Below are positions 1-64,000 of a DNA stretch of 64,000 nt, in pieces (the first letter of the stretch is position 1; the number at the start of each line of letters is the position of its first letter). Under the pieces are notes generated by a model. It saw only the letters and a list, made by a program, of their open reading frames with translations. It had not been told where the DNA came from and made no database searches. The stretch comes from Panorpa germanica (lineage: Eukaryota; Arthropoda; Insecta; Mecoptera; Panorpidae), in the NCBI GenBank assembly GCA_963678705.1, contig OY783214.1:13082001-13146000 (forward strand). The letters run 5' to 3'. A program made the translations under genes and the position numbers.

Positions 1-3000
1 TTTTTCACATGTACAAAAACACACTCTCTTGTGTATTATTGAAATATCTCTATTAAATATTATCATTGAAATTGTAAGTAATTTGTATGTTTATACCTTT
101 CTAATTTAATAGTACAGCATGCGCATAATCGGGTAAATTCATATTTCGCAAAAAGAAGTTCTTTTTTATAAATTTAAAGAATTTTTGTATGTGATGCAAT
201 ATCGATCCAAAATTATTCCACCTTGTGAAATCATCCTGACTATGACTCTGTCACGTTTGAACTTTGAAGGCCACGTCATAACAGACTACGTGGCACTCAA
301 CACGTTTGAACATGTCACAACTCGCGTGAAGTTGAACCTTAGGTCAACAGTTTGCATATTTTGAAGTAGGGGAATCAACAGAGAACAGGGTGGTCTTAAA
401 AAAGTGGGGAGTGAAAGATTTATTGATAATAGCTTAAAAGAAGCTGATGCCACCTTTTTAATTTGGTTAACCAAAACCACAAATGATGACGTCTATTGTA
501 TTTTAAATATATGTGATTCCCACCCAGATCTGGGGCAAATTTAATACTGGGAATTAACTAGTTAGGTAAACGTATCGGGTTTTATCTCTTGGGTTTTTTT
601 ATATTTCAAATTTATTTGTCTAAAACTGGGCCTCGGGCGAGTTCAGCCCTGTTACCACCTCGTGGATTTATTTTCTATAGGAATGACGTCGAATGTTAAT
701 TAAAAGGCAAAGCAATGTGCGTGTTTGATTTAGAAGTTCTTCAATTAACTAAAACAAAACATTATTATGATTTACCTAATTCAATTCTAATTACATGTTA
801 TATTTTATGTGATTTTATTAATAGGTTATAAATATTTAATGGTAATCTGTTAACTTATCGTAGAAGTAATACATCGCAATGTATTTCATCGCACAGCTAC
901 TTATTTCTCTCAAATCACTCTTGAAAAAGTTACCCATCATTTTTCACATTGACTACAAATTTTTGCAACCATAAATGTAAGTTACAACTTATTAAATCAT
1001 GCGTATATTATTTCTATTTAATATAAATTATTATATTTCAAGAGCTGAAACTTACATTAAATGGAAACATAAAATTTAAACTTTATAGCTGTGAATGGGG
1101 CTTAACGTTTACTTACAATTTCCATTCTTACTTGTAATATACGCACTTATTGCATCAAATAATAGTCAGGGGTTTTCCCCAAATACGAATACAAAAATTG
1201 AAACGCAGGTATATCTTCCTCAAGGGTAATTTTTGTATGTCACCACTACCCACTTAAATGCTAACCTATACCTATATATATATTGAAATAAAGGGGATGA
1301 GAAATTCAAATACTTTCTTATAAATTCCATGATCATGACTCGGCAAAAAGACTTATGTTTCATTGTCAATAGAACAGCAGTGTGGGGAAAGGGTTTTAAA
1401 TATAACCTATTACAAGAGATAACTTTAGCAGTATTTGCTATTTATAAACAAAAATTAGTTAAATAATTACTTTACAGTAAATTAAATAATGCGCCTCTGA
1501 TTATTGCATGTAATTTATAGTCCATGAATCATATGAGTGTAATGTTATGCATCACTCATAGCTGAATAATACGTTGGAACTATCATGTGATACACTTCCT
1601 CGTGACTTGTAACTATTTAACATTTAAAATATTAAATGCTGTAATATTATTTTATATGGTGCAATGTGTTAAAAGTGTTGCAGATATTTCAGGCGCGCAA
1701 ATGATAAAATTCATTATCTACTGTAAATATAATTCGACGTATATACATAATTATAAATTTTATATCTTTGTTTCTTATTGTATGCACGCCTATTAGGCTA
1801 TTTAATTTTTATTTCCTATTAGATCACACATTTAGTATTTTTAATGTAATAAACATGTTTTTGTATTTTGTTATATTGTTTTGAAGACTTTAAGTTTTTA
1901 AAATAGCAGTATTACGTATTCAAAAACATGGAATTAAAAAATTAAACTATAAATACAAGATGAAACTAAAACATCCGGTTCGTAGAGGATACCTTTATGA
2001 ATTACACCAGGTGTTCGGTTTCTTCAAATAGTAATAGTTTAAATAAAACATTTAAAAATATTTCCAATTAAAATTTTACAATTTAATATTTTAGAATCAT
2101 TACTGACAACGATTTTTTCAGTATTAGGAGCAAGAAGTTTTTACAGCAAAAAATATATATTTGTTATTTTAGTCGTTCTATTTGAAGACTCTGTTTTCAA
2201 TCATAAAAGTACGGCGGTAATATTAAATATGTATTTTAAATAATTTAATTGTAGATACACATAGAACTTGATTTATCTAGATCGTAGAGAGTTTCTTTAT
2301 GAACAAATTTAGGTGTTTCAGTTTCTTGTTGTTGAAACAATTTAGTTATGCTAATATAATAACAACTTCTCTGCTAGCCTTAAATAAAACCCCATCGATT
2401 TATGAATTTATTAATACAATAGCTCCTGAAATATAAGCAACACAAATAACAAAGTTCGGACTCCTGCTAATACACTTCAAAGGTTTGAATCTATGATATA
2501 TCATACAGCGCCTGATACTGAATATTTTATTCTTAAACATTAATTTTATTATTTATCGGTTTTCTCATTAGGAAATTTTCCTTTAAACTTAGCGCTATAT
2601 TATCTTGGGGAATCGAGCCATTAGACCGTTGAAACAAAACTAAAATCGTTTTTAAAAGAAGTACTTGTTTTGGAATTTAAAATTAAATCATTTTGAAACA
2701 ATTACATTTTCATTAATTAATCCCCAGTTAAATATTTCTTTATTTATGGACTTAATTATAAAACTATTTATATGAATAGAATCACAGTTTGACAATTTGT
2801 GGTATGTGAACATGCAGAAATAAAAAATGGCTGACCTTTATTAATATTTTCAAACTCCAGTAGATGGCACATCAGTTTAGTATTGTAGGTTATTTTATTT
2901 TTTACACTTTTACAACTTTTTAAAGAAAACCATTACACAAAGTACGACTACACACTATTATTGTTCAACATCCACGCCAAATTATATACATTAGAAATTG

Positions 3001-4112
3001 ATTGTTAAAAGTATTGCATTCATTAGTGTCACTTCACATACTCGTATATTATATTACACATTTATAATAACAATAACGATTATTGAGACAAAATAAATAC
3101 GTAAAATTAAACTATAGGTTCTTATTTATAAGTAAAACTACTTTTCACATTTAGCAAAGACTTTTTTAACACAAAACAATATTTGAAAACTGAAACAAAT
3201 TCCACCACTTTAACTTTTGAAATTCAAGACGCCAATAAAGACAACGGTGCTGCCAACTTACGAAAAACTAAACCAGATTTAAATGCACTTCCGTAAAGCT
3301 TAATTATTTCTTAAAAGGTTTAATTATTATTATATATTTTGTCACATCTATGTAAGATAAATTGTATTCATAAACCAACTCAAAATTCAACCTTTAATAT
3401 ACAGTGAATCAAAACAGAAATGTTATCAAAAAATGTTTGTTTTGCATTTTTCTCTTAACTTCTCTCCCGCCAAAATTTAAATGTCAAGTACTTTTGGCAT
3501 CGGAATAATTTGATAAAAATAAAAAATAAAATAGAACTAGTGTTACTTATTTATTTATATATCAATATGAATCACTTCAATGTGATCGAATCCAATGACT
3601 AATCGCACTGTAATATTTTTTATTACCTCCTTATCAACATTATTTTTACTAATAGCAAAATAAACTTTGACATTAAGCAATTTGTTTCTCTTTTTATCCA
3701 TAATATATGCAAATGTTTTGCATCTTTCTTAGCCGTTCTGTTTTGATCCATTTTTTCTACATATCCTAACCATTGTATACTTTTGCTTCTGATTTCTGTC
3801 ACAATATTGATGTCTCTATATCTGCCATATAATTATTATTTTGTTCTTATTGTTGCCTGTCCGTTTTCGCGTGCGCTATATATTTTTTGTAAAATATTTC
3901 TTTTCCAAATTCCAGACATCGCAATCGCTCTCCTTAATGTTCAAGTTTCCGATTCATATGTATCACATAACTAGTTTCATTATTGCTTCATATTACAGAG
4001 TTTTAAAATAACAAAATATTAAGATAAGCCGTATGAGAAAAAGGGTTTGACTCCTTAATGACGTCGACCACTTGACACCTATGTTTATTATTCCAAAACT
4101 TGAGACTTGGAC
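1..4112. other. Gene-poor AT-rich stretch
   Basis: I see no convincing coding exon on either strand. The open frames here are short, low in complexity and unlike any family I know. The upstream exon or exons of the zinc-finger gene that ends at 7244 could lie here or further left, but I could not recognise a ZAD N-terminal half (the first CxxC pair) in this stretch. Confidence 0.5.
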
Positions 4113-4650
4113 TATTTAAGGTAGTTGTATCGTGGAATGACTTTTCAAAGGATTTTAATAAAACTTCATTTAATTGCTCTTTAATTAATTATAAGACATA
4201 TTGACCTCAGGTCGATTAAAATTTACCACTCCATTATTGAGAAAAACGATATTAAAGTTTTGTTATTTTAACACAGGCTCTTATGGGAAATAGTAATTTC
4301 AATGTTATTTTTATCGAATAAAATAAAAACGATTCAAAGGAATTCAATAAAAATTTAATATATTATAGAAACAGTAGTTATTAATCACATAAAAAAAAAT
4401 GGAAATTATTGTCCACGCCATTACAGAAATAAAATGTTGTAAACATTGAAAATTTTTATAAAATCAAGAAATGACTGTGTATGTGTATGTACGTGTAGAT
4501 ACTATTTACATGTAGTGAGAACAGTGAGACTGTACTTTCACAAAAGTTTTTAACGAGACTATTTGACACTAACGTTTCAGCTACATTATAATTTTAGGTT
4601 GCTGAGTTATACTTTTGAGCATGACTATCACGATACAACTACCTTAAATA
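4113..4650. mobile_element. MITE-like element with 22-bp perfect TIRs, TTAA-flanked
   Basis: The 22 bases at 4113-4134 (TATTTAAGGTAGTTGTATCG then TG) are the exact reverse complement of 4629-4650. Both arms contain TTAA just outside GGTAGTTGTATCGTG. The element can therefore be read as a roughly 0.5 kb insert bounded by 15-bp inverted repeats with a TTAA target duplication. The interior has no coding potential, so it would be non-autonomous. The TTAA target suggests a piggyBac-type mobiliser, but that is inference. An alternative is that TTAA belongs to the TIR itself. Confidence 0.65.
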
Positions 4651-6104
4651 TTTTACGACCTTCATAAATTATACAAATATTTAAAACGTAATATCCCAAA
4701 TCTGAAATAAAGACTCCCTTTTATAAATGCTGTTACGTAATGCGTCGCCCAAATCGAAGTAACATGGAACATAATACATCGACAAACTAATAAAATATAC
4801 TGATTAGTTTTTATTAATACTGGTGTAACTACATGTTAAATGTATTTGCCTCTCATTCACTCTAACTGCACTCATAACATATGATTCGAACTTTAATTAA
4901 ATTTATATAATGATATCCTTTATGATTGTAAAAATATATAGAACATTCTACCGATAACGCTTACCATATAGCATAACTCTTCATATAATTTTACAAAACA
5001 ATGAATTTCAATGAATTGCAGCTTGTTTTTGAATTCGTGATTAAACAGGACTACTGTTTATCATCACAGTGACCTTCATAAAATCGCGTAACTTTGTTTC
5101 CTAGAACTATTTATATAATTACTTCCTGCTAGCGGAATAAGCTGTGTGCAGATATGCAATTGACCATCCTAACAAAATAATTTTGCTTTCACCATTATAA
5201 CTGACATTTATTTATTTGCATGCATGGTCCTGTACACAGGTCTGACAAAAGGAAGTTTCAAAGTGACTCATATTGAGACTTTTATCACGTGCTTTGTTTT
5301 TAGTTCGACAGGATTGCACCAACTCTACTCTGTTTTGTACATGATTATGCTTGCGTTTTCTAACCTAAATTTTAGTAAAAGTGTCACTGACAAGCAAAAG
5401 TATTCTTGCTATTGATGTAGTAAAGTTTTCAATATTTACATTCATACTACAATATTAAAATTAACTCTTAATTAAACTTAGTACTTCAGTGTTTCTGTCA
5501 TTTTTGACAGATAGTTTTGGCACTTTGTTTACATCGACGCAAGCAAACTTTTTACAATATTCGTGTGCACGTCTTACGGGACTTAATATTGAGTCATTGT
5601 ATTTCTCGCTGTGTATTTATTTATGTTCTATCAGCATTCTTTATATAAATAATTGATAAATGCTTTCGTATGTTTTTGTTTTCTTTATGCGATAGGTCCT
5701 TAAAATATAAACTACATTCGTACGCCTTTTATGATTATTTAAATAAAACATATTTTAGTAACTATTATTTTCACTCTACTTCTACTTCTATGTTTGTAAA
5801 TAGAGTAACAGACCTGCATATAAGATCGTGCTTACTTTATATAGCGATGCTTCTAAACGGGACTTACATTTGTTTCATACAAAGTATTACCAACATTTTA
5901 AACATCAATCATTATATAGATAAAATTAAAAAAGATTATGCAGACATTTTTTCTGTGCTTGCTAATTACCAATGACTATTTTTAATGACGCATCTAACTT
6001 ACCACAATGTTGCACGATATGTATATAGCAACAATGTTTAGTCTATGATTTAATAACTATAGCTATATTATAACACGTAATAATAAACATAAATATTATT
6101 GCAG

Positions 6105-7244
6105 GTGACTGAATTGGATAATTTACCTCTATCCGTGTGCGAACTATGCGCTGCAAGATTAGCCTGTTCCTACGAGCTGATGTCGGACTGTTTACGAGGG
6201 CAGCAGCAATTCGCAGAACAAAAATCATTTTATTATGGTCAAGAGATGAAAATGGAAGAAAGTGAAGTAACAGATTACAGAATAATAAGTAAAGTTGATT
6301 ACGATGACAAAAATATTGAAGTTAAAACATATACAGAGCTCAGTCCAACAAAATCAATAAAATCTGAAGATACTGTCAAAGAAGAACGTCATGAGAAACT
6401 TGTTGAATCTTGCAAGTGTTCTAAGTGCGATGTTTTGAAATACGGAGGTTTGCCTTTGTTGACTGAAGCTATTGAGCAACGGGAGCGCGAACGTGAATCC
6501 GATACACAGTATGCAAGAGACAGTGAAGCGAGGCGTGTGCCTGAAGCTCGGTCGTCGTGTAGTCCTTGCGATACAGAGTGCAACGAGTGTTATCAAACGT
6601 CACATAAAACGATTAGTGCACCGCATGAAGTAAATGATAATAGATATAAGAGTGCATCTGAAAACTACAACGGCCACCCAATGCATAGCTCGTTTCGAAT
6701 AAGTGAAGCCGGTTCAAGAATTGTTCACGATTTTAACGAGTATGCCGAATTAAAAAGCTACCCGAATAACATTGACTACAATTACAATGTTACAAACCTT
6801 GACAGTGTACACTATAAGTCAAAGGATGACTACAGATATGAATCTGCATACTTCCGCGAGCCCGTGAACTACACCAGTGAACAACCGCTTCCTTTGAGCT
6901 GCATCAAAGATGAAAACATACCGGACTTACGTGATAAAACGAGAAGTGTTAAATCAAAAGAAAAGTCTTTACAATGTGAATTTTGTGACAAATTATTTGG
7001 TCACATGGGAGATCTGAATAAACATCGCAGAATTCATACAAATGAGAAACCATATCCGTGCAGAATTTGCGGGAAGAAGTTTGCGCATACTTCAAATTTA
7101 TTACGTCATGAACGAGTGCATTCAGGAGAAAAACCATTTCCTTGCAGCGTTTGCGGAAAAGTTTTTGGAAGAAAAGATAAATTGATAAGCCATACAAAAA
7201 GTAAGTTATGTAAAAAACGGGCGAAGAAATTAATTATTGAATAG
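6105..7244 (+). CDS. ZAD-type C2H2 zinc-finger protein, last exon
   Basis: A 379-codon terminal exon follows a good acceptor (ATTATTGCAG, ending at 6104). It opens with the second half of a ZAD domain: a VTELDNLP stretch, then the CELC cysteine pair and a helix with a conserved Cys. ZAD is the insect zinc-finger-associated dimerisation domain. A long acidic, Ser/Tyr-rich linker follows. Near the C-terminus are three fingers, at about 6974-7036, 7059-7120 and 7143-7205. Fingers 1 and 2 are canonical C-x2-C-x12-H-x3-H, joined by TNEKPYP and SGEKPFP linkers. The third ends H-x5-C (C2HC), followed by a basic tail. The product is probably a nuclear DNA-binding transcription factor. The first ZAD cysteine pair must be on an upstream exon that I could not find, so the gene is incomplete here. 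The family assignment is firm; orthology to a named gene is not. Confidence 0.88.
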   Translation: MTELDNLPLSVCELCAARLACSYELMSDCLRGQQQFAEQKSFYYGQEMKMEESEVTDYRIISKVDYDDKNIEVKTYTELSPTKSIKSEDTVKEERHEKLVESCKCSKCDVLKYGGLPLLTEAIEQRERERESDTQYARDSEARRVPEARSSCSPCDTECNECYQTSHKTISAPHEVNDNRYKSASENYNGHPMHSSFRISEAGSRIVHDFNEYAELKSYPNNIDYNYNVTNLDSVHYKSKDDYRYESAYFREPVNYTSEQPLPLSCIKDENIPDLRDKTRSVKSKEKSLQCEFCDKLFGHMGDLNKHRRIHTNEKPYPCRICGKKFAHTSNLLRHERVHSGEKPFPCSVCGKVFGRKDKLISHTKSKLCKKRAKKLIIE

Positions 7245-9699
7245 ATTTGTGATTTATTTGTTTTATTTTTTAATTATGTTATTGACTAATATATTTATGA
7301 AATTATTTTGTTTTAAGCTTTAAGATTAGATCTTTGTAAAATTATTTTTAAAAATGTATATTTAATGTAAATGTTATAACTTAATTTTTATGTAGTCTTA
7401 TTAATTTTACTAATTATTATTACCTCAATAATAATAATTTCCGAATATTTTTAACATTTTCTCAAGTCGAAATAATTATGAAGTAAATAACTTTAATGTA
7501 AGATGAGAGCACATATTTTACTGGTCAATATAATTAAAAATGGAAACTTTTTTTTTGTAGGAAATTATTTTTACAAATATAAAAATTGTTTTCATGCAAT
7601 TTAAGTTATAAAATATGTGTCTTCTTGGTGTTTTATTATAAAGAAATTTAAATATTCTGCATTTTATTCTGATATTCGAATTTTCCTGTTTTAAAATATG
7701 GCAGATGATACAATTTCTAAAAATTGAATAAATATATAATTTATCTAATATAATTTAACATTTTATTTGCAATTTGGATAAAAAAAACACTATTTTAAAA
7801 TAATATTAAATGAAAATTAGAAAGAAAAACTTGTTCCTTATTAAATTTATTAATTAATAAGTATAAGTATAAATTATAATTCAATTAAAAATTGTGTATT
7901 TAATTAACATAATCAAGTTAAAGATACCGTATATGTAGGTATCTTATTATCTTGCAATGCAAGTTTCTTATTTGCTGGCTTACTACAAGCTAACTAAAGT
8001 ATTGCATTTTCTAACCTGAGTTAGTTATACTATTTTTTAATTGATTTAATAATTGAAGAACGCTTTTAAAGTCGGTCTGTATATCTCAAGCTTGTTTTCT
8101 AACATATTTATTATAGCAATAAAATTCAGATCATACGAAAATCAAACATTTAATTCAGTAAATACAAACATAATATTTTTAATTTTAGAGGTAAATATTA
8201 CGCAAATGTTTCTGTGTTTCTGCAAGGAAACAAGCTTTAAATATGTACTGATAGGCCATTATTAAACAGAACCAAAGTTTATAGATAGGATTTAAGCTAA
8301 AATGTATTAAACTACAGGAATAGATATATTTATTATTTTGAAATGTTATTTGTTGAATAATATTTTTTGTATCAAGCTTTAAGGAACGATTTACAAAGAC
8401 TGTTTTATTTTATATTTATATAGCTATATATATTTTTATACATAATTAATATTATATGTTTGTTATATATTATATTATAAATGTTTTCTTGATTTTTATT
8501 CTCGATGTCATTGAAATCAAATAAGTTTTTAAATAAATATATGCATTTGTATAAAATATCTTGTTTTATTTATCATTATAATGATAACGATATATAACAA
8601 ATTTTAAACTGAATTAGCATTTTGCAGTTAACTTATAGATAACGTACAATTCCAATAGAAAATTTTAATTGATTAGATACTATTTCCTATGGTAATTGCA
8701 AATAATGATAATGGACAACTAACCGACACGCCTAAGAGTGAAAGCTGAGATTTTTCAAAATGGTAACCACTTGAAAACAGTAGTTAAATTAGTACTTCCA
8801 TTCATAATCCTTCCCAATAAAAGATAAAAAATATTTTTAAATCATTAGTTCTATTATCTTTGTTAATTTAAAGCGAATTTAATTAGACTGCGATAAAATG
8901 AAAGAAAGGTTACTAACGTTAATTGAAAATCTAACAAGTATACGTTAGTTTTATAAGTAATAATTATCAGTCACATTGCGTAAAGTGAATTTAATTTAAA
9001 AAGAAACATTTTGAATAAACTTTTTTAGGGTAAAACAACGCTGGTCCCAAGTACATTAACGCATAAGAGATGGCGATACTGTGTATCAATACGAAAAGTT
9101 TTTGCGTGCATAAACTATTTTATATAAATAATTAAAAACTCATATTAAAATAAATACAGCATAATTAAATGATGTTGTCCTTTAACTTTATCCCATTGTT
9201 AATAATTTTTATGAAACAAAATGTTATTGATCGGAATTAATATTGTACTATATTTTGTAACACACATTGGAATAATTTTAACATCTATATTACTGTTCTA
9301 AAACCAAACCTTGAAAATATAAAGGAAAATCAATATTATTCTTATCATGATTTGTTATGGAAACCAACTAATATATTATTTTCATTAAAACCAAGTGCAA
9401 GAGTGCATAAGTGGTGCTCAGCATTTATATAAATAGAATTATAGATATACAAGCATAAAGCTGTTATAAATTTTATTTTATGTATACATTAATGTTAATA
9501 TATTTACAATAATAAATATAAACATATGTTTATGAAAATTTGAAAAATTGCGTCTCAGTTTTATTTAAATACATTTTAATTTGTTTTGTTGGTAAGGTTG
9601 ACTGCTTGGCATGTTGGTTTGAAACTTCAATTTTTATTTAATGTCAATGTCAAATGGCTGTCAAGTGAACAAGTATAGTAATTTAAAATTATTTATTTA
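7245..9699. other. 3' UTR and intergenic stretch
   Basis: AT-rich sequence between the zinc-finger stop codon and the ASCC1 start. The AATAAA-type hexamer near 7724 could end the zinc-finger transcript. No other coding exon, RNA gene or clear repeat was recognised. Confidence 0.5.
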
Positions 9700-11113
9700 A
9701 TGATGGACGTATTATCACCTGAATTAATATGGATAGACGGTCGGTGTTATAGAGTTAAGGAGTCAAATATTCCAAGAGAAACTACAGGACCGGATTTTCA
9801 AGAAATATATGAGGTATATGACTCCGGTAAGTTTATAAGACTTTGTGTACATAACATGTAATTCAACAATTCAATCTAATTAATATGAAAATGTAGATGA
9901 ATGCTACGACGAAGACGACGATGAATTTGAAGGGAATATTGAGCACTTGCAAAATGGTAAATCTCGTATACCGATTCATGTTCCACAGTAAGTACTCCTA
10001 ATATATAAAGGAGTAACATTTACAAAATAATTTACAATTTTATCATTTTGTAGAATGTTTTTTGGACAAATAATTGGTTCTAAAGGGTCAATACGAAAAC
10101 GTTTAGAGAATGAAACAAAGACACAAATTAAAATACCCAATGTAGGTTTTGGGGGTGATATTATTATAACTGGACCAACAGATAGATCTGTTATCAAAGC
10201 TAAAAAACGAATTGATCTCATCGTAATGGCAGCTAGGAAAAAACAGCCATTTACACATTTTTTATCGATCCATTTATCAAATCCAGAGATAAAAGAATGC
10301 TACAATGATTTGAAGGTTTACTTAATAAAAAGTAGATAAGGTATTGTTCGAATTGAATGTATTTATTAATCGAAATGTATTACAGAGACAAATAATTGAA
10401 GCAAAGCTACCTGGTATAGATGAGGCACTTTTCCAGTTTAATTATAAACTGCATTTAACGATTGGCGTAATGACTTTACTTGATAACGAAGATCGGGCGA
10501 AAGCAACACGTGTACTCCAAGAATGTAAAGAAGAAGTTATCAAGTACGTTTTGTAATAATGTGAATAGTTATTTTGATTCAATTATTCATAAAAAAAAAT
10601 TCCGATCCTAAAGCCCTATCCTCCAGCAATATGGTGAATTATCAATTCATATGAGTGGGCTCGAATATATGAATGATGACCCAAGTGATGTCTATGTTCT
10701 GTATGGAAAAGTTCATGAAGGTGACAATTGGTCTCAACAAGGAGCTCTGCAAGTACTTTCAGATAATATTGTCGATTTCTTCGTTAAGAAAGGTAAATAA
10801 TAATATTAATATAACTAAGCTACTAAATAGCAGTGCAATCTTTTTATATGTGTTTGTTTCAGGATTAATGCAAAAAGAGTATGAAAAAGTTACACTTCAT
10901 GTAACTTTGCTAAATTCTTCGTTTGCTAGTGCTGCAGCAGAAGGTGAAGTCAAGCCTCCCAGAAAATCGTTTGATGCCAGAGAAATATTGAAATCATTTG
11001 GAGACTTTGAATTTGGAGTACAAAAACTAGATAAAATTCTTTTATCACAGAGGCATACATCTACTGCTGATGGATATTATCAATCGACAAGCTTTGTTGA
11101 CTGCTCTTTATAA
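9700..11113 (+). CDS. ASCC1: Activating signal cointegrator 1 complex subunit 1 (ASCC1)
   Basis: Six exons give an uninterrupted 355-residue protein: 9700-9826, 9897-9987, 10054-10315, 10386-10543, 10614-10792 and 10863-11113. It starts MMDVLSPELIWIDGR, close to the vertebrate ASCC1 start, and its length is typical. A KH domain (exons 2-3) has the GxxG loop in IIGSKGS and a DIIITG strand. The C-terminal 2H-phosphoesterase-like domain (AKAP7/LigT type) begins at KKQPFTHFLS and carries both HxT motifs, KLHLTIG and TLHVTLLN. In other animals ASCC1 works with ASCC2 and the helicase ASCC3 in transcription co-activation, alkylation repair and ribosome quality control. Exon 3 uses a weak GTTTAC donor. 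Exon 5 is placed with its acceptor at 10613, because the later CAG (ending 10625) would shift the frame. A tandem paralog follows 1.4 kb downstream. Confidence 0.93.
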
Positions 11114-12525
11114 TTGTTGTATTTCGAAAACAAAATGATTAAAATAATAAAAATTATTTAGAAAGACGTCACTATTATTTTGTAAGATTCTTATTACGTT
11201 TGTAGCGTATTTCTTTTGTTGTAAATATGATAAATTATGCTTGTTGATAAATCTTGTTTAAAATCCCAGTTAACATTTTGGAGTGAGTCACTTTGCCATC
11301 ATATTGAAGATGCGTGTGATTTTTTTTTGTCATGAAAGAGTTTATTTACAGTTCAGTTTCTCACAGTTGTTCATATGAAATGTCTATTTTATAAGCTACA
11401 AACGGCGAAACCACTCCTCCTGTCGGAATACAAATGAAGATAAGGTTGATGCGAACTATAATTGAAGTGTAATAGTGATAGAAACGTTACAAAAAGGGAC
11501 ACTTCACCAAATTGTTAACTGGGACTTACGTTTACTGCAAAATATTATTTTAAAACATATTTGGTAAACTATTTTTAATGAAACATTACGTCTGTAATAT
11601 TTACTTTTGTTTTTTATAAAAACTTATGTTGTTAATTCTAAAAACACAGTTCGAGAACCTTTTGGTATCACTATGTGTTTATAAGCACTTCTAGTGACAG
11701 TCTAATGCCTGTTCATGACATTGTTCACTTGTGTTTGTTGGTAGTTTATCAAGGTTAATAAAGTTCTATAATAATTTATACAGTTTTTTGTAAGTAGTTC
11801 TCATATTTTACGTAACATTTGTGTTATTATATTGTATTGCAGCTCATGTTTATGTGTCTCAAACCAGGACCGTAACTAGGCATTTAGGATGAACACAAAT
11901 TGGTCTTTCTGGTTAAATAATGAAGCATATTATTTTGACGCCTATCCTTCCACACTTTACAAATTTGTTTTCAATAAAACAGTAAGATATTCGATTTATG
12001 CATTCTATTCACTGTAAACTAAAACATTCCCTTACCTCGGAGGCCCAGGCATTGCCCCTGTCTCAAACTCTCTTTCAATATCTCGATATATAACATATAC
12101 GCACACTAGTCTTTATTCGCACTATACATCATGTCAGAAATAAATTACGTATTAACGAATTATAAGTAGGATGCACCAAGTATCTGTGAATAATAAAAGA
12201 GCAACTTAACTTATAAAATATCACTCGACAGAATTTAAATAAAGAAAAGAACATATCCGGTACCGGATATCCTACTTCTTCCGAGGTTTTTATGTCCAGT
12301 AACCGATACACTGGACACAACCCTTATTATATATATAAATTAATATAAATATAAATTATAATATATGTATTACAACATAACAAATATGTAGCCTTCCTCT
12401 TTTGTTATGTGTGCTAGATTATTTTATTCTCTATTAAAACTATATAGCAAAATGTCAAGATTAATGCAGAAAATAAATTATTATATTATGTGCAATTAAT
12501 TTTTACAGACTAAAATACAGAAATA
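11114..12525. other. Spacer between ASCC1 and its paralog
   Basis: No KH-like exon is detectable here, although KH would be expected upstream of the paralog if it were a full duplicate. A TTTTTACAG acceptor ends just before the paralog's first AUG (at about 12508), suggesting an untranslated 5' exon somewhere in this spacer. A perfect 18-bp palindrome lies at 12253-12270. Confidence 0.5.
12253..12270. repeat. Perfect 18-bp palindrome
   Basis: ATATCCGGTACCGGATAT reads the same on both strands. It sits in the spacer upstream of the ASCC1-like paralog and could be a dimeric protein-binding site or chance. Nothing else supports a function. Confidence 0.45.
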
Positions 12526-13533
12526 ATGGAAATCACTGAAACAACAACAGAAGAATTTATTAAAGCAGATTCACCTAGTGAAAGTGAAAATGCAGCTGCA
12601 ATAGAAGCAAGATACAAACGTCCTTTTACACATTTTTTATCGATTCAAATATCAAATCCAGAAATAAAAAAACGTTATAATGAGTTGAAGGTACTCACAA
12701 CTAATCTACAGCAGTTTTCATAAATTACGTTAGAAGAGTTGCTCTTTCCTTATATTGTAGTTAATTGTTTACAGACCAAAATATTAGAGGGATTTGAAGG
12801 TTTTGACGAAAAACTTTTTCAATCTGAAAATAAACTTCATTTAACTCTCGGGATTTTAAGTTTGGCCGATAAAACAGAGATTGATAAGGCGACGCAAATT
12901 TTAGAAGAATGTAAAGAACAAATAATTGAGTAGGTATTCTTTGCATTCAATAAAAAATTCTGCAATTATCACGCATTTAGATAAAACAATCATTTATTAC
13001 TTAGTCCAATCATACGTAAATCTGGGCCTCTATCTATACATATGGCAGGTCTGCAATATATGAATCGTGACCCTTCAGCCGTTCATATTTTGTACGGTAA
13101 AGTTCACGAAGGACAAAAGGAAGACCACGAAGGACTTCTACAAACATTGGCTGATAATATAGTTAATTTCTTTAATGAGAAAGGTAAGTCTCAGAATATG
13201 TGAATGAAATTGCAACGCTATTTTATCATACAGCATGAAAGAACTTAATTTTATAAACAAGCGATTTTCTTTATAGGATTGATGAAGAAAGAGCGTAAAA
13301 ATGTAACTCTACATGTTACTTTACTGAATACAGTGTTTATAAAGAGAAACATTAAGGGTAAGAAACGACCTAAGTTGAAGGCTTTTGATGCTAGAGAGAT
13401 ATTAAAAACCTTCGAAAATTTTGAATTCGGAGTACAAGAATTAGATATGTTACAATTATCCGAAAGGTCAAATAAAGGACCAGACGGATATTATAAAGCA
13501 ACAAGTTCTGTTGCATGCACCATAGAATGTTAA
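12526..13533 (+). CDS. ASCC1-like paralog lacking the KH domain
   Basis: Four exons (12526-12690, 12775-12929, 13005-13183, 13277-13533) encode 251 residues in one frame. The protein starts MEITETTTEEF and has an acidic Ser/Thr/Glu leader of about 30 residues. It then joins the 2H-phosphoesterase-like domain at YKRPFTHFLS, the counterpart of residue KKQPFTHFLS in ASCC1. Both HxT motifs are intact (KLHLTLG and TLHVTLLN). All three introns match the last three introns of the neighbouring ASCC1 in position and phase, which shows tandem DNA duplication rather than retroposition. The KH domain and the N-terminal ASCC1 exons are absent. The protein may act as a free phosphodiesterase-like domain or compete with ASCC1; its function is unknown. 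The intact frame and retained motifs argue against a pseudogene. Confidence 0.85.
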
Positions 13534-15662
13534 TTCAGTTAAAGACGTAAATATATTTTGCTATGCATTCTTACTTAATATTTTATTCATGTATTTTTGT
13601 AATATATAACATTTGTATAAATTAAGTTTACTGAGATTTTATTTCTTGTACAATGTTTGTTCATAATACTCCTAGAAGTGTTGATACTTTTAATGGTATC
13701 GGGGCTACATCATTATTATATTTGAGTTATTTAAAGAATCCAGAAAATATCCAGGAATCCAACCCGTAAATTCACTTCGGCTACTGCGTTTTCCGCATTT
13801 TTTTAAATACTATAGCAATTATGCTTTTGTATATATTCCAATTCTATGTCACACTTATAAATTAGTGACAAAAACGTAAAATAATAAGCCATATATACAA
13901 ATCTTATTTTTGACAACAGTGAGAAAAAAAATACTTAATGCAAGTTATTACTATTTTGCTAACGAGTAAGGAATAAAAAAAACTATTTTTTGATTTATTA
14001 GAACATATATATTTTCGTTTCATTATGATAAACATGTATGAAAGAAGTATTTCTATCGACACAATTTACAAGATATGTTTTATTTGAAAAATTATCGTTA
14101 AATAGTTTAATAAGGATTACAAAATATTTTGTTGCTAAATGTAAAAGGAAAACAGGGATTATATAATTTATATCGAAGAGACGAATTGTAAATTTATTAA
14201 GTAATATAACATAAACTATGTTAATTTAGAATTTATTTTATTTACAGTTGTTTTTCTTGGATATAGCAAAATGAAAACATTTAAAGTTATGATCTGAAAT
14301 TATCAGTCTTTGAAAATATGATAAGCTTCCTGCACTCCATTTTGAGCTAAATGTATAATGGTTTTTGAATGAATAAATTATCGAAGAAGATAATTATGTA
14401 AACATAAAAAATGCTCTGCACTGAAAATGTCCTCAATCAATGTATTTTAATTTTAATCCTAAATCAATTATAGAAGACGACGATTTTTAGAATATATGTA
14501 AAATTGCTTAAAATTATATTTTTTCAAGTTTTTGGTGTAATTATAAAATAGTCTCATCATGTATTTAGGATTGTTATTCACATATTTATATAGCCGTTGC
14601 TACCAAAGTGCTTTTAAATTCTTTAATAAATATATACCCTATATCGGAAAGTAGAAACATTTACGTGTTACTTAACTTAGTTTTGTGAAATTAATAACTT
14701 TCGACGAAGCGTTTGTTAATTTTCTGTTATTTGTCAAAAGAGTTGCTCATCTATATATACTATAAATTTGTTATATTTTCATTTGAGACTATTATCCTTA
14801 TTAACAATTAATAATAATTTATTGCTCATATGGTTATCAAAATATATTTCTATAAAATGAAGTGAATTATTTGCGTTCAATATAATTATTCACAATTTAA
14901 AATCTTATAATTGGTCTTTATATATAAAGAAATAACGTTTGATTGATAGTTTAAAAAACGATTGATGTAATTGTAAATCTTGTACGTTTAATATGTTTGT
15001 ACGTTGTATATAAAAAATCTTCGAAATAAATTTTGTTATGCATACATTTAAATCACGTTTAAAGTAAAAATACATTTAATTATTAGATATTGTATCTTTT
15101 GTTAGATTGATTAAAACCACACAAATTAGTTGAATTTATTTTCGATTGTTAAACCTATACTAAACTAAATGCAGTCATTTGGAAGATTTGGCTGCAATTG
15201 AGCAAAACCATGCTGCAAGGAATTTTAACATTTATATAGTGAAATTATCCTACACACTTATTTTAGATTTATGATTTATTTGAATTATTAAAAAAAACAA
15301 CCATTGTCCTCTATTTTTGAAATGTTGTAGTTTTCTATATAAAAAATAAATAATTAAAATATTCTTTGTATATAAAAACATACAATTCATCACCGATACA
15401 AAAACTGTGATTAAATTAGGTATTATTCTTAAATATATAGGTTATTAAACTAATCTTAAATCTAAAAAATAGCGTTATAAGCATTGTATAATTGCTACAA
15501 TATACGTAAAAATATTATCCTAACTAGAGGCGCATATTTTTTTAAAAGAAGCCTGCCAAATTTGGAAGATGTAAGAATTGTATAACGTTTTGAATATAGT
15601 CTAACAACAAATGTTATATTATTAAAATTCCAAGAGCATGTGTTTACTGCAACCATCATGTG
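13534..15662. other. Intergenic, AT-rich
   Basis: Convergent 3' ends of the ASCC1-like gene (+) and the acyltransferase (-). No coding exon or recognisable repeat was seen. Confidence 0.5.
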
Positions 15663-18600
15663 CTACTCCTTATGTTGTTTGCCACAAAATCCATTACTTT
15701 TAGATAAATCAGCTGACAAATCAGCCTTAAGAATCTCAATATCTACACTTTTATCAAATCTCTTAGACTCATTTCCAAGTTTACTTAAAAATGGTCGAAG
15801 AATAGGCACGACTAGCACACCAAATAATCCTAGAATGTGTATGAACAGGTACATTTTACTGAAACAGAAAAAGATTACAATGATATTTGTTTTAACAGTT
15901 ATTAAATCTATCAAATACTAAACTTACAGGTAAAGTCGTACTCCAGGCCAAAACTCTAGAAGTACAAATGTGAACGTAGCATACGCCATAAAAATACGTG
16001 TTGCTGTAAATGTCATGGCATCATAGAACATTTTTGTTTCTGTACTGGAGAGGAAATGGTGTCGGAATGTACGACGCATCTGAAATGTAATAAGTACTGT
16101 AAGAAATCTGTGGCAAGCGGGAAGAATAAAATATTTCCGTTCTTATACTTACATTTCTAGCAGCAAGGGTAATTAGAGCACCAGTTGCGAATGTTAAATA
16201 ATAACCAGGATAGAATCCATGCCATAAAGCTGAAAGTGCATATGTTAACAAAGTACCATATTTCTTATCCACTCTTTCATAAACAACCATTCGTAACCAA
16301 CGATTTGTGCCCATATTCCAATTAGAAATACTATCACGGAAGCTTAAACTAAACTGTAAAGGAAAGCAAAATTATTGTTAATTAAATTTGGGATATAATC
16401 GTAGATGTACATCAGAAAATGAAATCAAACGTTACCTCAAATTGCATAATATTAATATTAGAGATCAAATCCCATTTGGCTCGTCCTTTTTCGTCGTAGC
16501 CATTAAAGCCCAGTCCTGAGTTGTTACAAATAGCATCAGCAAGTAGCCATGCGTGGTAGTACTTAAAACGTACTAACATTGTAGCAACCATCAAGAACAG
16601 GAACTTTTGAACTAATGTTGTATTTTCCAAGAAGTCCTCATCTGTAAAAAAAAAAATTGATTATTTAATTTCGTTCCTTGTCTGCTTTGGTTATTGTTTT
16701 TTTTTTGGATATAATTCTCACCTTTTACAGTTTCTATGGGGAATGATGGTATGAATTTTATAAATATTAATGCACACATTAGACTAACGACAACTTTCTT
16801 TACTACAACAACGATTGCAGATGGTTCTAATATGACTTTCTTGCTGTTGGAATTATTATCTGTTCCCTGTGGAGTAACATAATTATATAATAAATAACAT
16901 AAACTAGATACAACAATATTTGTAATTAATTTATACAACCAACTTACATTTGTAGCCGGTTTATGTTTTAAGAATTGTAATCCATCAATAAATTCCATAT
17001 AATCTCTATAAAATACAACTGGACCAGCCATTAAGCCTTGAAAATGCAAAACATAACTGAAGAACTCTAACGGTGATGGTATTCTTCTTACAGCATGATA
17101 CTGTTGTTCTTTTGACATTTCTTTTTCTTCTCTTGTTAAACCATCATGAATACTAAATGCCAAACTTGTTACTTTTTGTGTTATAACCATCAAGGGACCT
17201 ACACATAAAATTTATATAAATCTTCTTGAAACCCCTGGTGTCATAAATTCAAGCAAAGAATACTACACATGCGAAATGTTTGTTGCCTGCAGAAAGCATT
17301 TATAAGGATAATTATCAATTGTTATAATCATGTGTAATTATTATATGGGTCGTAAATTTACCTGTAATATCTAGCGTATATGAACCGTAATCCGTATACT
17401 GCCTGTGCATGTGCACACACGACAAATAAATCAGTGAAACAGCCAGTACCATCCTGCAAGGTACAGAGTTTAGTTAATATTTATATTTTATTATGAGATT
17501 ACTTAATCTTTTTATATAATTTAATGCATTTATCTATGTTTTATAATATGTAATTATATGTATATGCTTTAATTATTACTGTTTTTTTAATTCGTTTCTT
17601 ATATAATAATACTTATAAATTACCTTTGCATGATATGTGGGTCTTGAGTTCGAATGATTATGTAAACCAAAGACGGAAGTCCTGCAATATGAATAGCTTG
17701 CCTGAAATAGAAAAAAAAACATTATATTGGTTACATATACTCTGCCCGTTTACTATCACTTTCTATTTATAAGCTTAACTAAGTGTACAGTATTTATTTC
17801 ATTCAGAGATAAAACATTGTGCATATTGAGGTGAGATGTTACTTAAGTTGCCTATGTTCCAGGCGAGTACAATAGTTGTAGCCGAAAATAGCGGCATTTA
17901 AATATACATATAATGAATACTTAAGTGAAATCTTTTGAATAATTGACCTATTGTTTTATTGCTTTATTTCCCGCGGCAATATAAACTCTGATAATTAAGT
18001 TAGGCCAACAAGAAATGTATTATAATTTTACGCTCTTTTCAATGTAAATTAATGGTAACTAATAATGACTTTCATCTTTATTTTATGTGTGAATAATGTA
18101 CTTACATTCCAAAACAGAAATATCCAAAGAATAACCCCAATGCCAAACCAAATGCATGTCGAATTGCTGCGCTTGTTTTTGTGGGATGAAGTGTTGTGCG
18201 GAAGAAATATGCCAGTAACAAAGCCGACAGTTGGCTGATGAGAAAATTTACCTAAAAATAAAAGACAAAACTTAAGAAATTGTAATTCCTTTTCTTCAAA
18301 AATATTCGTATGGCAATTTACATATAAAAATAAATAGTTCATTTTTTCAATTAATTTTGTCAAACTATATATAATTTTATTTTTGGCAAAGACCATTAAA
18401 GGGTTAGCACTGAGTACTGCGAATTGCATTAGCAATAATGGTATTGGTTCCAGAACTATTGTTTTAGGTATTTGTTAATCATGCTTCGTTGAACACGTAA
18501 TGCGTGGCGTGATAGTGTGACCCAGCTTCCTCTCTTACCCCACTCGCTCTGTGAAACATTATTTCAGAACGTTATTGTGAACAGTGGCGGATTTACCTTT

Positions 18601-21600
18601 TTGTGTAATTTTCTTTGTCACCGTGTGAGATCTAATTAAAAAATCTCAAGCTCCTAACTACTCCTAATACGGCACTGATTGAGAAAGTTATAGAAGTAGA
18701 AAATATATTTTGGGGAATTGTGATTAAACCTATGAGTAGGACTCAACAATAAAAAATATATTTTTCGAGCTATATTATGTTGTTAATAAATTTGCAGCGT
18801 TAATTTAAAACACAAATAGAAAAAAATAAACACTCTGGCTTAGTTTATTGTTATTATTTTACTACATTTCCATAAACAATTATTCAAATAATGAAATTAA
18901 CATTTTATTTTGCAATTAATTTGTTTTGAATTTGAATTTTATTGTTTTGTATTATGTGGTAATTTTTTTTAATTATGTTTAATCGCATTAAAATTGTATT
19001 GCTGAATAATTAATTGTCATGCAGATATAGCCGTTATTGGATGGATATCTATCATCTAGAAGAATATATATAGAAAATATATAGGTTAAGTTCATAATTA
19101 GCATTAGTAAATTAAAAGTTGTTGCTAATAGTAACATAAACAATTTTTTAGTTGTGTTATACAATGTAATTAATTCATTATATTAATTATATTTGTATTT
19201 TCTTTTTAATTTTTTTTTATTTATTTATATTATTGTACAACATATTAAGTTTATTGTTTGAAAATTTGAAGTCGATTGGAGTAAAGCTGTCGGAGATATA
19301 GAGTTTTAAGTCTTTTCCTCTCTGGTTTGCTTTCGTGTTACTTTGAAACTTTTACATGCGGTTTCTCACACAGTGCATTTTCAGAGTCGGTGCCCTCTCT
19401 AGCTCAAAATCTACTGACCGAGTCTTTTGAAATTTTGCACACTGTTTCTTTACATAAATACCGAGATAACATAACATAACAAAGTTTCTGATTTTTTTCA
19501 TGAAAAATCGGTATTTTGACTTTTAAGTGCTGTAAAAAATTTAAAAATAAAAAATAGAAGAAAAACTCGACAGCGTTACTTGCAGAAACTTATCAACTAA
19601 TGAAATCATTTTGGTATTTCGATTTCAGAAAATCCAGTGATGAGTTATGAATGGCACCGCAATGTTACTTTTTTTTGGCGTCTGCGGAGATTCGCTGTCA
19701 ATGCTTTATTTCTTGACATTTATTTATGAAAATTTCACAAAGTATTCTTCAAATGTAATTTTATCATGTAGTAATTATAGAAAGAATTATATATTAACTG
19801 TGTCGTCAAAAAACATTATCGAAAATATTACCCTTATAATACCCTTAACTCATGATCAAAGTTATGTATTATTTTAATTCTAATTTTTGTAACATTTTTA
19901 GTGCAATGGGAAGAATTGATGTTATATAATTTTCGCAAATGAATAACTATAAGAAAACAAAAACCCAAATTACAAATAACAATATAACACAGTATACAGG
20001 TGCTTAAATATTTATAATTGGAAAGAAGCCAATAATTATATAAAATGCAGTATTAAGTATATACAAGAATATAGTAATAAAAACCATTTACCATATTCTA
20101 TTATAAAATAAATATTTATCTATAATATTAAAATAATCATTAAAATTAATGTGGTATTAAATAACCGTTTTTAATTTAACAATAAACGAAGTGGTGTGGT
20201 GGCATGCTCTTAAACTAAAATATTTACTTCTATATTTTACTTTTAAGATAACGATATACTCGTATATTGTTGTGTACTTGACTGCTGATAATAAATTATC
20301 TTGGATGCTATCTTCCTTTGCCAAATACAACGCACCCTTCACATAAAGTGCTACCCCACTCTTTATAAACCCCTTGCGCTAGGCAGTGATTTCTAATTTA
20401 GTATATTTATTTTATACAGTATACGAGTATACATAACTTAAATACGAGTATATATTCGCGTACGCATGAAAATGATATGCAAATTTATCAGTAGTGTCAT
20501 GTTATAGCTAGGAATCGCTCAAAATATGAATAGGCTTGTGTCCTATGTCTTAATTTCTATAAAAGTGTACTATATATTGATAAAGTGGGTTACTAGAACC
20601 TCAAATGTTCAATTATTTCTTAATAACTCCTCATATGTTAAGAGATATTAACAATTAAAAAAGTCATTTTGTCTCTTTAATTATTATAGGGATTCAACGT
20701 TGTACAACAGAGCACAAAAGAGATATATTTTTGACAGAACTCTGACAAGTTTACAGGTTACCAACCTTACAGATCATAAATCTCTGCTATATGTATTTAT
20801 ATATCAAAATATGAAATATTATTTACAGCGAATTTCAAGGAACAATAAAATTTCAATATTATGTCTGCCGTAAGAGAATTAAATAAAATAAAAACTTATT
20901 ATTCTTTGACTTGACTTGATTATTTCGACTACCAACAGCTACAAAACATTACCACAGCACTGACCTAATCAACAAATAACTGACGTATAAAATGCATTTC
21001 ACGTCATACAAATGGCCGACCATCTCTAGCGCTAAAACTACAATTCAAATTTCAATTCAATTCAACAGTGTACCTTTATTTCTAGAGCTATGTTTTTTCT
21101 CAACTAACGAGAGAATGATATTTTTGGAAATATTAGGTTCTAAGTTAGAGTCCAGACTTATGGAATTGGACATTGCTATTTATACAAATTAGGTGACATC
21201 ACCTGTTGTCAAAATAAAAATAAACCAATGCTTCGAAATAATAAGCAAGGTTTGGAGCCAACAATAATCATTGTATGTCAACTGCATACTAAGTATTTTG
21301 AGAATTAAGTTAAGTCTCATAACAGTACGTATATGTATCTACATATTGCTACACAATACATATTCTCACTTTGTTACTTGTTTCGAATTCCTCACATATA
21401 CTACTTACTATCCACATTATACTGTCAAGGTTTCTGTCGCAAGTACATAATGTAAATGTACAGATATATCCGGTGCCAGAGCACAGTGAACGAAGATATT
21501 AGTGAATTTAACAATAAGACTTTACAAAGTTGTTAGAATGAAACAGTGCAGAAGTCTTTAGGAAACTCATAAGTCTAAGGAGTTTATATTGAATACAAAG

Positions 21601-24600
21601 CATACACTGAAATATTAATTTCCACGTTTAAAACTGATTAGGTTTCAAAATATGCAAGGATATTAATTAAAAGGACAATGAAGTTTATACACATACGATA
21701 TTTTCTGTTCTCAGTGTTCATTTCATGAGTATGTGTTCATAACCTAATTAACATTTCAAAATTTCATGTAGTGTATGAGTAGTTGCCTAAGTGCTAGGCT
21801 TTCTTTTATTAAAGTTATATTAATGAACAATGGGCTTGTGTCCTATGTCTTAATTTATATAAAATTGTACTATATATTGATAAAGTTGGTTATTAGAACC
21901 TCAAATGTCCAATTATTTTTAATAACTCCTTATATTACAGGAGATATTAACAATTAAAAAAGCATGTGACATCACAGCCGCTAGTTGCTATCTCTTTTAT
22001 ACAACAGAACGTAAAAGAGATAGCTAGAACTCTATCAAGTTTACAGGTTACCAACCTTACAGCTCATAAATCAATGCTATATGTATTTATATATCAAATA
22101 TTATTTACAGCTATTTCAAGGAACAATAAAATTCCAATATTATGTCTACCGTAACAGGATAAAATTAAATAAAAACTTATTATTCTTTGATTTGACTTGA
22201 TTATTTGACTACCAACAGCTACTAAACATTACCACAGCACTGACCTACTCAACAAATAACTGACGTATAAAATGCATTTTACGTCATACAAATATGGCCG
22301 ACCATCTCTAGCGCTAAAACTACAATTAAAATTTTTAATTGCTATATCTCCGTCAATATTTAGATATTTAATAAAATAGACACGCCAATACACATTTATT
22401 AACATCAATTTCAATCAACAATTGAAAAATCGACCACTAAAAAATGAAGACACAAGCCCATTATTACATGTTATACATACTGGTGATTCTACTGTCTTAA
22501 ACAATTTTGCTTTTATCTTAAGATAGTTTAAGTCAACACTATATAGCCCAGCCCACATTGCACAAACATAATATTATTTTCAGCGCTCAGTATATTGTGA
22601 TCGTAAAACAGTACCAAAAAAATATACAAACCGGGACCAAATAAATACAATTAAAAAAATACTGCATAAACCTTTACGCCTCCATTATTTGTTTGAAATC
22701 AAATGCTCATTTGACCTAGTTCAAAAACTGAAAGATTTAAAATTACAAATTCAAACCAATGATTTCCAGGAAAATTTATTTTGAAATTGAATTTATGTCA
22801 AACCCAACAATTCAATTAATGTACCAATGCTTGTATATGTTTGAACGCTCTAGGCTTTTCAGTTTTATCATGCTGAGGAAATTCTTTTCATTTTATATTT
22901 GAAATCCTTGGTTATTTGTTTTCCGGAATAGTGGTTTGAACGGATATTGGTTTTGAATTGTAATTGTCAAATAAATTTGATCGAGATTTTAATACATACG
23001 CCTATATTTTATAAAATTAAATGAAGAAGAAAGTTGTAATTGATTTTTCTAATCTGAAATACGTTTCATAAAAAAATATTTTTGTTGGCTTAGTAATCTA
23101 GTACTAATATATATAGTTATGTAATTTTTTGAACTTGTGACTTATCATTATTATCTTAATTATTTTTAAATACCCCCTACTTAAAAATTAATTACAAATT
23201 CTAAATTATCTATATCTGTGTTATTAAGAAATTAATACTTAAGAGTCAAGGTATTATGATCGGACCACAAATATTTTTACGATTATTGTATCTATATTTT
23301 ATCAATAAGAATTATGTGGTTTATTATTTTATTAATAATACCTGCAAGTATGTAAATGCAACCTCAATAACAGGGGTTATCTATACCAAGCAACCAGTCT
23401 ATTTCCAGTTGTCACTAGCATAAACTATTCAGGTCAAAATTCTATCATTACGTGATAGTAATCTACAATATTAACAATAATGATGTAAATTATGATATCA
23501 ACATGCATGTATATCAAAATCGAATTCTCTTACAGAATTTGGTGCTTTGTTTGCTTTTGCCATGTAGCATGTATTGTTACTGAAAATAATTAAAAATTAA
23601 GACAAAATGATGTGGAAACATAATTGAGAGAACCATCATCTATTATTGATTGTACAGGTGTAATAGTTGAAGTGTTTTTTGCCTGTCCAAACCAGAACAA
23701 CATTAACATACTTTATTTTTCACTTACACTCATTCTAATACAGTGAGTGTGAGTGAAACAGAAAACAAGTTGCATGTTGATGTTACAAGTTGGTCTGTAC
23801 GAACCATTAAGTTACAACCACTCTTAGTCAATAAAGAAGTTCTATAATTCTATTTGAACTACGAATCATGATTAATAGCACGCAAACTGCTTGATATGGT
23901 AGACCCCAACGTATCTTTTGTTATGGATGCTCTTCGCATGACATAGGCTTCTTTTTGTACATATTTGATCGCTATGTCTAGACAACTCACGATAGTAAAT
24001 ATATATGAAACATGGTATGTTTTCCATGTGTTAAAAATACCGTGATTGAATATTAGCCGATGTGGATCTACTATAAAAAACATATTTGCAAACAATAACT
24101 GAAGCAAAAATAGGGGCAATGAAAGATCAATACAAATATAAATAAATTATTATCTACAGTGATATTTTTAATTACAGTCTTATTCTGAAAGTTTGTTATA
24201 GTATCTAGTGTATATATTTTATATTATGGCTGTATAACCAATATGAATATATTACATAAACATAAAATATCTAAATTGTATAGGATTTTGGATTTTTTTT
24301 CTCTCTTTAACTGGACGTATATAGTACCGTTATATACACTTACATTGTGGTAATACGCTAAAAATATTATAATACAGTAATACGCGTAAAATATTCTCAC
24401 AAAATAAAATACAGTAATCTTTTTATTTTAATCGACACAGATCGCATGCATAAAAATTATTGCTAAATTTAAATGGAATTCATTATCGTAAAAGATAATA
24501 GAATATCGTAAAATACACTATATGAATAAAGTTTTCAATATAATATCGCTGAGCAAAGTTTCAGATGAAAACTACTGTATATTAATAAACCCTCGACAAA

Positions 24601-27600
24601 ACAATAAATACGATTTCAACACGTTCCCGCGAAATGAGAAGATTAGTAGGTCCAAAGTGTTTTAGTATTTGGGAGTGAGCCAAATGAATGCATCATAGAA
24701 AAAGCATCTGTTTCGAAATAATAACGTTATAACAAAAAAATAATATTTCTAATTTAAGAATAAAAAATTAGGCCAAATGTTTTGATTGACAGATTAAACT
24801 ACCAAACTTTGCATACGGTTTCAACAATTAAATATTTTAAGGAATTACTTGAATAAAATTAATTAGAGAGTGAAATAAATTAGTAAAATTCATCATTCAT
24901 TAAATCCGATAGACGGCACAGTGGTCGAGTCAATTATACTTGGCGTCAGACTGCTGTGTCTTCGAATTCAATCCGCTAATCAGCGCTATATTTCATGGGT
25001 TTGATTATAATCAGAATTAATTTATTGAGTGCTTAAGTAATCATATAATCAGGCAGCAGGCAGTTCATATGACACCATATGAACTGGTTTCCTGGTTCAA
25101 GAATCGATCCTGTTAGCGCAGGCATTCGTTAACCGTGTTGTCTTGGTTATTTTTTGTTGAGCAGTGTTGCCGAACTCAGACAAAAAAAAAATAATGTTCA
25201 ATTCTACCCGGCGGAAATCTTCCTTGTTAGGTCTATTTCTTAATTACAGTAATTAGAAAAAATTGTTCAGTTGTAAATAATTGAAACTGTTAGTTAAGAT
25301 GCGATACTCTAAATAAATAATTTAATTGTTACGAAAGCTTACTCCAAATCATACAAATTATTTATTGTAATTTATGAATGATTATTATTTTTAAATTTAG
25401 TTTCTATTATTTTTATAAATATTATTAAAATTACTAATTATAAATAATTTATTACACTTTCATTTTTTTAACACGAGTTGTTTATTTAAAAAATAATAAC
25501 AATACATTTTTGATTTACATAATTAATAAACAAAATAAAAATAAATAAATATTTATTATTTATTGCTTGCTTGCAAACTTTATTATAAATATAACAGCAT
25601 AAACAAAATGTCAAATATTACTATCAGGACCTCATGAATAGTAAGTCATGTGTTAACACAGTCTGTTATATTATACTACACAGCGTGCTGAATATTTATG
25701 CGCGCCTGATACTCGAGAGCAGTACTGACACTGTATACCGCACAACCTCACAAACGACGCGCGAGAAGTTCATTCACGCTGCGAGACACATAGCGAGTAT
25801 TCGTTTCTGCGACCCTGTTCTATCAAACGAGATGATTTCACTACAGATGGTGGTGCCATATAAAATGTCTTTGTTAACAAACTTAGATTAGTTTTTAAGC
25901 AATAACAACAAGGTAAATAATTAAATAAGTAGTTAATACTAGTTTATTTTCCTTGTTTGATTATATTTAGACATAAAAATTAAATAAAAAATATGTTTTT
26001 AAACTTGATCAAAAAAACACCCTCCAAACATTAATCAAAGATTAAAAATTATACAAGGTTTACTTTTTCAATAAACTAGCTAAACATAAATGTTATTAGT
26101 TAGATTATTTAAAGGTATTTAATGTGATTTAAGCATATTTTCGTTCTTTGTAATGATTTTCTCTTCAGATGGTACCACCATTTATAGAAATCACCCGTTG
26201 TTTCCTGACAAAGGAAGTGGATATAAGCAATTCCATGGTTAAAAGGTTTTTCTGTACAACCGGGCCCAGTAATATCGTTATAAAAAGGCACACTTCACAA
26301 ACAAAGATCTACCAAACAACCTTGAATCTCTTCTGCAATATATAAAACTACGCATTTCTTTTAAGTAGTTGATTTATAATATTAGAATCCGTATTATTTA
26401 CATATTTAGGTAAATGGTACCAGAAACTGCATGGCACCATATCAAGCGCATTTCCATTCCTTGTCTAATTTATCGGAAGCATAAGTAACCATTTATATTC
26501 TAATTGAAAGCTAAAAATATGACAAGTAGTCGGAAGGGGGGCGGTGTTCAAAGATAATCTTCGTCTGTATTTACTACAAAAAACTATTTCTAATCACCCT
26601 GTGTTTAGATTTCGTTTCCTCAATTCTTAGGTGGTGCAACTTCGTTGTCTGATCAATAGTGGTCAACTACTATTAGTTTTAATTCTTACAAGATAATAAA
26701 TCTTATCTTATCTTTCAGAAGGTGTTTACTGTAATAAATAATCTTTCGGATTAGCATCAATGTCAATGTCACGACCTTAAGATATTTTGGATTCAAAAGA
26801 AATACACCACCATTTGTTAATCGAGAGAAAATAAGGAAAATAAATTACAGAAATATTATGATCAATTTTCCGAATAAAATATTTCCGGTCTTGTTGAACC
26901 CAGCGTTCCATGAAACGGGCCTGTTGCATATAGGTCAACATACTCTCGTAACACGAAAGATGAAAGAATCAACCTGTTCTTATGGGACATGTTCCTATAT
27001 AACATTTAATTCTGAACAATAATTTCTAAGCAAGTAATATTTTAACGACATACTCGTATATAACGTACTACAATAATATTGTACAAAACAATTATCGGAA
27101 TCTTCTAACTATCTAGAAGTGGTAATTCAAATGACTGTATTGTTACAAGCGGAATAATATTTATTTTGTAACGAAAGTGGCTAATGATGTAAATGTAGTC
27201 AAGTCATAGTCGGACATTGAAATCAAATAAAAACTGATCTTTGTTGGAGAAAGATTGGTATAACACCATTTGAAAAATGTTGAACACTGATAAATCTAAG
27301 AATTTTGTTGCAAATGCGCGCGTCTCCAAATGTTTCAATGGCTCATACTGAATATACAAACTAGCCAAATGCGTGATCTTCTCAGTGCCTTATAAGAGAC
27401 ATGATGGGCTTGGTACAGATTGCCTGTTCAGTTTGGACAATGGTAGCATAACGGAAAGAGCACATTTAGGAAAAGCCTTCCTTAAGACAAAAAATATTAA
27501 TTAATATTACTATAATTACAGCCGGATTAACAAAATCGATTGGTCTTCTCTATTTCTCCCATTCTAGTTCTAATGGTCTTTTTTTGCTCTGTTTAAAAAT

Positions 27601-30600
27601 GTGAGGTAATTAAACATATACTAAAACTCGTGTTCACAACCTATATCTATACTCCATGTAACTATCGCCATCTCTATTTCGTAAGCAAGGTGCTGAACTA
27701 ATAGCTAAGTATCGCTGAACTGATTCGTGTTATCGTCGTAATTGATTGTAAGTGATCCATCTAGAGAAGGAACTGGAATCAAACGAAAGCAAAACACGAG
27801 CGGTCATGGTTTAAGTAGTTTAAGTGTTAGTTTGGACATGATTCGAGTTTAAAGCAAAATGTAAAGGCACAGTCGGATAATGTTATCAAATGATATATCC
27901 TGCAGAAGTAACTGATTTAACTTTTCTTTCAATTTTAACTATATCTTGTATAATATTCGTGCTCTATAATCAAGTAACAAAGGTGGTAAATTGTTCCAAA
28001 AGAAGTATCCTTGCACATTGTCCCGACTGGTACTTGGAAAGTGGAACGCACGCAAAAATACCGGATTCTATAGAAGTACCATATTAGTTCATTGAAGTTA
28101 TATTTCGTAATCAGTTACACCTAGTTAGAAAACATGCCTAAAAGTAGTAGGTTTGGTTTGACACATAGAAATACAATTTACAACAGCACTTAAAATGGCT
28201 ATTGGCCATGAACTGTGTTCTAGTATATTGACCCTATGAAATCATCAGCACAGAAATACTAAATGCCAACGTTAAGAATATCTAAATCATTTTTTATAAG
28301 AAAGTAGTATAGCCAAGATGGTGTTTGCTAGGTTTAGATGAGTTGTATGAGTTGGATTGTACCATAATGCAAGTGAAACACAAAAACACCACCCGAAGTA
28401 TTGATTTGATCTTCTATGTAACATAATAGATTTTGTTTTTAGGTTCTATATTTATTATATATTTTGGCTCTCTCTTAGTAATACCATACCATAATGCCAT
28501 TTTTTATAACAGTACTTCAAGCGTTACGTACTATTAACACATAACCTCAAAGAGCCATAAAATGGGGTCAAATGATATAAAGACCTTATTTAATATGTGG
28601 GTTGTTGTCTTATACGACACAAATCTTACTACAACTACTGTAAGACCTGGACCACATATGTTCGTGCAATGATTCATGTATTCATATACGAACAATTTCG
28701 CTCTAGTAGCGGACAAACACATCAAAGCGTACGAATCTGACAATCGGTAAAGAACACAGATAAGCGAGCACGCAATGGGCTTGTGTCCTCATTTTTTAGT
28801 GGTCGATTTTTCAATTGTTGATTGAAATTGATGTTAATAAATGTATATTGGTCTATTTTATTAAATATCTAAATGTTGACGGAGATATAACAATTAAAAA
28901 TTTGAATTGTAGATTTAGCGCTTGAAATGGTCGCCCATATTTGTATGACGTGAAATGCATTTTAACGTCAGTTATTTGTTGAGTAGGGCAGTGCTGTGGT
29001 AATGTTTTGTAGCTGTTGGTAGTCGAAATATCAAGTCAAGTCAAAGAATAATAAGGTTTTATTTTATATAATAATTTTTATTGTTCCTTGAAATAGCTGT
29101 AAATAATATTTGATATTTTGATATATCAATACATATAGCAGATATTTATGAGCTGTAAGGTTGGTAGCGGTTGTGATGTCACATGCATTTGAAATGTGTA
29201 GAACGTTGAATCCCTTTAATAATTAAAGAGACAAAATGACTTTTTAAATTGTTAATATCTCTTAACATATAAGGAGTTATTAAAAAATAATTAGACATTT
29301 GAGGTTCTAGTAACCCACTTTATCAATATATAGTACACTTTTATAGAAATTAAGACATAGGGCACAAGTCCATTGTGGACAATGGAGTAAGAAGAATTGT
29401 AGCACGCATTAGATGTTGCTATATCTAAAAATCTAATTTCATCACGATATTTCAAGGTCAAACGTAGAGACCATTGACTTGTCTAGACAAGTTTAGGTGA
29501 GTTTTTTATCACTGGTATCGTCATATTCTATTACCGGCTTGATAAAGTTTAATAATGGGGCTTATATGAATATAGTTAAAGGAGACATAGTTAATGCATT
29601 GTTAGAAATATATTTCCACACGGATGGAGACATATCTAATTACAAATGATTATATTTTGGGTAGAACAACCCTTCTCAGTTGAGCCTATTATTTTTACGG
29701 TATAACTCTAAATTAATTTCTATCTAGTCACAATTTCAAAAACTACACAATCATAAATATGAAATTAACATTTTAGCGCTCTTATTATTAAATATTACAT
29801 TTCTTGATATTTTCTTTCAACAATCCGAATATTGTTATTCTTTTAACTCATTCGAGATATCTTATAAAGTTGTTAACTAAAAGATTAAATAAATTTACAC
29901 AATTATTACTAATATTTGTTATTCAAGCAGCATAGAAATAAGAATGTGTAATGCATATCAGAAAACATCAGGAGATACTAATTTATTTATGTATGGTACA
30001 CGCCGCAACACATTATACAAGCATGTGTGCGTAAGTTATTCATAGCCGCCTGTCTATGTATTAATGTTGTATAAACACGACAGCTGTGTTCTTGAGTTTT
30101 CATGGAACTCCTGCTTGCTGCTCTCCTGATACTTTGCGCGGGATTCTACATTACTACTAGGCTTCCATAACATTCACGAAATACTGCCCGCGCTGTAGGT
30201 CTCTCACGGAGCGCGCATTCATTGCCAGACAGAGATGGAGATCTAACGGGACTTTTTATTTTCTATTTCTATATAAAAACACTACATGCGGATGAAATTT
30301 ACACAGATGTATTGTATAAAACTATTTTGCAAAAAATGTGTTTTAATAATATAGGAGTACTAACTACTGTACAATGTGTTATAGCATTTGTATAAACAAA
30401 AAACATTATTAACTCTATAAATACATTTTTAAAATAATTCCATTTGCGTAAATAAAAACAGAGTGACTTGATGATCCATAAATATGATTTTATTTAATAC
30501 ACATATTTTTCCAAAACATGTTTTTCAAAGCAAATCATTAAAAATACCAAAAATAAATTATTGGTTTTTTTTGTTCGTCATTTTTTCAGGTAGGTAGGTA

Positions 30601-33600
30601 TTAGTTATTATATTTTTTTCTATTGCAAAATCAAGCCCCAAACTAAAATGGCGTTACGTTATCATTTCCTTGGCTGGTACGGAAGGATCTTTAATTTAAA
30701 TGCGAGAGGTTAATTTCGCGCCCCTCCTTTTCAATTCCTCTAATATTTAAAAGCCACTAATATTTAAATTTCTATGTAAAAACTTTAACATTAATAACCT
30801 GAAAATTTAACTAAAAATAAGGGAGGAAAGTATAAAGAAGGGAAGAGGGGGTAGGTTCGAAAAAGAAAAAGGAGTATTTTGAAAGAAATGGAATGGCGAT
30901 CGAGGAGGCAGAGAGGAGAAGAGAAGGAGGCGCAAGTGTGGGAGAAGAGCTAAGGAGAAGGGATAAGTAGATACAACAACAAGAAAGAATGCAATACAAG
31001 ATATAAAAGGATTTAGGAAAGTAATATACCTCAGTACCTAATAGAAAAAGATATAAAACACATAAGAAGGACAGCAAGGTTTAGATTGGGAAATGAGGAA
31101 AAAGGAAACAGATACTGGGAAAGTAGTGAGGAAAGAAAGTGTAGAGTGTGCGGAACGGAGGACGAAACACTGGAGCACATTAAGTTTGAGTGTAAGGAAA
31201 AAGTAGTGAGCGAAATGAATATTGGCCAGCTATTAAAGGGAGGCAGTGAAGGAAAGAGGTGGATGGCGAAAATAGAAAAAAGGAAAGAAAAAACAGGACA
31301 ATAAATAGAGAGGAAGTACTAATAATAAGTAGTAATAGTCTAGAAGAGTTTAAGTTTAGTTTTTAACTTTGAATTTATATGAAATGCATTAAGGAATATA
31401 ATAATGTAGATTGTAAAGCCGAAAGGCACACAATTAATATAATAAATAACTAAAAATAAAATTTAATTTGTACAAATATAAATATTGTGTTCGTTCATTT
31501 TACATAAAATTTCTTAGGTACCCTATATTATTTATTTTCTTTCATAAAACTTTAAAATATCTAAACCATACACAGATCTATTTAGCTAGTTCTTTTACGT
31601 CACGTATGTTTTAAGAATGCATTAAACATAAATGTTTTGTTATTAATTACGTAACTTTTAATCAAGCATTGTTTGTAAAGTCGATAATAATCGAAATCGA
31701 TTAAAGCAACACCTGTACAAAATCATACGATAACTACATGAGTCATATTAAATCTACACTCCTTTCTATTCTGTTTTCTTGTGTACATGGTTTTCAGTAA
31801 TATGATATCTTAACAAATTACTGCAGCATATATTATTGGTATTATTCATATTGCCAAAGCGTTTAGATGAAAATATAAAACGAAATATAAAAAATATATG
31901 ACTTTTTCAACAGTTTATATTTTTTTTTTCATGAAAGCAAGCTTTTACTATAAATCATAGATCTAAACAAATTTTGGAATGATCATTAAAGTGTTTAAAT
32001 AACCTTAAATACACGTAACTGAGTTCAAACGATAAAAAAGTAGCATATTTTAGATAAAGTTTTTTGACGATACAGTTAATATATAATTATTTCTATAACT
32101 ACTACATGATAAAATGACATTTGAAGAATACTTTGTGAAATTTTCATAAATAAATGTATAGAAATGAGGCATTGACAGCGAATCTCCACAGACGTCACAA
32201 AAAAAAGTAACATTGCGGAGCCATTCATAACTCATCACTGGATTTTCTGAAATCGAAAAATCAAAATGATTCCATTAGTTGATAAGTTTCTGCAGGTAAC
32301 GCTGCCAAGTTTTTCTTTTTTTATTGATTTTTCAATTTTTTTCATGAAAAAAATCAGAAACTTTGTTATTTTAAAATACATTAAAATTAAAAAAAACTCG
32401 ACAGTGTTACCTCGGCTATTATGTAAAGAAAAAGTGTGCAAATTTTCAAAAGAATCGGTCCAGTAGATTTTGAGCTACAGAGGGCACCGACTCTGAAAAA
32501 GCTAAGTGTGAGAAACCGCATTTAAAAGTTTCAAAGTAACACGAAAGAAGACGAGAGAAGTGAATACTTAAAACTCTCCGACAGTTTTACTCCAATCGAC
32601 TTTAAATTTTTACACAATAAACTTAATATGTTGTACAATAATATAAATAAATTTAAAAAAAAATGGATTCCCTCTTTAGTGTCTGTAACAGATATATTTG
32701 TCATAACTATATGTATTGTACTTTTTGTATAGTGGCTATTAAGAATTACATAGACTAAGAAAAAGAGAAACAAAAATAAAAATAATTTCAAAGAATTCTC
32801 GACAATATTCTCTTGTTGATAAGATCTCCTTTAACGCTGTTTCATTTAGTGCTTTGTCGTCTAGACGAGGTCCTTTGTAATAACAACAGGGTGTTAGAGT
32901 TTAAAGCCATACAAATTAAATATATGTTATATGTTTCATATGACATTAACTTCATTTGCTGATACTGGAACTAATAGAGGCATGTGTTTTACCTGTACAT
33001 ACTTCATTCTATTTTTAGCGTCAGATCTATTCTAACGCCTAAACTAACTATAATTCTATTTTCGTATTCTAATCAGACAACAATTCTAAATTAAATACTA
33101 TATTTTATTCCAAAATTATAATTTTAAGTTTATATTCTAAATTCTTATTCTATATTAAATAAAATTGAAATAATAAAAACCTAACGTATGATACACACTA
33201 GTGCGACATCCAACATTTATATATTTTCATTCATAAGTTGACATTATTTAGACATGAGTGTACTAAATGTGTTGTACTTTTAACGTACAGACTAGTGCGA
33301 CATAAACATGCGAAACTAATAAACCCTTACTTATGCTATTTTTAAAAATAAAAAGTAGTATTTTAATGTAATAAAAATGTTTCAATATGAAGTCAGAACA
33401 TCTAAAGAAATGACGGTTTTGAATGTGATCTCAAACAAAAGAGCTTTTCTAGTTGTGTTTACTAAATAAATAAAAATAATTGAAAATGGTGTTTAAATAG
33501 ACAAATGAAATTGACTTGAACAATAGACCCTTGTCAAACCGTATTTAACAAGGGCAGAGACCTTGTTAAAAAACTGAGTTCTATTTTTTTTTTGTAAATA

Positions 33601-36600
33601 TTTTTTTTTTCTAAATTTGATCCAAAGATAAAAGCTTCCAACGTATTAAGTTGCATGTCGCACTAGTGTGGACGTGTTGTACAACTTCTTTCAACAAATA
33701 TTCGATGTCGCATGTTTAAATCGCACATATGTGTACCACTCTTTAGAACAAGATCCATAACATATACTACATACTAAATATAAATATGAAACCATAGAAA
33801 AATTTATGCGGCGCAATCTAAGGTCAATAAAGACAAAGATATAAAAGATTTACATAAAAATCTATACGTGATCTCACATACATGAAGTCATAAGACTGAA
33901 TTTTAGACCGACATAATTATAGACTGACGTAACTACTGTGTCTTACTAAAGCACTAGAATATTTATCTACTTTTATTCCATTCTTTTATGTGTACTAAAG
34001 TAATGGACTTGTGTACTATGTCTTAATTTCTATAAAAGTGTACTATATATTGATAAAGTGGGTTACTAGAACCTCAAATGTTCAATTATTTTTTAATAAC
34101 TCCTTATATGTTAAGAGATATTAACAATTAAAAAAACCATTTTTTCTCTTTAATTATTAAAGGGATTCAACGTTGTACACATTCCAAGTGCATGTGACAT
34201 CACAATTCTTGTGTAAGGTTACCAATCTTACAGCTCATAAATCTCTGCTATATGTATTTATATATCAAAATATCAAATATTATTTACAGCTATTTCAAGA
34301 AACAATCAAATTTCAATATTATGTCTGCCTTAGCAGGGTTAAATAAAGTAAAAACTTATTATTCTTTGATTTGACTTGATTATTTAACTACCAACAGCTA
34401 CAGAACATTACCACAGCACTGACCTACTCAACAAATAACTGACGTTAAAATGCATTCACGTCATACAAATATGGCCCACCATTTCTAGCGCTAAAACTAC
34501 AATTCAAACTATTAATTGCTATATCTTCGTCAATATTTAGATATTTAATAAAATAGACGCGCCAATACACATTTATTAACATCAATTTCAATCAACAATT
34601 GAAAAATCGACCACTAAAAAATGAGGACACAATCCCATTAGAACATTTGTGATGTGTCCAGGAGGTTATGAGAAGAAATAGACCTACGCAGCAGTCTAAA
34701 CTAATTAGATTACACATCTAACACACCCAAAAACATGTTGAAACTGAAATCTGTCATTGATCGTAGTCAACAGTTAATGTGAGTGTTAATATTGTCGAGT
34801 CACATGATCATAAGTGTGCTCTCACACTGGTGATGTATTGATAAACATTAAACAGAATTGGGATGGAAAATGTTCACAAAGTTTATCAGAGTAATCCTGC
34901 AAGACCGATATGAAAGAGTTAAAATTAACTTTTACTTACTCCTATTATGATGTGAATAACATTAAAAATAATAGTTTATTGACATTTGATACTATGCTAT
35001 TTTGATCACACTTTGTACTTTTATTTCTTCATTTATTTGTTGTTTATTACTTCGTCTTAGAACATGTTATGACTACATGAAGTTAATGAACGTCAAGTAG
35101 AGTATTAAGATAATTTTAATTAATGTGTAATTAGAAAAAAAATATTTTCATCATCTCAACCATAAAAATAATGACAAAAGTTTGATTTATTTATTTAGAT
35201 ATTATTAAGTTCATGTTAATATTTGGCCCCCATTTTTAGATTAATTTTAAGTATGACGAAAGCGAACAACTTTCTCTCTTAATACTTTATAGTATGGCAT
35301 GTTCAGTTATTAATTGAAAGTATTACAGATCATATTGTAACATATCAGGTCAATTAAAAGTGAAAAACATAGACACAAATGAGGAACGACTATAGAAGAA
35401 GTAAAAAAATTAATAAGTTGCTATGAAGAAATTCTACGACAAAAATTTCATCGTGTCGTTGTATGAATTTATTAGATTTTATGAAGGCATCAATTTTTTA
35501 ATTTTTTTAAAATTTAATTTATTTAATGTCGGCCCATTTCAAATTCTGAGTTCTATCACCAACGACCTCCTACTATGTTGGTTGTGGCCTCATATTTGTG
35601 AACTCACCGCTGCCTAATAACTTTATGTAATCAATGCTATATAATCAATTTAACTTGATAATAACCAAACTCAGAATATTACTCGGGTCTAGTGATCGAA
35701 CGCGATGCATCAAGCAATGCTGTTAACTAACTTAAATAACTTTTTTTAGGTACTTCATTCATTTTTTTAATATTTGTTATTGATACGTACAAATAACTAA
35801 GAAGAAATAAAGAAATAACTATAAAGAACTAAGAAAAAGACTTTTAATCTACAGAATCCTAACATTAGGATATATTTTTCTTCTAAACTAGTCTTAGTCG
35901 TAATTCAACAAAATTTATATGTATAATTTAATTTGAATTACTCTGACAAACTACAGCGATTTTTCGTCGGTATCATAACGTTAGTTTTATATACACAGTC
36001 ATTAATTTTTAAAATATACAAACAGTATTATGAATAACTACTATCAACCTGACATAAAATTTAATTTCAAGGTCAAATATTAAAATAAATTGTTATCTAA
36101 TGTGGACTAGATTTTAATGTAAACAAAAACTGCAAAACCGCATTAATTTTATATATTTTTTTATATTAAGAATTATTAAGCTGAGTATACACATTATGTT
36201 AGGAAAAACATCGACATCATTTGTAAGTATCGATGTTTTCGATAACTTTTGCCCGTGATCCGATGCGACTGTGATCCTTGTCTTTGTTTCTATAAAATTG
36301 TATCAGATATTAACAAAGTTGGCTATCAGGACCTCGAATTTTCAATCATTTTTTTAAATATATTATACATAATATATAAAAGATATTCACAATTAAAAGA
36401 GTCATTTTTGTCTCTTAATAAGAAATAAGTGCTACTTCGACGTCACGTCCGATTCCTACTCTCATACAACAGAGTGTAAAAGAAATACTAAATAAGTACT
36501 AAGCAGTTACTACTTGGAGTTGGCTCAAGCAACACATAAATGTGTTGATATTATGGAAGTTGTGAACAAAGACCATTCAATTGCTTATTATTCTACGTTT

Positions 36601-38358
36601 GTGACCTCAAACTGTGATTAAAAATTAAAAAATCTATATCTGTCAACTTTCTGCGCAATTACAAATTTTTTTTTTGGTTATAGGATCATGATGATATTAA
36701 AAAAATTAACTGAACTGAACACTGAAACAAACCTATTATTTTTTTATTTAAAAAGATATTCATTTTACCTAAAACAGAAATATTATTATCTTCTTAAGAA
36801 GTTGTTTTTTAAAATGCATTTAAATTAAAAATATTTACGTAATATTTTTATCTTAAATAAAGCAACCGTGTTTAGCGGATGGTGTAAAAAATAATTACTA
36901 CTTTAGTTCTAAAGGTTATTTTGAATCATGCAGGTTCAAAGTTAAAACATATTTGCGATTGAAGATATATTTATTGTATGATGAAAGTTCACAAGAAATG
37001 TGGTTGGGTAAGAGTGATAATAAAAATAAAATAAACAGTGACGTATCAAGTAATTGTTGAAATTGGAAAATGTCAAGTTCCATTTTGTACAGCACAAACT
37101 GTTCACAATCAAATGACTTCCTTGCAAAATCTTATATCTAAAACTAAAAATTATAAATTTATTTACGCGAAGATGCTGGTAGTTTGCTACTGATTATAGA
37201 ACAAGTTATTGACAAAAGTGTCTGCATGAATATTTGTAATGTTTCGCGAAGTTCTTTCCTGCAAGAAAGATTACATCATCAAATATTTGATAAATAACAA
37301 ATAAAAGTAAATATTATAGAAAAAATGTTGTAAATAATCACTTACTAAAAGAAATTATCTTTGACACACAATAGATAATATAATCAGAAATTCTTTTATC
37401 AGTTTGAAACAAGAATTATACGATACTAATTCAGTAACGTACTCTTTCACATATTTATATCAGGTTTTACTTTATTGAAAATTATTAAACCAAATCGTTT
37501 TGAATCAGAAATCTGTTTATAGCAAGTCTTGTGAAACCCTAAAAAGTAAAATATCCTTCAAATTTTCACTTTGCTTTTGATTTAACACAACTTTAGCGTA
37601 TAAATTAATTTTTTGCATAATTAGTTTATACATTAAACTATCTAGTTTATTTTGTTTTTTCAACTTCAACAAAAATAAACTTTTAATATATTCTAATTTC
37701 GGCTCTATAAGCATGCATGACGCACGTTTAAACGTAATGTTTTTTGGTCCAGATGAATGATTCAAAGTCAATTCATGCAGAGAGAATATTCTGGGCTGCG
37801 CCCATGATTAAACTGAAAACCGGCCTGGATATAAATAAAAATTATAAATTTATTGCTGAAACTTGTTTAAACTATATCAAGGTACAATTCATGTTAATTT
37901 ACTTAAAACTATTAAAAATTGTTGACATTAAAGTGTTTTGCAGAAATTTTAATAAGGAATATTATAGAAACTGTTGCTTTTATCTAAATTAAAAATGTAC
38001 AGTGTATACCTGATACATATTTAAATTAAATATAGAAGAAACCGGTTTAATTACTAATGCCGGTAAAGTTTATGCTCGTCTAAGAATGCTATTCTAGTAG
38101 ATATGCTATTCATTAAATTTATCTAGTGTCATCAATCTTGACAGTTGATTGTTGATAAACATAAGGCTTATATATAATCAATAAATATATAAAATCAAAA
38201 CAATAATAACTTCTGTCTATTATAATTAAATGCAGTATATATTATTGTTCATAAATTAAATGTAAAGTACTTACCAAATCTACTGGAAGGCCTACAGAAT
38301 CTGCAAGTCCTTTAAATATACGACTTCCATCGTAATAATTATCTGCGGTGGGCGTCAT
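15663..38358 (-). CDS. MBOAT1/2-type lysophospholipid acyltransferase
   Basis: Ten exons on the minus strand give 516 residues without a break: 38275-38358, 18106-18251, 17624-17701, 17362-17453, 16948-17198, 16722-16866, 16436-16641, 16153-16353, 15928-16079 and 15663-15858. Recognisable blocks include QYTDYGSYTLDITGP, VITQKVTSLAFSIHDG, AVRRIPSPLEFFSY, GLGFNGYDEKGRAKWDLISN, the Asn-bearing SNWNMGTNRWLR and the catalytic-His motif ALSALWHGFYPGYYLTF. The last two hold the conserved Asn and His of membrane-bound O-acyltransferases. The protein is a polytopic ER membrane enzyme of the Lands cycle, re-acylating lysophospholipids. It belongs to the group of vertebrate MBOAT1/2 and, as far as I can judge, Drosophila oysgedart or nessy; I cannot choose between those without a tree. 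The first intron (18252-38274) is about 20 kb and repeat-filled, while the other introns are short. Confidence 0.92.
19205..19830 (+). repeat. 0.6-kb dispersed repeat, copy 1
   Basis: Matches 32042-32660 in inverted orientation over most of its length. Shared segments include TCGATTGGAGTAAAGCTGTC, GGTGCCCTCTCTAGCTC, CAAAGTTTCTGATTTTTTTC and the block around TCGCTGTCAATGC. Differences are scattered point changes and small indels around a low-complexity A/T tract. No open frame is conserved enough to call a protein. It is probably an old non-autonomous transposon; its class is not determined. Confidence 0.7.
20529..21051 (+). mobile_element. MITE family copy A (3' truncated)
   Basis: Begins with AATAGGCTTGTGTCCTATG, the left end of the family seen whole at 21829-22462. 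It follows the family through TCTATAAAAGTGTACTATAT, the TACCAACCTTACAG block and AGCGCTAAAACTACAATTCA, then loses similarity. The right inverted repeat is missing, so the copy is truncated. It shares an internal segment with copy B that the copies at 34 kb and 50 kb lack. Confidence 0.75.
21829..22462 (+). mobile_element. MITE family copy B (full length)
   Basis: A 634-bp element running from AATGGGCTTGTGTCCT to AAGACACAAGCCCATT. The terminal inverted repeat is about 13 bp (GGGCTTGTGTCCT; the right arm has one mismatch). It has no coding capacity and so is non-autonomous. The right end has the block ATTGAAAAATCGACCACTAA common to the family. Flanks beyond AAT/ATT show no longer duplication, so the target site is either a 2-3 bp AT-type duplication or the bases belong to the TIR. 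Confidence 0.8.
24905..25152. mobile_element. Converging pair of tRNA-like SINE heads with central hairpin
   Basis: On the plus strand, 24907-24975 has a tRNA-like head: an A-box-like stretch CACAGTGGTCGAGT and a B-box-like TTCGAATTC followed by AATCC. On the minus strand, 25150 down to about 25090 reads CAACACGGTTAACGAATGCC, then a B-box-like GGATCGATTC. Between them CAGTTCATATG (25061-25071) and CATATGAACTG (25076-25086) form a perfect 11-bp stem with an ACAC loop. Neither head folds as a real tRNA by eye. This looks like two SINEs in inverted arrangement or a dimeric SINE. Confidence 0.5.
28774..29374 (-). mobile_element. MITE family copy C (inverted)
   Basis: Reverse orientation relative to copies A, B, D and E. 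It starts with AATGGGCTTGTGTCCTCATT (the family's right end) and ends ATAGGGCACAAGTCCATT (its left end). The interior includes TTGGTAGCGGTTGTGATGTC and TAACCCACTTTATCAATATA. At about 601 bp it is complete, with both terminal repeats present. Confidence 0.8.
30820..31470 (+). mobile_element. 3' end of a non-LTR retrotransposon (degenerate)
   Basis: Around 31040-31304 a frame reads IEKDIKHIRRTARFRLGNE, then a Cys-rich CRVCGTEDETLEHIKFEC motif and a Lys-rich end. This matches the C-terminal zinc-knuckle tail after the reverse transcriptase of many LINE elements. A purine-rich stretch lies upstream, and a short 3' UTR ends in GTAAAGCCGAAAGGCACAC followed by an A-rich tail. No reverse-transcriptase core is visible upstream, so this is a 5'-truncated copy, which is normal for LINEs. 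Confidence 0.65.
32042..32660 (-). repeat. 0.6-kb dispersed repeat, copy 2 (inverted)
   Basis: Inverted counterpart of 19205-19830, about 12 kb away. On the minus strand it carries the same order of blocks, including TCGATTGGAGTAAAACTGTC and GGTGCCCTCTGTAGCTC. Both copies lie in the same intron, so a transcript spanning them could fold into a long imperfect duplex. Confidence 0.7.
33189..33740. mobile_element. TIR element with repeated TAGTGCGACAT motif
   Basis: The left end has ATACACACTAGTGCGACATC (from 33190). The right end (about 33655-33740) contains GTCGCACTAGTGTGGA and ATCGCACATATGTGTACC in reverse orientation. The motif TAGTGCGACAT or a close variant occurs about four times, twice near each end and in opposite orientations. 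The arms are imperfect. No frame is long enough for a transposase. It is likely a non-autonomous DNA transposon; exact ends are uncertain. Confidence 0.5.
34002..34639 (+). mobile_element. MITE family copy D (full length)
   Basis: 638 bp from AATGGACTTGTGTACTATG to GAGGACACAATCCCATT. Same layout as copy B, but it belongs to a second internal subtype: it has CTTGTGTAAGGTTACCAATC where copies A and B have a longer segment. Copy E at 50 kb shares this subtype. Confidence 0.8.
36275..36610 (+). mobile_element. Diverged relative of the MITE family (copy F)
   Basis: Similar to the left half of the family: TTTCTATAAAATTGTATCAG, AAGTTGGCTATCAGGACCTC, ATTCACAATTAAAAGAGTCA and the TACAACAGAGTGTAAAAGA segment typical of copies A and B. 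Terminal repeats are not recognisable. This is an older copy or a sister family. Confidence 0.5.
38275..38358 (-). CDS. First coding exon of the MBOAT acyltransferase
   Basis: Twenty-eight codons starting MTPTADNYYDGSRIFKGLAD and ending SVGLPVDL at a GTAAGT donor. The SNAVQLPID-like ending matches the N-terminus of vertebrate MBOAT2. The match is the reason for joining this exon to the block 20 kb downstream at 15.7-18.3 kb. No AUG-initiated alternative start is visible in the downstream exon, VNFLISQL. Confidence 0.85.
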
Positions 38359-41300
38359 ATTGCCCTTTATTATTATGTTTCACCAGAATTTAATATATTA
38401 TTTATCTATTTATTATAACCTATTCAATTAGAATCACGCAATGTCTTTAAAATTAAATCAACCACACAACACAAAGCAACTGTCGACTATTTAACAGAAT
38501 TCACTTGACTGGCAGCCAAACATAACCTACACAAATATAAAGCAACATGAACTCTCCATAGCTATATAACTCTTTGTATACATTCAGCGAAGCACATGCG
38601 CAATGTGAATATCTTCCTTTCCTTTTTTATCTAATGCATTGTCTGTATATAATATATAATTCTACTGCTTACACCTGGTTATTCGGTTACTGAACTCGAA
38701 TAGGCATCGTGCAAAGTCGTACTATCATTAATATTTTCAGTTCTAATTGTTTTATGATTGTAGTTTTAAAAATCAGTTTGAATATTGAATTAAAGTTGTT
38801 TTAATTTGAATTAATATATTTCAATAAGTTCAATTATTTACATGCGTACCTTCTACAATAAAATTTGCAATAGATAATTTATCTGTAAATATTATTTAGA
38901 ATAAGATTAAATGTAATTTTTTATATTTTCAACTTCTTATATAATATTAAATCAAAGCGCAATGACCATCAAAACCACCGTTATTATGTGTGTCTTTTAT
39001 TTAAAATCTTCTTGAGCTGCTACAAATACTTACTGGGTTAATAGGATCCTCACAAAACTATACATAAAGTGATATAATTTTAGCGCATACAGCATCTTTA
39101 TGACATTTCACATTCACATTTTCACAGAAATTTATATATGCATTACTTTAGTAATTATTGAAATTTAAACCAAGTGTAAAAAGGCATTGTTTTTAAAGTA
39201 TAAAACAACCGATTACCTTCTTTAAAAAGGTTGTGTAGTTGAATAAGTAAAGTTTCAAATCATATATAATAAATAATACATAATTTATATGTAAATACTA
39301 TATAACTAATACTAATCATCAGTTAGATGATACATATTCGATGATAGTTACAGTATAGTTAACTAAAGCATACAAAAAATACAATTACAAAATAATTTCA
39401 AGGCAACATTAGATCATCTATTGTACTATAATTAATTATTAATTAATTAAACATAATTGGCAACTGTAATTACTACATGAAAATAAAACGGCAATCATCA
39501 TTCAAAACATACAGCGACCTATATATAATTTATAACAAAATAATCAGTTTGTTATTCTTTTTACAGATTAGATAATATTTAATAACCTTTTACGACCTTT
39601 AATACATTTTAATGTCTGTTTATGCGAATATTTTATGATTACAAAAAAAAAGGATTCCATTGATTTGCAGACTGTTACAAAAATAATATCATTAACAATA
39701 ATGACTTTTCTTTTAGAAACCATACTATAGTTCTTGTAAACAAACATCTTTCTTATCAATATACATAATGGGTGTCACAAGAGGACGACGGGGACGAATT
39801 AATTTATATGATTAAAATTAAATTAATAAATGTGTTTAAATATAATTGAATAATTGGGATCAAAGGTTAGCGTCACGCTTTGAATGAAAGCTATATTCTA
39901 GTAAACTCTAGTGCAGTCCTCCCACTGCACTGACTTCGAGATAGTGCCCCACAATCGCACATGTGTGATTTGTATTCTAAGAAAGATTTAGAAGACAATG
40001 CTTATTTTGTTTAATCTATCTACCAAGAGATGTTGGTCAATATAGAACTAGAGGCGCTAGTAGTAGTCATAAAGTAAGTTGTGTGCTAAGTTTTAAATTA
40101 TATAAATTGTCCTAATTGTAACATATTAAAAATCAAACATAAGACAAGCAGTACGGCATCTTGTAAATCCTCTGAAGTCTTATTTTGATGCATCCACTTC
40201 CCCTACTCTCATCTCCAACAGAGATGGAATTTCTATAAATAAAGTGATTTTAAGAGGACGAATAATATATATATTTGTATATTAAGTTTCAACAATTTTC
40301 ATAATGTATATATCTATATAAGTGCATTCATTATGTACTTCATTTTATATTTACACAAATCATTTTACTTACTTTTGCCAAATTAATAATTTCAAACACT
40401 CAAGCACAGACATATGTTAAACAATCCTAACAATAATAATCAAGTAAACAATTTAGTGAAATGCCACAATTTGAGTAGATTGTCACGTTTGCATTTCAAT
40501 TGTAGTTCACATCAACTTTTTCGTAGCTTGGATTCTGATAGATGAAGTAGTTTCGTCAATTGTAAGCATGGCATTTCTTATGAACAACTTTGCGAAACTG
40601 AACTGTGAACAAACTGTTTCATGATAATAATTCATAAATTTTGATAAATATGATTTCGAATGGAGGCCAAATTGTTTACAGAGAATATACAGTGTTTTGT
40701 CAAGCAAAAGCAATTTCTTATATTAAATAGCAAAATTTTCATCATATTATACTTTTTTTTAAATTAATCATTGTACATATATATCATTTAATAAAGTTTC
40801 AAAATATTTAAAGAAACAGGTAGTAATCAACCCAATGGGGTAAAGGTAAACTTAATACCTGATGAGATTTCATCACATGCTTCATCAAAGTCATGGGTAA
40901 CATCGCACCATCACGAGACGCGCTATACGTCATATAGTACGACATGAGTAAACATTTTTGTAATTGATAGATACAGGCTATTTTAATGCCTGCCTCAACA
41001 CAACTCATTTTATAGTTCAAAAGAGCAACACTTGACAACATGCAATATTTAGTTATTTCTTATCTTATCCTTACATATTTTTCAATAAATTTCTTTATAA
41101 AGATTATAATTATTGTAAATTTTGGTTTGTAAAAACCTTATCATATCTATATATGTGCTGATTCTCGCTGCCTAGCTTCCCAAGCACTCTGCTGGTTACT
41201 TTATTTTCTTTTTAGTTTATAAATTAGTCAGCAAAATCTTCGGTTCTATTTTATTTCTAATTTGTATAATCTACAGAACCTTTCTGCAATATCTCACATA

Positions 41301-42736
41301 ACATTCTTTTTTATGTATTATAAATTTATATTCCCTCGATGTGCGTGGCATCGAAAGAAAAGAGAAAACGTAACGTTTTATATACCAATTTATATTAAAA
41401 TATTGATCAATTATTTGCCTGAGTTTATGGCAAAACAAGTAACATATTATACACAATGCAACGCCTGGGTTATTGGCAAAATAAATAACTGTAAATCATT
41501 ATACCACCCGAACATTCTATCTTATTATAAATTTATTAGCACTTGGATGTGGGGATATGGCTCTTCGCAAGCAAATATCAAGAAAACGTTACTTTTACAT
41601 ACCAATTTCTATTAATACATTGATCAATTATTCACCTGAGTTATGGCAAAACAAGTAACATTTTATTCATAACACAACGCCTGAGTTTATAACAACATAA
41701 ATAACTCTTAATTATATACAACTCCTGAGTCGATGGCAAATGATGTAACTGCTATTAATAATACTACGCCTAACTTAACATAACGACAGCTGCAGTTGAC
41801 AGTGTTCCAGGGTTACTAAATTTTATCGAAGAAACTTCGAATGTAATCAAAATAAGAATTTATAGAGTATGACAAAGATTCAATTTGTAATAAGACTGTA
41901 GGATTAAGTTTTCCCACAACTTTCGAAGACCATACCACGAAGCTAAAATGAGACTAACACATAATAAAACAAATGTATAATTTTTCATTTTTATTAATAT
42001 TAGGCTTCATTTTTGATGTTCTGTAAGAATGTTTCTTTTCTAATATTTAACTACAAAAATATAAAGATCAATTTATAAATGTCTTCTTTATAAGCTCATG
42101 AATATTTCAATTAGTTACAATTTAAAAAATATAATAGTCTAGTCTGTAGTGAATGTAACAAAAACAATCTTCAACAATGTTATTGATCTTGTATCTTTAT
42201 TAAAAAACATAAATTATGAATAAGAGGATTTGAAGATTAAATATCGCGTGAAAGTATTGCTGGATTATTAATTATAATCAACCTGAAGAAAAAGTTGTTA
42301 CCAGCAAGTAGTAAATACGTTAAAAAAAATTCTGCTAAATTCTGCTTTTTATATTGAAAATATGTTTTCTCATTCGCCATTAATAACTTCAAATTTAAAG
42401 CTAAATTATATTTACATTTGCATTTTATATATATATACATATTATAAACAATTTATTCATTTAAATAATCATGATATGATTTTAAAATGGTCTCTAATCA
42501 TTTGTTAGTATATATCGATATTTTAAATATCTAATTATTTTGTGCTTTTTCAGCTTTAAATCAAACATATTATTTCACATTGAATAAGGCTTCATGATTT
42601 TAAATGCTTTAGTTATAACTTCACTACTAATAAAAATGATTTGAAAAAATTATATTACACATTATATGTGTTTTTCAAAATCTAAACATGTCTTTGTTAA
42701 GTATTTTGCACTACTATGACCTGTGAATAGCAAAAT
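38359..42736. other. Intergenic between acyltransferase 5' end and phtf 3' end
   Basis: AT-rich. Contains the presumed promoter of the acyltransferase near 38.4-38.7 kb, with no clear core motif, and the local direct repeats at 41.36-41.76 kb. No other coding exon was recognised. Confidence 0.45.
41360..41760 (+). repeat. Local direct repeats, about 220 bp apart
   Basis: The block GAAAACGTAACGTTTTATAT...TTGATCAATTATTTGCCTGAG...GGCAAAACAAGTAACAT at about 41362-41447 recurs at about 41581-41662. A weaker third partial copy (CCTGAGTCGATGGCAAATGA) lies at about 41725-41745. This is a degenerate tandem array with no coding meaning. Confidence 0.55.
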
Positions 42737-46186
<3,450 letters not shown>

Positions 46187-49100
46187 TTTTATTTTAAAAA
46201 ATTATAAAATGGTAACACAAATACTATATTGGAAATTATCAAAGATTATCTTGAGTTTATCTTGCTTGCATATAGATTACGATACTAACATTGAAATATT
46301 TGTGTGTAACATATTTAATTTATGTATGAGTCAGCTTTTACTTTATGCTTTGCATATATTATTGTACTTCATGTTTTAGTTTATTCTTCATCAATAACTA
46401 CGCAATATGCTGAGGTTAAGTTTATAAAAACACATAAATTTAAAAATAAAGTAATGCAATAAGGTTATGTTTAATTAACAAGATACTAATTATTACAAAA
46501 TTTTAAAGTGTAGTTTAAATGTTTCTTAAATAATTGTTACGTAATAACTACAACTGATTAAGTTAATTTTTAATAAATATCGCACATTCAAAGCTGACGT
46601 TAAGAAAAAAAATTGACAACAAGAAAAAACATAAGATATTATAAAACAAATACATCATTAAGGTTTGAATCTTAAATAAATGATCTTAATCAAAGACAAG
46701 CTCTTTTAATAACCATCTTATAGAAATCTTTGACAAAATGCTAATTTACTAGTATTTTAAACAATTTTAATAATGCTATTAACTATAATGTAGCACGTAA
46801 ATTAATATAATCTTATACATTATTAATGTAAAGTAGGAACATTAATTTGTTATTAATTAAGAAACAAACCTAATATTACGGAACAATAGATATCGCAATA
46901 AAAGGAAATAATAATATACAAGACAATGTCGCAATCGCAAAAAATGTAATGAAGACAACGTCCACAAAATACGTTTCAATTATATTAAATAATTTTTGTT
47001 GTAAATATTTGTACAACTGATTGTTCAAACAATAAATTATATTATTATGTTTAAAATAAAATTTATACTTTTATTTTAAACTGTTGAGATAAGTCTAGAC
47101 ATATATCTAAAAATTTTCATACATTTCTTATTTGTAAAGACTAAAGACTTTTGATAAACATCGCCAGAGATATGCGCAGTATAAACATTTTAAAATATAT
47201 ATATGTATGCATGTCTGTGAAGACTTTTTTATAGCTTATGCAAATAAATTACTCCTGTAGAGATTTTATAATTACAAGTTATTATTTATGTAACATTTAG
47301 ATCAATGTTATATAACTTTATTTACTGGATATTATTTCTGACATCAGTATTATTTTATATAAATAATGAATGTTTCTTACTTTACAACAAATCGAACTTT
47401 TTATGGTATTAATACATATAGAGTACATATTTATGTATTAATAAATAATTATATAGTGAGTCACATGATTAGAATTGATATTCTTCTTAAATCTTAAAAT
47501 TACTCTGTGCTCACGAATGTCGTATTGTTATTTGTGTATGAATATAAATAACATAGGTATATTTTTGTTATTTATTATTTGTTATTATCAGTTAAAGAAC
47601 CATGAATAACACTTCCCATTTCCTTGCTTAGTTACCTTCACAGTGGAATATGCGGGCATAGGTGGTATTGATTTTACCGTTTGTAATTGTAACAAGATAT
47701 ATACTAAGAATACTCATATAATGTATATCTAACAAGTTTTTATACATAACTAGTTGTTATAGATAAAATGAAGAAAAACACTAAGCATTTAAAAAATGAA
47801 AATAAGAAAAAAGGGTAGTTCTAAAATCCTTTCAATATACCAAATAATTATTGCGGAATATGTGGTTTTCAAGTTTAAACTTGTAAACAGTTGTTTTTAC
47901 GAGTAGACTAAAAATAGAAAATATATTTTTATCATAAATGCTACATGCTTCTTCATAAGGTGTGACCACATTAAAGATAATGAGTTTATGTTGATTTGTC
48001 AATAATAAAATATATTTTTGATAAAGAATATCTATAGATTTGGGAAAGTGTTTTAGAGACTATAAACCTGAGATATTTCATTAATGATTGACACTCACAC
48101 ATATTTTTGACAAAGAAGTATTGTATTAGTATCTAGTATTGAAGTACCTATACTTGCGTTATTTTTAAGACTTAAAAAACAAGTTTATTAATAAAATTTC
48201 ATAATATTCAACTATAAAAATTTGAACAATCCAATTTATAATTACAATGAAAGTATTCTAGAATTTATCTAAAAGATAGTATTTTGTATCAGTATTCAGA
48301 GAAATTTTCTACTCTCGCTCCTGCTGCGTATTACTTAGAATAAACAAGTGTACATGTGTTTTTTGATCTAAACTAACAGAACCCAATTACGAAACATTCT
48401 GTTATTCATTTCGGCTAAAAATAGTCAGTACTTCATATTTTATTTATTTATTTTCTTGTTATAAAAAGTTGAGTGGTGTGTTCCCATAATGCATTTGATC
48501 TTTATCGAATTTGAATAAATTATAGTATCAAAAATAATCAATAAATTCAAATGTATAAATAGAATAATATAATTAAAATGTATTATTTGTAATATTAATG
48601 ACTGTACTTGAGATAAACGCGTTTCTATCGGACGTTAAAGTTATGCATATGTTTTATGTTAAATACATTGCATTGAAATTGAAATACTCATAACGATTTT
48701 TGAAAAATAAAATGACGTCATAATGTGTTTCTTGTTTTAATTTTAAGTGTCATTCACGACCTTTCTCAAAGAAGTCGAACGTGATTTTTACATTTTTTTT
48801 AAAAAAACGTTGAGAATACGGTAAAGTGGTGAATCCATAGTATTTTCAGATGACGTGTTATTATTGTTTAAAGCAAAAACATTACGTTTAACTAATAGTT
48901 ACAAATATAGAAAGCAAAACTTACCATGATATTATTTCTTGAAGTCCCATTTTTCCTTTTGTTAACCTTTAGTAATTATATTCCATATAAAAAATGATGA
49001 AACATTTATATTTAAAATATTTTTATCGAAAATAATAAATAAAATAGATTTATATTTATTTTAAAAATTAAATTAAATAACTAAAACTTGAAATAACTTT

Positions 49101-50027
49101 TATTCGGTTATATTTGAATATTTACAGTTATTTTTTTTATATAAACATACTTTTTATATGATATTATGTACTGCTGCAACTGTTTAAAAATCACTTTATT
49201 TTAATTATTAATTATATTTTATAATTATCACATTTTATTTAGTTAATTATTTTGTTTATGTCCAGTGATTTTGAGTTCTCAGCCTACATCCAATTTTGTA
49301 GTTGTCTTGACTCCGAACTACAACAAAATGAATCGTTTTATTATTATCATTGCTTCAACTCAAGAACGTGCTGCAACAGCGGCGAATAATTTGCATGAAA
49401 ACACATGTATTCATCAACACAAGCATACAAACACAACAAAGAGATGTTGAGTTACTATCTCCAAGTATTTTCTCGTTCAAAATTATTTTAAATTATTTTC
49501 AGCGCATAGAATAGATTTATAAGATTGAATATATATTTTACAAAGGATCAGAAATTAAATTTTAAGTACTGGTATATTTACCGGTTACTAGATATCAAAA
49601 TGTTCTAACTATATCTCCTGTCGAGGTCATAGAACTGCATAAATTTACGAAGTACATAATATAAATGATAATTTGGATAGGCTATCTAAATAACTTTTAC
49701 TCTGACGTACTTGAAAGTACGTGTATAAAATATATAACGATATTATACGATATTCTTAACGTTTTAAAAGTATTTATTACATCTTTTCTATAAATATATG
49801 TATACAGGATACAGCACAACAATCACTTAAAATGCACGTGAGTCCCCGAAATAAGAGATCTAAATATAAAGTAACCTCGCTGGGATGGGTTTTGTGTTGT
49901 TACTTGTAAAAGATTCTTTCGAGAGGTGTTCGGATGTTTAAATAAATACTCAAGCGTAAAATATAATTCAAAGTTAAAATCAAATTAAAAAAAAAACACT
50001 ACATATAAGGTTATTTAACATATAATG
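46187..50027. other. Gene-poor stretch upstream of phtf
   Basis: phtf and wuho are transcribed away from each other across about 6.8 kb. This left part holds the presumed phtf promoter and AT-rich sequence. I recognise no exon, RNA gene or named repeat. Confidence 0.45.
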
Positions 50028-50597
50028 AATGGGCTTGTGTCCTATGTCTGAATTTCTATAAAAGTGTACTATATATTGATAAAGTGGGTTACTAGAACCT
50101 CAAATGTCCAATTATTTTTTAATAACTCCTTATATGTTAAGAGATATTAACAATTAAAAAAGTCATTTTGTCTCTTTAATTATTAAAGGGATTCAACGTT
50201 GTACACATTCCAAGTGCATGTGACATCACAATCCTTGTGTAAGGTTACCAACCTTACAGCTCATAAATCTCGGCTATATGTATTTATATATCAAAATATC
50301 AAATATTATTTACAGCTATTTCAAGAAACAATCAAATTTCAATATTATGTCTACCAACAGTTAGAGAACATTACCACAGCACTGACCTACTCAACAAATA
50401 ACTAACGTTAAAATGCATTTCACGTCATAAAAATATGGCCGACCATTTCTAGCGCTAAAACTACAATTCAAACTTTTAATTGCTATATCTCTGTCAATAT
50501 TTACATATTTAATAAAATAAACACGCCAATATACATTTTTTAACATCAATTTCAATCAACAATTGAAAAATCGACCACTAAAAAATGAGGACCCATT
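50028..50597 (+). mobile_element. MITE family copy E
   Basis: Starts AATGGGCTTGTGTCCTATG and ends AATGAGGACCCATT. It is 570 bp long. The right terminal repeat has lost about five bases (ACAAG) relative to copy B, and an internal stretch around TATGTCTACCAACAG is also shortened. It belongs to the same internal subtype as copy D. This is the only full-span copy outside the acyltransferase intron. Confidence 0.78.
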
Positions 50598-53062
50598 GCA
50601 GCTAACAATAAATTAGTATTTGCATTTATAAATCATTGGCTAATATTTTTTTTGCATGAGGTTATCTGATTGCTTATCTGACTGAGATTTGTGAAGTCTG
50701 CTTAAGCTACGAGTAGAATTGATAAGATTGTAAAACATACAAAAAAAGACCTGATCCTAAAAAGTATAAATTTACATTACTCTATTTAAGTAAATCAATA
50801 CAAATTCTTAATTTATTTGATGTATTTTTAATTATTTATTATTACAATGGAGTATTGTCAATAAAATGGCAAAGATAATTACTCAAGAAAAAGTTTGCAA
50901 TGTTTGCTGGCCGCAAATTGAATCAAAAAAAGTTTATTTTTTAGAAAATCGATAGTAAAATCACGGTAGTAAGGCGTAAAACATTTATAGCTATTCTGAA
51001 GTAACCAATTAATTGGAATTCTGCTTCTAAAATGGTGATCTATTTTCATATCAATATATTTTATATAAAGCATGGATATTACCTAACATACATCTAATAT
51101 TTTACTTAAGCGAAATATTAACTCTAAAAGGGACTCAATTTTGCTTACAGTATAAAAAGACTTATAAAAATTATATAATTTCTAAAATGGTCTTCTTAAG
51201 AAGTTTTATGATTATGTTATTGCACAAAATGGTGAATTTATTAGAAAAAAAAAGAGATTGTATCAATTATATAGCATAGCTAATGCAAATATTCAGAAAA
51301 TGCAATAATATTCCTGTGATAATATTATAAATATGTGCAATTTTCAATGTAATGCCAATATTTATGTTACCTTATTGTCTCATTCACTATTTATATTATT
51401 ATCAACATATTGTTGAAATATTCAGGTCAGTTTTCATACCAGTATATTGTCTGTTCCTTAGGAATTCAAAATACAATCATCAGAATACATAATGTAACTG
51501 GAATTTGTATTCTTTTGTGTGTGATTTAAATGTTAATATTTTTAAATAATAGAATGAATATCATTAACCCTCTATTGAATGTAGGTGGTTCTGCAAATAC
51601 TTTTACCACTGTTACTAATAACAAATATTTAGTCTTAACATACCGCAATAAACATTTTAAGTATAGTTTCCTTAATACAAAAGTGGCAAACAAATGCATA
51701 AGGCATTTGTTCTAAGACATTAATTAGCGGTATTTCCAAAGCTACAGCAAAAAATATTCTTAGAAGACTATGACTGAAAGATTAAGACAGATATCCTAGA
51801 ATTATAAGTTAGAAGATTATTACATAAGAGAGTGTAGAATAACACAGTATTAGGTAAAAATTAAAATCTGTGCTACTTTTATCCAATGATCCATGGTAGG
51901 ACAGATTTTTTTATTTCTTTACGTATAGCCCCTGGATATATTAACATTTGCGCTTTGTGTTATAACAATCTATTATTATTTTCTATTATACAAACTAATG
52001 TATCTAGGTCAAAATATTTAGGCTTTCACTTGTCTAAAAATAATATGTAACGAGTAATGGTAATTGAAAAATTATATGAATTATTCTAAGGATAAATTTA
52101 TCAGAGTTATGGTAAGAAAATCTGTGTCCGTAACCTTGGAAACTTACGAATTAAAGGAGATATCGCCGAATCATACGAATAATGATTTTTATTCATGTAG
52201 TAATATATAATTAAACATTAACTACTATATCGAGTATGTGTTATAATCTAATTAAAAATAGAAGCGTTATGCTTTCATATAAATTAATATATTTAGGGGA
52301 TAATATATATGTGAGACTTGGACATATCTAGAACATTGTGTCAAATACTATTTGTAAAAAATCATTTTTAATGAAATAAAAAGGATTAAAACTTATAATA
52401 GGCACTGTCTTAATTAAATATTATGAATAAAAAATTTCTTAGTATAACCTACAATCATTTTAATAGAAAATAAACAGCAATTTTTAATGTTATGGATACA
52501 ATTAAATATTAATAACAAATATGATTCGGCAAAAATAACAGAAAACATGATATTTACAAGCCTGGGTTAGTAAAATCAGTTCATTGTACACGAAATGTAA
52601 CATGCAAATATAACCATATTATATTTTAATGAGAATATGTAAAAAGAATATAGAAACTTACATTATATAGCTACTTAAATAAAACACAAGTTTAATCAAT
52701 TGACTACACATTCACATATTTATATAGAAAACAATTTTGACATAAACAGATGATTTTGAAGTGAAATGTAGCATTGACCGAGACAATCCGAGGAAAATAT
52801 AATGTAATTCTTTTCGTTATATATCCGCTTATATTATATTCAAGTTCAAGTAAATAAGTTAAATACATAAGACTCTACATGTTAAAAATTAGTTTCCTAG
52901 CTACCTGTTATTACTATGTCAGCTCTGAAGATAGTAAAGATATCTGCATTATCTTCTTTAAACGTCAATCATAACCTTAAAAATACACAGTTGCTTACAT
53001 TTGTTGTGGTTGCTTGTAGTCAGTTGTGGTTTTATTTTATTTTGATAGAAATAATAATTACA
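50598..53062. other. Intergenic, upstream of wuho
   Basis: AT-rich sequence without recognised exons or repeats. An in-frame AUG at 52916 lies 49 codons before the chosen wuho start; the region between is hydrophobic and unlike the family. Confidence 0.45.
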
Positions 53063-54172
53063 ATGGTTTTAATAGGTTATTGCAATAATCATTTACTACT
53101 TGCCTCTAATATTAATATCGTAATATACAACGCAAATCAGCGAATATTTAAAAGTGTTAAAATAAACGAACCTTCACATGTGCCTAATAATAATGAGGTT
53201 AGTTTGAATAAGAGCTCAAGAAATTTCAATATCACAGCAATTGCTATATCATCTAACTCGAAGACGTTGGCTGCAACAACTGCCGAAAAAAAATTATATA
53301 TTTATCATATTGATGATAAATTAAATGTCAATTTGTTAAAGATCTATGATTTGAATAGGGGCTGCAGTGCACTTCGTTTTAATGAAGATTCTAACTTATT
53401 AATGATAGCTGACAAGGCAGGAGATGTTTACCAATGTACTCAAGAAAATAATTGGTCTCCTACGCTACTTTTAGGCCATTTAAGTATGCTACTAGATATC
53501 CAAATAAGTCCCAGAAATGAATTTGTTATAACATGTGATCGCGATGAAAAGATTAGAGTCAGTTCATATCCTGACACATTTAATATACAGTCTTTCTGCT
53601 TGGGACATGAAGAATACGTATCAGGACTAGCTTTTCTACCTCAAGATAATGATGTCTTAATTTCATGTTCAGGAGATGCCACTATAAAGTGCTGGTTTTA
53701 TAGGACTGGTTTAGAACTTCTCTCTGTAAAATTGCCTCAGCCTGCTAGTTTTATGGAAGTATCTAAAGTAGCTGAAAATCGAAGTCATGTTGCTGTAATT
53801 TTGTATGAAAGTAACACAGTATTCATTTATGAAATAAGTATAAATAATGATTTAAAAAGACTTGAAAGTCAAGAAGTACAACAAATAGAACTGGGCTCTT
53901 GTCCAACAGGATTGGCTTTTGGTGAAAATAGCTTATGGATTGCGGCTACAGATTTGGAAAATGCTATTCTGGAATATAAATATGATAATAATAAATATTT
54001 TAAACAAGAATGTTTAAAAGCCGATGAATTAAAAGATGTTCTTGGTTCTGAGGAAAATCCTAATATCTTTATTTCCACATTATTCAAAACTAAATTTAAC
54101 AACGTTGAAGAATATCATGTAAAGAAGAAACAAAGAATTGAACAGAAGAAATCTACAGCCCGACCTGTATAA
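53063..54172 (+). CDS. wuho: tRNA (guanine-N7)-methyltransferase non-catalytic subunit wuho / WDR4
   Basis: An intronless frame of 369 residues from MVLIGYCNNHLLLASN. WD40-type beta-propeller repeats are present. Family blocks are clear: LMIADKAGDVYQC, LLGHLSMLLDIQISP, ITCDRDEKIRVSSYP, FCLGHEEYVSGLAF and LISCSGDATIKCW. These match WDR4, which pairs with the methyltransferase METTL1 to form m7G46 in tRNAs. In Drosophila the gene is wuho and is needed in the germ line. The C-terminus is basic (KKKQRIEQKK), as usual. I prefer 53063 to the upstream in-frame AUG at 52916, because the extra 49 residues are not family-like and 369 aa is a normal length. The product should be a nuclear and cytoplasmic soluble scaffold. 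Confidence 0.92.
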   Translation: MVLIGYCNNHLLLASNINIVIYNANQRIFKSVKINEPSHVPNNNEVSLNKSSRNFNITAIAISSNSKTLAATTAEKKLYIYHIDDKLNVNLLKIYDLNRGCSALRFNEDSNLLMIADKAGDVYQCTQENNWSPTLLLGHLSMLLDIQISPRNEFVITCDRDEKIRVSSYPDTFNIQSFCLGHEEYVSGLAFLPQDNDVLISCSGDATIKCWFYRTGLELLSVKLPQPASFMEVSKVAENRSHVAVILYESNTVFIYEISINNDLKRLESQEVQQIELGSCPTGLAFGENSLWIAATDLENAILEYKYDNNKYFKQECLKADELKDVLGSEENPNIFISTLFKTKFNNVEEYHVKKKQRIEQKKSTARPV

Positions 54173-55782
54173 TAAATTATAGTACCGTTTCAATTAGTTT
54201 TATGTTTATAACATATTTTTTTAAATATTGATCGAGTTTGTATAGAGTTAATAATGGATTATATAAGTTATATAAAGAATAGGAATTCATAAATTGTACC
54301 ATGTACCATGTAATTAAACTCAATTATTTTTACTAAGATTCATCTGTTTATTGATTATAGATTTAGTATCCATATAGTGTAAGAAGGAGCATTTCCACAG
54401 ACGAACTGGGCTTAGAAATTTTTTTTGAAAGAAGATGATCTGACTAGAAACTCAACAATATCTACTAATATTTCACAAATTGAATCCTTTTGATCAACGA
54501 CATTTTAAATAAAATGCATATTTTACATATGTACAGGTCATTTTTATTTACACATGTATATACAATAATTTTTAGCTTATTGTCAAGATTTAATAACTAT
54601 AGTCGTATCTTAAAATCAATAAAATAACATTTTATTAAAATAACTAAATATATTTTTGACGAAACAGAAAAGCACAATAATTAAAATGATAAATATCTAT
54701 AAATAAATCATCCAGAAGATAGCAGTTGGTCAGGAATGATTATATTTTTAAATAAAGAGGATAGATTTTTATAATCTCTGTATAATAAATGGGTGAACTA
54801 ATTAGTTCCTAATCATGATTAAACTACACATGTTGGACATATAAACATTGTGAAAAATATTTTTTATAGATTATAAATAAATAAATATGATTGCAACTAA
54901 ATGAAACATGATGAAAATTTGTCAGGATTTATTGGATTTTTTTGTAGGCATCAAATATATTACATAAAAATTAATTTGTCAAAGGCGCACAGTAAACAAA
55001 AAAAAAAATAACAAACTTTAAAAAATATAGCTTTTAGGTGAAGGTAGGACTTTGAAAATGTTGAATAGGTGCATAGATTTCCTTTATGACTAATGATCAT
55101 TCAGCGTCAACTTTTAAATATGATATTACTTGTGCTTACCTCCAACTCTATATTTTTGTGCTCAGCACATTGTAAAAAGAACAAAACAAATATTTCTGTT
55201 TACAAATATTATTAATACTTTATAAACAAAAATTGAATTTATCCGTGCAATGAAAATGACATGTAATAATAATTTGACTTTTGCATCAGCATAGAAATGA
55301 AGAGCCGATTAATGTTGTTTAAAATGTTTTTTTCTTGGATTATGACTTTTGTTCGCTTTTATATCTAAATGTTTTTGAATAATAAAAGGAACAAACACCA
55401 CAGATTTGATATATTATAAAAAATATATACAATAGATGTAGATTACTTAATTTTCATTTAAAAATTATTATTTATGTTGTAAAAACTGTTGACGAATGTT
55501 GTTGTATTTGTAATTGTCTTAAATGTACTCTATCAGGAAATTAAGTTAGATTCTTAATAAATGTAGAATAGATTTTGACAAAGTATTTAGTAACGTATGA
55601 GATGTTTGCTACACATTAAACAGAAGATGAGATTGGCACTAGATGATCCCACAATTAAAGTCTCTGTTCATTTTAAATTAATTTACATTACAATGAACAA
55701 TTAATGTCACTTTTATTTAATTTAATATTTAAGTTGATTTTTCTAATTCAACTTAAAAACATTTTGTTGGTATGGTTTGAAA
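54173..55782. other. Convergent 3' region
   Basis: Lies between the wuho stop (+) and the thioredoxin-repeat gene stop (-). AT-rich, with no exon recognised. On the minus strand AATAAA at 55712-55717 is about 65 nt past the thioredoxin gene stop and is a likely poly(A) signal. Confidence 0.5.
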
Positions 55783-58700
55783 TCACGCTTGTTTTGGATG
55801 TGCTGCAGGAGGCGGTGGAGGTGCTCGGAAACATTGTAGTAGAAAGGCTGTGTAGATAATGAAAGCTATGGAGATTGCAAATAATGCATACATAAATATA
55901 TTCAGCTCTGGTTGACGGAAACGGTTCTTTCTTAGCCACTCTAATACTTCCTCTTCTGATTTTAGATCACCTATGTTAATAGTAATTTATGAAATAGAAA
56001 TTAAATTCATCAAATATTACATATACATAATTTCTAAGTTTGTACCTCTGTAAATACTAGGAAATCTTTTGCGGAAGTATACTATAGCAGGAAGTTTAGT
56101 TACACCCCATTTTCTAGCATATCTAGGATCAGCCATTTTCACAAATGTAATATCTAAGTTATCCGTTTCTCCATCAATGTTTTCCAGCTTGTCATTCACA
56201 ATTCTGCTTTCTTCATGGTCATTCTCATCTACAATTATATTGAAATAAATAAATTGTAATTTATTATGTTATAGAAAATACGGAATTTTCGACACGAAGT
56301 ATACTTACAGAAAAATACAGTTAAAAATTCATTTTCGTCCAATAATTTATCTAACATTTTTTTATTAACTTCCTCAATTTCGTTCTTAATTTCAAAGACT
56401 TCTTGAGATGTCAACCAAGCAAGAATCTTATCATGCTGGTGCAGATCTCCATCGTAAAACATTGGTACTCTTTTACGGAAATATAACAAAGATGGGAAGT
56501 TAATAACGTTATATTTTTGTGCAGCTTCTGAGCTTCCGATTTTAACGAAGTCAATTCCGAAAAGATCAGCTTCTCCATCAATTTGTTCCAACTCTTCTAA
56601 TATTTCATCACATTCAGGGCAGTCGTCATCATCTGAAATATTATTTTATTGATAATAAATTACTGTTGTCATTTTTAGTGTATTATATTACTTACAGAAG
56701 AACACTGCCAAGAATGGTGATTCATCCAGAAGCCTCTCAAGCATACGGTCATTCACTGATTCGATCTCATCCGCTAGTTCTCGATTATCATCGTCTATCA
56801 ACCACTCGAGGACAGATTCTTCATTTTGCAAATCTCCTTCAAATAACAAAGGATTTCCATTCCTGAAATTATTTTAAAAACATTATCGTAACTATTATAT
56901 TTAAGGTTTTCATAAAATTTAAGAAATATTACCGGAAGTAAACCAGAGCGGGGTAAGTTTTAATGGAATATCTCTTCGCTAACTGAGGGTCCTGAATTTT
57001 CACCATGTGGATTCCAAAAACATCACATTCATCATCAATACGTTCCAATCCTTCCAGAATGTCATCGCAGATTTTACAGGTCAACTTGTCTGCAATTGAC
57101 AAGTCTCCCACTATCCATTGCAATTGTAAAAACATAAAGATAGGAATATATAGTTTGTGTAGTGTGTTGCTGACAAAATGACCGGGATATGTTCACAACA
57201 AGACAACATTTATTGTACAAACACAACATATTTATTAGTTATAACTAATGAACAGTGGTGTAATTTGAATTATTTATAACATATCAGCATTATTAGAACA
57301 AATATGTATATGTTGTTAAACTTAAAGAGATGATAATTATGGAAGTAAAAAAATTATTTTAATGAATTAATTCTGTTATTTATGCAAGAAATGCAAAAAT
57401 TGTAAAAAATGCTTAAGCAAGAAATGTTAACATTACACCACTGATCATAATTATACCTTTCCAGTTTTACCTTTACTTGAAGAACGATGTTTTCACTTAT
57501 AGTACTTTTTGGCAGATTGATCAGATCTACACAAAGCGTACCATTAAAATAATGAAAAGAATATTTAAGCGGACAGAACCTTAGGAAAATGTGTTTTGTG
57601 AACATAACCAATAGTTGCCCAGTAAACCATATTATTTTTAGTGAATTCGAATATGTTTAGAGTTCGTAATGGATTCAAAAACGAACTTGGAGTATCAATG
57701 AATTCACTATTTTATGGTATACTGGATTATGGTTAATATCAAACTGTTTGTTATATAGCGTTGGTGAAATATCAGGATAAGTGATGGACCATGCACGAAA
57801 TAAACTCACAGAAATATACCGCCAGGTATTGGGTTTCTTCTACCATTGATTCTAACATGACACGTGTTATCAATTCAATCCTATCTTCTGTTCTTTGTGT
57901 GATTAACCACTGAAGAACTTCTTCTTCTTCTAATAATGAACCTGCATTAAGAAAAACGTTGAAGTAGTTTTGGAAATATAAAGAAAATACTATCTTAAAT
58001 GTTTTAACCTTCAAATACGTTTGGAATTCCATCTTCGAAATATACCAAAACGGGATAATCAGTGACGCCAAATGCTTCAGCAACACTGAAGTCTTGTGTC
58101 TTCACGAAGGTAATGCCATGGCGATCGCAGTCGTCATCGATGTTCTCCAGTTCTTCTAAGATGCCGGAACATTGATCACATTCATCTCCTTCTGAAACTA
58201 AATGAATCAAACAAGTTAAAACTTGACATCTTATAAAGATTCATTGTTTATCCAGTAAAAACAACATTTACGTAACAATTATGTAAAAGATATTTTAAGT
58301 AGCAAATGTTACGTAAATGTCACGTAAATATGTTTAACAGGTGTTCCCATTGTGTATAATATAATGATTTATTTAATAAAGTGTGTAATAATTAAAAAAA
58401 CATGCAATATCATTCAGCCAAAGGGGATAGACATACGAATCTATAGAAATGTCATGCTTTTAATTCTTCAACAGTTGGGTAGTTTCCTGTTCTTTTACAC
58501 GATATTATTTTATTTCTTATTCATAAGTGTACTGTGTGTAAACAGTGAAAAATGAATGTGAAATTGACTACTTATTATTCTACAGACTTTATTACTACTT
58601 TTGTGACGTTAATTGGGTATGAAAGTCGTGTGGCACCGCTGTCGCAAAATTTAAAAGTAAACTGATTATAAAACAAAGTTTATAATTATTTATTTAACAA

Positions 58701-61097
58701 GTGTTTTAATTATTATAATATTTCTACTGGTTTTAGGTTTAATTACTATCAACTACCCTAGATTGCTAAAAGCAACTCAAAAAATTTTGCTTTAAATATG
58801 TAAAACAAGAGAAACGAATTTGAAAAATTGTATTCCTAAGAATCAGTGACAGTTTCTAGATATTAAGGTAGATAGTTCTATAATATAAGGTATTTATTAA
58901 TTGTTTATACATTACTACTGATTTTATATAATACTTGTTGTTTAGCATTGGGGATTGCAACCAAATTAGTCAATATTTGAACCAATTTTCAAAATCATTG
59001 GAAATTTCCAAGTCTTATATACATTCTGTCGACAGCTATTGTTTTCTTAATATTTTGAGTTACTTTTATTAATTAATATATTTACAATAAATAAATATCA
59101 CAACACTGAGGATAAATTATATTATGATGGATTTTTTGGGGTTGATTTTTATATACCCTCTTCATGTCCATGTGCTTCGTCTTCTGCATGCTCAGCATTT
59201 TCATGTTCTTTCTTAGCACGAGCTTTACGAGCAGCCTTCGAATTGCATATATCACACAAAGTTTTGTTCCCTATGAAAATAGCAATCATACCAATACCAA
59301 GAAGCATTGTTAATAATAAATAAAAATAATTAGTTTAATTAAATAATATTAAAATATAGTCAAACTTTTTATCACATACAAAATATAACATAACTTTATT
59401 AGATATAGAAAACATTCTTGAGTAATATAAAGATCATAAAAGTAGATTCTTAATTTTGCACCATGTTTAAGAAAGTATTTTAACATAACCTTAAAATATG
59501 GTTTGTTAGATTTATTACTGTGTTAAAAATTAACAGTTTATCGGCTTTGTAGAATAAAAAGTACACTAAATTCTTTAGAAGTAAATTGGAATAGAATTGA
59601 AATAGAATGACTCCAATAAGCAACACAAATTGTTCTGTAAAATATTAAAGTAAAGTTCGATGTGAAGTTGTCTAAATGTATACTTTCTCAAACATGGAAG
59701 CCACATTAATAACAATTCAATTCCTTGATGTAAAATCTACGTTCACTGAACATATGGTTGGTATAAATTAAATATATGATGATTGGTCAATAGATGTTTG
59801 TAAAAGAGATAAGCTATCATTAGTTGGTAAGCAAGAATGTAATTAATATTTTTGCAAAAACCTCAAATATAAATAAGAAATAATATTCAAAAAATATATA
59901 ATATAAAAATTAACACCACTTACAGAAATATACTGCTAAAGATTCGGAAGTTTCAATCAACTCAACCAGTTCTTCGCCTTCCAAGGCTTCAATTAGATCA
60001 CCGGATGGGTCTTTCTGTGTTAGAAGCCATTGAAGAAGTTGCTCTTCATCGTAAAGATCCCCTGTGGGTAAATAAATGAAAATTCATTACAAAATTGTCA
60101 ATTAACAGAAAAGTAGAGAGCATTATGTTAAGAACAGTAACAGAGTAGGAAGAGAAAGTGGAAGAAAGAAATATAGAAAAGAAGAGAAAATGGATGTCAA
60201 CAGTATGAAAATAGCGACTGACTAAAACGAAGAGAAATTTCTTGTAAAATGTAACAGTTGGTAACAGGCAGAGGGAGAAAAGGAGAGAGAAGAAGAAAAA
60301 TAGATTTACCCGCATATATAACAGGTTCTTTAGATCCCATTCTGAAAAACAAGACTGCTGGTAAAGCAAAAACACCGAATTCTTTTGCCATTCTCTTGTC
60401 ATCAATTTTCACAAAATTAATACCCGCACCATCAGCTTCATCGTCAATATGTTCAATCTCGGCAAGTACCCTAGGACACTGCTTGCAATCGTCGCTGTCT
60501 GAAATATTACCAATATATGTTAGCATTACTATGATATCACTAAAATCTCCTAATATAGAACTTACAGAAAAACACCGCGAGATAGTCAGATGTCTGCCTG
60601 ATTTTATGAAACATTTTTCTATTAACTCTCTCAATATGATCAGTCAGCTCCATATTTTCTGGATTTGTTAGCCAGTCCAATATTTCTTCTTCATCATCAA
60701 TATCACCATCATAATTAATATATTTTCCTTTGCGGAAATACGTAATACCAGGTGGGTTACGGTAACCAAATTTCTTCGCCATTAAACGATCACTTGTTTG
60801 AACTATTTTGATACCATATTCGGAGGCTTCATCATCAATTAATTCAATATGGCGAAGAATTCTTGGACTCTCTGGATCTTCATCTCTGTCTGGAAAAGGA
60901 ACAGTTCACCTTCAGTTAAACACTGAACATGATAAAATAAATACCCTTTTATGTAACACACTTACAGAAGACTACTGCTAAGAATTCCTTCGTCTCGATA
61001 TATTTCAGGAGTTTGTCTCTGTCTATTTCTTCAATACTAGCGTCATTCTTCTGCTTCACCATCCAACTTAACACCAGCTTTTCATCAGTAAGATCTC
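55783..61097 (-). CDS. Multi-thioredoxin-fold protein with C-terminal membrane anchor (3' part)
   Basis: Exons on the minus strand: 60966-61097, 60566-60889, 60310-60498, 59924-60061, 58009-58197, 57810-57941, 56933-57089, 56696-56862, 56309-56632, 56046-56228 and 55783-55970. They read as 706 residues with the 5' end missing. The protein is a chain of one half unit and six further thioredoxin-like units of about 108 residues. A typical unit runs YxxxCxxCxxILEELExIDD, then FVK, a GVxxxPALVYFRK strand with the cis-Pro, YxGDL, VLxWL and FLAVFF. Cys motifs are CKQC, CDQC, CKIC and CPEC; two units have none. The last exon has one hydrophobic segment (FMYALFAISIAFIIYTAFLL) and a short Pro-rich tail. 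The fold points to the PDI/calsequestrin-like group in the secretory pathway, but I do not recognise the gene. Strong acidity is consistent with calcium binding; this is inference. Intron placement differs between units. Confidence 0.82.
57240..57455. mobile_element. Short TIR element in a thioredoxin-gene intron
   Basis: CAGTGGTGTAAT at 57253-57264 is the exact reverse complement of ATTACACCACTG at 57432-57443. The match extends outward with a few mismatches to about 25 bp (TATAACTAATGAACAG against TATAATTATGATCAG). About 215 bp in all, with no coding content. It lies in the intron between exons 57810-57941 and 56933-57089, so it is a MITE-like insertion or a hairpin. Confidence 0.45.
59149..59270 (-). 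CDS. Alternative terminal exon with CDIC and acidic/His tail
   Basis: After acceptor TTTTCATAG (ending 59271), the exon completes a T-initial codon (TGG) and reads 39 residues, NKTLCDICNSKAARKARAKK first, then a Glu/His-rich end (EDEAHGHEEGI) and TAA. The phase is exactly that of the thioredoxin-unit exons on either side. It would replace the next unit after exon 59924-60061, giving a product without the membrane anchor. An AATAAA on this strand at 59065-59070 lies about 80 nt past the stop. It begins like the next thioredoxin unit, including a CxxC, and then departs from it. I call it an alternative 3' end; transcript evidence is lacking. Confidence 0.65.
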
Positions 61098-62627
61098 CTA
61101 CATATATTTTGTATGGAAAGAAATAATTTCCAAATATTAATCTGTTTCACAAGGTACAATTAAGTAATATTGATTGAAAGCTGTTCTGCAATGGCTTATA
61201 CTTGTCTTTAGAAATATTTGTGTAATATTTATTCTCCCAAATAATTAAAAACTCTGCTGATAAATGAGTAAACTCACCTTATTCGATGATAGTTCTTAAG
61301 TTTAAGATGTAAAATAGGTCCTTAGATTATTTGTAATATTTAAATAGGTATTATTTTAGCAATATAAAACATTTTATTTTAATAATGAATAACGTGTTAC
61401 AAGGTTTACAATAGTTTTGCGTCAATGTGCTCCTTTTAAATAATGCGGTAATCATTTTAAATAAACCATTTAATTGTTAATTAACAGTTCGTATTGTTTG
61501 TAACTATTATAGTTTATTAATAATGACAACCACAACTATTAAATTTAGTGAATAATAACAGACATTTACGCAAGAAAATCTACACGTGATTAACTAAAAT
61601 AAAATAAAAATGGCCGCCATAAAGTTACATACAAGAATGTCTAATATCTACGAAACAGCGATAAGTATTGATAAAAATAAATCAGGGACGATCTAGATGT
61701 TAAATGGATTGATGCAACCCAGATTTGTTCATTTTAGTAAATGATATTACTAATAAATAAACTTATTTCCGTTTCCCATTAGGTAAAGCTTACTACAAAA
61801 GGTTAAGAATCATTCATTTAGTTGTAACAATATGCCGGACGTAACAACGTTCATAAATAATTTAACAAACTCAACATTTTCTTATTTATTTATATATACA
61901 ATTATTTATAGTAAAATATAGTCATTATTATAATTAAAATTAATTTAAAATGCGCGATCATAAGCTATATAAGTAATATGTTTCAATAAAGAACGCACTT
62001 ATCTTAATATCGGTTAATAAGTACACATAGTAAATAACGTCGTCACGGTTGTAATATAAAACGTTCACACAATATTGCAACTCGAAGCTAAAACTTATAA
62101 GTAACATATGGTATAAACAAAATGGCGATTAAACCAAAGTAAAGAATACAAATTATACTCGTAAAATAAAATAATCAAAATGAAATTATTTAAAGAAACT
62201 TTAATCAAAATGTAATTTATTTGCATTAGTTCCAGGTGAGTGTTTTTTTTTTGTCATCAGTGACACAATCTGATAATATTTTTATAAAAGTCTGTAAGAG
62301 TTTCCCTGATTTTCTTCTGTAGCTTCAAAGAATAGAAGCAAAATTTTGATTGAATCTCAATTAGGTTACAGTCATATAAGTAGTTCATTGTTAAAATTTA
62401 TTAACAAAAAATATCAATAAATATTAAAATGAAAATACGTGCACATAACATGTTTGCATCATTGTACTTCATTATCAGTTGGTAAGAGATCATTCAGAGA
62501 GTTAGAGAGAGAGAGAGAAAGTACAAGATCAGTTCTGTTAGCAGCCGAACTATGCTTTGTGATGCCTCAAGATGGTGCGATACGAAGGCACATGAATCTA
62601 ACGACGTGATACGGGAAATAAAACCCG
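61098..62627. other. Intronic or intergenic stretch without recognised exons
   Basis: The half-unit exon 60966-61097 needs an upstream exon ending in G (phase 1), and I found no thioredoxin-type exon here. A short GA-rich run lies at about 62496-62520. AATAAA on the minus strand at 62397-62402 is about 225 nt beyond the stop of the exon at 62628-62944. Confidence 0.45.
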
Positions 62628-62944
62628 TCACCACCATTTAATGTATTTACCAATTCCAAAGAACCCTTTTTTTCCTTTATTTGCTGCCTTTTCGGCTTTG
62701 ACAGCAACGGAGTTCTTCTTGTTATCGATAACCCTTGTTGGTGCAGCTGGTTTTGGTGGAGATTGACGAGCTGACGAGCTTACAGGAGCTGCAGGTTTCT
62801 TTGGTGACGCCAACTTGGAGGCCGTCATCTTGGCCACCTTTGTAGCTCCAGCCAGTTTAGTAGGACAGCACTGATAGGGCTCATAGGAAGCAGGTTTGGG
62901 TAGTTGAGTTTTTCCTCCCAGCCCCACGTAGAAACAGCCATCGC
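62628..62944 (-). CDS. Alternative terminal exon with CDGC and Lys/Ala/Pro-rich tail
   Basis: Acceptor CTGACTGCAG (ending 62945) is followed by GC, which completes a T-initial codon to TGC and starts the reading CDGCFYVGLGGKTQLPKP. It continues as a basic Lys-, Ala- and Pro-rich segment (KKPAAP, PPKPAAP, KAANKGKKG) to GIGKYIKWW and TGA. It has 104 full residues, counting from Asp. The entry phase and the immediate CxxC match the thioredoxin-unit exons of the gene to its left, so I interpret it as another alternative C-terminus of that gene. It could instead be the normal 3' end of a separate upstream gene beyond 64 kb. Confidence 0.55.
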
Positions 62945-63283
62945 CTGCAGTCAGTAAACATTATGTCAAAAAAATATCCCGTATTTATAAAAGAATCATA
63001 AAAAACGCAAAACTATATATTATTCCTAACGCTATTTGACAACGTGCAGGAATATATCCATATTAATTCCAACCAAAGTTTACATTTGAAGCGCATTTAA
63101 CTGTATAACAATAGTAGCATTACAAATTCAAATTACAATATATATTTTTTTGACTTAAAATAAAAAAATTTGGAACAATTTGTTCTTGTTAGTAGCCGAA
63201 ATTAAATCGTACAAGTATTGTCAGTTATTAGACAAAAAGCTATCTGACAAATTGTTCGACTTCCTGCAGACGACAACTGTTAA

Positions 63284-63466
63284 TTGAAAGTGTGCGGCCA
63301 TGCATTCGGAGAAATAGACAGAACAAAGTATAAAAACAGGATTGGAGGCATGCAGAAAGATTGGACAACACCTTGCCACGTGTGCCACGTTGTCAAGACA
63401 CGGGAAAAATGGGAAGAAATCCGCATGAAACAGTCGTACGGTCCTTTATTTAACAGTACACAGTAA
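63284..63466 (+). pseudogene. Possible retrotransposon-derived fragment
   Basis: A 60-codon frame of less AT-rich sequence contains RIGGMQKDW, then KTREKWEEIR. The order (Lys-Asp-Trp, then Arg-x-x-Trp) resembles the last residues of LINE reverse-transcriptase proteins, but the match is short and I would not rely on it. Chance is a fair alternative. Confidence 0.2.
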
Positions 63467-63590
63467 ATGGTAATGTAATCACTTAAAATTTATGTTTGTT
63501 TGAAAAGCAATTGGAATGCAATCAAAACTTTAAATGCTTCAGTTGACGAATTAATTTATAGATGTTATTCGAGCGTGTTGTCAGTTTTAC

Positions 63591-63887
63591 CTGGGAAGGA
63601 GTTTTTAAATTTATTATTGTTAGTTTTATCATCGTCGTCATCATCATCACCATCATCATCGTCGTCATCATCATCATCATCGTCATCATCATCATCATCA
63701 TCGTCATCATCATCCTCATCGTCGTCATCATCATCATCATCGTCGTCATCCTCATCGTCATCCTCATCATCATCCTCATCATCGTCATCATCATCATCAT
63801 TATCGTCGTCATCATCATCATCATCATCATTATCGTCATCATCTTCATTGCTGTCATTATCATTATCCTCGTTGGAATCATCATTAC
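63591..63887 (-). CDS. Candidate poly-Asp exon
   Basis: On the minus strand, acceptor CCTGCAG (ending 63888) opens a 297-nt frame. It reads NDDSNEDNDNDSNED and then runs of Asp broken only by Glu, Asn and one Gly, ending KTNNNKFKNSFPG at a CCCAG/GTAAAA donor. Entry and exit phases (both 1) equal those of the thioredoxin-unit exons to the left. Its final Gly codon would join the next exon's GDLTDEKLV as in other units. Within the triplet tract the changes are mostly GAT to GAC, silent in this frame only. That favours coding, but a plain microsatellite cannot be excluded. Confidence 0.45.
63619..63870. repeat. (TCA/TCG)n trinucleotide repeat
   Basis: Nearly continuous trinucleotide tract of ATC, GTC and CTC units with occasional ATT, TTC or ACC. 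It is the DNA basis of the poly-Asp reading on the minus strand and of spurious Ser-, Ile- and Met-rich frames in the other phases. Confidence 0.9.
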
Positions 63888-64000
63888 CTGCAGGTTTTAG
63901 TAGTTAAACAACATGCATAGCGCATAAATATAGTATATTAGCTAAATAACCGAAAGAAACATTGAAAAAAAAAGAAAAACATGATTTATCAGCTGTGAGA

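What the first reader, a model, noticed from the sequence alone, without database searches (positions are those of the whole stretch)
55783..63887. Thioredoxin-repeat gene with three possible C-termini
The chain of thioredoxin units ends in a membrane anchor (55783-55970). Two further exons (59149-59270 and 62628-62944) share the exact splice phase of a unit start, begin with their own CxxC (CDIC, CDGC), leave the thioredoxin pattern and stop. Each has AATAAA on the coding strand 80-230 nt later. This would yield an anchored form, a soluble form with a Glu/His-rich tail and a soluble form with a Lys/Ala/Pro-rich tail. I know of no described gene with this arrangement, though I cannot search.
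Basis: partly seen in the sequence, partly recalled or inferred. Interest (0 to 1): 0.82.

Follow-up and report, generated by a model that had tools for sequence, protein, structure and literature searches.

The report
Insect thioredoxin-chain gene, swappable tails
An insect gene builds a long, strongly acidic chain of thioredoxin-like units and appears to finish it with one of four different tails, one of them mostly aspartate as in calsequestrin, the muscle calcium-storage protein that insects are reported to lack.

Summary
On the minus strand a gene runs from a signal-peptide exon about 25 kb beyond the window (89103) to a membrane-anchor exon (55970-55783): 25 exons, 15 thioredoxin units, 23 of 24 introns in phase 1. 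There are four candidate C-termini, not three. It follows a short exon (64217-64167) that completes thioredoxin unit 9 and ends at the domain boundary. A full-length alternative of that exon (61097-60966) carries the chain on to the anchor. The Asp and Lys/Ala/Pro exons lie between these two. The Glu/His exon is, on sequence alone, not beyond chance.

The predicted Asp-tailed form (1103 aa, pI 4.05) matches rabbit calsequestrin in charge density (-21 against -20 per 100 residues). By sequence it is not calsequestrin: the units score nearest to protein disulfide isomerase. The likely Drosophila counterpart (recalled, untested) is l(2)01289/hulk, reported as striated-muscle specific. My reading: a splice-tailored chaperone and calcium buffer of the muscle reticulum. 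No transcript, calcium measurement or second species was available.

The parts
63565..63887 (-). Asp-rich tail exon (read to its stop); could instead end at a donor at 63591 as a phase 1-1 cassette
   Evidence: phase-1 acceptor CTGCAG|GT; 106 residues, 67% Asp; AATAAA 115 nt after the stop. Acceptor in top 0.17% of 1,152 other intronic AGs.
62628..62944 (-). Lys/Ala/Pro-rich tail exon, 104 residues, stop TGA
   Evidence: phase-1 acceptor (top 1.5%); GC 0.479 exceeds all 23,186 intronic stretches of that length; only match in the genome at E up to 1 is itself.
60966..61097 (-). B9L: full-length second-half exon of unit 9, alternative to the short B9s off the window (64217-64167)
   Evidence: profile match (B9L was one of the 14 sequences in that profile, B9s was not); weak acceptor (2.5) like that of B9s (2.0).
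60566..60889 (-). Unit 10 exon (no CxxC)
   Evidence: profile hit.
60310..60498 (-). Unit 11 first-half exon (CKQC)
   Evidence: CxxC list.
59924..60061 (-). Unit 11 second-half exon; branch point to the Glu/His tail or to unit 12
59149..59270 (-). Glu/His-rich tail exon with CDIC, 39 residues, stop TAA
   Evidence: phase 1; AATAAA 79 nt after the stop; lies in a 1,726-nt intron where 17 of 24 introns are 63-80 nt. Not beyond chance on frame and acceptor alone.
58009..58197 (-). Unit 12 first-half exon (CDQC); acceptor set at 58197 because 58191 would give an in-frame TAA
57810..57941 (-). Unit 12 second-half exon
56933..57089 (-). Unit 13 first exon (CKIC); followed by the only phase-2 intron
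56696..56862 (-). Unit 13 second exon
56309..56632 (-). Unit 14 exon (CPEC)
   Evidence: Pfam Thioredoxin_2 E 0.0025 for the open frame alone, below Pfam's cut-off.
56046..56228 (-). Unit 15 first-half exon (no CxxC)
55783..55970 (-). Membrane-anchor exon: completes unit 15, one transmembrane helix, Pro-rich tail ending HPKQA

Best explanation
This is an insect gene for a secretory-pathway protein: a signal peptide, then a chain of strongly acidic thioredoxin-fold units. Its transcripts stop at one of several alternative terminal exons. After unit 9 the splicing machinery picks either the short exon B9s, which finishes the thioredoxin domain and leads to an Asp-rich tail and/or a Lys/Ala/Pro-rich tail, or the long exon B9L, which carries the chain on. 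After unit 11 it can exit into a Glu/His-rich tail. Otherwise it runs to unit 15 and a membrane anchor. I infer that the Asp-tailed form is a soluble, calsequestrin-like low-affinity calcium buffer of the muscle reticulum, and that the anchored form fixes the same chain to the membrane. The CxxC units (7 of 15) would keep some disulfide-exchange or chaperone activity. Shown by sequence: units, phases, signal peptide, anchor, candidate tail exons and their splice signals. Inferred: that the splice choices occur, reticulum location, calcium binding, muscle role.
For: Anatomy: 25 exons in the anchored form, 15 units, 24 GT-AG introns of which 23 are phase 1; signal-peptide exon with a phase-1 donor. 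Pfam Thioredoxin E 9.7e-39 over the Asp isoform. Alternative exons sit in two of the seven introns longer than 80 nt: 3,245 nt (B9s, Asp, Lys/Ala/Pro) and 1,726 nt (Glu/His); the other 17 of 24 are 63-80 nt. B9s matches the second-half profile (domain E 4.4e-5) and stops at the domain end seen in the 15-unit alignment. B9s and B9L both have acceptors below the constitutive median (2.0 and 2.5 against 6.3). Asp tract: deviations from GAT fall 7/2/24 over codon positions 1/2/3, p 5.6e-6 if rates are equal, and none shifts the frame. Charge: mature Asp isoform net -21.2 per 100 residues, rabbit CASQ1 -20.3 (360-residue chain without the last tail residues). Context: no calsequestrin found in insects (PMC7582152, passages); Asp-rich C-terminus and acidity as the basis of calsequestrin buffering (PMC8080761, passages and section 14); Drosophila l(2)01289 striated-muscle specific (PMC8331185, passages).
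Against: No transcript and no second species was available. The codon-position bias of the Asp tract also fits an antisense poly-Ser frame (TCN), and repeat copying breaks independence of the triplets. The Asp exon has a usable donor, so it may be an internal cassette. The Glu/His exon is within chance. B9s scores -1.9 bits over 16 codons, and synonymous-codon scores of the tail exons are near zero or negative. By sequence the units are closer to PDI than to calsequestrin (hhalign to CASQ1: probability 24.6, though pairwise E 0.00079), and 7 of 15 carry CxxC, which CASQ1 lacks (its letters). No C-terminus ends in a KDEL-type signal, so retention in the reticulum is unexplained. The 2020 survey says invertebrate-type calsequestrins have few acidic C-terminal residues (PMC7582152, passages), and the C. 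elegans calsequestrin is not essential for contraction (PMC8080761, section 14). Drosophila CG9432 knockdown alters lipid droplets in S2 cells (PMC5362240, passages), which points beyond muscle.
Confidence: 0.5

Rival explanations
1. Same alternative tails, but the protein is a multi-domain PDI-type redox chaperone. The tails only set solubility, partner choice or location, and the acidity is incidental.
For: Best profile matches in the PDB are PDI chains (3idv E 5.8e-15); 7 of 15 units keep CxxC, six of them four residues and one six residues after the junction aromatic; Drosophila CG9432 is called a protein disulfide isomerase (PMC5362240, passages).
Against: None of the CxxC motifs is CGHC; 8 of 15 units have no CxxC; no KDEL-type ending; 26% Asp+Glu over the nine-unit chain plus a 67% Asp tail is hard to explain by redox work.
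Confidence: 0.3
2. Only the membrane-anchored form is real. The Asp exon is a microsatellite, and the other two are chance open frames or exons of other transcripts.
For: The Glu/His exon is matched by 5 other intronic AGs on frame and acceptor; codon score of B9s is -1.9 bits and synonymous codon scores of the tail exons are near zero or negative; GC of the Asp exon is not unusual (641 of 23,144 stretches as high); AATAAA is common.
Against: A truncated unit-9 exon with its own donor sits just upstream; Asp and Lys/Ala/Pro acceptors score above the constitutive median; the GC of the Lys/Ala/Pro exon exceeds every intronic stretch; the exons lie in two of the long introns. The two pure (GAT)10 arrays found elsewhere are short and flanked by stops in frame.
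Confidence: 0.15
3. The Asp exon is an internal cassette spliced to the Lys/Ala/Pro exon (1,200 aa form), giving a tail with a long acidic and then a basic part rather than two separate tails.
For: Donor CAG|GTAAAA at 63591, phase 1 to 1; the joined frame is open to the Lys/Ala/Pro stop.
Against: The donor is mediocre (12% of 1,441 intronic GTs score as well); the exon also reads on to its own stop with AATAAA 115 nt later.
Confidence: 0.3

Closest known systems
Drosophila l(2)01289 / CG9432 (hulk, hlk)
   Same: Listed as a thioredoxin-like-domain gene (PMC2777252, passages) and described as striated-muscle specific (PMC8331185, passages). I recall it as a many-unit thioredoxin protein with many isoforms.
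   Different: Orthology, unit number and tails were not compared: no insect protein set was available. No alternative tails or calcium-storage role appeared in the passages read.
Calsequestrin (CASQ1/CASQ2)
   Same: Tandem thioredoxin folds, very acidic, C-terminal domain running straight into an Asp-rich tail; near-equal charge density.
   Different: Nine units rather than three; 3 of the 9 keep CxxC; no Pfam calsequestrin match among the families shown; hhalign of the units against CASQ1 gives probability 24.6, pairwise E 0.00079.
Protein disulfide isomerases (PDI, PDIA4, ERp44)
   Same: Signal peptide, multiple thioredoxin domains, CxxC in some units, best sequence match.
   Different: No CGHC, no KDEL-type ending, far more units, alternative tails including an anchor.
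TXNDC16 (ERp90; alternative name recalled)
   Same: Pfam TXNDC16_N matches at E 7.5e-22, four stretches.
   Different: Three general thioredoxin models score better in the same scan; no further comparison made.

Membership tests
Thioredoxin-fold repeat protein | Significant match of repeated units to thioredoxin models | tested here: met
   Pfam Thioredoxin E 9.7e-39, 8 stretches (Asp isoform); 1.5e-23, 4 stretches (unit 9 second half to anchor).
Calsequestrin | Sequence match to Pfam PF01216 or CASQ1 | tested here: not met
   PF01216 not among the 25 of 26 families shown for the Asp isoform, nor among the 23 for the second protein; hhalign to CASQ1 probability 24.6, pairwise E 0.00079; no CASQ among the 60 shown of 231 PDB matches.
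Calsequestrin | Three thioredoxin domains without CxxC | tested here: not met
   Asp form has nine units, 3 with CxxC.
Calsequestrin | Asp-rich C-terminal tail directly after the last thioredoxin domain | tested here: met
   As predicted from B9s joined to the Asp exon; splice junction not shown.
Calsequestrin | High-capacity calcium binding and calcium-dependent polymerisation in muscle reticulum | not testable with these tools
   Needs protein.
Protein disulfide isomerase | Thioredoxin domain with CGHC active site | tested here: not met
   CxxC are CVTC, CKKC, CESC, CKQC, CDQC, CKIC, CPEC.
Protein disulfide isomerase | Signal peptide | tested here: met
   MVPRFILVLLLVTGLGFTDA in exon 1, hydrophobic stretch at residues 1-19; cleavage site judged by eye.
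Protein disulfide isomerase | KDEL-type C-terminus | tested here: not met
   Endings HPKQA, HEEGI, DNTLE, YIKWW.
l(2)01289/hulk orthologue | Reciprocal best match with the Drosophila protein | not testable with these tools
   No insect protein set held; link rests on recall and on gene descriptions in papers.

The most novel reading that the evidence does not exclude
Insects lost calsequestrin but rebuilt its architecture from a PDI-like thioredoxin repeat gene. By swapping terminal exons a single gene supplies an Asp-tailed soluble calcium buffer, other soluble forms with basic or Glu/His tails, and a membrane-anchored form: jobs that vertebrate muscle divides among calsequestrin, HRC and junctional anchor proteins.
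Probability: 0.27. Interest if true: 0.87.

Novelty: new variant of a known kind. Interest (0 to 1): 0.62.

Why it matters
A 2020 survey found no calsequestrin in insects and suggested that arthropods may not require high-capacity calcium stores (PMC7582152, passages). A thioredoxin chain with a removable Asp tail and calsequestrin-like charge, whose likely Drosophila counterpart is a muscle gene, gives a specific, testable candidate for the missing buffer, and a possible case of the same architecture arising by splicing in another branch of the thioredoxin family.

Tried and rejected
Relatives: viral-contig scans with the unit alignment (132 pattern stretches, none a relative) and with unit 5 (21, none) found nothing. 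The scan with the Lys/Ala/Pro tail (19 stretches) gave one match of 24 residues, 58% identical, E 2e-5, in the query's Pro-rich part; I set it aside as composition-driven without reading the locus. A genome-contig scan failed because the alignment was too variable and was not repeated.

Calsequestrin in this genome: neither PF01216 nor CASQ1 matched anything at E up to 10. The search has no positive control: PF01216 rang in 0 of the 14 control genomes. The exon-wise search does find other thioredoxin-family genes here (40 matches), but none of the 40 is an exon of this gene, so it can miss genes split like this one. I count the negative as weak support for absence.

Structure: AlphaFold2 on the single exon of unit 14 (a circularly permuted module, 8-row alignment) gave mean pLDDT 71.8 and no Foldseek match at E 0.001 or better (78 at E up to 10). 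Uninformative, I think because one exon does not hold a whole domain. RNA fold around B9L: nothing special (z 0.95).

Rejected: B9s as a recent duplicate of B9L (8 of 16 identical, whereas B6 has 10). Acceptor 58191 for unit 12 (in-frame stop; the script ended on it). AATAAA as strong evidence.

Among the titles and abstract starts listed I saw none on an insect calsequestrin substitute; several searches held more papers than were listed. In PMC13171102 and PMC13322953 I only looked for terms; calsequestrin and 01289 occur in neither. The '01289' in PMC3315481 is part of a DOI in its reference list.

Full report
What was checked. The window lies in a 464-Mb genome held as 249 contigs, at C11:13082001-13146000. 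Contig C249 carries a mitochondrial stretch that I read, from memory of such proteins, as ND2, COI and COII of an insect; the order was not settled. I fetched 40 kb upstream and built the gene on the minus strand. Coordinates above 64000 are the window's numbering carried on: C11 position = 13082000 + coordinate.

Gene model. Exon 1 (89103-88911) carries a signal peptide and ends in a phase-1 donor. The chain then runs through 15 units to the anchor exon 55970-55783. The anchored form is 1,686 aa, pI 4.24, net charge -235. All 24 introns are GT-AG and 23 are phase 1. Seventeen are 63-80 nt; the other seven are 15,752, 5,172, 3,245, 1,726, 720, 248 and 173 nt. Most units are split into a first half (active-site helix to the strands after cis-Pro) and a second half (last helix, linker and first strands of the next unit). 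Mean column identity over the 15 units is 54%. Pfam Thioredoxin matches the Asp isoform at 9.7e-39.

The branch after unit 9. The first half of unit 9 (64525-64343) is followed by a short second-half exon, B9s (64217-64167, NLRNEKKVLQWLIDQK), which matches a profile built from the 14 other second halves (domain E 4.4e-5). It stops where the thioredoxin domain ends in the alignment and has its own donor. Next come the Asp exon (63887-63565) and the Lys/Ala/Pro exon (62944-62628), and only then a full second-half exon, B9L (61097-60966), which continues to unit 10. The simple reading is that B9s and B9L are alternatives: B9s closes the domain and exits to a tail; B9L reads on. Both have acceptors weaker than the constitutive median (2.0 and 2.5 against 6.3; constitutive range -3.0 to 13.8), while the Asp and Lys/Ala/Pro acceptors score 9.9 and 7.8. 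B9s is too short for its codon use to help (-1.9 bits over 16 codons).

The Asp exon. To its own stop it adds 106 residues, 67% Asp, with a longest Asp/Glu run of 49. In the tract, 33 deviations from GAT fall 7, 2 and 24 on codon positions 1, 2 and 3 (81 triplets, p 5.6e-6 for equal rates) and no change shifts the frame. Two cautions: an antisense poly-Ser frame (TCN) would show the same position bias, and triplets copied by slippage are not independent. Its GC is not unusual (641 of 23,144 intronic stretches as high). The search for perfect (GAT)10 found two other arrays in the genome, short, with stop codons in frame nearby; interrupted arrays like this one would not be found that way. The exon also has a possible donor (63591, phase 1), so it could be a cassette spliced to the Lys/Ala/Pro exon.

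The other tails. The Lys/Ala/Pro exon (104 residues, net +15 per 100) has a GC content above all 23,186 intronic stretches of equal length and a codon score positive in its frame only (10.6 bits, against -16.5 and -18.7). The Glu/His exon (39 residues, CDIC) sits in the 1,726-nt intron. It scores 12.8 bits in frame (against -6.9 and -21.8), but five other intronic AGs pass the same frame-plus-acceptor filter, so sequence alone does not carry it. Synonymous-codon scores of the tail exons are near zero or negative (0.7, 0.2 and -4.5 bits) and do not help. Each of these two tails has only itself as a match in this genome at E up to 1.

How it probably works. The signal peptide sends the chain into the reticulum. 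The mature nine-unit part is 26% Asp+Glu; with the Asp tail the mature protein has net charge -21.2 per 100 residues, close to rabbit CASQ1 at -20.3. In calsequestrin, acidity and the C-terminal Asp-rich stretch give high-capacity calcium binding, and that stretch binds triadin and junctin through KEKE motifs (PMC8080761, passages and section 14). Calsequestrin was not found in insects (PMC7582152, passages). Drosophila l(2)01289 (CG9432), listed as having a thioredoxin-like domain (PMC2777252, passages) and recalled by me as a many-unit thioredoxin gene, is described as striated-muscle specific and was named hulk (PMC8331185, passages). Together these suggest a calsequestrin-like buffer made by splicing. 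Every step from RNA onward is inference.

What speaks against it. Seven of 15 units keep CxxC at about the right place, so a redox or chaperone role, alone or alongside, is a serious rival. Knockdown of CG9432 alters lipid droplets in S2 cells (PMC5362240, passages), outside muscle. Invertebrate-type calsequestrins are said to have few acidic C-terminal residues (PMC7582152, passages), and the C. elegans protein is not essential for contraction (PMC8080761, section 14), so the need for such a buffer is itself open. No form ends in a KDEL-type signal.

Membership. By sequence this is a thioredoxin-repeat protein nearest to PDI, not a calsequestrin: no PF01216 among the families shown, and hhalign to CASQ1 gives probability 24.6 with a pairwise E of 0.00079, a faint thioredoxin-level likeness. 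It also lacks CGHC and any KDEL-type ending. It may work like calsequestrin without being one.

Verdict. I rate it a new variant of a known kind.

Noticed in passing
C1, C3, C6, C10, C11, C12, C18, C21 of the own genome: Fourteen of 15 COI matches lie off contig C249, five of them with TAA or TAG stops: likely nuclear copies of mitochondrial DNA.
   Followed up: no
window 10031-11113 and 12514-13533 (+): Two neighbouring, similar genes that look like ASCC1 (name recalled): a KH domain in the first (E 8.5e-9) and an AKAP7 ligase-like domain in the second (E 2.9e-17). Possible tandem duplicate; the frame at 12514-12723 of the second gave no Pfam match.
   Followed up: partly
window 16021-17211 (-): MBOAT acyltransferase exons (E 2.4e-16 and 8.5e-11).
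   Followed up: partly
L016:3054-3500 (+) and L016:871-1335 (-), in intron 1 of the gene: Mariner-type transposase fragment (Pfam HTH of Mos1, E 3.2e-8) and an open frame that looks like a LINE end (no Pfam match; from memory).
   Followed up: partly
window 57809-57090 (intron of 720 nt between units 12 and 13) and 72661-67490 (5,172 nt, off the window): Two more introns far longer than the usual 63-80 nt; the second-half profile and the frame-plus-acceptor filter showed no further exon in them, so their length is unexplained.
   Followed up: partly
window 6093-7244 (+) and 52901-54172 (+): A C2H2 zinc-finger gene (E 6.9e-15) and a WD40 gene (PF00400 E 8.4e-13) that meets the thioredoxin gene tail to tail.
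   Followed up: no
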